From contig NC_087079.1 in NCBI RefSeq assembly GCF_026151205.1, positions 16,672,945 to 16,736,944 of the forward strand: DNA of 64,000 bases. The letters are read 5' to 3'. This stretch comes from Bolinopsis microptera (taxonomy: Eukaryota; Ctenophora; Tentaculata; Lobata; Bolinopsidae). Shown one piece after another: positions 1 to 64,000 of this stretch (its first letter is position 1; every line of letters begins with the position of its first letter). Both the position numbers and the translations under genes were made by a program. The notes under the pieces were generated by a model. That model was given only the letters and a program-made list of their open reading frames with translations. It searched no databases and was not told the DNA's origin.

Positions 1-609
1 ATGTATGAGTTTCGATTGCAATCGTTTCATCAGATAGTAATTCGCACGTGCAAGACGTTTTTGTAAAAATTGCCATGAATTGCCGAGTGCTAAGAGCACT
101 ATCTTGTTTCAGTTTAGCCGTGTACAATTTAAGTTTAACCTGCAAATCGGCATTATATTGACTGTAATTACAGTATGACGTTGCTAAGTAACTCTTTTGA
201 AGGTGATACTAAATTCTGATTTGAGAAATTGGTTGAAAATTATAAAAGATTGCCGCGCCGGTTTGGTTAAATCTTTTTAAAGAATCAGCTATTCTCGTTT
301 TTAAGTAGACGAATTTGTTTTAATATTAAAAGACTTCGTATGTCTGCGCGGACCGATGCGCCCTGAGTACGCACTCCGCGGCCCCTCCTTCTATGCATAT
401 TAGGGGTCGCATATTCCAATTCTTATGCGTACTAAATTTATCACATTTATAAGCTAACAGTAACAGTATTGGAATTTATGCCTCCTAGGATTTCCACTAC
501 AAAATCTGTAAGTCTAGGTAGGTATTCTAGTGTAAGTTATCCGTTTATCGCACGTGACAAGAGCGATCCTGGGATTTTAGCTTAACTTAACAGCCAAGAA
601 ACTACTCTA
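1..609. other. No gene recognised
   Basis: AT-rich sequence with no convincing exon, RNA gene or repeat on either strand. The missing 3' exons of the minus-strand NUP210 gene would be expected in this direction, but I could not recognise any here. Confidence 0.5.
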
Positions 610-1028
610 GGGGGGGGGGGGCAACGTTTTGTAGATTAAGGTAGATAAAAGTAGAATGTCATCCTTTTTTTTGCGAATTCTACTCTACTTTATTCTACGT
701 TATCCTACTTTATTCTCCGTTGGCCCCCAAAGTTTTGTAGATTAAGGTAGATAAAAGAAGAATGTCATCCATTTTTTTGCGAATTCTACTCTACTTTATT
801 CTACTTTATCCTACTTTATTCTACGTTGGCCCCCAAAATTTTTTAGATTAAGGTAGATAAAAGTAGAATGTTATCCATTTTTTTGCGCATTCTACTCTAC
901 TTTATTCTACTTTATTCTATGTTGGCCCCCAAAGTTTTGTAGATTAAGGTAGATAAAAGTAGAATGTCATCCATTTTTTTTGCGAATTCTACTCTACTTT
1001 ATTCTACTTGCCCCCCCCCCCCCCCCCC
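610..1028. mobile_element. Poly-G/poly-C bounded repeat element A
   Basis: The element starts with 12 G, followed by CAACGTTTTGTAGATTAAGG, and ends with 18 C. The interior is four tandem units of about 100-115 bp separated by GTTGGCCCCCAAA junctions. Each unit has a GTAGAT..GTAGAATG left part and a pyrimidine-rich ATTCTAC..TTTATTCTAC right part, so a unit can fold on itself. TACTCTA flanks both ends (603-609 and 1029-1035), like a target-site duplication. The same G-run..GGGCAAC start is seen at 7832 and 21614. It is non-coding and I know no named family for it. Confidence 0.6.
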
Positions 1029-3513
1029 TACTCTAGCTTGACAGGAAAAAATGCCAGCTTCGCGACAATGCGCTAGTGAGGGATGTTAATAATTCATGGT
1101 TAAGACTATGTAATGTTATGCAACTATTAATTCTGAGCTGAAATGGTGCAATAATTTAATAAATTTCTTCAAAATTCTCAATACTTTCGACATGCCATAT
1201 ATTATTATTATATAAGCTCTGGGTTGCAGTTGGTCACCAAAATGTCGATGAAATTTCACACGATATTTTTGCTCAAAGATATCAGGATATAATAGGTCAC
1301 TTGATCTGATCTTATGATACCCCGGCCCTCTCTACTTATTTTGTAGACTTTTTAAATCCTACTACATCTGAACTTCAACATGCTGATTTACGTAGTTTGC
1401 ACGATTACATTATTTTGACTCATACATAAGTGATCCCAATAGCATAGTAATAGCTAATGGTATCATCTCTATACTTAATGAGAATTTTGCGTGGAAATGT
1501 CGTGATTCTTGCAGCATTGTGATACTATTCATTATAACCAGATGATATATGCTAAACTCATTGCCATTAATATTATTGTCGATCATTTTCTTGGCTCGAC
1601 TTTCAAAATCCATAATTTCAGTTTCGGTGTTCTTCTTTAAGCACGGATTTTACCCTTACCCCAAAATTCCAGACTGTTCCCAAGGACTACCACTTACTTA
1701 CTTACTTTGATATGAATGAGGTTTAGCCAAAAGAGTCAGGGTCATAGTGAGAGTGATATATCACAATGATTATCAATGAATAAACTCAGCGAACTATTGT
1801 TAACAATAGGTGATGCAGTTGTAACGATTTAATTAGCACGGTGATAACTGATAAGCCTCAACAGCTGAGTGATACCTAATTTAGGTATCACTCAGCTGGT
1901 TGGCCTCATAATCAACGTAGACATGATGAATTTATTCATTAAATTAAAATTTGATAATCTCCATTGCATCGCCGAGAAGAACCTTGTTCGCAGAATTGTT
2001 ATTTTTGCTGACGTAGATATTTGACGTAGTTAATGTTAAGATGCTAAAAACCCATTGTTTCATGAAATTGTATTTATTCTGAAACAATGTTAAAGGCCAA
2101 TTAATCTTAACAGCGGATATGGTAACCAAATCAATTAGTATAAGTAGGACTGTAATTATGACTATAATTACATAAATGTAAGCATGTCATTGATAATACA
2201 GGTCAGATTATTCTTTAGACTGTAGCTAATGATCTCAAATCGATGCTAGATTCAACTACGTCACTAAATTATAAATTAGAGGGGCGTACGAGGGGTCAGG
2301 GTCCAGGTTAAATAGAAGAAAAGGGGGGAGGTGGAGCAGGACGTTGTGGACGGGACAACATCAGTATTCAGTATGTTACCAAGACCCATCAAGATTGGGG
2401 TTCGAACAGATGATACACGGCTCTTTGATCTGATAACACGATTAATGTCATTAAAAGCGAGATTATGTGGACTGGTCACCTGACAGTGAAGCCTCCTGCA
2501 ATTATGCCTTATAGACATAACGTGACCCGTACTTTATGGGTATCGAATCTTAATTTAGTCACAAGAGCCAAGACCGCGTTTATTTTGCCCAGATCACAAA
2601 GCCCCTCCAGTGGGGACATGAGATGCTCTGGCTGATCTCGCGATGGTTTCCGATAACAAGGACTATACATTTTGAGTTTTAACGTCTACGTTCTAATTTT
2701 GGTAGTTGCGAAATTATTGGGTGTCTCCGCTTTGAGATTACTTTTTAGTAACATACCATTGCACTTAGGTTCTTCTTGATGATGTTTGACACTTCACACT
2801 TACATGCTTTAATGGTTGTACATTTGATGGGTGATAGTATTTTGGACACTTTATGACCGCAGACCGTATAACCCTGAGGCATTTAATCCAATTCTTTGCT
2901 ACCCACGCATACGCTAAATACCATTACTCGGCAGAAAATGACACGGCAATTTGTTCTGGTTTTTTATTGACAAACATAGTAAAATGTTTTGCGGTCCCAG
3001 GCTCTGCTTTATTTCAAATTTTTGTAGTAATTAGTATAAACTATTTTTCCCACTCTTTGTCACTTTACAGTTATAAAGTTTACGAGTTTTTGTTCCGCAT
3101 CATAATTTGACACTGTGACTATGTAGTCAACAATTAAATGTGGAATTTGGCTTTCCCTGTTGTTACTAATTTGAGCAGAACATTGACATTTAACATTTCC
3201 TTAATTCCCAAACATTTGTGTGCTAACAATTTGAGCGGGAGATTTGGACTTGTTTATTTGCCATTAATTTAATTAATTAATGAATAAATGCGAAAAAATT
3301 GGACGAGACTGCCGCCAAATTTTTGGGAACCAAGGCAATACGAATTTAATGTGACGAATGCCAATAGTACAGTGGCTCACTACAATTCATGCTAAGCCTA
3401 AACTAGTGTATGTAATATTTATATTACCAGTTCGATGAGGGTGCATCTCACTAATTATAATGGAACTTTGGGTTTCAGGTCACACTTTTGATAATTACTT
3501 ACATGTGTTATTC
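1029..3513. other. No gene recognised
   Basis: AT-rich sequence with only short open frames that lack splice context or protein-like composition. A short inverted repeat around 1870-1900 (ACCTAATTTAGGT core) is the only structure I noted. Confidence 0.5.
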
Positions 3514-3864
3514 TGTGTCGGTGTCACTATTATATCTGTGTCGGTGTCACTATTATATCTGTGTCGGTGTCACTATTATATCTGTGTCGGTGTCACTATT
3601 ATATCTGTGTCGGTGTCACTATTATATCTGTGTCGGTGTCACTATTATATCTGTGTCGGTGTCACTATTATATCTGTGTCGGTGTCACTATTATATCTGT
3701 GTCGGTGTCACTATTATATCTGTGTCGGTGTCACTATTATATCTGTGTCGGTGTCACTATTATATCTGTGTCGGTGTCACTATTATATTCTGTGTCGGTG
3801 TCACTATTATATCTGTGTCGGTGTCACTATTATATTCTGTGTCGGTGTCACTATTATATCTGTG
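3514..3864. repeat. 23-bp minisatellite, about 15 copies
   Basis: The unit TGTGTCGGTGTCACTATTATATC is repeated nearly perfectly; two units carry an extra T. Because 23 is not a multiple of three and the unit lacks stops, all three plus frames stay open. This produces artefactual Cys/Val-rich reading frames. Confidence 0.95.
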
Positions 3865-4857
3865 TTCACATTTTTGTCACCACTTCAATTTGGATACTCT
3901 GTAGTCTGTTGATACTTGATATAGCATTGTTGACTATTCAGAGGACATTGTAGTCGAGTCACGTGTAGCTATATGAAACAACTAAAATAATTGAGTCGAT
4001 AGACCACATATTCCATAAGGTACATATTATGAACTGAATAAAATTTGAATAGACACTGACAACGACATTAAAGGGCTTGAAATTCGAAATTATTTGAAGC
4101 GAATTAAATCAAATAGTCTTCATCAGAGTAAGAAACATCCGGTAATTCGGTTATCTGTCGATGAACCGGGTATCAGTTGGCGCTGGGTTCGGGTACAATT
4201 GGGCATAGCCGGGGCAATCTGCCAACGCACGGTTGGGACACCGACAGATTACCGAATTACCTGACCATCTCACTTGTCGTCTAATGTCAATTCAGAGGGC
4301 TCACCTTTCTGTATAACGTGTATATATAGCCTCTCTCGTGTAAAGAAACATCAAAGTATGGTCTTTGTCAAGATTGGTGGATGACCAGTCGGTAAACTGT
4401 CACCATTAAAACAGTAAATTTGACAAAATACGAGGTTCTGGTATTAACCTTGCCTTTGAAGTGTGTTTCAAGACACCTAATTTTGCCACCCAGGCATGCG
4501 CCGAGACGACAGCAGAATTTGGTTTGAGATGATTGCAGCTTATTGTTATGAATCATTCGTAGCCTTCGATATTATACTTTCCAGCATGTTCGATGATAGT
4601 GGCACTTCCTAATACAATACAAATACAATAATCAGCCATCGGGCAGCTCTAATTTTATTAAATGGTATTGGTTGTACTTGTATCATTCATTTTTGTTGAT
4701 ACTTGACTCTGCTCTGTTACTTTTTTCTTGATTCGACAACTGTTCCTGTTATTAGTCTACGGAGATTTTAAAGATAAATCACAGCAATGTTTAACTCGAA
4801 ATTTAATTTTCCAAGTACTTAATTGGTTTCGCTGATCAATTCCTAGCTAGTGTCACG
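3865..4857. other. Intergenic region upstream of the four-TM gene
   Basis: It contains one inverted-repeat element (4141-4261) and otherwise no recognised coding exon. The sequence directly before the ATG at 4858 (CACGATGG) is a reasonable translation start context. The promoter of the plus-strand gene should lie here, but I see no diagnostic core element. Confidence 0.45.
4141..4261. mobile_element. MITE-like inverted repeat
   Basis: The ends are GGTAATTCGG..ATCTGTCG on the left and CGACAGAT..CCGAATTACC on the right, inverted with one mismatch over 20 bp. The interior is rich in GGTT/GGCA motifs. A one-armed relative starts at about 23548 (ATTCGGTAATCTGTCGATGG). I saw no clear target-site duplication. 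Confidence 0.6.
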
Positions 4858-7800
4858 ATGGAGCTGAAAATCCTGGATGACACCATCGATCCTTTAGGGG
4901 TGTTTCTAGAAACGAATTCACATAAATTACCACGGTAAGAATCTGACTAGGACCTGGTCTGTTTGATTAGATCCACCGTCTTCATGGTTCAATCCAACCA
5001 ATATTTTACAGCTAACTAAAAAACAGATGGACTCCAGATCCACATATAAAACAAACTAGCTTTTGCTTTTCACAATTAATACAGACCTGTATGGACAGTG
5101 ATGACCCCATCTCCTTGAAGTAGGGAGTAATGCACGGTGTGAGAGTGGTCCTTGTTAGTCCTGATGTTGTAGACTGAACCTGGTCCTAAAATCAGGTCTG
5201 GAATGTCTGGGCCAGCTGGGGCGACCAGCACCGCTTTTCTTATCACCTGACGAAATTAAAAGGGATTCGTCAAATTTTAGATTTCACTGATCACTCAGCT
5301 TAGGTTTCGGTAGGAGGGCAATAGAATGCAAACCGAATCTATCAAATTCGACGTTTACATGAAGAAAAAAAAAACTCACTTGAATTGAGATAGAATCAGA
5401 AAGTGCAATGACGTCTCCGTTAGAATCAGTGTACGTTGCGGTGGCGCTGATAACAGTTATCCCTTGCTCCAACCCTTTAGCCGAAACAGCAAACTGTTTC
5501 TCGTCTTCTACCGTGTACCCCGACTGGAATTAAGATAGAAATTTAGGATTATTACGACCTTTATTGGAAGAAAAAACTAACTGAAAATTTCTTACAGATT
5601 ATTTTTCTTTCGACCAATTTTTTAATTTACATTTCTAATTCTGGTTATTAAATGAGGGAATGATCATGTTTCTTTTCAGGGTACACAGCCTCCGACTGGA
5701 TAGCAGATCAGACAGAGGAAGTTTCAACAGGCAGACGAGCTCTCAGAGTACGTTTAGTGTACAGAGCTTATCTAGTATTGGTAAGTAAGATAACACAGAA
5801 TTTTGTGGTTTTAATATGTAAAAGAATGATAATGAAACCAATAAATACAGGGAATTTTCTGGACAGAAAAAAAAAACAAACAATGCATAATTGAAATTTG
5901 CTTGGTGATCTAAAATCTTATAAAATGTCGAAAATCTTACAAAATAACGTCAACGATAACTCAATGCCCTGCAATCATCTGATTCACGAAATTTTTGTTT
6001 AAAAGTTCAAATCGCTGCATTCCATTTAAGTCTGACACACAGTCATGGTGCGGAGAATTAAAACCACATTGCGACTTGGTCTGTGTTTCGTTCTCGAATA
6101 ACTCGACCATTGAGATCGTTGTCCGACATTCCTTTTCTTGCTGAAGATGATGCTGGGAATTGCTGAGTAAATTACTTATGAAATCGTTAATTACTGGAAC
6201 AACCTCTCGCTTAGTTGTTTTTTGCTTCAGATTCTCGTTTGTGGCCGTTCTGAGTATCATCAAGTTCTCTGCAATCTTATGACCCAATTCATTGATGGGA
6301 TCAATGGAAGGTGCGGATGGTGAAATTGAAAGCATAGATCGTGTTTGGGCAATCATTAGTTGACTGTCATTTCCTTCAAGCTCGCTAGCATTTTCTTCTG
6401 CGACTGACGATATCGAGCTAGGTAGAAAAGTAGGAATAAGAGGAGGCAAGATTTTCCCTGATAATACCGATTTTGTCAAAGCTTTGTTATCAGCTGCCAT
6501 CAATTCAAGACTATCAGTCGGAGCAATATGTGAAAGTGTAGGTTCATTTGAGTCATATCGTGACAAGTAACTTGAATTTGCCACGGTTTTCTCCATCAAA
6601 GTTAAAGGTGGTGGATACATACTCGGCAATTCACGTTCTTCAGGCGTGTTGACTACATGGACAGGTGGATAAAAGCAACTCACAGTTTCATACTGAAAGC
6701 AATAAACAGGATATCGGTAACGTTTGAAATCGGTAGAATATTTTGCAGGTTCCCTTTCAGATCGTGGTATAAGAGGTCTCATTTCAGCTTCAAGTTCAAT
6801 GTCACAAAGATCTACACTACTGCTCTCCGATTTAGAATCGACGACGAATGCAGATAACGATATAACATCCGTTTTGAGCTCATCATATAGGTTTTGGTAG
6901 TGACTCGAAGACGAAAATGGATTCGACAACTTGACGTCTGGAATAACTGGATTGGGTACACTAAATCCACATCCCATCTTTAAGGCTTACAAAAGAACAC
7001 GCGACGAATATATTATGAAAATGGGACAAGTTTTAGGTTCATATTCATCAGAGCTCCTTCATAAATTGAGTTGTAAATTTTAAGTAAGTAAATTTAAGTC
7101 GGTAAATTTTAAGTAAAAAGTGTAGACAATTTAAACCGATATAATATGCAGATTGCTTCGATAAGATTACTGAATATTATAGAAATGAAAATCTTGCCTA
7201 TATCAGTTTATGAGGAACTGTTTGATATCCCGCGCGAATAGTAAACGCACGCTCGTGTAAACAATGCAAGAAGTAAACGAACATACCAGTCGGAAGCGAT
7301 TGCGCGCAGCAACAATAGAATGATGATCGAATCATATACACGTGCTAATAAGATGCACGCGCGCAGCATTTTGGCGACTGGCGGGCGACATCTGAAATCA
7401 ATGCCGAATTGCACTTTGCAGTGAACCGACAACCATAGTGACATAGTCATAGATTAGTCCATACTTCATCTAAGAATAAACGACTTCACTTAATAGGGGA
7501 ACGAATTACAAGCGGAGCTCAGCAAATAGGAGTCGCACTAAAAGAGACAGGAGTTGCTTTTAAAGATTCAAGTAAGTTTAAATTCATAAACTGACACTAA
7601 GATGCAGATACAGTTAATTTCAAATCTTTGCGCCGATTAATAAGAAAATATTTGTAGTGTTTAGCTTGAGGTTGAAATGCACTGTTTCAGGTGCTAGGCG
7701 ACTATCAGAGAGTAAAAAGATCATTGGAAATGGCATTGGTTGCATCCGACAAATTTCAGAGGACAAGGTAATCTTAGAATAAAATCACACAATTTAAATT

Positions 7801-10800
7801 TTTAGCTGTGGTAGTTTTTAGTTGTATTTATGGGGGGGGGGGGGGGGGGGGGCAACCATATTAAAGTATATTAAAATGTAGGATTTTTCCCGATTTTGAC
7901 CCGGGGATATACTTTAATATACTTTAATATACCTACAATATACTTTAATATATCCCTATCTCCTTGGAGGCCTACATCAAAAATTGTTGCCCAAAATAAG
8001 CTTGAAATGCAATTCTTAATCGATTCCAAAAATTTCTTGAAAAAATATTGAAAACTGATGGAGTTATTTCAATTTTAATGAAGTCATTTTGGCTAGTATT
8101 CCGAACCGAGATATTATGTGCAATTTTCCCAATTTTGTTCATGGAGGTCTTTTTACTTAGTATCCACTACATTCAACAAACACTGAGTTATATCTTTCAC
8201 ATAGAATTAGTCTCATTAAAAAATATTGAAATTTTATCGAATTTGGGCAAAAGCGAATTTGGGCAAAAGCGTATGCCCAAATATGGGCATATTTTTTAAA
8301 GCTCATAGCTCAGCCAATTTTTGACCAATCTGGATGGAAATTCATGTACTAGTCCTAAAACAGGCTTATCTTGCGAATCTGAGTGAAAAATATAGTTCAT
8401 CATGTAAATCTTAACGAAGAATATAAATCTTCTAATTGTAGGTATATTAAAGTATATTAAAATGTAGGATTTTTTCCGATTTTGACCCGGGGATATACTT
8501 TAATATACTTTAATATGGTTGGCCCCCCCCCCCCCCCCCCCCCCATTTATTGTTTGTTTCGATTTTTGTCACAATTTTAAACCTTGCTAATTAAGAGCCT
8601 GTTATGGCCAGATTAAGGACATGGCCGCTTTACACTAACATAATGACCACTGCTCGATTTAACCCAGCTTGCTGGTCTATGGCTCACTGCTCTCTGAGAG
8701 ATAGAAGTGAAAATAAATGAGCGCTGAAGGAATGATGAATGACGCGCCGGGTTACCTGGGGTTCCCAGGCTATAATTGATAATGTTCATAAGCAATAGTG
8801 AATAGAGATTCGGCGGAATGACAGGCTGAGCGCCGCCCAGTAACGCACCGGGTAATTCTCGATTAGGTTCTAAAATCTAATCTCTGAAGCTTCTGTCCTC
8901 AACATTTGGAGACAATAACGACAAATAATCAAGATATTTCAGTACTGGTTCGGTGAGGTAGCTTGTACCGAAGCTCGGGCGTTTGTTGATACCAAGCCCA
9001 TAAGACATTACCCAACAATTGAAGAGGAATATGATCCCAGATATCCTGGCGCTCATCTAGCACTGTGAGTTGTGTTTGTATAATTTTTGTATAATTTGTT
9101 TCTGTCAGTAAACACATTGACTACTAGAAGCCTTCGCGCCAATGTTGCCTGTCGGTCAGTTTTCTTGTTTGTATTTGTGATTCGGGTCCGTTTGCCGTAT
9201 AATCATTCACATTTCACAGTTTTATTCTGTACGTAATTAAGGTACGTAGACTAAGAGTAAATTTGGTAGCTGTTTGGGTTTTGAGTGATATTATGGTACC
9301 GCTTTAGATTCGTACATTTTCATTGGTACTTCAGTATGAGGTAATACTTGGGAGAGCACGTGATAAAGTACATCCCATCATTTTACTTCGATAATTTTCA
9401 TGTCAGTGACCAGCTGGCGCTGCTGTCAACGGTTAGGTGCAAATTTATGTCTATTAGAGTATAAGTTAAATCAGTGATTCATATTTCACGGGCGACAGAA
9501 CAGGTGACATGCACACCCGAAATAGCTCAACCATTTCCTCGGTTTACTAAAGCAGCTCAATTTGATCATCTTCCGGTCACCTTGTGATAAAGACTGTTGA
9601 GCTGGATTTTATCTGAACTGGATGTCCACGTGAACACTATTCCAGTAACACTGGCGAATGTAAAGGGACTAAGCCCATCTGAACCTGAAAAATTGAAAAA
9701 TTGTTAAACAGAAGCAACAATTTAACTGAGATGTGATGTTCATCGGCCATGAACCGGACAGCTTTACGCGCCACGGATATTTTTATTTCTGATCACAGAT
9801 CAAGGAGTTAGACATGCGAACAATATCGCTTTAATAGCCAGTTAAATCATATAAGTACGAGATCCTATCGATGATAAGACTCTTTGTAATTAGCAAATGT
9901 TTACCAAACGCCACCACTGCACTCACCCCATACTGTGAGAGGAATCTCTGAACTCTCAATGATATAGGTACTCGGGGCTTGTATCTCGATACCTTTCAGC
10001 TTGATAACTTCCACCGATACTGCAGCCTGTAAAAGTGTGATATTTTTATTTTTTTTTTTTAATTTATTTTTTTGTTTGATATGTTTACAGGGTTGATCGT
10101 TTGATGGTATCATAAATCACGATTTAAAAAGTCTGGATAAAAGTAGAGTAAACATCTTCTATAAGGTTGACCTTGCTATAGATCACGTCACTGTCACTGC
10201 GAACTCCGATACACTTCCCCACAACTTCAACACTTCCTTCCACCACTCCTGCAGAATGGAGCCAGATATGTCAAATAGTTTCTTTTACTAACGTTATAAT
10301 GATAAATATAACGTTAGTTATTTACTAAACTCACAATACTCTAAGTTATTAAATAAGCAGTGCTCCAGAATAAGGAGTACTCTAAAGTACCGGTTACAAG
10401 AGCTCGCTGGTTAATGGTGGCTGTGGTTGTGTTGAGAGAGGAGAATTCCAAAGAACTGTCATGTTGGGGACCTCCGCTGTATCGTAGCTATCATGGTAGA
10501 GAGACAAATGTTAAGATTGTACCGTATTTAGATTGTACAGAATATGCAATATTGAGAATAAATTGCCAAAAATTATTATTCAAAACGCTAATTTTTTCGT
10601 TTGTGGGACGACGATTAGAAAACATTTTACACTGTGTTGTATTTGAAAAAATACAGATGTGAGAGATTCAGAGGCATAAGCTCAAAATGTACGATGCGAA
10701 CAAACTAGACGAAAAAACTAGACGAACAAACTAGACGAACAAACTAGACGAACAAACTAGACGAACAAACTAGACGAACAAAGTACAAACTGACCTGAAA

Positions 10801-13800
10801 GACGGCTCCCTCCACCAGAACAAGGGGAGAAGGAGAGAGAAGAAGAGGCGGGAAGACAGTGATAGAGAGAAGGTTAGAGTCTACGTTGGTACTGCCACTA
10901 ACACTGAACTGCACTGTGGACGTACCCAGAGAGATACCCCTTACTCTGACAGTGGATTATTAAGTTTAGGATAGGAATCTGACTGTTGCGTTGCAAGAGG
11001 ATTAAAATATTGTTAAATTGCTTTTGTTTGTGTCGTGCTATGATTGAAATCGTCTTGTAAGTTAGAAAATTAGCTAGTTTAAACTAAAACTCACTGGTAC
11101 AAAGTGCAGAATTCATCACAAGAAGTCTGGTCCTCTGCCGAGTGTATCGAGATATGAGGATCTGGTGAGATCTGGTGCCGGAGATCAAGCTTAGGAAATA
11201 CTGCCGATGATATCTTCCTGATAATACAATCAGCGTAAATAATTATGGAATTGTTCATGATTGGGGGACTGGTCCGTAGTACCAGCCAATGTTTACTCAA
11301 AAGTAATATATAATTGAAATAAGTTAAATATTCATCCCCGAGGGGCACGCAGATTATAAATGTGATGTTATCTATTAAAACTATTCGATTAAAATTTTAT
11401 TGGTCGAGTCGACTGGCCCTGATCTGCAAACATATTTGATATTGGTAACTTTATGATGCTGCCTCACCGCAATTAGGTGTGTTATCAGTGAAGATATGCG
11501 CTATGTGGCAGTGAAATAAGGAATGTGCTGTTAGAATGGCAGGTGGTTAGAAATGTTGTCCTGATTCAGATTGTTTAATTTGAGCTGTATGAGTTTGGTT
11601 TTGAGTGATTATTGACTATGTTCTTTGTGATTTACGTAATCCAGGTAGGTTGTGGAGTAAAAATGGTGGCCATTCGTCGTTGCAGCCAGCACTTTGCAAG
11701 TCTAGTAGTACTTTTTTTGACGAATTCTTATATATGTTGATAGAAAATATACTGGATGGGCATGTAATGCGAGTGTTATGCTCTGAAATAGCGAGCATTG
11801 GGCCTTTATAAAAGATGCTAGATCTCAGGTCAGTCTGTGAGTAAATTGATAACCAGTCTAAGTTTTGTTCGTGTGTCGTTCCTTGTTTGGGTGTGATTAT
11901 AACGGTAACAATCTAATTGTACCAAACACTAAAATATCCTGTCATTTTGTATCATTCATAATATGGATTAATAACATATACAGGGTGTTTCAAAAATAAT
12001 GTCCTGATTTTAAAAAACAATAAAATTTTTGCTCCTTTATAAAAGTTTATTGTTTTTTAAAATCAGGACATTATTTTTGAAACACCCTGTAGTTTAATCC
12101 AAGTAAAGGTAACCTGTTGTTAGAGTCGATGACTGAGAGGCTGAGAAGAGCGGAGCTGTGTATCTCCAACTGAGATACGGTTCTTATCACCACTTCGGCT
12201 GGTCCGGTCACGTGAACGTTACATCTGAGGCGATGTTTCAGGCATGACTTCTTTTTGTTAGTTCAGTTCGTTTTCAATTTTAATCTTAATCTTAATTTTC
12301 AGTACGTTTTACCTAACAATATCATTTTTTAGCTAGCAGAATGGTTTTCAGAGGGCATTAATGAAATGTAATATGAGCTGGTCCCAAGTCCAGACGCCAT
12401 TTTATTCTTTGTAATTTTCAATAACCCTGTCTAGTCATTGACTACTGATTTAGGTTTAGATAGTTATGGCTAAAAAGCAGTGATAAGAAAACGTTAAGTC
12501 GTAGTAAAGTTATTATTAAATCATATTAAAGTCATAATAAAAACGTCTTTAAGTGATAAGATGTAAACCGTGCGGCTTGTTGGGGTAAGCAGAGATCTTG
12601 CACGGTCAATGTGGTCACTCCTTGTAGATGCGGGGTCATCTGAAAATGTGATTCAACTAAATTGATTATGATTAATAGCCCAGCTATCTCCATTAAAATA
12701 GTTTTATCGTAAGTGGTAGACAGTATTTAACGCAATCTGAGGACAGCTTATAAAGCAGGAGAAATGCGGCAACATTTTTCTAAATTCCTCGTAAAACTAT
12801 TATCTGAGAAACTCATCTGAGAAACTCACAAGAATGGGAGAAGAATCACCAGCAGACATGTTGACCACACCCGGACTGTTGACAGTGGAGGAGTAGGTCC
12901 CAGACCCTCCACTTACTGTTACCTCTCTGGAACCTAGGGGAAGATTTACAGGGTGTTACACTCTGATACATGGTGTTACAGGGTGTTACACTCTGATACA
13001 TGGTGTTACAGTCTGATACATGGTATTACATGGTGTTACAGTCTGATACATGGTGTTACACTCTGATACATGGTGTTACAGGGTGTTACACTCTGATACA
13101 TGGTGTTACAGGGTGTTACACTCTGATACATGGTGTTACAGGGTGTTACACTCTGATACATGGTGTTACAGGGTGTTACACTCTGATACATGGTGTTACA
13201 TGGTGTTACACTCTGATACATGGTGATACAGGGTGTTACACTCTGATACAGGGTGAATGGTGATACAGGGTGTTACACTCTGATTCATGGTGTTACACTC
13301 TGATACATGGTGATACAGGGTGTTACACTCTGATACATGGTGTTACACTCTGATACATGGTGTTACAGGGTGTTACACTCTGATACATGGTGTTACAGGG
13401 TGTTACACTCTGATACATGGTGTTACATGGTGTTACACTCTGATACATGGTGATACAGGGTGTTACACTCTGATACAGGGTGAATGGTGATACAGGGTGT
13501 TACACTCTGATTCATGGTGTTACACTCTGATACAGGGTGAATGGTGATACAGGGTGTTACACTCTGATACATGGTGATACAGGGTGTTACACTCTGATAC
13601 AGGGTGAATGGTGATACAGGGTGTTACACTCTGATACAGGGTGTTACACTCTGATACAGGGTGTTACACTCTGATACAGGGTGTTACACTCTGATACATG
13701 GTGTTACACTCTGATACATGGTGTTACACTCTGATACAGTGTGTTACAGGGTGTTACACTCTGATACATGGTGATACATGGTGTTACACTCTGATACATG

Positions 13801-16800
13801 GTGATACAGGGTGTTACACTCTGATACATGGTGATAAATGGTGTTACACTCTGATACATGGTGTTACATGGTTTTACACTCTGATACATGGTGATACATG
13901 GTGTTACACTCTGATACATGGTGTTACATGGTGTTACACTCTGATACATGGTGTTACATGGTGTTACACTCTGATACATGGTGTTACAGTCTGATACATG
14001 GTATTACATGGTGTTACAGTCTGATACATGGTGTTACACTCTGATACATGGTGTTACAGGGTGTTACACTCTGATACATGGTGTTACAGGGTGTTACACT
14101 CTGATACATGGTGTTACAGGGTGTTACACTCTGATACATGGTGTTACAGGGTGTTACACTCTGATACATGGTGTTACATGGTGTTACACTCTGATACATG
14201 GTGATACAGGGTGTTACACTCTGATACAGGGTGAATGGTGATACAGGGTGTTACACTCTGATTCATGGTGTTACACTCTGATACATGGTGATACAGGGTG
14301 TTACACTCTGATACATGGTGTTACACTCTGATACATGGTGTTACAGGGTGTTACACTCTGATACATGGTGTTACATGGTGTTACACTCTGATACATGGTG
14401 ATACAGGGTGTTACACTCTGATACAGGGTGAATGGTGATACAGGGTGTTACACTCTGATTCATGGTGTTACACTCTGATACAGGGTGAATGGTGATACAG
14501 GGTGTTACACTCTGATACATGGTGATACAGGGTGTTACACTCTGATACAGGGTGAATGGTGATACAGGGTGTTACACTCTGATACAGGGTGTTACACTCT
14601 GATACAGGGTGTTACACTCTGATACATGGTGTTACACTCTGATACATGGTGTTACACTCTGATACAGTGTGTTACAGGGTGTTACACTCTGATACATGGT
14701 GATACATGGTGTTACACTCTGATACATGGTGATACAGGGTGTTACACTCTGATACATGGTGATAAATGGTGTTACACTCTGATACATGGTGTTACATGGT
14801 TTTACACTCTGATACATGGTGATACATGGTGTTACACTCTGATACATGGCGTTACATGGTGTTACACTCTGATACATGGTGTTACATGGTGTTACACTCT
14901 GATACATGGTGATACAGGGTGTTACACTCTGATACATGGTGTTACATGGTGTTACACTCTGATACATGGTGTTACACTTTGATACATGGTGTTACAGGGT
15001 GTTAGACTCTGATACATGGTGATACAGGGTGTTACACTCTGATACATGGTGTTACATGGTGTTACACTCTGATACATGGTGTTACACTCTGATACATGGT
15101 GATACAGGGTGTTACACTCTGATACATGGTGTTACATGGTGTAACACTCTGATGCATGGTGATACAGGGTGTTACACTCTGATACATGGTGATACAGGGT
15201 GTTACACTCTGATACATGGTGATACAGGGTGTTACACTCTGATACATGGTGATACATGGTGTTACACTCTGATACATGGTGTTACATGGTGTTACACTCT
15301 GATACATGGTGTTACATGGTGTTACACTCTGATACATGGTGATACAGGGTGTTACACTCTGATACATGGTGTTACACTCTGATACATGGTGATACAGGGT
15401 GTTACACTCTGATACATGGTGTTACACTCTGATACATGGTGATACATGGTGTTACACTCTGATACATGGTGATTCAGGGTGTTACACTCTGATCATGATA
15501 CATGGTGTTACAGGGTGTTACAGGGTGACTGGGTCTTATAGGGTGTGAACATGTGTTACAAGAATGACTGAATGATTGTGGCATGAGGAATTTCGAGTCG
15601 TTCGAACCACTTATCAGTTTTCATCAACAGATTATATTATTATACCAAATATGAAACTGATTATTGATAAGAAAATGTGAAAGAAGAAAGATAATAAAAA
15701 TATACCTTCTTCGTAGTTGAACATGGTGAGGGAAGTTGGTTCTATGCTGAGTTCGTTAACCAACTTAAACCGAACACTTTCCGATAATCCAGATTCTGAA
15801 ATAAAGGGATAAGCAATAGCAAACAAAATGTGTTTATGTTGAGAGTTAATGTTATCTATTTTTATCATCAATCAAGATTAGCGGTTTGAAAATCAGTTTA
15901 CCCAGTTCAGTGGTCATATCCCCGATCAAGTACACCTCATCATACTGATCCACCGTAACAGAAAGCTCCACACTCCCAATACTCTCCAGGAGATGGGACA
16001 CTAAGGTAGATTGGCTTGTTTCTATCCCTGAGGCTGACTCTACGTCTACTGTCAACCTGAGAGTATGTTTCTATCAGGAGATGAGACACTAAGGTAGATT
16101 GACTTGTTTCTATCCCTGAGGCTGACTCTACGTCTACTGTCAACCTGAGAGTATGTTTCTATCAGGAGATGAGACACTAAGGTAGATTGACTTGTTTCTA
16201 TCCCTGAGGCTGACTCTACGTCTACTGTCAACCTGAGAGTATGTTTCTATCAGGAGATGAGACACTAAGGTAGATTGACTTGTTTCTATCCCTGAGGCTG
16301 ACTCTACGTCTACTGTCAACCTGAGAGTATGTTTCTATCAGGAGATGAGACACTAAGGTAGATTGACTTGTTTCTATCCCTGAGGCTGACTCTACGTCTA
16401 CTGTCAACCTGAGAGTATGTTTCTATCAGGAGATGAGACACTAAGGTAGATTGACTTGTTTCTATCCCTGAGGCTGACTCTACGTCTACTGTCAACCTGA
16501 GAGTATGTTTCTATCAGGAGATGAGACACTAAGGTAGATTGACTTGTTTCTATCCCTGAGGCTGACTCTACGTCTACTGTCAACCTGAGAGTATGTTTCT
16601 ATCAGGAGATGTGACACTAAGGTAGATTGGCTTGTTTCTATCCCTGAGGCTGACTCTACGTCTACTGTCAACCTGAGAGTATGTTTCTATCAGGAGATGT
16701 GACACTAAGGTAGATTGGCTTGTTTCTATCCCTGAGGCTGACTCTACGTCTACTGTCAACCTGAGAGTATGTTTCTATCAGGAGATGTGACACTAAGGTA

Positions 16801-19800
16801 GATTGGCTTGTTTCTATCCCTGAGGCTGACTCTACGTCTACTGTCAACCTGAGAGTATGTTTCTATCAGGAGATGAGACACTAAGGTAGATTGACTTGTT
16901 TCTATCCCTGAGGCTGACTCTACGTCTACTGTCAACCTGAGAGTATGTTTCTATCAGGAGATGTGACACTAAGGTAGATTGGCTTGTTTCTATCCCTGAG
17001 GCTGACTCTACGTCTACTGTCAACCTGAGAGTATGTTTCTATCAGGAGATGAGACACTAAGGTAGATTGGCTTGTTTCTATCCCTGAGGCTGACTCTACG
17101 TCTACTGTCAACCTGAGAGTATGTTTCTATCAGGAGATGAGACACTAAGGTAGATTGACTTGTTTCTATCCCTGAGGCTGACTCTACGTCTACTGTCAAC
17201 CTGAGAGTATGTTTCTATCAGGAGATGTGACACTAAGGTAGATTGACTTGTTTCTATCCCTGATGCTGACTCTACGTCTACTGTCAACCTGAGAGTATGT
17301 TTCTATCAGGAGATGTGACACTAAGGTAGATTGACTTGTTTCTATCCCTGCGGCTGACTCTACGTCTACTGTCAACCTGAGAGTATGTTTCTATCAGGAG
17401 ATGGGACACTAAGGTAGATTGGCTTGTTTCTATCCCTGAGGCTGACTCTACCTCTACTGTCAACCTGAGAGTATGTTTCTATCAGGAGATGCGACACTAA
17501 GGTAGATTGGCTTGTTTCTATCCCTGAGACTGACTCTACTTCTACTGTCAACCTGGGAGTATGTTTCTATCAGGAGATGTGACACTAAGGTAGATTGACT
17601 TGTTTCTATCCTGAGGCTGACTCTACGTCTACTGTCAACCTGAGAGTATGTTTCTATCAGGAGATGAGACACTAAGGTAGATTGACTTGTTTCTATCCCT
17701 GAGACTGACTCCACGTCTACTGTCAACCTGAGAGTATGTTTCTATCAGGAGATGAGACACTAAGGTAGATTGACTTGTTTCTATCCCTGAGGCTGACTCT
17801 ACGTCTACTGTCAACCTGAGAGTATGTTTCTATCAGGAGATGTGACACTAAGGTAGATTGACTTGTTTCTATCCCTGAGGCTGTCTCTACGTCTACTGTC
17901 AACCTGAGAGTATGTTTCTATCAGGATATGAGACACTAAGGTAGATTGACTTGTTTCTATCCCTGAGGCTGTCTCTACGTCTACTGTCAACCTGAGAGTA
18001 TGTTTCTATCAGGAGATGAGACACTAAGGTAGATTGACTTGTTTCTATCCCTGAGGCTGACTCTACGTCTACTGTCAACCTGAGAGTATGTTTCTATCAG
18101 GAGATGTGACACTAAGGTAGATTGACTTGTTTCTATCCCTGAAGCTGACTCTACGTCTACTGTCAACCTGAGAGTATGTTTCTATCAGGAGATGAGACAC
18201 TAAGGTAGATTGACTTGTTTCTATCCCTGAGGCTGACTCTACGTCTAATGTCAACCTGAGAGTATGTTTCTATCAGGAGATGAGACACTAAGGTAGATTG
18301 ACTTGTTTCTATCCCTGAGGCTGACTCTACGTCTACTGTCAACCTGAGAGTATGTTTCTATCAGGAGATGGGACACTAAGGTAGATTGACTTGTTTCTAT
18401 CCCTGAGGCTGACTCTACGTCTACTGTCAACCTGAGAGTATGTTTCTATCAGGAGATGTGACACTAAGGTAGATTGACTTGTTTTCTATCCCTGAGGCTG
18501 ACTCTACGTCTACTGACAACCTGAGAGTATGTTTCTATCAGGAGATGAGACACTAAGGTAGATTGACTTGTTTCTATCCCTGAGGCTGACTCTACGTCTA
18601 CTGTCAACCTGAGAGTAGTGTTTCTATCAGGAGATGAGACACTAAGGTAGATTGACTTGTTTCTATCCCTGAGGCTGACTCTACGTCTACTGTCAACCTG
18701 AGAGTATGTTTCTATCAGGAGATGTGACACTAAGGTAGATTGACTTGTTTCTATCCCTGAGGCTGACTCTACGTCTACTGTCAACCTGGGAGTATGTTTC
18801 TATCAGGAGATGAGACACTAAGGTAGATTGACTTGTTTCTATCCATGAGGCTGACTCTACGTCCTACTGTCAACCTGAGAGTATGTTTCTATCAGGAGAT
18901 GAGACACTAAGGTAGATTGGACTTGTTTCTATCCCTGAGGCTGACTCTACGTCTACTGTCAACCTGAGAGTATGTTTCTATCAGGAGATGAGACACGAAG
19001 GTAGATTGACTTGTTTCTATCCTGAGGCTGACTCTACGTCTACTGTCAACCTGAGAGTATGTTTCTATCAGGAGATGTGACACTAAGGTAGATTGACTTG
19101 TTTCTATCCCTGAGGCTGACTCTACGTCTACTGTCAACCTGAGAGTATGTTTCTATCAGGAGATGTGACACTAAGGTAGATTGGCTTGTTTCTATCCCTG
19201 AGGCTGACTCTACGTCTACTGTCAACCTGAGAGTATGTTTCTATCAGGAGATGTGACACTAAGGTAGATTGACTTGTTTCTATCCCTGAGGCTGACTCTA
19301 CGTCTACTGTCAACCTGGGAGTATGTTTCTATCAGGAGATGTGACACTAAGGTAGATTGGCTTGTTTCTATCCCTGAGGCTGACTCTACGTCTACTGTCA
19401 ACCTGAGAGTATGTTTCTTCATGGAGTTGTGTTTCTTTTGATATCAGGAGATAAGGAACTTCGAAGACAGAGAGACTGGATGAATAAATACTCAAGATTC
19501 TATCATTCGTTTCTACATTTAATAGTGCATCATTCTGAAAAATGTTTTAAACTCTTGTTGCTCCTATACATAATTATAATATTTACGCTTACTTACAATT
19601 CAACATCAGAGGAGGTGAAATGGAAAAGAAGAGAGGAAGAGTTATCAAAGAGCAAATCATCTGGTGTCTTTACAAGAAAATGCACCTTCACATCTTGTTT
19701 TGTCATCGTAGCTAACTGAAAAATACAAGATAATTTATAACAGACAACAAAGGGCAGAGTTGGGTTTCATTTCATCCAATTATCCAAGAAGAAAGACGAA

Positions 19801-22800
19801 AAAAGGATCAATATTCGACCCGGTAATGAAAGAAAATGTCGTAATTTCTAATAAAATGATGGAGACATTAAAATATTTCAAGAGATCTCTCAAGCAAGAA
19901 AGTTAGTTATTCACCTGGTCACAGGGACAAAAGGATTTCGCTATTATTTTGGCCAAAAATCGCGATACCGCGAATTATAACAGACTATACATTAAATTTG
20001 TTGCAAATAATGGGAAAAATCGCGATTCCGTACATGCCGCGATTTCCTTTTGTCCTTGCCTGGTCAGAGAAAGGGCAGGTTGAAGGTGGCGAGGGTAGAC
20101 TGTGAGAAAGTGAAAGTATTCCCGGTACTTCACATCTCACTTTCACAGTCAGGGACTCTGTGGCTGGGTATCTGTTATCTGCTGTTATCTTGTTCCCCAC
20201 TATCACCATTCCTAGCTGAGAGTACAAGTGGTGGTAGGGGGGGGGGTGGTAGGGGAGAAATACTTTGACGGTTTTGGAATGTTAAGTTTTGCAACGTACA
20301 AATAAAGAACACATCAAAAAGAAGTCTTGTTGTAAAATAAGATCAACGAACCTGCTCGCCCAGAATAAGACACGTGACTCTAAAATAATGGCTGACACCA
20401 TGTGCTCCCTTGGTTGAGACGAGGTCCGCACTGTAACCCCCTCCTACACTCTGCATCTCCTCCGTGTACCCAGATTTGTCTGTAACCCATGGTCCAGGTC
20501 CTCCAGACAGGGTCAGTAGATGGGATGATCCTGGGGTGAGGAGTTTTAGACCCATAAAGTAGCGAGAGCTTCATGATCATCAATATAATGATGATAAAGG
20601 TAGCATTGCTATATGTATCAGGGACAAAAGGAAATCGCGGCATGTACGAAATCGCAATTTTTCCCATTATTTGCGACAAATGTTATGTAAAGTTTAATGT
20701 ATAGCCTGTTAAAAATCGCGGTATCGCAATTTTTGGCCAAAATAATTGCGAAATCCTTTTGTCCCTGATATGTATTGTAGCATGCATTGCTACATGTATT
20801 GAAGCATGTATTGCTACAATTCAAAATTTCATCGTTCATACTTTGTGCTAAAAAACTTGGTGTGTTCACAAGATCAAGAATAGAACAAACCTAAAGTCAA
20901 TATAAGGGTATGTGAAGGGTAGGTCAGCTTAAGTGGCAAGTACGCTGCGATGACGATGGTAGCACTGAGCACTGTTTCTCTAGATGTAGCGTACGTGACC
21001 TTTAGGATAGAGGAACCAGGTCGAGCTCCCGTTACAGTAATGATACTGCACACTCCTGGTAACAGAGGAATTTAATTCTCCCTTTGAATCAATCAAGCTA
21101 GATGATTTGTTGTAAATACTGAGATCAGACTATCAATTTACAGGCTATCGTTAAACATGTTGCAAGGCGTCATCTTCAGTGACATAAGCCTAAAAATTGT
21201 AAAAAGTTAGCAAAACCCAAACACTCCTGGCAAGGTTATATCACGTGATACGACGTCAAACACAGTTCATTGTATTGAGTTTCAGAGAACGATTAGTTTA
21301 ATCTAATTGATTTGAATTCAGAGTAAAATAATCAATAATCGGATAATTTTATTGTTGAAAGATTAATTAATGGGATAATTATATTTATCAAAGATCGAAT
21401 GTTTGTTATTATAACCTTGTGCGAGATCACCGCCAGGTTTCTCTTCCTTCTCCATCACAAACAAGTCGTTTGACAGGCTGTAAACCAGAGGAACTAAATC
21501 ACAACGAGTGAATGGTAGCTGAGATAAAACGTGGGTTAGATCAGTGAGGAACCAATTGTGGCAAAAGAATCACTTGTGGCAGAGTTGCAGAAATGAAAAA
21601 TGAAGCTAATCTAGGGGGGGGGGGGGGCAACGCCCCAAAAGGCCCCAAAAAGCCCCGATTTCTAGGGCCCTTTTCGGATTTTTGATATGTGTGGGGCCTT
21701 TTGGGGCGTTGCCCCCCCCCCCCCCCTAATCTATTATTTATCATAATTTATCATAAACATACCTTAGTGCCTGGTTCCAGTTCTATAAACGCAGCCAGGT
21801 TGAGTCTCAGAGTGGATCCTACAAGAGTTTCTACTTTGGACGGTAGGAACGTCAGGCCTGACAGTTCTGCTACTATAACCTGAATCAAATGTTTCATCTT
21901 TAGAGTGAATTTTGATGTACTTGTACGGTTTATTTTAAACGTTAATACAAGGTCAGAAACTTCGTAAAACTTTTATAATCAAAATGAATTACTTAAACTT
22001 TCTCCCCGAACGCAAATACCTCAGCGGAACCGGAGTTATCAGTATTCTTAGCATCACTAGCAGTCACCATCTCCCTGCCCTCACCACGGCCCGTGACCAC
22101 GCCCTCTTTTGTAACGGTAACAAGCGACGTGTCGCGCGACGACCACATGTACTCTCCACTTCCACCCTCCGCTGACAGCCTGAGCAGTTGTTGGCGCGTG
22201 TAATTATAAAACTTGATGATTGTTTCTTGTTGAGATTGTGCAGCTGAGAATATCAGAGGAACAAGTAACTTTTATGATTTAGTTTAAATGAAAGCGAATA
22301 AAATAGGCAGCATTTTACCCGTAAGTGAAGGGTTGCAGTTTGTAGAGTGGTAGTATGACAACAGCCGGGGTTACTGTGATGGGGGACCGTATTTCAACCG
22401 TCTGGGAACTTGACACTGGGGGCTCTACAGGGTGCTCTTCTCCTGAGAGTTTGTTTTTCAGAAATTGCCATCAGGGACAAAAGGAAATCGCGGCATGTAC
22501 GAAATCGCGATTTTTCCCATTATTTGCGACAAATTTTATGTATAGTCTTATGTATAGTCTGTTAAAAATCGCGGTATCGCGATTTTTGGCCAAAATAATC
22601 GCGAAATCCTTTTGTCCCTGGTTGCCATGGTTATACTGACGATATTATGAAGAGAGACCAAGAAGAAAATAAAACGTTAATAATGCAGCGAAAGAATACG
22701 ACTAACCTGAAAAAGGTAAGACTAACCAGTTTTGGGATGAATAAGAATGTCTAAAGTAGCCAGTATCTTGGCAGAGCCAGTATCTTTAGCCAGTACTGTG

Positions 22801-25800
22801 TGCAGTGTGCCTTCAGTGTTGCTGGATATCAAGGTCATGTGACTGTCTTCCACTGTTAGCTGTTAAATAGTGCCGTGTTATGATGTAAAGCCGAGTAATG
22901 CCTCTGGGTAGTGCTCCTCAATCAATCATGTTATCTTTTCAATTATTTTATCTTATCAGTTATCTACATTTTACATATTTAATGTAGATTCATGACGAAG
23001 AGAGTGAAATAAAAACTAAATATGAACGACTTAAAAAGGCTCTTTACCTTCACATCCCCTCGCTGAATTGATTGATCAGATACATTAACCTTTATTCTCA
23101 CTAGAACCTAAATTAAAATGATTCTATCAGATAAGTTAACCTTTATTCTGATGTTATCCGTGTTCAACACAGGTCGGTTGTTAGGTCCAAGGACTGAGAT
23201 TGTGAACGTGTACTCTTTATCCGTTTCAAAGTTCCAGTTCTTTGTCTCTATCTTGAACACTGAAAATTATACATATATATTGATAATACGTTTCTTTGAT
23301 ACATTAGGAAATATTTAATGAATATAATCGAACTTTAAATCGCACTTACATAGCATTTTTATCAGGGCAGCTGCTCGTAATTAAGCAGTTCCCACTTCAT
23401 TCTAATCTTGATACCATTGGCTCGGGGATGCACGAGTTACATTCTTCGCGTATTATACAAATATAATGCGAATATATGCGAATATTTCATTAATATAAGA
23501 ATAAGTTGTATCCCTGTTTAGTAACTGCAGCATTGCCACTGCGGCAATTCGGTAATCTGTCGATGGTCACTTAACGCGCGGTTAAGGCACGGTTAACGCA
23601 CGGTTGTGCACGGGTAGTGCTATTCTGAAACTATTCTAAAACATCTCGATGATCAACAGTCAGTAACTGCTTAGTAACCGTTAAGTAACCATTTAGTTAC
23701 CGTTTAGTAACCATATAGAAACTGCTTAGTGCTTAGTAACTGTTTAGTAACCGTTTAGTAACCGTTTAGTAACCGTTAAGTAACTTACAGAGAGCTGTAG
23801 GGGGCACTACGTGTATAGTGGTGTGAGGTGGAGTAACCGTTTAGTAACCGTTTAGTAACCGTTAAGTAACTTACAGAGAGCTGTAGGGGGCACTACGTGT
23901 ATAGTGGTGTGAGGTTTAGTAACCGTTTAGTAACCGTTTAGTAACCGTTAAGTAACTTACAGAGAGCTGTAGGGGGCACTACGTGTATAGTGGTGTGAGG
24001 TTTAGTAACCGTTTAGTAACTGTTTAGTAACCGTTAAGTAACTTACAGAGGGCTGTAGGGGGCACTACGTGTATAGTGGTGTGAGGTTTAGTAACCGTTT
24101 AGTAACCGTTTAGTAACCGTTTAGTAACCGTTAAGTAACTTACAGAGAGCTGTAGGGGGCACTACGTGTATAGTGGTGTGAGGTTTAATAACTGCTTAGT
24201 AACCGTTTAGTAACCGTTAAGTAACTTACAGAGAGCTGTAGGGGGCACTACGTGTATAGTGGTGTGAGGTTTAGTAACCGTTTAGTAACCGTTAAGTAAC
24301 TTACAGAGAGCTGTAGGGGGCACTACGTGTATAGTGGTGTGAGGTGGAGTGCCCAAAGGGAGGTGCTGCACGTTCTTATCTACTAGGATAACGTCAGAGT
24401 CTCCTAGCATCAGACTTGTTACCTGGGAGGGGTGAGGTTAAATGAGGTTAAGTTTGAGGTTGTCTACTGAGGTCATTTTCTAAGTACATTTTCTATGAGT
24501 TTTGATGGCACAACGGCTTACAAATTCTAGATCATAGTTTTCACTAATACTATATTAAAATTAATGGTTGTACATTGTGCACATACCGTAGTGTCGTCTG
24601 AGATCTCTCCGATGGTGGTGTTGCTAAGTTTCAACGAGTATTGCTCCGAGGGGAACTCGATCACTGAAATTTTACAAGATTTAGAGTTGGTGCAAAGTCA
24701 ATCCTGATAAATTCTGTGCATTAAAGGTTAAATAATGACGTCATCACAACATCATTATATCACCTCATGACAAGAACACATGGTGTCATACTCTCACCAG
24801 TTTTTCTGCCGTGTTGCCTCCTCTCAGCCTTATACCGAATCTGAGTGAGCGGCAACATCCACACATCGTACGGGGGATTCAACAGCAAGTTCTCTATCAC
24901 CACCACACGGACTGACACTTCCACTACAGCCTGTAAGAGGAGGAAATGATCACTTGATGCTGTTATGATGCCACGTGACGTCATTATGTTGTCACGTGAC
25001 GTCATAATGTTGTCACGTGACGTCATAATGTTATTACGCGAAGTCAAAAGACTGAGGCGGCCTTTTGAAGTGGCGGTGAATATGAGTTGTGGTGGAAAGC
25101 TAGAGTAAATTTAGGTAGGAAATAGAATTATCGATAGTATCAAGATTCGAGCTCTACACTGATCATAATGGGAAATAAAATGTATTTTCATTGTTCTGCC
25201 AATTTTATAGGAATCACTTTGTTGACAGTGTAGTGACCGTTACTTTATATTTTGAGGTGTTTGTTGAACTTCAATTTGTTGTTCATTTCAATGACATGGC
25301 CAACTGTGACAATCAGACTAAGGTGAGTAGGTATACCTTTTTTATCTTTTATCTTGCTTTCAGACATTTTCAGACAACAAAACAACAAAAGGGTCGTTAT
25401 GTGGGCCGTGATGGACACAATTTGAGCTATGTTTATGAGAATATGCTTTGTTTACAGGTTGATAACTAATGACCACCTGGGGCGGACACTGTCCGTGGTA
25501 GTCTACCAAAATGGTCACACTTTAAGGTTAAATTGTTGTCATTGGTATTGTTTCCAAAACATTTCCACCCCAGCTACATACTTATGAGTACATACTGAAC
25601 TAATAGATTTGAGAAAAGGTCAACCTTTTCCTTGATTATTCCCGGTGGTCCAATTTGTTACCACAAAACTCATTTCTGGGAATCTCAGCCAATAATACGT
25701 CTGCACTTCCGGATATACTATCATTAAAGAGCAGCTCAATAGCTTTACTGTTTATACAGCTTTACTAGTTATATAGCTTTATACAGCCCCGCCGAGAAGA

Positions 25801-28800
25801 ACATGTGTACTGGTATATACTTGGAGTCTCAGTACATTATATTATGTTTACTTTCGTAGTTGTATACGTTGTAATTTATGTACTACATAACTGTGAAATT
25901 TTGTAGAGTTGAGGAGAGAGAGAGAGAGAGAGAGAATGGGTATTGAATGTTGATACTCGATAGGAGTGATCTTCAAGTTGAACTTCGTCGGAAGAGACCT
26001 GTATACTAGATTTTTGCATTTACACCAAATAGTCAGGGGGAAAAGTGGCATATTTCATTTACCTCCATGCCAGCTACCACCAGTTCATTCTAAGTCTAGC
26101 TATTTTTAGCAACCTCTGAACTCTGAATGCTACCTCCTGCTCTATCCCGACCCTGACAATGACATATGGGGTTGATTTGAGGTATCTTGCATAGCAAACG
26201 AAGCGGCATTCACATTCACAATACAAAAAAGCCACAGTGGATGTTGGTATATTTACACTTGCTTCCTATACCTCCCTGTAATACCGGGCCTCTTGCGAGA
26301 GTGACGAAAAGTGCACATCGTTAAGAGAAACCCCGGTGAGAAATCACATTTCTTGCACAACTTGGTCTAATTATAGAGACAAAGAAGTGGCCCGGTACAT
26401 TCAATGGCCCTTTTGTGCTGTTTCCTTATGTTCAATTTGATAAGGCTGACATACTGTAATTATTTATGAACCTCTTATATTGTGTGGTCTCGAAAAAATC
26501 TACCACTTTTCCCCTGACTAAAAAGCATAATCACGATAACACACTTAGTTTAATAGTTTGCTCTAGAAAACTGCCAATACCATGGGTTAAGGACATTTTC
26601 CGTCAGCCAAACTCCATTAAGATTGAGATAGATATTTCAATAGATAATCCCGCGGAACCCAAATCTTCAGATGATCAACCCATTATCCAGGACATGCCCG
26701 AACACGTACGAGGCCCCACACATCGTGTCACTAGCAACAAATTGAAATCCACCGGTAGTCCCTTACGAATCAGTATAAAACTGCAGCCTCCTCATAATGG
26801 TAATGTTTAGTCAGCACACCAATGTCCCATCCCTACCTCTCATTATGCAGGATCATGTCATCTGTTGTCCACCTGGTCCCCCTTTCACTGTTAAATGTCC
26901 CTCGCATACTGCACTACTGCGCGTGTAAATCCTGGTATCGGATCCATTTAATATCGCCGCCCCAATGATGGTAATTTGGCGGTTTTATCAGTGGTTAGCC
27001 AGCCGCCTCCCCATTAGCGGAGATTGAACATGTTTGTAGATTTACACTTGCCCTCTGCTGATAATCATCATTCAATGTGTAGCTCGGGACAAGAGACGAG
27101 AGTATTAAAATGTTCACAGTAGATAATAATATTAATAACGGCCCTTTTGTTCTCAGGTTTTCAACTTTAAGCTTGTAATGTTAGCAGTTAGATTATGGGT
27201 TCGGCATAATTTCCTGTTTCTTTGTTTGCATCTCTCTCGACTGTTATTTTAAACCGCTCTCCAATTTTCAAGAATCTGCGGAGGGTTATTTTCTTCAGGC
27301 TAGGTCAATTGGAGGTACGGCATAGTGTTTCCTTCTTTGTTTACATCTCTCGACTCTCGAGTGTTTTCTTAAACCGCACTGCAATTTTCTGACCGGTTAC
27401 ATTATTCCAAGAATTCGAGGACTGTTATGTTCTCCAGGCCAGGTCTACTTGTAAAGAAAACAAACATTTTAGGAGAATAGGTTCTGCATGAGTGCATGAT
27501 GTTGCATTATTTTTTTGTATCTCTCGTGTTTTGTTTTAAACCACTCTCCAATTTTCTGACTGGTTATCTTACTATTCCAAGAATCCGCGGATTGTTATTT
27601 TATTCAGGCTAGGTCAAGCTATTTCATTATTTGTGTCCACGAATCGCGTTTTAAAATTGATCATTATAGATATTACTGCAACTTATTAAAGATAATGCCG
27701 GATTGCAATTTGCGTGGGTTCGAGTCACGCAAACTAGGAAGAGCGAGAGCCTACTAGATATTTGTAATTAATTAGTTAATTAATTACTAGATATTTGAAA
27801 TTATACTAGATGATGAAAATCACCCTAATATCCTATATTGTTCGAGAGGTTAGAGTTACCTTCTTAGTCGCACTTCTTGTTATTAAGGACAGGAATAAGG
27901 TAAAGACGCATGGAGATACAATGCCAGAGGCAGAAACACGTTCAATCTGTAATCTTCTATCAAGTTTTTGAAACAAAAAGGCCGCAACTTTATTATGGCT
28001 GCATATTATATAATATTATGTGTAATGCTTATATCAGCCGGAACTGGGTTTATGAAACATAACATCTCCGCTTGTACACATAATAGGTTGGTACTTCGTA
28101 AGTTACTTATTTCACGGAGCCTCCTTGTTATTATATAAACTTAATACTCCTTACAGTTTACAACTTCCTCATCTGGTCGAGTACCTACTACTGAGTACCT
28201 ACTACTGAGTACCTACTACTGAGTACCTACTACTGAGTACCTACTACTGAGTACCTACTACTGAGTACCTACTACTGAGTACCTACTACTGAGTACCTAC
28301 TACTGAGTACCTAATAAGCTACTACTGACGTTATCAGTATTGTCAGGGGTAACATGAGCCGTGCATACCCACGCACACTTACAAAAAGGTGACATCACTA
28401 ATACTAAAACGAGCACTAAATACATAAGTAAGTTACCTGAAAGTTACAAATAGTACCCCCTGAGCCAGTAAGATCGCGGGTAACCTTGCCACGTGACTTA
28501 TATAGTTACAGAGTGACAAGGTAACTGATTGTACATGTGACTTGAGAACTTTCAGTTGCTAGGTGGCGTTTTGTGGGAACTGTCTTTTTGTAAGAGGATG
28601 AACAATTTGGACTGCTGATTTTTCTCAAATAGGGGATATATTGTTGGTATTCCTCTCAGATATACAGAAACTAATGTATTTCATGTAATGACCAATGACT
28701 TATAAAATTGAAAAGGCATAGTAAATACTGAGTACCATTATTCTTCATCTCCAGCAGGTAGGCACAAGCCAGCTGTTAATCATTAAACAATCTGTCTCAC

Positions 28801-31800
28801 TCCCAACAGAACACAATATATTAAAGTCACTATTGTGTACATTAGAACTAGACAGAAACAAAGTGTGAAGGGCCTGAACGGAACCACTCGGTTTCAGTTC
28901 CTTGTTTAACACTGCCGTACAGCAAGGACATCCACCGGGTCCTCCAAGGATGGGCACATAGCTCACTCCACACTAAGCTTTGTTAAATGTTGCTTATATA
29001 CCAAGGATCTACAGGAAATATTTCCTTGTAAGTTTAGAGGGCGATCTGTGAACAGACAACTATTTCATTCCCAATGCAACTATAGGATGCAATGTCGAAA
29101 CTTAAAAAGTATCCAATCCATGTATTCTCAACCACTTGTTCACTCGTTTACAGTAAAGTTTGACAGCACACACTCCATAATAAGGGGTAACATGTTCTCA
29201 GCTCGATTCTAGTTCTAAGTTTGAAGGTCACGTGATGGACTCAGGTAATCCACAGTGTGCATGTAGTGCCATCTGGCGCACTCCCTCCCTCTTGAGAGCT
29301 CTCAAACCGCTGATTACTGTATCTGTGTGGGTGGAGCACTGGCCTTTGCTCTTATTGCAGCCTCTATTTGAGATATAGTCAGCAGATGGTCTAACTGGGA
29401 GTGTTTTTAAAACGAGTTTTGTGAATTTTCGAGCCATTTCAATCAGATTAAATTTTACTGAGTGTCCTAAGTTTTACTTTTCAATGTTTGCGTATATTTC
29501 TTCTTCTGGAATCTGGGTGTAATTCGTTTCGAATTTCGATAGTCGTTGCCGTTAACGATTGCCGAATCTGAGAACTTACTATTTCGTTAACTGTTGGCTA
29601 CAATTAAATCTGATTGTCACCTTTTTTGGTGACACATAAAATGCGGGTTTTTAATTTCGTATATTTTTCCTGGGTTACGTTTCATAGTAATTTGTTTAGC
29701 CAAACTAGATTTTGATCTCAAAAACTTAAAATTTGTACCTACGTACATAATCAGCAATAATACATCTTAAAACATTGGAAGGTATAAAGATTATGAGGTT
29801 TAAAGAAGCAGAACCTTTACTTCCCTCGAGGTAAGCAAGTTCACACAAGCTGACATTTTAAAGTTAAAAGTTAAAATGTAACCGAATCCAATCTTAAATA
29901 AAAACTGATGATCATTGATCATTGATCATATTGAATAAACTGGTATGCTGTTTCTTAAATAACCGTTTATGTTCACTAAATGGGTACACAGTCTTTAGTT
30001 TTTGTATTAGATATTTGATTGACTAATTTCATTACTTCTGTAAAGCATTCTAATGTTCCTAGCTTCTTAGCTTCTCATAGAGTTAACATGGAATTTACAT
30101 ATTAACTTGAATAGAATTATTCTTCATCAGTACAGATCTGATGGCCAAAAGATACGTTATTTTCAGTTGTCTTCTAATAAATAGAGCGCAAAGTTCATTT
30201 GGCGCATTCAATAAGAATCATTCCAGTAATGACTTCTTTCTGCCGATATCATATAAATCTTAACACCAGACAGTCATGAGTATACCTTTAAGCATAATGG
30301 CTTGAGCCTCGACTGCAGCGGATGAAATTAATAAACCGCTGAAGAAACGATGAAACGAATATTAACTAATCGCAGTGCTCGTCACTCAAATGAGCAGGGT
30401 ATATCGCGTTGAGTGGATTGCTTGACAAATTACCGGACCAAGCAAGAGAAGAGAGAGATAGCGTTATTATCAAACGCAATCATGACGAGCAAAGTTTAAA
30501 ACAATCACCTAGGAAACTGAAGCTGTTGAAGCCCTGATTGCTTACCGATTCGTGAAAATTAAAAATAGCGCGTTAGCACGAGATTTGGCACGATTGTGGG
30601 TCCGTAGAATGTAGATTACTATGATGGTTAACCTCGTTCATTTATTTGTAAATGGTTAACCTCGTTCATTTATTCCACATGGACAGTGCCTTTCTTTGTC
30701 ACCACTCTAATATTAGATTTGTTTACACACATTTTACGTCCAGGTTCTTTCATTTGCGTATTGTGCCCGACCGACAAACAATAATTACAAATATAGCCAT
30801 ACAGCTAATAACAAACATTGCCCTGTAAATCTTTGTCACATCTCCTGTTTAATGGAGGATCAATATATATATAGATGTTCATAATATATAACCTGTAATA
30901 CTATTTTGTATAATTTAAATTTAATTTCGTTTAATGGAGATGACACGTTTTCTGACTGGAGAGTTTAATTAAGTTTGGTATCAACAGCATGATTCACTGT
31001 TCTGATTGTGAAGCCACAAAGGTTTTGTGTAATAATGAATGATACTTCATCCCTCTACGAATACTTCTCAAAAATGGCCGGCTTTAAACCAGTCCTTTTG
31101 TTAATTGTAACGTTATAAAATAACTTTAAATTGCAGTAAATTGTCTTTGCTTATCCTAACAAAGACAGAGAGTTGAATAAGTTTATTAATCACAATAATT
31201 CTGAGAGCACTGGTTTGCAGTACATATGAAATGCAATTTTACATTGTTTGTTTTGTTGATCTTCAAATTAATAGCCTGTGTGTAATATACGACAAATACT
31301 TTAATTCCATATTCTGAGAGTGAAAGCGGCTAGGTTCTCAAATAAATGGATTGATAAACAAAAGTACACAACAGTTACTTAAGCAACTGTTGCATTGATA
31401 TTTATTAATTTATGATTTCGTATATAATATACTTTGGGAGTCCTGGCATGCAGCTAGCAGGAGTTGCAGTCTGTGGGCACGGTGATAAGGCCTCCATCTT
31501 TTTAGTAAGAGGCCAGAAACCGTTGACCAGAACAGAGAGAGAGTACTTAAGCAACTCTAATAATAGATTGGTGACAATTACGGATAGATTCCCAAGTTCC
31601 CAGATAAATGGACAGATTAATAAAACTCCATAACAGTTACTTTTCAGTTATTTCATTACTTTCTTGCTTGACTATGCCTTAGCTTTGCTCTTTTAATAGT
31701 TGGCAGACGCATGTTTTGAAGGTGCCAGTTAATTAAAAACTTTCAAACCCATAAAATCAAGTACACCCGAGAAATGAAGTCTTCTCGAGTATTTTCCTGT

Positions 31801-34800
31801 CAAAGAAAATGCCAATTTCTTTGTAACTTACTGACACTTTCTTTGTAATTTCATCTCGACAGTTCTATACAAAATTTGCCCACAAGCACCCTGGCCAGGG
31901 TCCTAAATATTCATTAATTTAGAAATTAATTTTTCGCATTGACCAAGAAAACATGACCAGAAAATAGTTTAGCACCATATTTTTCCAACTGTCAGCACAT
32001 ATGTGTTTCTAATATTTTGTCTACCAGATCTTCACCATGAAAATGTTCAGGCAAGGTGATATGTAGGGATGATATCATAGATTGCCGTAACTATTCTTAT
32101 TACTCTCCTGTTGACTTTTGTCATTAAAATCCTAAGTGATAGTTAATGATGATAATTGATCTCGAAATCCTATTATCTAGTCCATTTTTACAGATAAAAA
32201 TCCAGTTTTAGCTCTCCGACTATCTTCTGAAGTTGATTCTGCTCAATCATGTTGATTGACCCAATATACTCAAAAGTTATGCAAAGATTTTCTAACGTCC
32301 CCCAAGCTTGGTTAGAAAAAGTTGAAGAGGATAAAGTAATCTTGGTGCAGTTGAGTAAAAGTTCATTCTTTGTTTCTTAAACTGTGGCCGTTTACAAATA
32401 TTTCCACTAACCAATATGAATATCAACGAAATTGCTGAGTGTCCTGCGAAGTGGAATTATGCATTTCCCTCAACTCTACCAGTAATGATTTTTAAAATAT
32501 CGTGCTAATTAAGTCTGCGAAATTGCGAACTATTAGTTATCGGGAATGTTATGTTTTTACAGAGAGAAACCTCTCGGGCTTTAACAATATTCTGACGAAT
32601 ATTCTGATTAAAGAGGGATTAGATCTAGAAATCACTTTACAAGGTCCAAACTGTGTAGGGCGATATAACATACAAATTTGGTAGGATTCAAGAATATACA
32701 TATTACATTAGCAATGTTACATTAGCAATGATTAGTAATGAGACCAATGACATGAGCTATCAACGAATGTCGTATATCCGTTGAAAGCTTTTATCATTAA
32801 TGTCAAATGCGCGCCATAATTTCCTGTTCAATTTGGACGGTCAGCCGGCGCGCGCCATGTGGACTGGTGATAAAACGATATATCCTGACACAATAATGTC
32901 GTTTGGACTCAGCGTCAACACTCAAGTTAGAAAATGCCCCATCAATGACCAAGCGCGGGAACCGGCAATTAACATACCTGAACAAAGACTGTTCATTGTA
33001 ATATCATGAAACAATTACAAACCTTGTAGGAAGGGTGAGCTAATCTTGCTTTGACCCAGGCAACCCCAGTATTGATTCCTTGCACCAGGATCTTACCACC
33101 TTGTTTCCCCTGAAAACAACATTTAAAATGAGATCTCCCGCTTCGTGTTGACACCTAACAAATTCTTACAAGTACTAGATGACATAACAAGTGCACAGTA
33201 ATGTATAATACGGCTCAGTGACAGTTATGTATTACGGTACACATGTGTCTGTTAGCACATAACTACGCACTCTGTACATGGAGATGTAGACAATAAAATG
33301 GCAACTATGTATAACTGCAAACTGCAACCAAGGAATTTATCAAAATGAGAGTTACCTGACTTTCTAGAATTCCGATGGTAGGTGGGGTGAGATAAAAGCT
33401 GTCTGAGTACAGAATATTCTTCAGTACATTTCCTGAGACTTGGTGGTCGGCATCTGGCTCAATAGTCCAAATGAACTCTAGTCCCTCCAGTGTACTAAAA
33501 GTGTTTCCTGAATAGTTCCCTCGTTATTTCGAGTGGCAACTGAATTTTTTAAAGTAGTTGAACCCAAAAATGGGAATATTTTTAATTTGTCTAATCACAG
33601 TTTAAATTTAGTATCTCATTAATGTGTATCTTATTCTGCCATTCAATTGAAATTATGTTTGTTTTGTTATAATGATAGTTTGTCTGTGTCATCAACCAGG
33701 TCACAGTTCAATCCGATCAGTCACACGAACAATTGAAAAAACACATTCTAATGATGTGCAGTCAGATATTAATTATTCTGCAATATAAATAATTTACAAA
33801 TAAGTAATAATTTTTATATTTTCAGTCCAGAAAGGCGAAGACCAGTCGAGGACTCCTCGTGTAAGTTCAATTAAATTGATTTGGTTATTTAAGTTAATTA
33901 GATGATTAAATTAATTAGACAATTGATTGGTTAATTATATAATTGTAATAGTATATGTGATTTACTTGATGATGAAATTAATTTTTTTCCCTACTCTTGC
34001 CGAAGGCAAAAAGATCGTAGGGAATAAGTAATCGGGTTTGGATATATGAGGTGGCCCGATGGACCTGCGATGATGACAAAAGTCTGCTCCTTCGCAATAT
34101 AGACTACTCCCCTATAATTAAGTGTATAGGAAGCGTCTGTTATGCTGCGCGCGACGCTAGCCATGTGTTAATTAATTACAGTGAAATATTTCCTTCGCAA
34201 AGTTATTTTCCGCAATTTTCTGGATTCATTTATTGTTGATGCGCGGCGCTGCATTGGTCAAATAAATCATCAATTTTTACCATGCACGAATCCCACTCAT
34301 TTATAAAAAACATAGTCAATAGTATTTAAATATGGTGCAATTTTTCCAGTCACACTTTTCACTCAAAAGAATTAATGGTACAAGTACATCGTTAATTGAC
34401 GATGTCAATTCATGGCAGCTCGGCGCGGCACAGTAGCGCATCTCGCCGATCTAGCCAGTGAGAAGCCTCATTGAGTGCACGGCGCGGCACAGTAACGCAT
34501 CGCGCTACAAGTACATCGTAGGGAAAATTGATCGTGCGTGGTTTAACCGCGGCGAAATTCTTGTTATGAAAGAGTATTAATGAGATGGTACTGCATAGTA
34601 TTAAGAAGAAAGATAAACAGAAATGTATATAAATTACGGCGTAACGTTACCATTCATCCCGCCTCCCCCCCCCCCCGCGTCGACCGAACGTTAACTTCGC
34701 CGGGATACGGTACAATTTTATGCCCAAATAAGGACAATTCGGGTATAAGCGCCCCCCCCCCCCCCCCCCCCCCCCCCCCCGCATAGAGGGTGACTCTGCA

Positions 34801-37800
34801 GGGCCTTGTTACGCCACTGCTAATTCCAATTATAATATGACAGAAATATAATTAAGCTATCTAAATTCAGTTCAGGCTTAAATCGGATTTTAAAAGCCTT
34901 AGACCATAATCCTAGTTGGCAGTCCCTCGCACCCCACGAAGTAGCATATTAGTTCATAGCTGTAATGCTTTTACCGGGAATTGCGGGTGCGTAATATTAC
35001 AGGTATAAGTTAAGTGATCATATTTATATTGCGGCTCAACACTTGGCCTCTCTCCAGTTCACTTTATTCCGGATATTCGTTCATTCTTTAATCTTTAGCA
35101 GTGGCATTACATCGCTAGAGCTGCAGTAGCTACTTAATCTTAGATTTCAGGTTTCAGCGATCTGCTGTTAGTGAGACTAAATCATAGTTGCATATTCATT
35201 AGAACTGTTGTTTTGCTTTAAGACAGCTCTGAGTGAATCACTTTCACTTTGAGTAAGTGGATGCGAATAATTGGTCAATTGACCATGTGTTTTTCAATGC
35301 ATTTTTTAAGGATCTTTATTAAGAATTTTAAACATTCGCCCGAAAGAACAAGACTTACAGCAACATTCGTTATTTTTAGGCTTTAAATATTCATTTCGAC
35401 ACTCCGACCAATGCAATATAAGGTGAAACCACTGCAAACAATAAACTCACGTAATGAACATTTGAAAACATAATCACTAGAACAACAAGGAATTTTACCA
35501 TCATCATCGTAAGCCACAATCTCAAAAGTAGAGGGTGTCTCCTCCAGCAGTAACTCCAGAGATGTGGTCCTGATAGCACGAGGGGTTATTTTAATATAAC
35601 CTTAAGCGTGCCAGCGTTTTGTGTTATAAACTCCTTCGAACAAAATGGAATTTGGACGTCATTATACTACTAAATGAATAAAACTAAGGTACTATGACAG
35701 TTGAAATTGGCGTTCTATTTTTAAATAGTTCCTGAATCCGAACGTTAGATAATACCTGATTGCTATTCTGGTGATCGTGTCCACAAACACATCCACACGC
35801 AGTTCACTTTCTGTACCTGTATAGTGTATATTGTATAATGTATAGTGTGTAGTGTATAATGTATAGTGTGTAGTGTATAATGTATGTATTATGATGTAGT
35901 CCTGATAGCTATTCTGGTGATCGTGTCCACAAACACATCCACACGCAGTTCACTTTCTGTACCTGTATAGTGTATAATGTATAATGTATAATGTATAGTG
36001 TGTAGTGTATAATGTATAGTGTGTAGTGTATAATGCATGTATTATGATGTAGTCCTGATAGCTATTCTGGTGATCGTGTCCACAAACACATCCACACGCA
36101 GTTCACTTTCTGTACCTGTCAAGTTATTTTTTGTTTATTTTTAAAGTTCGAGATTGGAAACAAACAACACGAATCGAGATAATATCTTGATTCTTTGTGA
36201 AATGCATAAATAATAAACATACTTTTAGCTTTTTAGCGGGCATGTTGCAATTATCCTGAAGTCTGTACCCGGCCCTGGTCATATTTCATAAAGCGACACC
36301 AATATAAAGTTCCCATGCTATAAGCACTATTTATTAAACAGACAACCATCCTTATAAACATACAAACAATTCATCATAATATTATTTTTTTATAAACATC
36401 ACAAGACAATAGGATACTGACATTGTAATTAATCTTATCTCTAAATGAAAGATATAGTTTTCTCTCACAGCACGGGGGACTGGGGAGGAACTCACCACAG
36501 CTCTCTAAGAGCTCTAAGAGCTCTGGACTCTGACCATATTATATCAATAAATAAGATTACGCCATTATTATCACGTGTCATTATGGTACGTGTCAATACA
36601 ATCGAATCAAAACGATTAGGTTAGCTCGGTATCATCCAGTTATCGTGATCATTGCACAATTCTATTACCCTGCCTCCATCATATCACATGTGGTCTTCCC
36701 TCAAGTTAATCATACCACACAACCAAAGACCTTATTTTCCGTACGCTTTGGTTCTCTTGGGTGGTTTCTACCTTTTAGTTTTATTGTTTTAACCATCTAT
36801 TTTTTATCGAGAAGTTTAGTCTTATTAAACCACTGCTTTAGGGGGCTTAAAGAAAGGTTGACATTCACTGTTAAATATGGAGCGGCTGCGTTCAAATTCT
36901 GCAGCTATTGACTATATTGGTAGTCGGTTCACTCGGTACTACTAATCTAAAACTGACACTATTATTCTTCTAAGTAGGGGTAGAGACTGAGCGTTAGTGC
37001 TGCTGATTCAATACGTGATTTTTGCGTAATCACGACATGCCTGCATGTCTGTACACTGCCCGATTTGGATGGATTTTTTTCGGGAGTAGCACTTATATAT
37101 AATAATACCTTCGAGAAATCGGTAGGCAGTCAAAGTTTTGAAATTTACACGGGGTCCTTAAATACGTAAGCTTCTTGTTTTAGTTCTTTGTTTTCTGTAA
37201 CCCAATTTATTGGCTTCTCATTTTAAAACCTTGTCGACGAGACGAAATTTCATCCTTTGCATCATAAATCATAACCAACATACGAAATAGGGGAAATAGC
37301 ATGGAACGATAGAGGACATGACTTCACGACATGTTTTCCATTAGTATAATAAAGGTGTGTCAAATACGTTGCCATCAACATCCTCTCCCTGTATTGTTTT
37401 GCTCAAAAATCATTTCAAAGCTTTCATTTTTTCGAATCTCAACAATCATACCTTACAAGGTTTAAGGTCATGCAACATGTTCCTCGACCTGCTCATTCAA
37501 ACTTAAATATTGACTTGATTTGTCGACCACCTTGGGTGAGTGTTTGTTCTTTACGCCCTCATTTACTTCTCAAAAAATTCATTTTCTGCAAGCGAAATTA
37601 ATATTTTGTTACAAAAAGTTAGCCAGTTTAGATGAAATATTGAGCGGTATCACGGTAAGCGGTGACTAACTTCATACATCATCTCTTGTTTTGGTTGTTA
37701 TCTATTGGAATCTTGATGTCAAGGTCCTAGGAAGCCGTTTATTTGTATGTTTACTTAATTTGTTGGACCACATTATGCTCAATTTCAGGGAGCTGATAAC

Positions 37801-40800
37801 GAGATTTCTTTCTTATCCTGACAAAATAGGTATACCTTAAGGGGGGGGGGGGGGAGAAATCAGGGTGAACCCCCCCCCCCCCCCCCCCTTAAGGCCAATA
37901 AATTTGGTTCACAATAAATTTGGTTTACAACAATTTAAGTCAAAATATTGACTAAATTTATGGTAGACTAAATTTGTCGTTCTTATTATATACCCGAATT
38001 TGAGGAAGGCACGTAAAAAGGATACCATTTTTGGTGAGGGTTCCAATGTTAGGGCACTAGATCAAGTTTGCTTGGCAGCGCCGGTCACATGGGCATCTGG
38101 TCCTTGTCGTGTCCTTAAACTGGTAGACACAGTATGTGACAATCTATCTCTAATTTGGTGTTTAAATAACCAACAAGCAGATTACTTCATGTGCCAAACA
38201 GATTTGTTAAGACGATTTATAGTGTCAAAATGGGCGAGCACTGGCAATCGACTAGACAGAAAGGTATTAAATTAGCTTCTCAGCCAGGGCTGACACCTGA
38301 CAAAATAATGCTTTAGCTAACACGTGCACAACACGTGCACAACACGTGTACAACACGTGCACAACACGTGCACAACACGTGCACAACACGTGCACAACCA
38401 GATACCAGATTGGACATGTCTGATTTTGATATCATCATTGCCCACTGTTGACTAGGGGGTAGTCAGTACTTCAGTAGTGTTTTTACCTCTGTTGCTCAGC
38501 AGGCTACCACTCTACTTTTCTTAAATATGTTATGATAACACTACACTTTAGGATGCCTGCATTTCAATTTTTTTTTCCTGACTTAAGTTGTACTTGATGT
38601 GGAACTAAACTGGTCCTTGGAAGCTATAATTTATCTTAAAAGATATTTAAGATAAGTAAAGAGGCAAAGAAGCAAGATAATCCTGGACCAGGCAAAAGTC
38701 CTGCTCACATTGGGACTCCAATGTGAACAGGACTTTTGCCTGGTCCAGGATTAAAAGAGGAATTTCGATCTAATTGTTTTTAAGGAACAAATATGATATG
38801 GATTATACAGCTTTGTAGAATAAGGGTTGGCTTACTAGTTTCCCTGGCTAGGATGAGACTCAGTTGTCTGTCTGGATCCTGACTCAGCGAAGTGAGCTCT
38901 GATCTTCTGCTGCACCCTATAATTAGAAGTTATTAGAGGTAATTAGAAGTAATTAGAGTTAATGAGAGGTATTGTTGATATCATACAGTCCAAGCAGAAT
39001 ATCTTGGATTCAAATATAGAAATCCAGACGCAATCATCTGTCATGATTAATGATCATAATTCTCCGTATAATTCCAGTTTCAGGGCAAGGTTCTCAGCAA
39101 TTAGCATTATCAATAATCTTCGGCTGTAATTAATTACTGAGCATTTTTGACAGCAACCTTTGGCGCTTCTTAACCAATTCATTGAGTTAGTAATCATAGT
39201 TCTATATAACATGAGTCACGTGACATGAGTCACGTGGGGTGACTAACAGATGGTCCAATAGGGAAACTTGATATTTTACAACACAGTCTGCCTATATATA
39301 TTGAGTGAGAAACTATGTTTCTAGAAGGCTAGAGGGCCAGGGGCGGCTAATTCCCTTAGCACGTCCATTACATACATTACATAGCTATAAGGTTATGGTG
39401 TAGTGGTTACTTGGTTTCTTTGAGACTGGTCTAGTGGTTTCGGGGCTTTGTGAATTTGTGCCATGTTCTTGTATAATTTTGTTAAAGTTAGTGGTCAGGC
39501 TTCTTGGAAACTGCCATTATATTCAAATAGTTTAAGTCAAATGTGGTCTTTCTTTGAATTTCAATCACTGAGTCTGTTAACTGTTCCGAGATATTGATTA
39601 AGGTACTCATGATATGGCCACTGTTATAATATGGCAGCTCGTGATATCTCATGATATCTCTTCTCTTGTTCACTCTCCGTGTATTATATTCGTCAACTGT
39701 CGGCACTTCACAATTAAAAAGTAATGGAATATTTCAAATAAAAAATAATTTTGAATTAGGTTATCCCAATATCCCAATATTCCCTATTAAATATTCCCAA
39801 TATTATATCTATATAAAGTAACAGCTGTGGTTTAATAGCAGACATTACTGAATTACTTTACTAAATTAACGGGAGTAGTTTTATCAAGATACTACAGACT
39901 ATATAGTTATAGTAGTATATAATATAGTAGTATATAATATAGTAGTATATAATATAGTAGTATATAATATAGTAGTATATAATATAGTAGTATATGATAT
40001 AGTGATATATAGTAGCAACTAATCATCCCCGCCGCGATATTGGTTAGGTCGAACAGGGGTTACTTTTAAAATGGGTTAGCTAGAAAGGTAGGAGCAGCCG
40101 GGTTATTTTGTAAAAGTGATCCAGTGATTGCTTTCGAATGTAACTTTTCATTTTAACTGTTCATCGAGGTTGTGATTTTGTGATGTGTGGTTGTGTGCTA
40201 GTTATACTTGTAATGAGAGGTTATAACCCGCCACAGTCTGATCACAGTCTGGATCCACTTCAGGTTGTAAAACACTTCTTATAGCTATATCTTGTCTGAA
40301 GTATAACTGATTGCGCTGAATGAAATTATGATGATGATTCCATCATGTCACTTAATGAAGTGATGGCCACACCTTTAGTGTTGTAACATCATTGCACATG
40401 ATATAATTGCTGCTTGAGAAGAAGATATGGTAGTGGAATGACAAGTTTAATGTTATTAACTAGAACGGTTAAAATGTTACTTGAATTTATCGATTTGTTC
40501 TAACAGAGTATTTTACGTTTTGACTTTTACGCCTGTTCATCATAAAATTATGTGCTAGGCTAGTTCTGAGATCTTTAGTTTTTTACGAGACACGGTTCAA
40601 AAGTCAAATCAAATCAAATCAAATCATGATACTCGTACCCTCGTAGTGTTTGAACTTTGACATCGCTTTTCGTTAGATCTAAGTTCAAATGAGACTTTTT
40701 GTTTTAGCGGTGCAGTCTCATTTTACTATATTTTTACACAGTCAAACATCCCCTTACTAGCTTATATTAGTACTATCATGTTTCCTTACTCTATCTTTCT

Positions 40801-43588
40801 ATTCTATCGCGACTTTAACGCAACTGAGGTTAAGTGTTTTCTGCTTGAGTGACGCGATTTCGTACGTCAGGCAGGCTAAACAGGTCGTTATTCTCCGTTA
40901 TCAGTCAAAAAGCTTTGTCAAGTTAGAGATTAGAGAATCATGATCACTTTGATAAACGAGAATATTCCAAACGAATGTTTAATAAACCTCAATGTATTAC
41001 AAGCTCGCGTCAGGATCATGACGATAATGGGACTGATTTTCAAGAACAAGACGGCAGAGCCAACCGACTTTACTGACATAGCTCTAGGTAATAGTTAGCA
41101 TATGTTTGAAGTGAGGGTCTTAAAAAGGTACTTTAACCAGACTTATAGAAGTAAGTCTATTGGCAGTCACGTATCCCCCCCCGCCCCCCCCCCAACTCCC
41201 ACCCCAACTCCCACCCCCCCCCCCCAACTCCCACCCCAACTCCCACCCCCCCCAACTCACGTACCCCCCCCCCCAACTCCCACCCCAACTCCCACCCCCC
41301 CCAACTCCCACCCCAACTCCCACCCCCCCCCCAACTCACGTACCCCCCCCCCAACTCCCACCCAAACTCCCACCCCCCCCAAACTCCCACCCCAACTCCC
41401 ACCCCCCCCCCCCCCAACTCACGTACCCCCCCCCCAACTCCCACCCCAACTCCCACCCCCCCCCCCAACTCACGTACCCCCCCCCCCCCAACTCCCACCC
41501 CAACTCCCACCCCCCCCCCCCCCCCCCCCCAACTCACGTACCCCCCCCCCAACTCACGTACCCCCCCCCCCCCCAAACTCCCACCCCAACTCCCCCCCCC
41601 CCCCCCCCCCCCAACTCCCGAGAGACCCTGCCCCAGTTCCCACCCTAGTTTAATCTTGCACCTTCAGTTGTTGAGCTGTCGTCGTACAGGGGTCTGATGC
41701 TAACAACCAACTCCTTAGTGGTCAACCTGCAAAATAAATTAGTAAAATTTCATAGAGATCATATTTACTGAAATCAATGAAGGTGTTTAGCATTCGCCAT
41801 GTAATGTATTACTATTATATAATTTAAAATCAACACAACATACTGTAAAATTAATACATAGAACCAAAGGGACAAGCAATATTCAAAGATTGCCAATCTC
41901 ATTTCAACATTGTGTTTCCATCGCCTGAAAACACACGTACCATTCAAAACAGCCAGAGTCAGCTGAGAGGGTGAAGTTAGTGTGCAAAGTGTGCGGGATG
42001 TGTAGCGGTAACAGTACGTTGGGTACGTTTAGGGTAAAAGGGTTGGTAGCAGGAAGGAGATGGAGAAGAAGAAGGAGGGGCCATATTGTCAACTTTAACA
42101 TCTGTGTTTAGAATTTAGAAATTAAAATGATCATGAGAAATATCAAATTAAACAAATGTAACCCACATAACATGTAATATTAAATAATTATCTTGTGTAT
42201 AGAGTAATTTGATAATTTTGACGATAACTGCTTTTGTGAGGAAAAGAGCATTATTGCTGAACTAACAGAGTATTTTATTTCAGTTACGGAGCCAAAGTCG
42301 GAGCCCTCTTCACCAGTCAAGTCAGTACACGAACAAAGTGACTTTACAGAGTTTGCAAAGGTTGTCTACAGACGGCTCAAGGTCTACCGTGGAATCTACA
42401 TTTTCTACTCAATCATTACGTTTATGCTCGGACTCCCCGTCATGGTTACTGGGTTCAAAAAACAGTTTTTCAGTGGAGATGTTGAGTATCAGATCCTGGA
42501 TTGTCCGCACTATTTGGGGATTGTATCTATTTTATCCTGCTTTATTTCCTTGTGGACAGCACTTAAAAACCAGATAGTTATCTGTGTGCTGACATTATTG
42601 ACGGGGCTAGTAACTGTTATATCAGCCATGATCGTCCTGGTAACAAGTGCTCTGGATTTAAGTGCCACGCCCTTCGAGGATGTCTCTTCAACTGATCCGA
42701 CAAAACACCTCAATCAACAGACTCACGTAGTGTTTATATTCAGTATTGGCTTGCTCATAGCCTCCCTTGCTATTGTAATCACAACTATGTCTCACTTGTC
42801 AGCACGACGAGTAAAACGAGTGAAATGTGACACGCCCATCAAGGTTAGCTTGCCAACTGTTGATGAGCGCAAGGAAGACCACAATGACACGGAGCTGTTA
42901 CAACCTCGAGGCCATAGATACTCATTTGCTTCTACTATTTCATCACTTATAAAACACGAACTTAAAGACAATAAAAACATGACTACTGATACAAAAGACA
43001 GACTAAAAAAGACTCTTTCATGTCCGTCCGAGACCAGCAATAAAAATGCTCCAGAATATGTGGGCATTATTGTGAGTGATAGACCGAGGAAGAGTACTCA
43101 TTCTCTTCCAGTTGATCGGTCTGAGTACAATGATGATATACTGGACAGATGGAGACGGGCCTCATTCCTAACAAAGTATTATAAATCTAATGGAGAGGTA
43201 TATAATGTAGCTAATTTTATTAATTTCAACTTTATTAATTTTATTAAGTAATTAGGTAATTAAGTAATTAAGTAATTATTTATCAATTTTATTAAGTTCA
43301 CTGTGATGTCCTTTGCAATCAATATTAATTGTTTCAGTTAGAATTACTTGCAACAAGCACATGTGACTTTGTGCACAATTTCGTATTTTAACTCCCAATT
43401 GAAAGCTATGTTGTGATTATATTCGATATTTCTTCATGAATAAATGATTAAGCTAAAGCTAAGGTTAGAATTAACACAGCCTAAATATAAAATTACCCTT
43501 TCTTTGTTTTCAGACAAGTAACGGGACAGCTGAGGAAGGATCAAGTGCCAGTGTGTCTGATATACATGCACACGAAAGTTCGGTATAG
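4858..43588 (+). CDS. Four-transmembrane protein, eight exons, family unknown
   Basis: Exons: 4858-4934, 5680-5780, 7497-7571, 7691-7767, 8943-9064, 33826-33860, 42284-43197, 43514-43588. Every junction is AG/GT and the phases agree throughout, giving about 491 residues from ATG to TAG. The N-terminal 160 residues are hydrophilic and Ser-rich (exon 2 has SSQSTFSVQSLSS). Exon 3 reads ERITSGAQQIGVALKETG, possibly amphipathic, and exon 5 begins YWFGEVACTEARAF. Exon 7 holds four hydrophobic segments at about residues 200-220, 239-256, 260-284 and 310-331, with short loops. A polar, basic and Ser/Thr-rich tail of about 160 residues follows. The layout resembles tetraspan/MS4A-like proteins, but I recognise no family motif. 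Introns 5 (24.8 kb) and 6 (8.4 kb), and intron 1, contain the exons of NUP210 on the other strand. The short 35-nt exon 6 rests on acceptor, donor and phase only. Confidence 0.75.
5087..42101 (-). CDS. NUP210: Nuclear pore membrane glycoprotein 210, N-terminal two thirds (34 exons)
   Basis: This is the lumenal ring component of the nuclear pore. Exons in transcript order: 42101-41941, 41726-41662, 38916-38836, 35816-35756, 35569-35499, 33507-33356, 33109-33023, 24930-24798, 24663-24587, 24422-24305, 23259-23141, 23089-23048, 22859-22727, 22442-22319, 22179-22020, 21879-21763, 21518-21416, 21055-20891, 20530-20352, 20215-20060, 19715-19597, 16056-15902, 15795-15706, 12933-12830, 12639-12569, 12224-12114, 11217-11095, 10945-10795, 10487-10391, 10248-10172, 10026-9927, 9684-9581, 5523-5380, 5246-5087. 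All phases agree, giving about 1,303 codons. Exon 1 has a Leu-rich signal peptide, then LNVPNVLLP..NFTLSADSGCFEW as in gp210. Exon 8 has ENLLLNPPYDV, exon 18 IAAYLPLK, exon 19 GGPGPW and VTC..LGEQ, and exon 28 ITVFPPLLLSPS, all colinear with the vertebrate protein. Vertebrate NUP210 has about 1,890 residues, so the C-terminal third and its TM anchor are missing here, probably off the left edge. Confidence 0.93.
5781..7496 (+). other. Intron 2 of the four-TM gene hosting a nested gene
   Basis: It is bounded by donor GTAAGT after 5780 and acceptor TAATAG before 7497. The single-exon minus-strand gene at 5961-6977 lies entirely inside it. The same stretch is also inside intron 32 of NUP210 (5524-9580). 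Confidence 0.7.
5961..6977 (-). CDS. Intronless 338-residue protein with N-terminal lipidation signal, nested gene
   Basis: This is the longest uninterrupted frame in the window. It starts at an ATG in good context (AAGATGG) and ends with TGA. The protein begins MGCGFSVPN: Gly2 with a small residue at position 6 fits N-myristoylation, and Cys3 fits adjacent palmitoylation, so it is probably attached to the inner face of a membrane. The remainder is polar, rich in Ser, Pro, Glu and Asn, without a membrane segment. It has the composition of a largely disordered adaptor, with acidic patches near residues 50-65 and a Gln/Glu-rich stretch near residue 275. I recognise no domain. It lies inside introns of both larger genes, on the NUP210 strand. 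A retrocopy origin would explain the absence of introns, but I see no poly-A tail or flanking direct repeats. Confidence 0.7.
   Translation of the reverse strand: MGCGFSVPNPVIPDVKLSNPFSSSSHYQNLYDELKTDVISLSAFVVDSKSESSSVDLCDIELEAEMRPLIPRSEREPAKYSTDFKRYRYPVYCFQYETVSCFYPPVHVVNTPEERELPSMYPPPLTLMEKTVANSSYLSRYDSNEPTLSHIAPTDSLELMAADNKALTKSVLSGKILPPLIPTFLPSSISSVAEENASELEGNDSQLMIAQTRSMLSISPSAPSIDPINELGHKIAENLMILRTATNENLKQKTTKREVVPVINDFISNLLSNSQHHLQQEKECRTTISMVELFENETQTKSQCGFNSPHHDCVSDLNGMQRFELLNKNFVNQMIAGH
7832..8544. mobile_element. Poly-G/poly-C bounded palindromic element B
   Basis: It begins with 21 G then CAACCATATTAAAG and ends TTTAATATGGTTGG then 22 C. Each end carries its own hairpin-like block of ATATTAAAGTATATTAAAA, a CCCGATTTTGACCCGGGG centre and the inverted ATACTTTAATAT. 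The left block is 7853-7955 and the right block about 8440-8520. The middle (about 7960-8435) is AT-rich with no convincing gene. ATTTAT flanks both sides (7826-7831 and 8545-8550). It lies in intron 4 of the four-TM gene and intron 32 of NUP210. Confidence 0.65.
10705..10783. repeat. 13-bp tandem repeat beside NUP210 exon 28
   Basis: Unit ACTAGACGAACAA, about six copies, ending about 12 bp from the exon 28 donor (exon end at 10795). Confidence 0.85.
11981..12089. mobile_element. Tc1/mariner-type MITE
   Basis: A 109-bp element with essentially perfect inverted arms of about 44 bp starting CAGGGTGTTTCAAAAATAAT, separated by a short loop. TA flanks both ends (11979-11980 and 12090-12091), the target-site signature of the mariner superfamily. 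It has no coding capacity. It lies in intron 26 of NUP210, with its edge 24 bp from the exon 26 donor. Confidence 0.85.
12951..15530. repeat. 2.6-kb minisatellite with higher-order duplication (NUP210 intron 23)
   Basis: Built from variants TGGTGTTACACTCTGATACA and GGGTGTTACA or GTGATACA in changing order. Blocks starting at about 13000 and 13698 recur almost unchanged at about 13978 and 14626, so a segment of nearly 1 kb has been duplicated. The array starts about 18 bp from the exon 24 acceptor and fills most of the intron between exons 23 (15706) and 24 (12933). It keeps long frames open on both strands, which are artefacts. Confidence 0.95.
16057..19413. repeat. 88-bp minisatellite made from the acceptor half of NUP210 exon 22, about 38 copies
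   Basis: Period 88 bp (GTCAACC at 16051, 16139, 16227 and so on). On the minus strand each unit is the first 69 nt of exon 22 (starting GTTGACAGTAGACG) followed by about 19 nt ending ACTCTCAG, which is the exon's acceptor. The exon itself (16056-15902) is simply the last unit, continuing into unique coding sequence. Units differ by a few substitutions and single-base indels. The array lies in the intron between exons 21 and 22. Confidence 0.95.
19922..20058. mobile_element. hAT-type MITE copy 1, inserted across the NUP210 exon 20 donor
   Basis: The inverted ends are CAGGGACAAAAGGA..TTCGC and GCGAT..TTCCTTTTGTCCTTG. An exact 8-bp duplication CCTGGTCA flanks it (19914-19921 and 20059-20066); eight bases is typical of hAT elements. 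It is related to the copies at 20619 and 22472. On the minus strand the duplication is TGACCAGG, which spans the exon 20 end (CAG) and the first base of the intron. Confidence 0.9.
20052..20066 (-). other. GC-type 5' splice site created by MITE insertion (NUP210 exon 20)
   Basis: Reading minus: the exon ends GACCAG, then GCAAGG. The G comes from the duplicated target and the C from the element's first base. The original donor CAG|GTGAAT survives on the far side of the element at 19915/19914. Using it would include the element in the message, and the frame then meets a stop inside the element. CAG|GCAAG matches the consensus of natural GC-AG introns. Skipping from this GC donor to exon 21 (19715) keeps phase 0 and the protein alignment. 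This is inferred, not proven by transcripts. Confidence 0.75.
20619..20767. mobile_element. hAT-type MITE copy 2
   Basis: A 149-bp element with CAGGGACAAAAGGAAATCGC at one end and its inverse at the other. The exact 8-bp target duplication is ATATGTAT (20611-20618 and 20768-20775). It lies in NUP210 intron 18 and has no coding capacity. Confidence 0.9.
21614..21726. mobile_element. Poly-G/poly-C bounded palindromic element C
   Basis: 14 G then CAACGCCCCAAAAGGCCCC, mirrored at the right end as GGGGCCTTTTGGGGCGTTG then about 15 C. The interior is short. TAATCTA flanks both ends (21607-21613 and 21727-21733). It lies in NUP210 intron 16. Confidence 0.7.
22472..22620. mobile_element. hAT-type MITE copy 3
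   Basis: 149 bp, with the same terminal inverted repeats as the copies at 19922 and 20619. Flanks ATTGCCAT (22464-22471) and GTTGCCAT (22621-22628) match at seven of eight positions. It lies in NUP210 intron 13. Confidence 0.88.
23090..23140 (-). other. NUP210: 51-nt NUP210 intron formed by tandem duplication
   Basis: Exon 11 ends ATCAGAATAAAG and exon 12 begins GTTAATGTATCTGAT. The intron starts GTTAACTTATCTGAT and ends GTGAGAATAAAG. Thus AGAATAAAGGTTAA..TATCTGAT occurs twice and splicing joins the AG of copy one to the GT of copy two. Read unspliced, the frame stops at TAG inside the copy. The spliced product reads NTDNIRIK-VNVSDQ, matching the position of NIRI in vertebrate gp210. An alternative acceptor (TTTAATTTAG, 33-nt intron) would also stay in frame and insert six residues. 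Confidence 0.75.
23546..23625. mobile_element. Fragment related to the inverted repeat at 4141
   Basis: Begins CAATTCGGTAATCTGTCGAT and continues with GGTTAAGGCACGG-like motifs as in the interior of the 4141 element. The second arm is missing. Confidence 0.5.
23689..24345. repeat. Seven-copy repeat carrying the end and donor of NUP210 exon 10
   Basis: A block of about 48 bp (ACTTACAGAGAGCTGTAGGG through GTGGTGTGAGG) recurs at about 23783, 23869, 23954, 24041, 24138, 24225 and 24299, separated by variable numbers of an 11-bp TTTAGTAACCG unit. On minus each block is the last 40 nt of exon 10 (..CCCCCTACAGCTCTCT) plus the donor GTAAGTTAC. Only the copy at 24299-24345 is joined to the rest of the exon. 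Confidence 0.95.
24960..25036. repeat. 21-bp tandem repeat containing CACGTG and TGACGTCA
   Basis: Four copies of a unit around GTCACGTGACGTCATAATGT, which fuses a palindromic E-box to a cAMP-response-element palindrome. It lies in intron 7 of NUP210, about 30 bp before the exon 8 acceptor. Confidence 0.85.
26466..26810 (+). CDS. Possible small ORF or exon, function unknown
   Basis: 114 codons with protein-like composition in the C-terminal two thirds (WVKDIFRQPNSIKIEIDISI, then a Pro/Asp/Lys-rich tail). A CTCTAG acceptor-like site lies at about 26565 and AATG|GTAATG at the end could be a donor. Neither phase fits as a cassette between exons 5 and 6 of the surrounding four-TM gene. It may be a nested gene, a degenerate element or chance. 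Confidence 0.25.
   Translation: MNLLYCVVSKKSTTFPLTKKHNHDNTLSLIVCSRKLPIPWVKDIFRQPNSIKIEIDISIDNPAEPKSSDDQPIIQDMPEHVRGPTHRVTSNKLKSTGSPLRISIKLQPPHNGNV
28181..28307. repeat. 14-bp tandem repeat, nine copies
   Basis: Unit GTACCTACTACTGA, nearly perfect, in the shared intron. Confidence 0.95.
34384..34520 (+). repeat. GC-rich dispersed repeat, copy 1
   Basis: Contains GACGATGTCAATTCATGG, CAGCTCGGCGCGGCACAG, TCTCGCCGATCTAGCC and CATCGCGCTACAAG in order. The same order is found at about 49690-49820 and, inverted, at about 49190-49300. It stands out from the AT-rich intron around it. Confidence 0.65.
34664..34780 (+). repeat. Long poly-C tracts
   Basis: A shorter C run near 34664-34676 and a run of about 30 C at 34751-34780. 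There is no matching poly-G side, so I do not class this with the poly-G/poly-C elements. Confidence 0.7.
35756..36115 (-). repeat. NUP210: Triplicated NUP210 exon 4
   Basis: Three 61-nt copies of exon 4 lie at 35756-35816, 35902-35962 and 36055-36115, separated by TATAGTGTATAATG-type repeats. Only the 35756 copy is followed by a GT donor (ATCAG|GTATTA). The other two continue AGGACTACATCATAA, which lacks a donor and reads into a stop. They differ from the functional copy by one synonymous change (GCT for GCA). All three keep an acceptor-like CAG in front. Confidence 0.95.
37841..37888. mobile_element. Short poly-G/poly-C bounded insertion D
   Basis: 14 G, then GAGAAATCAGGGTGAA, then 19 C. 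It is flanked by TTAA on both sides, extending to CCTTAA if terminal C are counted. It lacks the CAAC motif of elements A to C, so membership in the same group is uncertain. Confidence 0.4.
38320..38398. repeat. CACGTG-containing 11-bp tandem repeat
   Basis: Unit ACACGTGCACA, about seven copies, one with GTGTAC instead of GTGCAC. Each unit holds an E-box palindrome. It lies about 440 bp downstream of nothing recognised and 440 bp from NUP210 exon 3. Confidence 0.9.
38678..38753. mobile_element. Perfect hairpin element (76 bp)
   Basis: Arms TAATCCTGGACCAGGCAAAA..GTGA and their inverse are almost perfectly complementary over about 35 nt with a very short loop. This is a MITE-like or foldback structure 83 bp from the NUP210 exon 3 donor. 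I saw no clear target duplication. Confidence 0.8.
39909..40010. repeat. 15-bp AT-rich tandem repeat
   Basis: Unit TAGTAGTATATAATA, about six copies, degenerating at the right end. It is in NUP210 intron 2. Confidence 0.85.
41176..41613 (+). repeat. Extreme C-rich array with ACTCACGTAC units
   Basis: About 440 bp of CCCCAACTCCCACC and CCCCCAACTCACGTACC units with C runs up to 20. The minus strand is correspondingly G-rich, able to form G-quadruplexes, and is the strand transcribed as NUP210 intron 2, ending 49 bp downstream of exon 2. Open Pro/Thr frames across it are artefacts. Confidence 0.95.
42102..42283 (-). promoter_or_regulatory. Probable NUP210 5' region overlapping the four-TM gene
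   Basis: Only 182 bp separate the NUP210 ATG from exon 7 of the antisense gene. The NUP210 leader and promoter must therefore sit in the last part of that intron or over its coding exon. I see no diagnostic core promoter motif. Confidence 0.4.
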
Positions 43589-43771
43589 CAGTAAAAAGAG
43601 TGCAGATTACAAAGTTACAAGCAAACTACTGAGATGAGAACATGACTATGATAATAATACTTTTCCATTTTGATGATTTGAATAATGAGTTAATTCACCA
43701 GTTTTTATAATGTTATTCTGATAGTTTTATTCCGCAAGTATCTTCTTACAAACAACAATAGTCAAAGTCTA

Positions 43772-43777
43772 AATAAA
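43772..43777 (+). terminator. Polyadenylation signal of the four-TM gene
   Basis: AATAAA 184 nt after the TAG stop at 43586-43588. It is the first such hexamer I see downstream. Confidence 0.6.
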
Positions 43778-44434
43778 ACAATTTACTTCCATTATAATAT
43801 CTGAGTGTAATACTAAATGGGTGATAGTTACACAGTAACCCAAGTCTTGGTGGTAATGAAAAATCTGAACTTTGGCAATTGATATATTTGAATACCAATT
43901 AGTTATTATTATTATAATTGTCTCAGTTTAAAAACATCTTGATCAACCGGATTAAAAATCTGCAAATTCTAGAATGCAAGTAAAGAATTGGAATCTTAGA
44001 AAATGTCTGTTAAACTTGAATGTTTGTTAAAGTAGGAAAGTTGATTCAGCACAATATATCAAGTTTATTAACAGTTTTGCATACTCATGATTAGAAGGAA
44101 ATAAGAATCATCCTAATTTCAAATATTTTCTACAATGATATCATTGATGTAAAACATCAGTTGAAGATATGTCGAAAAATTAAGATTGGAAAAATTTATG
44201 GATCGAGATTTAGCAGAGTTGTGGTCTTTTCAATTAAATAGTGTGGCGGTCAAAAAGGGGGAAATGTGTCAATTAGTTGGTTTCAGAGACCAAGTTCATC
44301 TGAAAGCAATTGCCTTGATCAACTGCAAAAAATGCTTTAAAAATATTGATTCAATTCAAATATCATAAACACAATTATTTAAAATTTGGCGGTTTTTCAT
44401 AAACTGCCATGCCATAGTGTATTCAACTTAATGA

Positions 44435-44803
44435 CTATTCATTGCTGTGTAGGGCACTCTGAATTGAGATAAGGTTGTCCAAGTTCATTGGAGGAGGCTT
44501 TGAATCCCATCCCCAAGATGTAATCTGGTCAAATGAATGAGTTACATGAAATTCCTCTTCCTCTGTGTCAGTAGTTGTTTTTGATTTGTTGAGAACTATT
44601 CCCCTGTATCCTTCAGGAAGAGATGATACGGTGCTTTGCAGTTGTCTCCCTCTGAAACTGGAGGTGCCGTCTGGGGCAACTATAAACAAATCAGAGATTC
44701 TTGCCTCTCCAGTGTGTTCTATTGTGCAGGGTAATTTATGAACTTTGGAAGGTTCTGATATTGTCAACTTTGATTCATCATACTTAACCGGAACAGAATC
44801 CAT
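44435..44803 (-). CDS. RNASEH2C: Ribonuclease H2 subunit C
   Basis: Single coding exon of 122 residues starting MDSVPVKYDESK. RNase H2C is a non-catalytic subunit of the trimeric enzyme that removes ribonucleotides from DNA and degrades RNA:DNA hybrids. Landmarks in family order are HKLPCTIEHTG near residue 20, SFRGRQLQSTVSSLPEGYRG in the middle, then FDQITSWGWDSKP and a C-terminal LDNLISIQSALH. The human protein has 164 residues and yeast about 110, so the length is normal. An upstream in-frame extension exists but does not resemble the family. A TTTCTCAG just before the start could be an acceptor for an intron in the 5' leader. The gene converges with the four-TM gene, leaving about 850 bp between stops. 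Confidence 0.88.
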   Translation of the reverse strand: MDSVPVKYDESKLTISEPSKVHKLPCTIEHTGEARISDLFIVAPDGTSSFRGRQLQSTVSSLPEGYRGIVLNKSKTTTDTEEEEFHVTHSFDQITSWGWDSKPPPMNLDNLISIQSALHSNE

Positions 44804-45009
44804 TATAAACCTGAGAAATACAGTGTGAGAAGTACGACAAGAATAATATTGAAACAACCAATACAGGGGTATTATATTTAAGAAGGGATCGCCCATATTA
44901 TATCGGCCAGTGGTGATACGTACCTGTGTGCTGCAACCCCCGCAAATTTTTTTCTCTGCCCCAAAATTGTATTTTGCTTCCCCCAGCCCTGGAAGCAAAA
45001 GCAAAAAAG

Positions 45010-47340
45010 AGGGGGCGGTCGTTTCGCCACTGCAGTCTACTGCACAAGCGAATTAGTTTTGAAAAGATTTGTTATTTCCACACAATCTGGTGTGTAGAAT
45101 GTTAACAGAGGGAAGGGCCAGAAATTGCAAAAAATCTTGCTAAAGTAGTATGTAAAAGATCCATAGTGAGTAGTGGCTAACACTTGCAACTAGACCTGAA
45201 GAAATAGAGCTAAAAAACCACCATGTGGTCAAATGGATGGCAGATGCCGTTTATGTTAAGAGACCGGCCCTAAAAAATGGGACACTGCTATATCAATCTT
45301 CTCTGTCAAATTGGTTTGGACTTTGGCTGATCATTGGATCTGGTACACAAACAATTTCACAGAATTTACTACCCTGAATGATGCACCAAGATAGCAAGTC
45401 CTCAGTCATCTGATGTGGTTAATGCCATTCGAGGGGCTGAGACCATTTAAAAATAGTCTGAGTTTAAAATGGGGTGATTCAGTCAAAGACTTGATCGAGT
45501 GACAAAAACACGTTTCCAATGAAACAAGAAATTTTTCAGTGAAACAAGAAATTTAATTTTAGCACATTTTTACAGAATAAAAAGATGTAAAACAATTCAT
45601 AAAATATAATGCTCATTTGGTGTATGACTTTTTGTCCTTGACTGCTAGTTTGGTTTTGAAAGGACAGGTAACTAACGGGGCAAGGAATGCGCGTGCCTGG
45701 AAGCTTTTGCACACACCGAAACGCTAGTTCAGTTAAGTTTTTAGAGACGAGGCTCTAATTAGGACTAGAAGAAAAATTGTTAGCAGACATTAGGGGTTCT
45801 GTTTATAGTTGTTACTATAGGTTGCAGTCTTGTTGTGACAGAAAGTCTACACTATATAATATGCTTAAGTTTAAATTTTGTAGTTTGAGGATATAAAATG
45901 CAACTTTAAGATTGATTTTGGAGGGCTGGTGAAAAATTATGGTCTTTGTATCAATGGTTATAATAAGCTATAAATATCTTAAACTATACAGTGCTGATTA
46001 AAAATTTCTTTATACTTCATTCTCAAATTAAATTTTAAAAATTTAAAAATATACATTCATTTTATTAAATCTTTCTCACACATACTTTACTCACAGGACA
46101 AGACTTGGAAAACAGTAGACTAGGGTAATTTAATTTAGATATGTGTGACCAGCCAGTTATAATGTTTGGAAAATAACATTTGCGCATTCAAAATCTTTTA
46201 TGGTCCAATCAAGCAGGGCATGCTTATGTTGATTAGCTAATAGCACGTTTTAGCTTACCTCGCAAGCACATTACACTAGTAGTAAAGTCAGTCATTCTGA
46301 ACTTTGGGGTTAAAATGTTAAAAATTTTGGTTGATCTAGTGTTGTGATTGTCAGGTGGGTCTGCCTGACAGATTAGAAGGCAGGGTTTCCTTGACGAACA
46401 TGTGTAACCCTCATGTAGGGATATTGGAGCACAGAATTTCATTATCTTGTAGAGCTCGAGGTAACTGTGGTATGTATAGAGATTTTTTATGGCTAGAATA
46501 TCATTATGCTTGAATATTGGTTTGGTGTGCTCTTTTATGAAAAAATGTTGGTCAAGTTTCTGGTGTCCTATAGGCCTAGTACGTGCACAAGTCTTAAACT
46601 TATCAAGGTACGCCAGCCTATCGCCAAATAGTACTCTGAGACAGTACTTCTGAGCAGTAAATAATGAGCTTATACGTTGCTTCGCTGCCCCACCCCATAC
46701 AGATATACAGTAGCAAAGATGTGATTCGAACAGTTTCCATTACGTTTTACCAATACCCTCTACACTCTAACACGCAATTTGTTTACATTTTGTTCGACAA
46801 TTATGCGAGGTAGCCAAAGTGCAAAGTGCAAAGGTTGCGTGTACATTAGACTACTGTACGTAACTAGCTAAAGAGGGATGCAAATTGGCACACATATTGT
46901 GAGACAATTACTCTGATCTAACGCTCGATTCACAAATTTTAAATTCATTCGATGTTATTTGCTATAGAATGTATAGTAGAAAGGTATAACGAATTAATCA
47001 TTCTACACTTAACTTTTTATAAACAGGTTCTCTAGGTGGCCCTGAAAGACCATTTAAAACCCTAACACTCGAATCATAACAACGACATTTGGATGTTATG
47101 TCAGCTGATGTTGGAGGACACCGCTGCTTCTAATTTTAAATCTATCACATATCATTTGACAGCAACCATAAAATGTCAATACAAATTTTGTTGCTACACG
47201 TACGTTGTATTAGGGGTTGACCATTGTTAATGATCTGGCCCGGCGCGCGCTACTTCGTAGCACTTGCCACTAACATTTCGAGAAGAAAGCTGAAAGCGGC
47301 GCGCGCTACTTCGAAATTTAGACGGGTAACATCCGTCAAT
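45010..47340. other. No gene recognised
   Basis: AT-rich intergenic sequence upstream of RNASEH2C. The short frames are without splice or family support. A direct duplication GAAACAAGAAATTT occurs near 45520-45555. Confidence 0.5.
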
Positions 47341-47578
47341 ATTAGGGGGTGCACGATAAAATAAACTTGCTTGGATTTTCAAAATTTTTGTACCATTTTT
47401 TTCTAGAGACTGTGCGAATTTTCACAGTACCAAATTTGTTATACCTTTTTGGAATGATCAGTAAGTTTCGCCTATTTGATGGTGCACGGCTTTTGGAGCA
47501 AAATTGGCTCTTACTAATTCGCTCGCCCAAAAATTTCACGTGACTTTGGTTTTTTTGGTTTTGCAGCCGTACAAAACG

Positions 47579-47672
47579 GTTTTACATAAACCCTCATCCC
47601 AATCCTAACCCTAACCATAACCCCGAAGCTAACCATAACCCTTACCACAACCCTAACCCTAACCCGGGCCCT
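47579..47672 (+). repeat. Interstitial telomere-like repeat (CCCTAA orientation)
   Basis: Degenerate AACCCTAACCCTAACC with CCATAACC and CCAATCC variants. It matches the animal TTAGGG telomere motif on the minus strand. Confidence 0.75.
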
Positions 47673-49189
47673 AAACAATCGAATTCGTATTTTACTAGCC
47701 TGTCATGTCACGTGACCAAAACGGTTTTTTGCCCATAACTCTCTAGGGAAGCATTTTAACCCTACGTCATGGGGGGTGATTCGGAATCAGCGTCCAAAAA
47801 TACACCGATCCAGATTACTTTCATGCCCAAAGGGCCTTTTCACAAGAATTTTCTTAAAATTTGGGCGAGCGATTTAGTAGGAGCGAGCAAAATTAAGTGT
47901 AAAAGTTGCTTGATTGACGATGTCAACCCATCGATATTGTTACTTTGCGAATTGCAGAGCAACGATCAACGATCTAATCAATGCGAAGCAAGAATGCTAG
48001 TTTGCACGGCGCATCGAAGCGGTGAAGTCCTCCAAAAAAATTGCGTAATTTGATGAAATTCGTTGATTTTTGTCGTATTATTCTGTCATATCTTCGGTTC
48101 CTGAACATAAATTTCACATAGCCATGTGTATACTGCGTGACGCGCTTGTTTTACAAGTATAGAATATAATTTGCCGCCTTCGGCGGTCGCGCGCTACTGC
48201 AAGCGAAGGGCTCTGGTTAGAGCAAAACATTGAACATGAATCATGCTGAAAATTTGTCAGCACCTTCCAATCATACTCAACTACCGAACTTAAATTAGTT
48301 GGGAGAGATTGGCCTTGATTAAGAGGTCTCAAAAAGAGACCTAATAATGTGACCTCGTTGATAACTCAAATTCTGACCATCGAAATTGCTCAAATTATTT
48401 TAGGTTTAGTAAAACTAGGCGGTGCACGATAAAAATAAAGTTGCTCGGATTTTCAAAATTTTTGTACCATCGTTTTCTAGAGACTGTGAGAATTTTCACA
48501 GTACCAAATTTATTATACCTTTTTGGAATGATCAGCGAGTTTCGCCTAGGTGCCATATTTGATGGTGCGCGGCTTTTGCAGCAAAATTAGGTGTAAAAGT
48601 CGCGTAATTTGACGAAATTCGTTGATTTTTGTCGTATTATTCTGTCATATCTTCGGTTCCTGAACATGAATCATGCTGAAAATTTGTCAGAACCTTCCAA
48701 TCATACTTAACTACCGAACCTAATTTAGTTGGGAGAGATTGGCCTTGATTAAAAGGTCTAAAAATGACAAAATAGGTATAAATTCGTTGATAACTTAAAT
48801 TCTGACCATCGAAATTGCTCAAACTAAATTAGGTTCAGTAAAACATAAGTGTTTACGTAAGCTGACCAAATTTCAACAAAATTGTTATATGGGAAGTATT
48901 ATAACTTTTCGATTGTTTCCAAAATAATGTGCTGGCCGAAATAAGAGCTAAAAACCATTCAATGGTCAGCGCGCGCGTCTTATTGTCGATGGCGCACTGC
49001 CTAGTAAAACATAAATGTTAACGTAAGCTGACCAAATTTCAACAAAATTGTTAAATATGAGAAGTATTCTAATTTTTTGATGGCGGTCGATGGCGCACGG
49101 CCTAGTTGTATAACTACGGCTGCCGCTCACTTCGCGCCGGGCGAATATAGGTAATAAAAAATATACACGTACTGTGCCAAAAATTTTGT

Positions 49190-49310
49190 GATTGTAGCGC
49201 GATGCACTTCTGGACCGCGCCGCGCATCAAATAATTATTCTTTGGTAGCTCGGCAAAATGCACCATTGGGCCTCGCCGAGCTGCAAATGATTGACATCGT
49301 GAATCAAATT
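49190..49310 (-). repeat. GC-rich dispersed repeat, inverted copy
   Basis: Reverse complement matches the copy at 34384 in order: GATGTCAATCATTTGCAG, CTCGGCGAGG, GCCGAGCTACCAAAG and GTGCATCGCGCTACAA. Confidence 0.55.
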
Positions 49311-49689
49311 TTGTAACTTTGGGGGCTTCAACGCGCCGCGCAAACTAGCATTCTTGCTTCGCATGATCGATGATTGCAGATCGACAATTGTTGCACTTTG
49401 CTGTTTGCTTCGCAGAGCAACGGTCAATTTGCATTGTAACTTGTCATACGTTGTATGACCCGCCGCGCTCGAGCATCGAGTGCGCGGCTCCCCCTGTATC
49501 GTAAAAACTCTACAGGGGTTCCACCATAGTGAAACGACCGTGGGGGTTACCACGTGATACAATTTGTAACTACAAATTATTTAAAAATAAATAAATATTC
49601 GTCATATAAATATAATAATATATTATTGATCAAATCAAAAATAAAGCGTTCTAAAAAAAACGTCAACAACATCAATTGATTCACGATCA

Positions 49690-49822
49690 AAGATGCAATG
49701 TCAATCTTTCATATCAAGCTCGGCAAGGCCCAGTGGTACGTGCACATCTCGCCGATCTAGCAAAGAAGCATTATTGAATGCGCGCGCGGCCCAGTACTAG
49801 TAGTGCATCGCGCTACAAGCTA
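49690..49822 (+). repeat. GC-rich dispersed repeat, direct copy
   Basis: Contains CAAGCTCGGCAAGGCCCAG, TCTCGCCGATCTAGC and GTGCATCGCGCTACAAGC in the same order as at 34384. With the inverted copy at about 49190 it forms a pair facing each other. Confidence 0.55.
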
Positions 49823-50176
49823 AGTTTTACTCTACAGTCGCGGATCTTCGAGATTTTTCTAAAAGCACCCCCGACAGTTGAAACCCACTTGAATCGATGT
49901 ATATTCGGTTAACGGGTGATACTCGTAAAATATTTGTTTCAACGAGTCCAACTCAGCGCGCGTCCTGCATGGTAGGTTATAAACATAAGAATATTCGGAA
50001 GCTGATTAAGAATCACCCCCCATGACATAGTTATATAAGGTTAAAATGCTCCCCTGGATAGATATTGCCGAAAAACTGTCTTGATCACGTGATATGACCG
50101 TATAAGGACAAATAAAAGGAAATTGGTCGAATTTCTCGTTAGGGTTCCCGGTTAGCAGTTAAAGTTTCAGCATATG

Positions 50177-50232
50177 CTTTGGTTAGGGATTGGGTTAGGG
50201 TTAGGATCAGATAAGAGGGTTAGGGTTTCGAA
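50177..50232 (+). repeat. Interstitial telomere-like repeat (TTAGGG orientation)
   Basis: GGTTAGGGATTGGGTTAGGG with further TTAGGG copies to 50230. It is inverted relative to the array at 47579. Confidence 0.75.
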
Positions 50233-50484
50233 TAGTCGTTCAGGGCCAGCTAGCTATATAGAGAACAAATTGAAAAAGTCACGTGACAGTCGAGTGTAGA
50301 GTGATTAATCATCATCCAGAATTTTGTGCTGCAGCCTAAATGAAATTGGTTTAAAAACCATCCTACAGTCGGCACGCGCGGCTCACTGTCGATGTCGCAC
50401 TACCAAATATAATTTAATTTTGGTGAGATCGTTTCTTCTGGTTACAAAACGGTAAAATTACCCAAGTCACGTGACAGTGCGCTG

Positions 50485-51131
50485 GCAAGTGAATAAGTAA
50501 AAGCCGTTTTTGTTAGTGGTTAGAGATGACTAATTTTGTTCACATTATTTCGATCAATTATCAATTGTCAAGTCGTGTCACTGTCAAGCTGTTTTTTTCA
50601 TTCTGTATATTTCAGTTTTGGGTTTAAATGACCGATATGAGATCCCAGTTTCAAGTTTTCAACTTTAGGGATATAAATATTTCATTTTATATTTAGTTTC
50701 AAATAAAAAAAATTTTGATTTTGGGTGAGTTCTAGAATAAAATAATGCAAAATTACATTCCAAAAACATTTGCTAAACGTTATCGAACACGTACAAAATT
50801 AAAAACAGCTGTTAAATGTAAATATTAAAATAATTATTCTTACCCACAAAGACAAGTCAGACCACTAATTAATTTAAATTTATAGTAGTTCGTATTCAAA
50901 AGTAAAAATATCTCATAATCCTTAACATGTTAAAGATAAGTTATTGCGGTTCTTGTATCTTTCTCAATAGCAACGGTACTGAACTTCAGTTATCTATATC
51001 CGCTTGTTGGAGTCAGAACGAGTCAAGATTAAAATCATTAACTCAATACGCACCACGTAATACTCTAAAACCTAAATCACATTAGCTAACAAACGAGGAT
51101 CTTAAAACCCCCAACTAAACTTCAAACAGTC
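50485..51131. other. 3' flank of the zinc-finger gene, nothing recognised
   Basis: Very AT-rich. It presumably holds the 3' untranslated region of the gene read from the right. I did not find a clear polyadenylation hexamer on the minus strand. Confidence 0.45.
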
Positions 51132-54100
51132 TCAGTCTACTTTCACCTCATTCTGGACGGGAATACTGTGTAACCTACTTCCATCAAACATCACCATATT
51201 AGGTATCATCGACAAAACCTGGTCTGCAGCGCCTCCCCCCGTCCGGGACATGGAAACTTGTGGAGTTGTTTCCGCTGAGCAGTGTGCGTACAAATGCCTC
51301 TTCAAGTTGTTGGACCTGGTGAAACCTCGGTTGCAGATCTTGCATCGGAAGGGTCGCTCCCCGGTATGCTGCCTCATGTGCGCCTTCAGGTTATGTTTCA
51401 GGTTGAACCGACTGCCGCAGATGTCGCACATGAAGGCTCGTTCTTGTGTATGTGTTTTAACGTGTCGCTTCAGCTCGGACCCGGTTTTGAAGGACAAGTT
51501 ACATCCAGTGCATTGGAACTGAAAAGGAAGGGGGTAAGAGGGAGTGGACATGATGTCATGGTGTTGTCAGGACTTTGTTGCGGTTTCTGTGGAAACCATA
51601 CAGTTTCCACCCCAACACCAAGATATAGAATCTCGTTAATTGTATTATTAGTGGAAATAGTTGTGATATCTTCATTCTGATGACATCACATATAACAATG
51701 ACGTCACTTATCATCAACATTACCAAGATGTCATAATAATTCATATATCTCAATTTACCTGTTGCTTAGGATGAGATCGCTGATGGTGCTCCAGGCTTTG
51801 TCTATCTGGGAAGCTGATTTTACATTGTCTGCAGCAGTGGTAGGATAGTGAGTGTAACTGAAAATACACCTTGTTAATAATTCAAATTGAATTTGAAACA
51901 AAAATCGTTGACACAATTTCTATGAGATGCTCGACTAAGAGACTAATAGCAGAATACTGGTCTCTGATTGGCTGCCTTGCGTAAGAGCAGAATAATAGAA
52001 TATTCAAACTCATGATCGGCCGTGAAAACACTTGCATTTTAAAATTGAAAATTACGGTTACATTATAACATGTATAAACTGTATGGTAAATGATTGGATA
52101 CTTGTAATTTAGCTGGACCGCACAGAATCTGAATTTTAGCCAGCAAGGAACAAGCCGCATGGTATGCCAACACGATTTAATTCAACACTAGGGCTAGCTA
52201 TTGAAACCGTGCTACATTTCACACTGTAGTATAGGTGCCTGATAATTAGCAGGCGGGAATAGTACACTGCAATGACACGTGACCATAGTAATGACACGTG
52301 ACCATGGTCATAACACGTGATGTTAAACCACGTGACCTTACAACACCGCATTGGAACAGAGGCACGATTACAGCTGGTTAGAACACAGAGCTTGAAAATA
52401 AAAGAGCTGCTTCTTAACACACAAACACACGCAATATCAGCTAATACCAGCTAATTAGCAACCCCGAGAGACGCAGTGAGGCCTGACACAAACACAGTTT
52501 AATATCACACTAAATACACGCTTTTAATTTACCAATTAATTGGTGGCCTCCTCAAGTCAGCTAGATGACTCATGACTGCAGGGAAATATCACCACATTAA
52601 AAGAGATTTGATCAACAATTTATAAAATCTTTGATCGAACCATGACAAAAATTTGACGTGATAGAAAATTATACTTAGCATTAAAAGAGTAGATATTCAA
52701 AGAGAAATGTGCACCACGAGCCGCTCAAGATTCAATTTGAAGCAATATCATAATCAACAAATAATTAAATATATTATCAACTAATTATCAACTAATTATC
52801 AACTAATTGTCACCTAATTACCAACTAATTGTCAACTAATTGTCACCTGAACGAGATGGTTGGAGAGATGGCTCTTCTTGTGGAATGTCAGGTTACAGTA
52901 GGGACACTTCATAGGAGAGGAGAAGAGAGGTGAGAGTTGAGGTCTGTTATTAGTAGGTTGTTGTCTTGGTTGTACTCCTGCTGATACTGCTCCCGCGTTT
53001 AGAAGAGGGTTTCGCTCCTGATAGGAGGAGAGGGTTACACTTCCGGGTTTTCAATGACTTAGTGGACGCACAGTACAATATTTGTCTTTTTATCATACAA
53101 TTCTTGTCATAAATCATAATAAAACTGGGTAAGCACAAACCTGCATTGCTTTAATGATAGCGTTAGGATCAGCCGCTCGGTCCAGAAACTGAAATGTAGA
53201 AGGTAGAGGTAGCTTCAGGCTTTCTAGAGTTGGAGGCTTCAATCCCTCAAAGCAGCTAGGCTTCAAATGCTTGAAAACAGGAGGCTTGATATCGGGGAGC
53301 TGGCGAGGCTTGATGTCGTGTAGAATGCTGTTGAGGCTGAATGGCAGGGTTGGTGGGGTAAGGTACTTCTCGTAGCAGTTCTGTAGTTTCTGGCAGGGGG
53401 GAGGAGGGTTATTTGGACTGTTTTTAGCTGCTTTATGTGGGGTTCTTTAGATTTCATTTGGTGTTCTGTTAGGCTGTTAGAGTGAACGCTTCGTTGAACG
53501 ACAAAGGAGATAATTTTAGAATTTGGGCCAAATTATCGGGCCCTGAAATAGTTAATGCAGTGTAATGATGCCTGATTTGTGGAATATTGAGGCAAGGCTC
53601 TTAACGGCCACATAATGCAACAATAATTATATTATTAATTTCACTGTTTAGTGAGAAATTACTAATTAGTGATTAGATATACCCTCTTAATCCTTAATGT
53701 TAATGGCCATTTAGCTAGTGCATAAAACAGTACTTAATGCGTCTGCTTTTACTAATTTATGGGTAGTTTTGGCCGAATGTTGAGGTATATTACCGAGAAA
53801 TTTACCCGCCAAATCGTTGGAACAACCCCGTGTATTATAATCGTTGGGACTAAAGGTGGGACTAAAAGTGGGGCTACTTAAGACTTAAAAGTGGATTCTA
53901 TTTGGTGCTTTTAGACACTGGCTACCACTCATATTCATAATTAACCTATTACTGGATAAAAGAACAAAACGTGGCAACGTATGGGTTCCGATCAGTTTCA
54001 TGTTCATGTGGTCTATTTTATCTGTTAAACAAAAGTTCCGCAGTGATTAGCGCGAGTTATTGTCCAAAACGGCTCGTTTAAAGTTCATATTGTTGCCGAC

Positions 54101-55740
54101 CTAAATGAATAAGAACGACTGGTTTCATTCCGACCACCGCAAATATTTGGTAACCAGACGAAAGCAAAAAGTTTGCTTTGTATTACAATTACAACGAGAA
54201 AACGTGACAGCAGCCACGTGAGGACTACGCCAATAAAGAGAGACCCGAACCAAATATAAATACATTTCACTAAACACGTATACAGAGAAACATGACAGAA
54301 ACACGAGAGAAATGTGAATGAGTCTAACCTGGAGACATTCCAGCAGCTCCGTCTCATTCTTGGTGTTGGCTGGGGGAGTGCTGGGTTCAAGTTTAATCTG
54401 GCTGGTCATGGTGTGACTGGAGACTGAGGAGGTTGGGGACACTAGTTTCGGGGCAGGTTTGCAGAAGGCTGATCGTGAGGAGTTACCGATACACATTTCT
54501 GAAAAAGAGATGAGTTAGGCTTTATAGCCTCAAAGTGATATCCAGGTTTATTATCTTTGAAAACACAATGAAAAACAAATATTCAGCAATATTTACCATT
54601 TTATTAACTAACCGTTGAGAGGGAGGGGAGGAGTAATGCGATTGGTGGAGTCAGCTTGTTCTTTAGTTATCTTAGCGGGCACTGGAACAACAGGTAGCCG
54701 GAGAGGGGAGACTCTGGTGGCTACCCTAGGGGTGTCTGCTGGCAGGCTGTTCGTCATCATGGGTTGAGGGAAGAGAGAGGGAACAGAGCAGGGTATGGAG
54801 AGAGAAGAAGGAGGGGTGGGTGTTGAAGAGGGTGTTTTATCTCGGGGTGAGGCAGGAGGGGTGCCGGGAATGGAGTCTGAGTTACTCTTATCCAAGCTAG
54901 CAGACAGGTAGGATCCCTGAACAAGACTCATGTCAGTATAATATCCTAAACATGACACAAACAAACCTAAAAACAGCTCTTTATCTCCCAGATATATTTA
55001 AAATTTTCAAGATATAATCAGATAAGAAGCCCAACTATTACTAAAAACTAAAACTGACCTGATTAGAGCCGGGAAGAGAGACGCTGCTGCTCTGGGGGGA
55101 GGCTACTAGGGGGAGGCTACTAGGGGGGAGGCTACTATTACTAAAAACTAAAACTGACCTGATTAGAGCGGGGAGGAGAGACGCTGCTCTGGGGGGAGGT
55201 AGGGATGAGGGGAGAGTGGAAGGAGAGCTCGGTTGTGTCAATGTTGTGGAGCTCCAGGGAGCGCTCCTTGAATTCTGACAGGAGCTTGTCTACTGAGATA
55301 AGGGGGTTTTGCTTGTCTATCGGGATTTGTAGCAGTCGGGATACTTCTAGTAGAAACTGAGGGGAAGTAGAGTTAGTTAAAATCACTTTAGACTGCCATG
55401 GTTTTAGAGCAATATCTGCAGAATATAAAACATAGGTTTTCAATATAGCGGTGCATGTCAATTACTCTATAACCAATATAAAAAGACGTAGACAGTGACT
55501 ACTGACTATAAAGAAGACTATTCACAAAGAAGACTATAAAGAAGACTATAAAGAAGACAGTGACTATAAATAAGACTATTCATAGTAATATGGAACCTGA
55601 GAGAAGGTGGAGGAGAGGAGAGAGCAGGTGGAGGTGAAGGAGACGAGCACATCGTCCTTACTGGAGGTGGAGAGTTTGGTCTGGGTTCCTTGAGAACAGA
55701 TCTCATTGAAACTGTCATATTGCATCATGTGCGCTGTGAG
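51132..55740 (-). CDS. C2H2 zinc-finger protein, five fingers, eight exons found (5' end incomplete)
   Basis: Exons in transcript order: 55740-55597, 55356-55159, 54916-54613, 54498-54329, 53389-53141, 53017-52847, 51857-51759, 51518-51132. All junctions are AG/GT and in phase, giving about 573 residues to TGA. The first half is Ser/Pro/Thr-rich, probably disordered (GTPPASPRDKTPSSTPTPPS), with a Leu-rich segment FLLEVSRLLQIPID and QKLQNCYEKYLTPP, and four repeats of a KP-type motif (DIKPRQLPDIKPPVFKHLKP). Fingers: CPYCNLTF..H..H split by an intron, CRQC..HHQRSH, then a C-terminal run of three with the TGERPF linker (CTGC, CDIC, CKIC). The tail follows. It is probably a nuclear DNA-binding regulator. 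I cannot assign an orthologue. The 55740 exon begins in phase 0 with LTAHMMQYD, so one or more 5' exons are missing or the start is at MMQYD. Confidence 0.85.
52273..52345. promoter_or_regulatory. Four CACGTG E-boxes in an intron of the zinc-finger gene
   Basis: GACACGTGACCATAG, GACACGTGACCATGG, AACACGTGATG and CCACGTGACC lie within about 70 bp. This could be a bHLH-ZIP binding cluster or part of the genome-wide excess of this octamer. Confidence 0.35.
52766..52850. repeat. AT-rich tandem repeat that includes a splice donor
   Basis: Units AACTAATTGTCA and AACTAATTATCA, about seven. On minus the donor of the 52847-53017 exon (CAG|GTGACAATTAG) is itself the first unit, and AG|GTGACAATTAG occurs once more about 34 bp further into the intron. 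Confidence 0.75.
55053..55158 (-). repeat. Duplicated exon end plus donor in the zinc-finger gene
   Basis: The exon ending at 55159 closes with CAGAGCAGCGTCTCTC..TCTAATCAG|GTCAGTTTTAG. About 100 bp further on (minus) the same sequence recurs as CAGAGCAGCAGCGTCTCTC..TCTAATCAG|GTCAGTTTTAG, after a CCCCCTAGTAGCCTC repeat. Extending the exon to the second donor would meet TAG. Confidence 0.9.
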
Positions 55741-56079
55741 CTGAACACAAGAGTACAGGTTAGATTACAAAGTTTAGATATCAATATGACAAATAGTAAA
55801 GTAAATTACAGTACATTGTTTACTACACATTGTTCACTACATCGCGTGTGGAAATTGAAAAACTCGACAACGATACTTTTGTGTTTTGCACAGCATCTGC
55901 TGAATAATAACCGTGTGTTGATAATACGGAATACATCATCTTAACAAAAAGAGGGGTGACGTAGAGGAGACATTTGATATAACAACACGGCACAGGTGAC
56001 TGTCCAATGTTTTGACTAATCCCCGTCCGAGAGCATGAGAAATGAACACATACACCCTATACGGGACCAGTACCAATCA

Positions 56080-56300
56080 GGAACACGATCATTCGGTCAC
56101 GTGGGTCAGACGGGCCAATCAGTGAGTTGTATCGTGTATCACGTGACTACCAAATATGGTCAGGTGACCAGGGTTGAGATATCAGTTTAACCGGTTGAGT
56201 GGATTAAGATATACCCCACAATCCGTGGCCTATGCCTACCAATCAGGTCACCCACATGTCCTTGTTAAACCAATCAGAACACTGTATTCGAGTCACGTGA
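56080..56300. promoter_or_regulatory. CCAAT and E-box cluster upstream of the zinc-finger gene
   Basis: Four (A/G/C)CCAATCAG motifs and three CACGTG sites (TCACGTGGG, ATCACGTGAC, GTCACGTGATA) within about 220 bp, 340-560 bp from the first recognised exon. A frame starting MDAGVYPSGR lies at about 56418 on minus, but it lacks a convincing donor. A promoter is plausible for this gene; there is no TATA box. Confidence 0.4.
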
Positions 56301-56499
56301 TACGAAGAACAGGCATCTGCTGGTTACTGATAACAAAGTGGATCATGCAGCCTGCAGGTATTTGACGGGGAGGATTGGAATCCAAAACACGGCCACTTGG
56401 GTACACGCCCGCATCCATCTTATACTTTAACATATGTCTACATAACATACTGTAGTAGAGGAGAGAGGGGTAGACTATGTCTACATAACTCAATATTTA

Positions 56500-59400
56500 G
56501 AATAGACACAATACATTGACCGTGATATTATTTGAATCTTAATAAGAACACTAGCTATCCGGATATTACACTATTTACACTATACGTAGTATATAAAACT
56601 ATTGAATTGAATTGAAAATCGCATACGGAAAAAAATGAAAAAATGGCGGCCGAAAGAGTAAAAATAGACAAAAATCAGAACGGTTGGCGGAAACCAAAAG
56701 GACAAACTGACAAAATCCAGAGTCATAATATCATGTAGTTTGTAAGTGCAGTAAAAGTAACACCAGCCTAGGAATATGTTGTATGTTCACTTGTTGGTCA
56801 CACTAATTTTCACATGATTGGATAAATGGTAACCAAATCTGGCGGCCCATTGGTCAACAAACCTCACAATATAATGCCCTCTAACTATTTGATGATTTTC
56901 ATTAAAATGCCCCCTATTTACTGTGTGTGGGGTGGTCATGCACCTTCTCAATTTGGGGGAGACTTGAACCCTACTTCATGGTCGGGGCAGAAGACGTGCT
57001 CCAAGTGGCCAGGTAAAGTAATGAAATTATGCTTCACTCAAATCTCTGAGATTCTGCAGGGGGAACCAGATGCTTACTGTAGTAGAGGAGAGAAGACAGG
57101 GGTAGACTAGAGCTGTGAAGAAAAGTAATGTTGTGGAGTGGGAGGGACGAGAACAATATATTTAGATTTAATAGAATTATTTAAGTGGTAACAGCTATCA
57201 ACCAGGGAACAGTCTAAATCTGTGAAGAGTTAGATCTATCTGTAACCACGAATCAGTACAAAAATACTTTCTCCCACGTCCACTGTGAGGAGGTATCCAA
57301 TAATAGAGCTCCAGTCAGGGCACTAACCAATAGAAACGCTCTAAATACACACGTGATGCACTCTGTGCAGGTTTCAATTTAGATGGAGCCTGAATTCTGC
57401 TGGATATATTTTCAACACAATTTTAGTAATAAGGGGGCACTGAGCTGCGAGTTTGTAGTGCCCAATATTTGGTGCTGATTGGAAGTTTTACCACTGGTAA
57501 GGGTGTGGCTGAATCAAACAAAAAACCAGTTCCAAATAAACGGTAACAAAGAAAAACATCATGAGATATAATATTGGGTTTACGAGTTACATAGAAATTA
57601 GAGCTCTACAGGTATGGCAAGTGGTGGTTGCATATCGGGAATTGGAAATTTTAAACGATGGAAATGCAAGTGATCAGGAATCCCCTGCCAAACATTTGAG
57701 TATGTCCTAGACAATATACCACCCTGCAAGGTCGACTGTATTTTAACAAAAAATACATCACAATATTTGAGCATTGTAATTATATACGATCAACTGCAGG
57801 GCAGCCATTGGTTGTATGGAACGAGTCACGTGACAACAATAGCAATTCTCATTTACAAAAGGGGTACGACGCGTCTGTGCGAAGTTGACATGCCAATAAT
57901 TAGTAGTTTTTACCCTTATCTCCCCCCTCCGTTTTTGACAAGCAAATTAAGATTAAACCATCTATCGGTTGCACAGGAAACTGGTACCCCTCGGAAAACC
58001 CCCTCTGCCACAACGTCTGGAGGATATTTCCCAGACAACCCAGGTTTTACTGATAGGCATATGATTCGGGAATAATGGGAAACCATACCAATGTAGAGTA
58101 CGACATTGACGGGCTATGTCAAGAAGTGCACCCAAGCGAGCACCAAAAATCGGGAAATAGCGATGGTTTCGAAGGAGGGAGTTTGTCATCTATCAAATGT
58201 TGTATTTAACGCCGTTAATGATAACGGCACTACAAAATTGAAAGAATTCATGTTACGAATATTTTCAAGGCTGGCCATTTAAATTGTTACACTCGGTGAG
58301 TGTTGAATAATAGTCGACATGGATGCAGTTGATTAGACATAATTATGTGATCATTATGTCTGTATGCTGTAATTTATTCGAAACAATCAAACTCTTTTGA
58401 ACAAAAACTCCCGCATTTATAAATACAACCAGATAACCTGATAATTATAATAGCAGATGAACGGGCGGAGGAATTTGATAATTTCTTAATCCTCACTGGC
58501 TTTATGATTATCCTGCGATAAAATGTCTTATCTAAATGGGAAAGAAAACAAATTCCGCATATTTCAAGTTAAGGCAATTTTAACCAAATACTTCACAGGA
58601 TCTCATAAACAGATAACATTTTTGATATATTTATAGGTTGAAGTGGCGGGGAAGGGGCTATATAATGGTCCGAAAATAGTTTCCCACCAATTCAGCGGCA
58701 GTAGCTGGGTAGCTGGAATTAGTGAAGAATTAGAATCTCTTCTGCCCCGGCCCAGAGATAAGGGAACATGTCATGACATCACTCAATCAACAGCCGATTG
58801 ATGATGTGCAATTCATTCAGTACGTACTAAGTCGGTGTTACGCACCGTGTGCAATGATACATGGGGGGAGCACTGCTCACCGCTGATAAAAAGTTCCATT
58901 AAAAATGGCGATGATTTTTACAGACAACTGATAAAAGTTGTCAACTGTAATTAACGGGTGCGAGCATTGTATGTCTTCATAAAAAACACGGCAATTGATT
59001 ATATGTTGTGTCGAGGACACATGTGTTCTGGAAAACTAATGATAATGAAGTCGATGTGTCAAGCATAAAAAATAATATTTTATCGCGATAACCTTTTTAA
59101 AAACCTCACGAAGGAATTCTGGACATTGATAAGCAAATACTCGAGAATGATCGGCGCATTTTGCTGATGATAAGCGAACGTCAAAAATGAAAAATAATAA
59201 TTAACATGGCGCCTTGATCATTACATTTTAAATGAGGCTGAGTGGCTTAAAATCAAATAAAGCTATGAGTAATAAGACTAATTACTGGAAATATCTTCGT
59301 CAATATCTACTAAAACATAACGATACGACCATCATTCAATGCTGGCTCATCTAATTTAGTCGAGCCTAAATATATGCATTCAACCTTAGCCGGCCAGTAG

Positions 59401-59750
59401 CGGTACTCAACTCTGTACTCTGTACTCAACTGCCTCCACTGCCTCCACGCTATAACTCATCACAAACCCACCATGTACGTCGCTAATTTACGGTACCGAT
59501 AAATATAATAGATCAAGCTGTGTGAAAACTGCCAAACAAAGGGCCGGAATAATAAACTTTGCAGAAGAACGAGATCGTGAAATATTGAACTACTGCACAG
59601 TTACACACCACATTTTACTGGATAGGTCCGTTAGCTGTGCCGGCCGCATGAGACCTGTGTGAACTGCAACAATATAACTAAGCAGCTTAACACAGCCCTT
59701 TTGATCACGTGACCAACTTTAACAAGTACATCCCTTCCTCAATACCACGA
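56500..59750. other. No gene recognised
   Basis: AT-rich, low in tandem repeats compared with the left half. Scattered CACGTG (57349, 57826) and CCAAT motifs are present. No exon with splice context was recognised. It may be a long first intron or the 5' flank of the zinc-finger gene. Confidence 0.45.
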
Positions 59751-59755
59751 GGCGA

Positions 59756-59780
59756 AGGAGGAGGAGGAGGAGGAGGAGGA
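59756..59780 (+). repeat. GGA trinucleotide repeat
   Basis: About eight GGA copies (GGAGGAGGAGG), just after an E-box at about 59707. Confidence 0.9.
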
Positions 59781-59934
59781 ATCTGGGGGATTAGTGCGAA
59801 GTGAGGGAGCTGGCCCGGTGTTCAGATTTTAAAAGTATTATAATTGCGTGTCGGTTCACGCGCCAATTAAAGTTCAGAGTACTGCCAGCCGTGCGCGATG
59901 CACCTACTGGAAGTTGTAATCTTCCTCAACATAC

Positions 59935-60330
59935 AAGAGCAGCACAAGTGAGAGCCAATGGGAGACCGGAACGGGGGTCACGTGACGATCACAGCTGAAT
60001 GGAGGAGCTGGATTGGGGGTCACGAGGCTCAATCAGGGGCAAGGACGACACATCGTTTCATGGGATTAAGGGTTAATTGAAATATGCAAATGCCAGTAGT
60101 GAGCGTTTGGTGTGGAATAGATGGTTCTTGACACGTGCACTTCATACTGGCCTCCTATTGGTCTAAACCCATCAGGTGCAAGGTTGCTAGGCTGTGGTTG
60201 GTGGCTCTTTAGATTAGCAGTTCAGCATGGGATGGATGTGCATGAACTCGGTGAACTCTAACACACAACAGTTGCTCGGCAGATACGGCATCCTGATTGG
60301 TTAATGCCAAGTCACGTGGGCAGATCTGAG
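59935..60330. promoter_or_regulatory. Second CCAAT/ATTGG and E-box cluster
   Basis: CCAATGGG, GATTGGGGG, CTATTGGTC, TGATTGGTT and GATTGGTGG alternate with CACGTG at about 59978, 60132 and 60312. The density resembles a TATA-less promoter, possibly for an upstream exon of the zinc-finger gene or for a gene I could not see. Confidence 0.3.
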
Positions 60331-60599
60331 GGCTGGGATTGGTGGAACGGATTGCATGAGGTGTAGGGGCCCTCTTTTCATTCCCAGTAGACACCTACCA
60401 GGCGAGTCTACTTGTAAGAACAGATGTAAACACATACACCAAACATCTCCCCCTACTCAGCCTACTCTGGCTAACAATCAATACTGTATCTGCCAGTCGA
60501 CACGTCCTACTGCTCGAGGACGAGATCTTGTCAAGGTAAAAGAGTGGGATCACGTGACTAACGGGAAATAAGTAGAGTTTAATGACCGGCAGGGGGATA

Positions 60600-63500
60600 G
60601 CACACTTGGCCGTGTGGCTGGGTAGCCCTAGGGCGCTGCACCCTCAAAATTAGGGATTAAAGTGCACTTTCGAGTGCTAATTTGGGGGCCATATAAACGG
60701 GTTCTATGTGATTTCCACGGTGTTCAAGAGTGAAAATATAATTGGCGTGTTCTTGAGCGAGGAAAATTAATGTGACCACTGCCAAAATAAGAGGGAGTCT
60801 AGAGTTGAAAAGAGGCATGACAATGATGACAATAGGACGACTGAAAGTCTCACGCAAGGACCTTCAACAAAGAGCACAGTTGTTGGATTGCTTTGTGGAA
60901 ATATCTTTCGTCCCCCAAAAACAATGAAATTTACAATATAGCAGCGACACCTTTGGGTTAATTCTGAACATTTTGCTGCGATGGTTGTTGAAGCGGCGGC
61001 ATGATATAGTCTAAATTATCAGGACTGTGATAATTTAGTCGATACCCAAACAATAAAATGGAATAATAATGGGGGGCGTTCATAATGATATACCACAACA
61101 TAGACTATGAGTTAAATGAAAGCACCCCATTGAATTCAAACAAGAGTTCAAGACTGGTTGTAATATAATATAATCAAATAAAAATATAATAATTTTTATC
61201 AAACTTAAGGGACTAACTAAATTTGTCGAGTATATCCTTCACATCGTACATACAATGCTGCAGTCACCTGATTTCATGACTCGTTTAAGATAAACCCTGT
61301 CAAATTAACAAGAAATCGATCAAGGAAATACTGTTCGGACCAGAGGAAACGTCATCAGAACCGATACGACATGCTGTTAGAAGTGAGTGCACAGCACGGG
61401 GGTACCGGTATTTGAACATGATGTCACCTACCACGTCTGGGGGAGATACTAGTAGTAAATACTGGTAACAGTGTGCCGTGTGTTTGAAATGGAGGGGTAA
61501 CGTGAGCAGGAAATAAACGAAACAGGTACGAGTACATGGGGAAAACAAGTTGACATGATCGAGAAGGCATGTTAAATCTAATCAAATTATCAAGGTTAAA
61601 CGGCATGTCTCAAAATTTAAGGCACTTGGGCTGCTTCACAGTTTCACCCCTCCGCGTGAAGACAAGATGACATTTGCATGATTAAACGGGTGATAAAACC
61701 TCGATAATTACTAATTAGAGCTCTTAAAACAGGTTGTAAGTTGAACAAGGTCACGGGACCAGTGAACCGATCAATTAAGTAGTGTTGACTGACCCAATCA
61801 GGACATTACCTAATTAGTCAATTTAGTGACAGGGTTCACAAATTCCCCACCAGCGTGAGGTTAAGTTTTGAGGGGTGAAGCCAACTAACGGATATAGAAA
61901 AAGTTAATTGACCAACTAGTTGACAAGTTTTGGGGTAGTGCCTATCCCGGATTTGACCGCAACATGGTACTAGTGTTTCAAAACGTTTCAGAGCGTTTTT
62001 AAATGAAAGGTGAGCTACATTGCGTTAACATTTTCTAACGTAACTTTTATCATACTTGCGTCACTTTGAGAAAGTTCGAGAATATGACTGCCGATCTGAA
62101 AGATCTGCATCACGTGTGTTAGTCCGCGAAGTTTTAGCATAAGATGATTAAACTAACGTCACATAATTGGTTCATGCATCACTTTCACTTTGAAGTTACG
62201 ATACCAAAAGCAAGTTTAAAGACATGATCTAAATTCTAAATACACGACAAAGTCAGACACAAATTCCAAAACGACCAGTGGAATGCTATTTACATCCACA
62301 TTCCATCTCAAATGAAATCTCACTGTTTAATCTCAACGAAAACTACTCAAAATCTGGAACAGATTATTTAGATCGAACTAAAATAACCCAGTATGTGGCC
62401 CACCAAACTACGGAACCAGTTTGAGCAGCACTGTAATCAGGTGACGAGAAAGGAGAATGTACACAGCCGCGTGATGAGGTCGGGTTAGATAAGCAATAAG
62501 AGTAAGACCAAGTAGCTACTTTGGAACAACGAGTCCAAAAACCTAAGTGTATGTCTGCACATAACTCAGCTACTCAACAACATATTAACCTAGGCCAATC
62601 TAAGTAGTTCGGAGCTCAAATTGCGCGGTCTTTAAGAAATTATTTGACCCGTGATTATATTTATATCAGGGGAAAACGAAAACACGACGTTAAAATGGAA
62701 GAAGGCGATCCACGCGCTGCTACTCATCATATGATTTGTCTGGTCAAGGCAGGATCTCCCCGCTGATTGGTTTATATTTAAGAGAAATAAGTTCACCGTC
62801 AACCTGTACTAGAAATCAGATTTGAGGTTTACCTTGGTTCAGAACGGGGCTAAAAATTAGAGCACTAATCAACACGTAACACAGGTTAAGCCCTAAAAAC
62901 GAAACAAGGAAGCGGCAAGCGAGATACGGAGTAAAATACCGGAGGGAGGGAGGCTATGTCAGTTCTGATGATGGTGTAAGAGGTATAAACCGCACAAGGG
63001 GGGCTACAAACAACAGTTAACCTGTATGATACATGTAGCGGAGCTGTAGACGATAACGAATTAAGGGGTAACAAGGAGTCAAATCCTGTATGTCTAGACG
63101 TGTTAGGAATGCACTGGAGATTAATTACAATTACAAGTGTGTGAAGAGGTTATCCTAATTATACTTGTTGTGGAGTGATGTAGAGTGACGTGCTGCGCCA
63201 CTTTAGATTTTGTACTCTCGTTCTCTCTGAGTGTATTGAGTGATGTGAAATTGTGATGTGAAATTAACATTTATTGTTATTTGATGAAACTTATGCTTGG
63301 TTTGCAAGACAAATTGATGAGTTAAAGTAAATCTCTGGGCTGAATTGATCAATATCATGCGGCCCTGAGATTGTAAATTATAACTGAGATGGTAAATTAT
63401 AACATAGAGAAAGTAAAACAAAAAAGCCCACAAATAATTGGCAAAGGAAATAATGCGTAAACCTGCAGAAAGAATTCCAACTTTGCTTACAGCTCATGCT

Positions 63501-64000
63501 CATCTTATTATGTTGCGAGTGTTGAGACGTCGGAAAATATAAAAATAAATCTTACACTTGAGCTGTTTTGTCTTTAATCAATAGGGAACATATAATTACA
63601 GACTAGCGAATAAGATAATCAAGAACTGGACAATATAACCGCATACAACAAGATAATCTACAGGAAATAATGCCACTTATTCCTTTTATTACTATACTTA
63701 TAAACCTCCAAACTCGTATATAGCGGCCCAGGAATCTTGAGATACGAGCCTATATTTGAGAAGGTGGGTGCAGGCTAAAGATACCATCAAATCCTCGTCA
63801 CCCTGACCAACTGTATGAGATTAAGAGAACCTGACACCAGTAGATCAGGTCTAAACCTTGCGAGATATGTATCTTGAGGGTGAGAGAGAGAGAGAGAGGG
63901 TGAGTTGAGGCGCTGCTTGGCATCTTGTGCAGGTGATGGCATCCTGCAACTCTGTTAGGGAGCCTTGATCGGGTTGCAGCATCCTTGCTAACTCTACCTT
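60600..64000. other. No gene recognised
   Basis: The short frames lack splice support and family motifs. A GA-rich microsatellite lies near 63881-63898. There are no RNA genes, and no inverted-repeat elements were noted. Confidence 0.45.

Follow-up and report, generated by a model that had tools for sequence, protein, structure and literature searches.

A hAT-type MITE on a splice donor of NUP210 in the ctenophore Bolinopsis microptera, most likely tolerated through a composite GC donor

Analysis of genomic DNA of the ctenophore Bolinopsis microptera revealed a 137-bp hAT-type MITE inserted exactly on a splice donor of a gene identified by homology as NUP210/gp210, which codes for a nuclear-pore protein; the insertion is most likely tolerated through a GC donor composed of target and transposon bases. 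The site lies in a window of 64,000 nucleotides (contig NC_087079.1, positions 16,672,945 to 16,736,944 of the forward strand), whose own numbering is used here; the features are collected in Table 1, where exons 19, 20 and 21 keep the numbers of an earlier sequence-only reading of the same DNA, which are not a whole-gene count. On the minus strand, the element is located between two copies of TGACCAGG, identical at 8/8 bases, and such an exact 8-bp target site duplication (TSD) is the mark of an insertion, not a product of chance. Seven of its bases belong to the end of the exon, and the eighth is intron base +1. Since the duplication ends on the first intron base, the near border, CAG/GCAAGGAC (the slash indicates the exon-intron boundary), reads CAG/GCAAGG, with the terminal base of the transposon as the C at +2. 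The far border is CAG/GTGAATAA; removal of the element and of one duplication from the site would leave this same ordinary donor, which is now displaced 145 nt downstream of the near border.

Coordinates and letters given by the sequence-only reading for the element, its TSD over the end of exon 20 and the near junction with its transposon-terminal C are all correct, and the proposal that a GT donor had been replaced by a composite GC donor is borne out by the sequence, in which the G derives from the TSD and the bases from C onward from the transposon. It had also stated that use of the old GT beyond the element brings in a stop codon; indeed, this would add 145 nt to the message, including an in-frame stop. 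Likewise, the element end differs, as described, by one base from both sister copies, which start with CAGGGACAAAAGG, the difference being the A at donor +4. For any one insertion, a TSD ending at +1 is a rare outcome; assuming a total of 100,000-150,000 introns, and counting 481 full copies from the 962 family ends (two per copy), about 0.18-0.27 such cases are expected genome-wide, and a single case needs no special targeting. A search of the 542-bp region 20059-20600 against its own genome gave the self-match only, with no empty allele or paralogue.

Table 1. Features of the insertion site and of the surrounding NUP210 exons (window coordinates)
Feature	Position	Strand	Basis or remark
Exon 19, end; donor CAG/GTTCGT at 20352	20352..20570	-	Upper limit given by the open frame only
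Exon 20, 156 nt, phase 0/0, end of NUP210 Ig-like domain 7	20060..20215	-	Acceptor CTCTCAG, frame, homology
Near TSD copy, TGACCAGG	20059..20066	-	Seven exon bases plus intron base +1
Composite donor, GC of CAG/GCAAGG	20058..20059	-	G (20059) from target, C (20058) terminal base of transposon; U1 -6.8 kcal/mol
hAT-type MITE, 137 bp, ends CAAGGACAAAAGG / CCTTTTGTCCCTG	19922..20058	-	Inverted repeats predicted to fold as a hairpin in the transcript
G>A relative to other copies, element position 3, donor +4	20056	-	G in 24/24 fetched relatives
First in-frame stop in a message retaining the element	19985..19987	-	
Far TSD copy, TGACCAGG	19914..19921	-	With the next base, T, holds AG/GT: old donor, possible acceptor directly before it
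Remainder of the original intron, ending TTTTTCAG	19716..19913	-	199 nt counting the G at 19914
Exon 21, donor ATT/GTAAGT	19597..19715	-	Frame, plus part of the human NUP210 alignment

The identity of the host gene rests on protein homology. The peptide encoded by exons 19, 20 and 21 gave one alignment to residues 710-809 of human NUP210 spanning both junctions (PDB 7r5j, E 2.3e-5) and matched PF22962 with E 1.8e-19, the match running through exons 19 and 20; this homology across the junctions supports the exon boundaries. Two upstream exons match human NUP210 at 604-657 (E 1.8e-4) and 476-526 (E 6.4e-4), in the correct order; in the search that gave 476-526, three bacterial intimin chains (E about 2.5e-5) outranked two NUP210 chains, as may be expected from the Ig-like fold. 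PDB searches with a downstream exon piece and with exon 21 alone gave no match. DNA search and a search with a conserved exon found a single NUP210 locus in the genome, so that a broken copy would not be obviously covered by another one.

Two further copies of the MITE are located within 2.7 kb in the same gene, on the opposite strand, at 20619-20767 and 22472-22620, one with a TSD of ATATGTAT (8/8) and the other with 7/8 bases. Just downstream of exon 21, apparently within an intron of NUP210, a long array of tandem repeats, with a period of 88 bp, is found at 15852-19443, where minus-strand open frames contain ...KHTLRLTVDVESASGIETSQST... every 88 bp. A second tandem array, at 12997-15421, is formed by short repeats with open frames in either strand (...CYTLIHGVTG... 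/ ...MYQSVTPCNT...). Farther away, a 205-aa open frame is present on the minus strand at 44435-45052, which by eye resembles RNASEH2C.

The inserted element is short, non-coding and present in many copies, and on these features it is classed as a MITE. Its ends form inverted repeats with one mismatch between them and are of the CAGGG type; CAGGG is a hAT type of end, and 8-bp TSDs are typical of hAT transposons. Exact CAGGGACAAAAGG ends are found 962 times in the 264.65-Mb genome, compared with 5 for a reversed-pattern control, and the family search reduced 1018 candidates to 40 scored matches. Among the 39 hits other than the NUP210 copy, 24 were fetched for comparison and 15 left out; exact 8-bp TSDs flank 22 of the 24, the exceptions being L002, whose ends were not located, and L080, with three mismatches. 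The NUP210 copy has a 12-bp-shorter form in common with L002 and L003, and carries five substitutions absent from these two, at positions 3, 57, 66, 82 and 117; the change at 57 is also found in L076 and that at 82 in L080, while those at 3, 66 and 117 occur in none of the 24 relatives. Because of these five differences from the shared state of its two closest relatives, the insertion is probably not brand new, fixation being not deducible from a single assembly.

The genome is rich in hAT dimerisation domains, 150 having been scored among 366 candidates, none of them linked to the MITE ends. Two longer elements, L085 and L086, whose CAGGGACAAAAGG ends face inward and lie 2.3 and 3.8 kb apart, contain internal repeats; they are possibly remnants of the parent transposon. 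One type of ORF in them, starting MDRFVKRPADKP, shows closely spaced cysteines and histidines; no recognisable transposase was found among their ORFs, the single one put to Pfam falling below the cut-off. Sites of the form AGG+CA(A/G)GGACAAAAGG, in which AGG precedes the element end, number 24 in the genome, with CAAGGACAAAAGG in 3 of them. Besides that of NUP210, and with C9:8516270 left out, 22 such sites were read: an exact far duplication is present in 14, followed by T in 6 of these 14. A role as donor was shown at none of the 22, the coding context having been checked for few. Three of the AGG-flanked ends, C9:8512360, 8514315 and 8516270, lie exactly 1955 bp apart and represent a tandem repeat, each unit of which carries a MITE copy. 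Elsewhere on C9 (13825100-13825850), a 61-bp partial copy, L058, directly follows a long open frame that shows a sub-threshold similarity (PF00001, 16.0 bits, cut-off 30.5) to a rhodopsin-like receptor, in its final helix and tail; here a transposon end may lie inside a coding exon.

As for the expression of NUP210, we judge that the GC donor is probably used, 20060 being joined to 19715 with mRNA and protein unchanged. The MITE inserted with its TSD across the exon-intron boundary, over seven bases of the exon and one of the intron; the spliceosome would then use the GC donor, removing a 344-nt intron with the whole element inside. Such use would be made possible by the perfect CAG on the exon side together with the A at +3 and the G at +5 supplied by the transposon, and the change from G to A at +4 would add a slight gain in U1 pairing and, according to computation, an easier opening of the hairpin formed by the inverted repeats. 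CAG/GCAAGG has GC at +1/+2 and is otherwise a good donor match, the pattern of GC-AG donors. As described in PMC2490688, GC donors are a natural class in which the other positions lie nearer to the consensus, and they function provided that the remainder of the site is close to it. Splicing at this GC keeps the reading frame, and the resulting peptide matches the Pfam NUP210 Ig-like domain 7 with 70.3 bits (profile 10-99 of 99), compared with 46.2 bits (profile 10-76) for the peptide lacking exon 20; this difference, together with the stop met via the far GT, makes use of the GC donor the best reading.

Among the GT and GC sites scanned between the beginning of exon 20 and the vicinity of exon 21, the displaced GT has the best in-register U1 energy (-8.4 kcal/mol), followed by the GC donor (-6.8) and the next site (-5.2); the exon 19 donor has -6.6 kcal/mol and that of exon 21 has -7.0, with the register not fixed. 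Against use of the GC donor it can be said that the displaced GT pairs better with U1 (-8.4 vs -6.8), and also that the donor is predicted to be largely buried in a hairpin and that exon 20 can be skipped in frame. According to PMC5931963, a +2T>C change at a weak site of TREM2 led to complete exon skipping, although its authors expect less harm at a stronger site. PMC7242645 reports that human and mouse GC-AG introns have weaker sites and more alternative splicing. On balance, the interpretation advanced by the sequence-only reading is supported by the sequence for the composite GC donor and for the stop via the old GT, while its view that the extra substitution was retained for U1 pairing is not borne out in that form.

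The substitution at +4 deserves separate treatment, since it had been proposed to be kept because it strengthened pairing with U1. It appears to be derived in the NUP210 copy, as A is found at position 3 in 0/24 fetched relatives. However, the end CAAGGACAAAAGG is not unique, occurring at 71 genome sites vs 8 for the control, and CAAGGACAAAAGGAAATC occurs at 43, of which 38 of the 42 others were fetched and aligned to the 137-bp element. Alignments covering 116 or more of the 137 bases were obtained only for L012, L024 and L036; the longest single stretch among the others is 65 bases, and L006 has no match, so that at 35 of the 38 sites the elements are alike only near the end or without match. 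At one of these sites, L037, which also carries the A, similarity reaches 98.5% over 65 bases. Descent of the CAAGG end from a CAAGG subfamily was considered and rejected as unlikely, because most of the fetched sites are related but different elements and the fetched close relatives have G in 24/24; an unfetched or lost source copy could still have passed it on. Pairs of CAAGGACAAAAGGAAATC ends facing outward, about 2.7 kb apart, are also seen at C3:2654241/2656974 and C134:1441/4149, an odd arrangement for one element.

In the register of the donor, the U1 energy passes from -6.5 kcal/mol with the family G to -6.8 with A, a gain of 0.3, which is small because the family G can form a wobble pair; the match to the donor consensus is 7/9 bases with A and 6/9 with G. 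The chance that five substitutions include this exact change is about 0.028 (2.8%), and that they include any of three helpful ones is 0.071, both values being post hoc. With so small a gain and such a chance, retention for stronger U1 pairing is a weak explanation. Base pairing of the +4 position with U6 may also play a role. Since the probabilities are all post hoc, selection for the change is only suggested, and we lean towards regarding the +4 change as a neutral passenger.

A larger computed effect concerns RNA structure. For the inverted repeats, a hairpin of -45.7 kcal/mol in 171 nt is predicted (z -2.74; none of 200 shuffled sequences reached this stability), and the donor falls within the stem of this hairpin. 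In this predicted fold the family G at +4 pairs with 19924 with a probability above 0.99 in both 171 and 401 nt, while A is mostly unpaired (0.92 in 171 nt, 0.80 in 401 nt). Accordingly computed, the cost of opening the donor from -3 to +6 falls with the change from G to A from 15.97 to 9.74 kcal/mol in 171 nt and from 17.65 to 11.62 in 301 nt, while the mean unpairedness of the donor rises from 0.28 to 0.33 and from 0.02 to 0.24, respectively. The computations thus assign to the +4 change an effect of about 6 kcal/mol on opening cost, larger than that on U1 pairing. Among the 411 single changes in the element, G>A ranks 8th (171 nt) and 9th (301 nt) for donor opening; positions +5 and +6 of the donor account for 6 of the 7 and 5 of the 8 changes with a better rank, and any of these at +5 would damage the donor itself. 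A comparable opening is reached by 8 or 9 of 411 changes, that is, by simple arithmetic, about one in ten for five substitutions. Even with A, the donor is predicted to be largely buried in the hairpin; U1 may bind before the hairpin forms.

In-frame skipping of exon 20 and a two-step route via the far AG/GT are alternatives that the sequence-only reading did not consider. In the two-step route, which we regard as quite unlikely, a 145-nt GC...AG unit consisting of the element and one duplication would leave first, with the AG of the far duplication as acceptor; CAG/GTGAAT would thereby be rebuilt and the 199-nt original intron would leave from its own GT, giving the same mRNA. Because the TSD ends in AGG and the old intron continues with T, the far side contains AG/GT after CCTTTTGTCCCTGTGACC, and the CAG/GTGAAT able to rebuild the outer donor is indeed present at 19915/19914. 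Upstream of it, in CCTTTTGTCCCTGTGACC, 12 of 16 bases are pyrimidines, a count reached by 5.8% of 2079 YAG sites on the minus strand, while the exon 20 and exon 21 acceptors each have 11/16; pyrimidine content is, however, a crude measure, and the comparison acceptors are only two. The rebuilt GT would be the best U1 match in the region, the inverted repeats are predicted to bring both ends together, and precedents exist in donor-disrupted stwintrons (PMC8469720) and recursive splicing (PMC8605326). On the other hand, one-step splicing suffices, and PMC8605326 reports that intronic recursive splicing in Drosophila needs a cryptic exon at the ratchet point.

If the GC donor were poor, much or most of the message would skip exon 20 in frame or keep the element, and the insertion would be a weak or loss-of-function allele, perhaps polymorphic. 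With its 156 nt and phase 0/0, exon 20 could be lost without a frameshift, at the price of 52 residues, among them those that close Ig-like domain 7; moreover, the partial burial of the GC donor in the predicted hairpin and the complete skipping seen with TREM2 +2T>C at a weak site (PMC5931963) are in line with such mis-splicing. We nevertheless hold it to be unlikely: without exon 20 the Pfam score is 46.2 instead of 70.3 bits, a single NUP210 locus was found, and five differences from the shared state of the closest relatives indicate that the insertion is probably not brand new. An error in the exon model, with exon 20 ending elsewhere or the region not being a functional exon, would mean that no donor was struck. 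The lack of a PDB relative for exon 21 alone could be read in this sense, but the single human NUP210 alignment crosses both junctions, the PF22962 match runs through exons 19 and 20, phase is 0 at both junctions and the displaced GT, located precisely at the exon end, makes a good donor, leaving such an error very improbable. Use of the GC donor can also be extended to a bolder conjecture, namely that a hAT MITE whose TSD ends at +1 would carry its own repair kit: its CAGGG end would provide the GC donor and its pyrimidine-rich far end the AG/GT ratchet, its inverted repeats would join them, and removal in one or two steps would leave the mRNA unchanged, the +4 change having been retained for unlocking the hairpin and not for U1. 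In this full form we find it unlikely.

Several known systems share features with the NUP210 insertion. Introners, MITE-like DNA transposons that become introns, are likewise short elements with terminal inverted repeats and TSDs, as described by Gozashti et al. (2022, PMC9860276); they likewise recruit splice sites from duplication and element in several ways, use GC 5' splice sites in 0 to 50% of cases depending on the family, and leave the mRNA unchanged when spliced, as proposed here. However, introners create a new intron in an exon, whereas the NUP210 MITE replaced an existing donor; since a donor was struck and replaced, the NUP210 intron was lengthened, no new intron being apparent. 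The string "ctenophor" has 0 occurrences in the text available from that paper. The conversion of GT to GC donors, with the rest of the site near consensus, is similarly treated by Churbanov et al. (2008, PMC2490688), where the cause is a point change at +2, whereas in NUP210 all bases from +2 were swapped by the transposon end.

Stwintrons (PMC8469720) and recursive splicing (PMC8605326) likewise involve a unit between an exon and an old donor whose removal rebuilds the outer donor. The inner unit of NUP210 is a transposon copy with TSDs, whereas a DNA-transposition mechanism is excluded for the stwintrons of PMC8469720; it also begins with GC and lies exactly between exon and donor, while the stwintron unit there lies between donor bases 1 and 2. 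In AUX/IAA16 of Bassia scoparia, PMC12277486 describes a transposable element beside a splice junction in a gene spliced to a near-normal protein; that insertion is of LTR type, lies at the exon start, involves GT and AG sites and causes a six-residue change, whereas the GC donor of NUP210 would leave the protein unchanged. Among the literature matches listed, which leave most subscription journals outside, no report of a GT donor converted to a composite GC donor by insertion of a hAT element or MITE was recognised. Transposons, together with the duplications they make, are known to supply splice sites, and the NUP210 case is a variant of this.

The insertion represents a clean example of a transposon that strikes an invariant splice donor and is perhaps still tolerated, a possible tolerance owed to the fixed letters at the transposon end and to the duplication that it made. 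A general rule may follow, by which a hAT TSD ending on the +1 G yields a GC donor, and such an insertion should survive more often than one placed one base to the left. A single site would thus link intron lengthening, the origin of a GC donor and introner-like intron gain, and RNA structure and two-step removal offer sharper, testable ideas than a story of selection based on U1.
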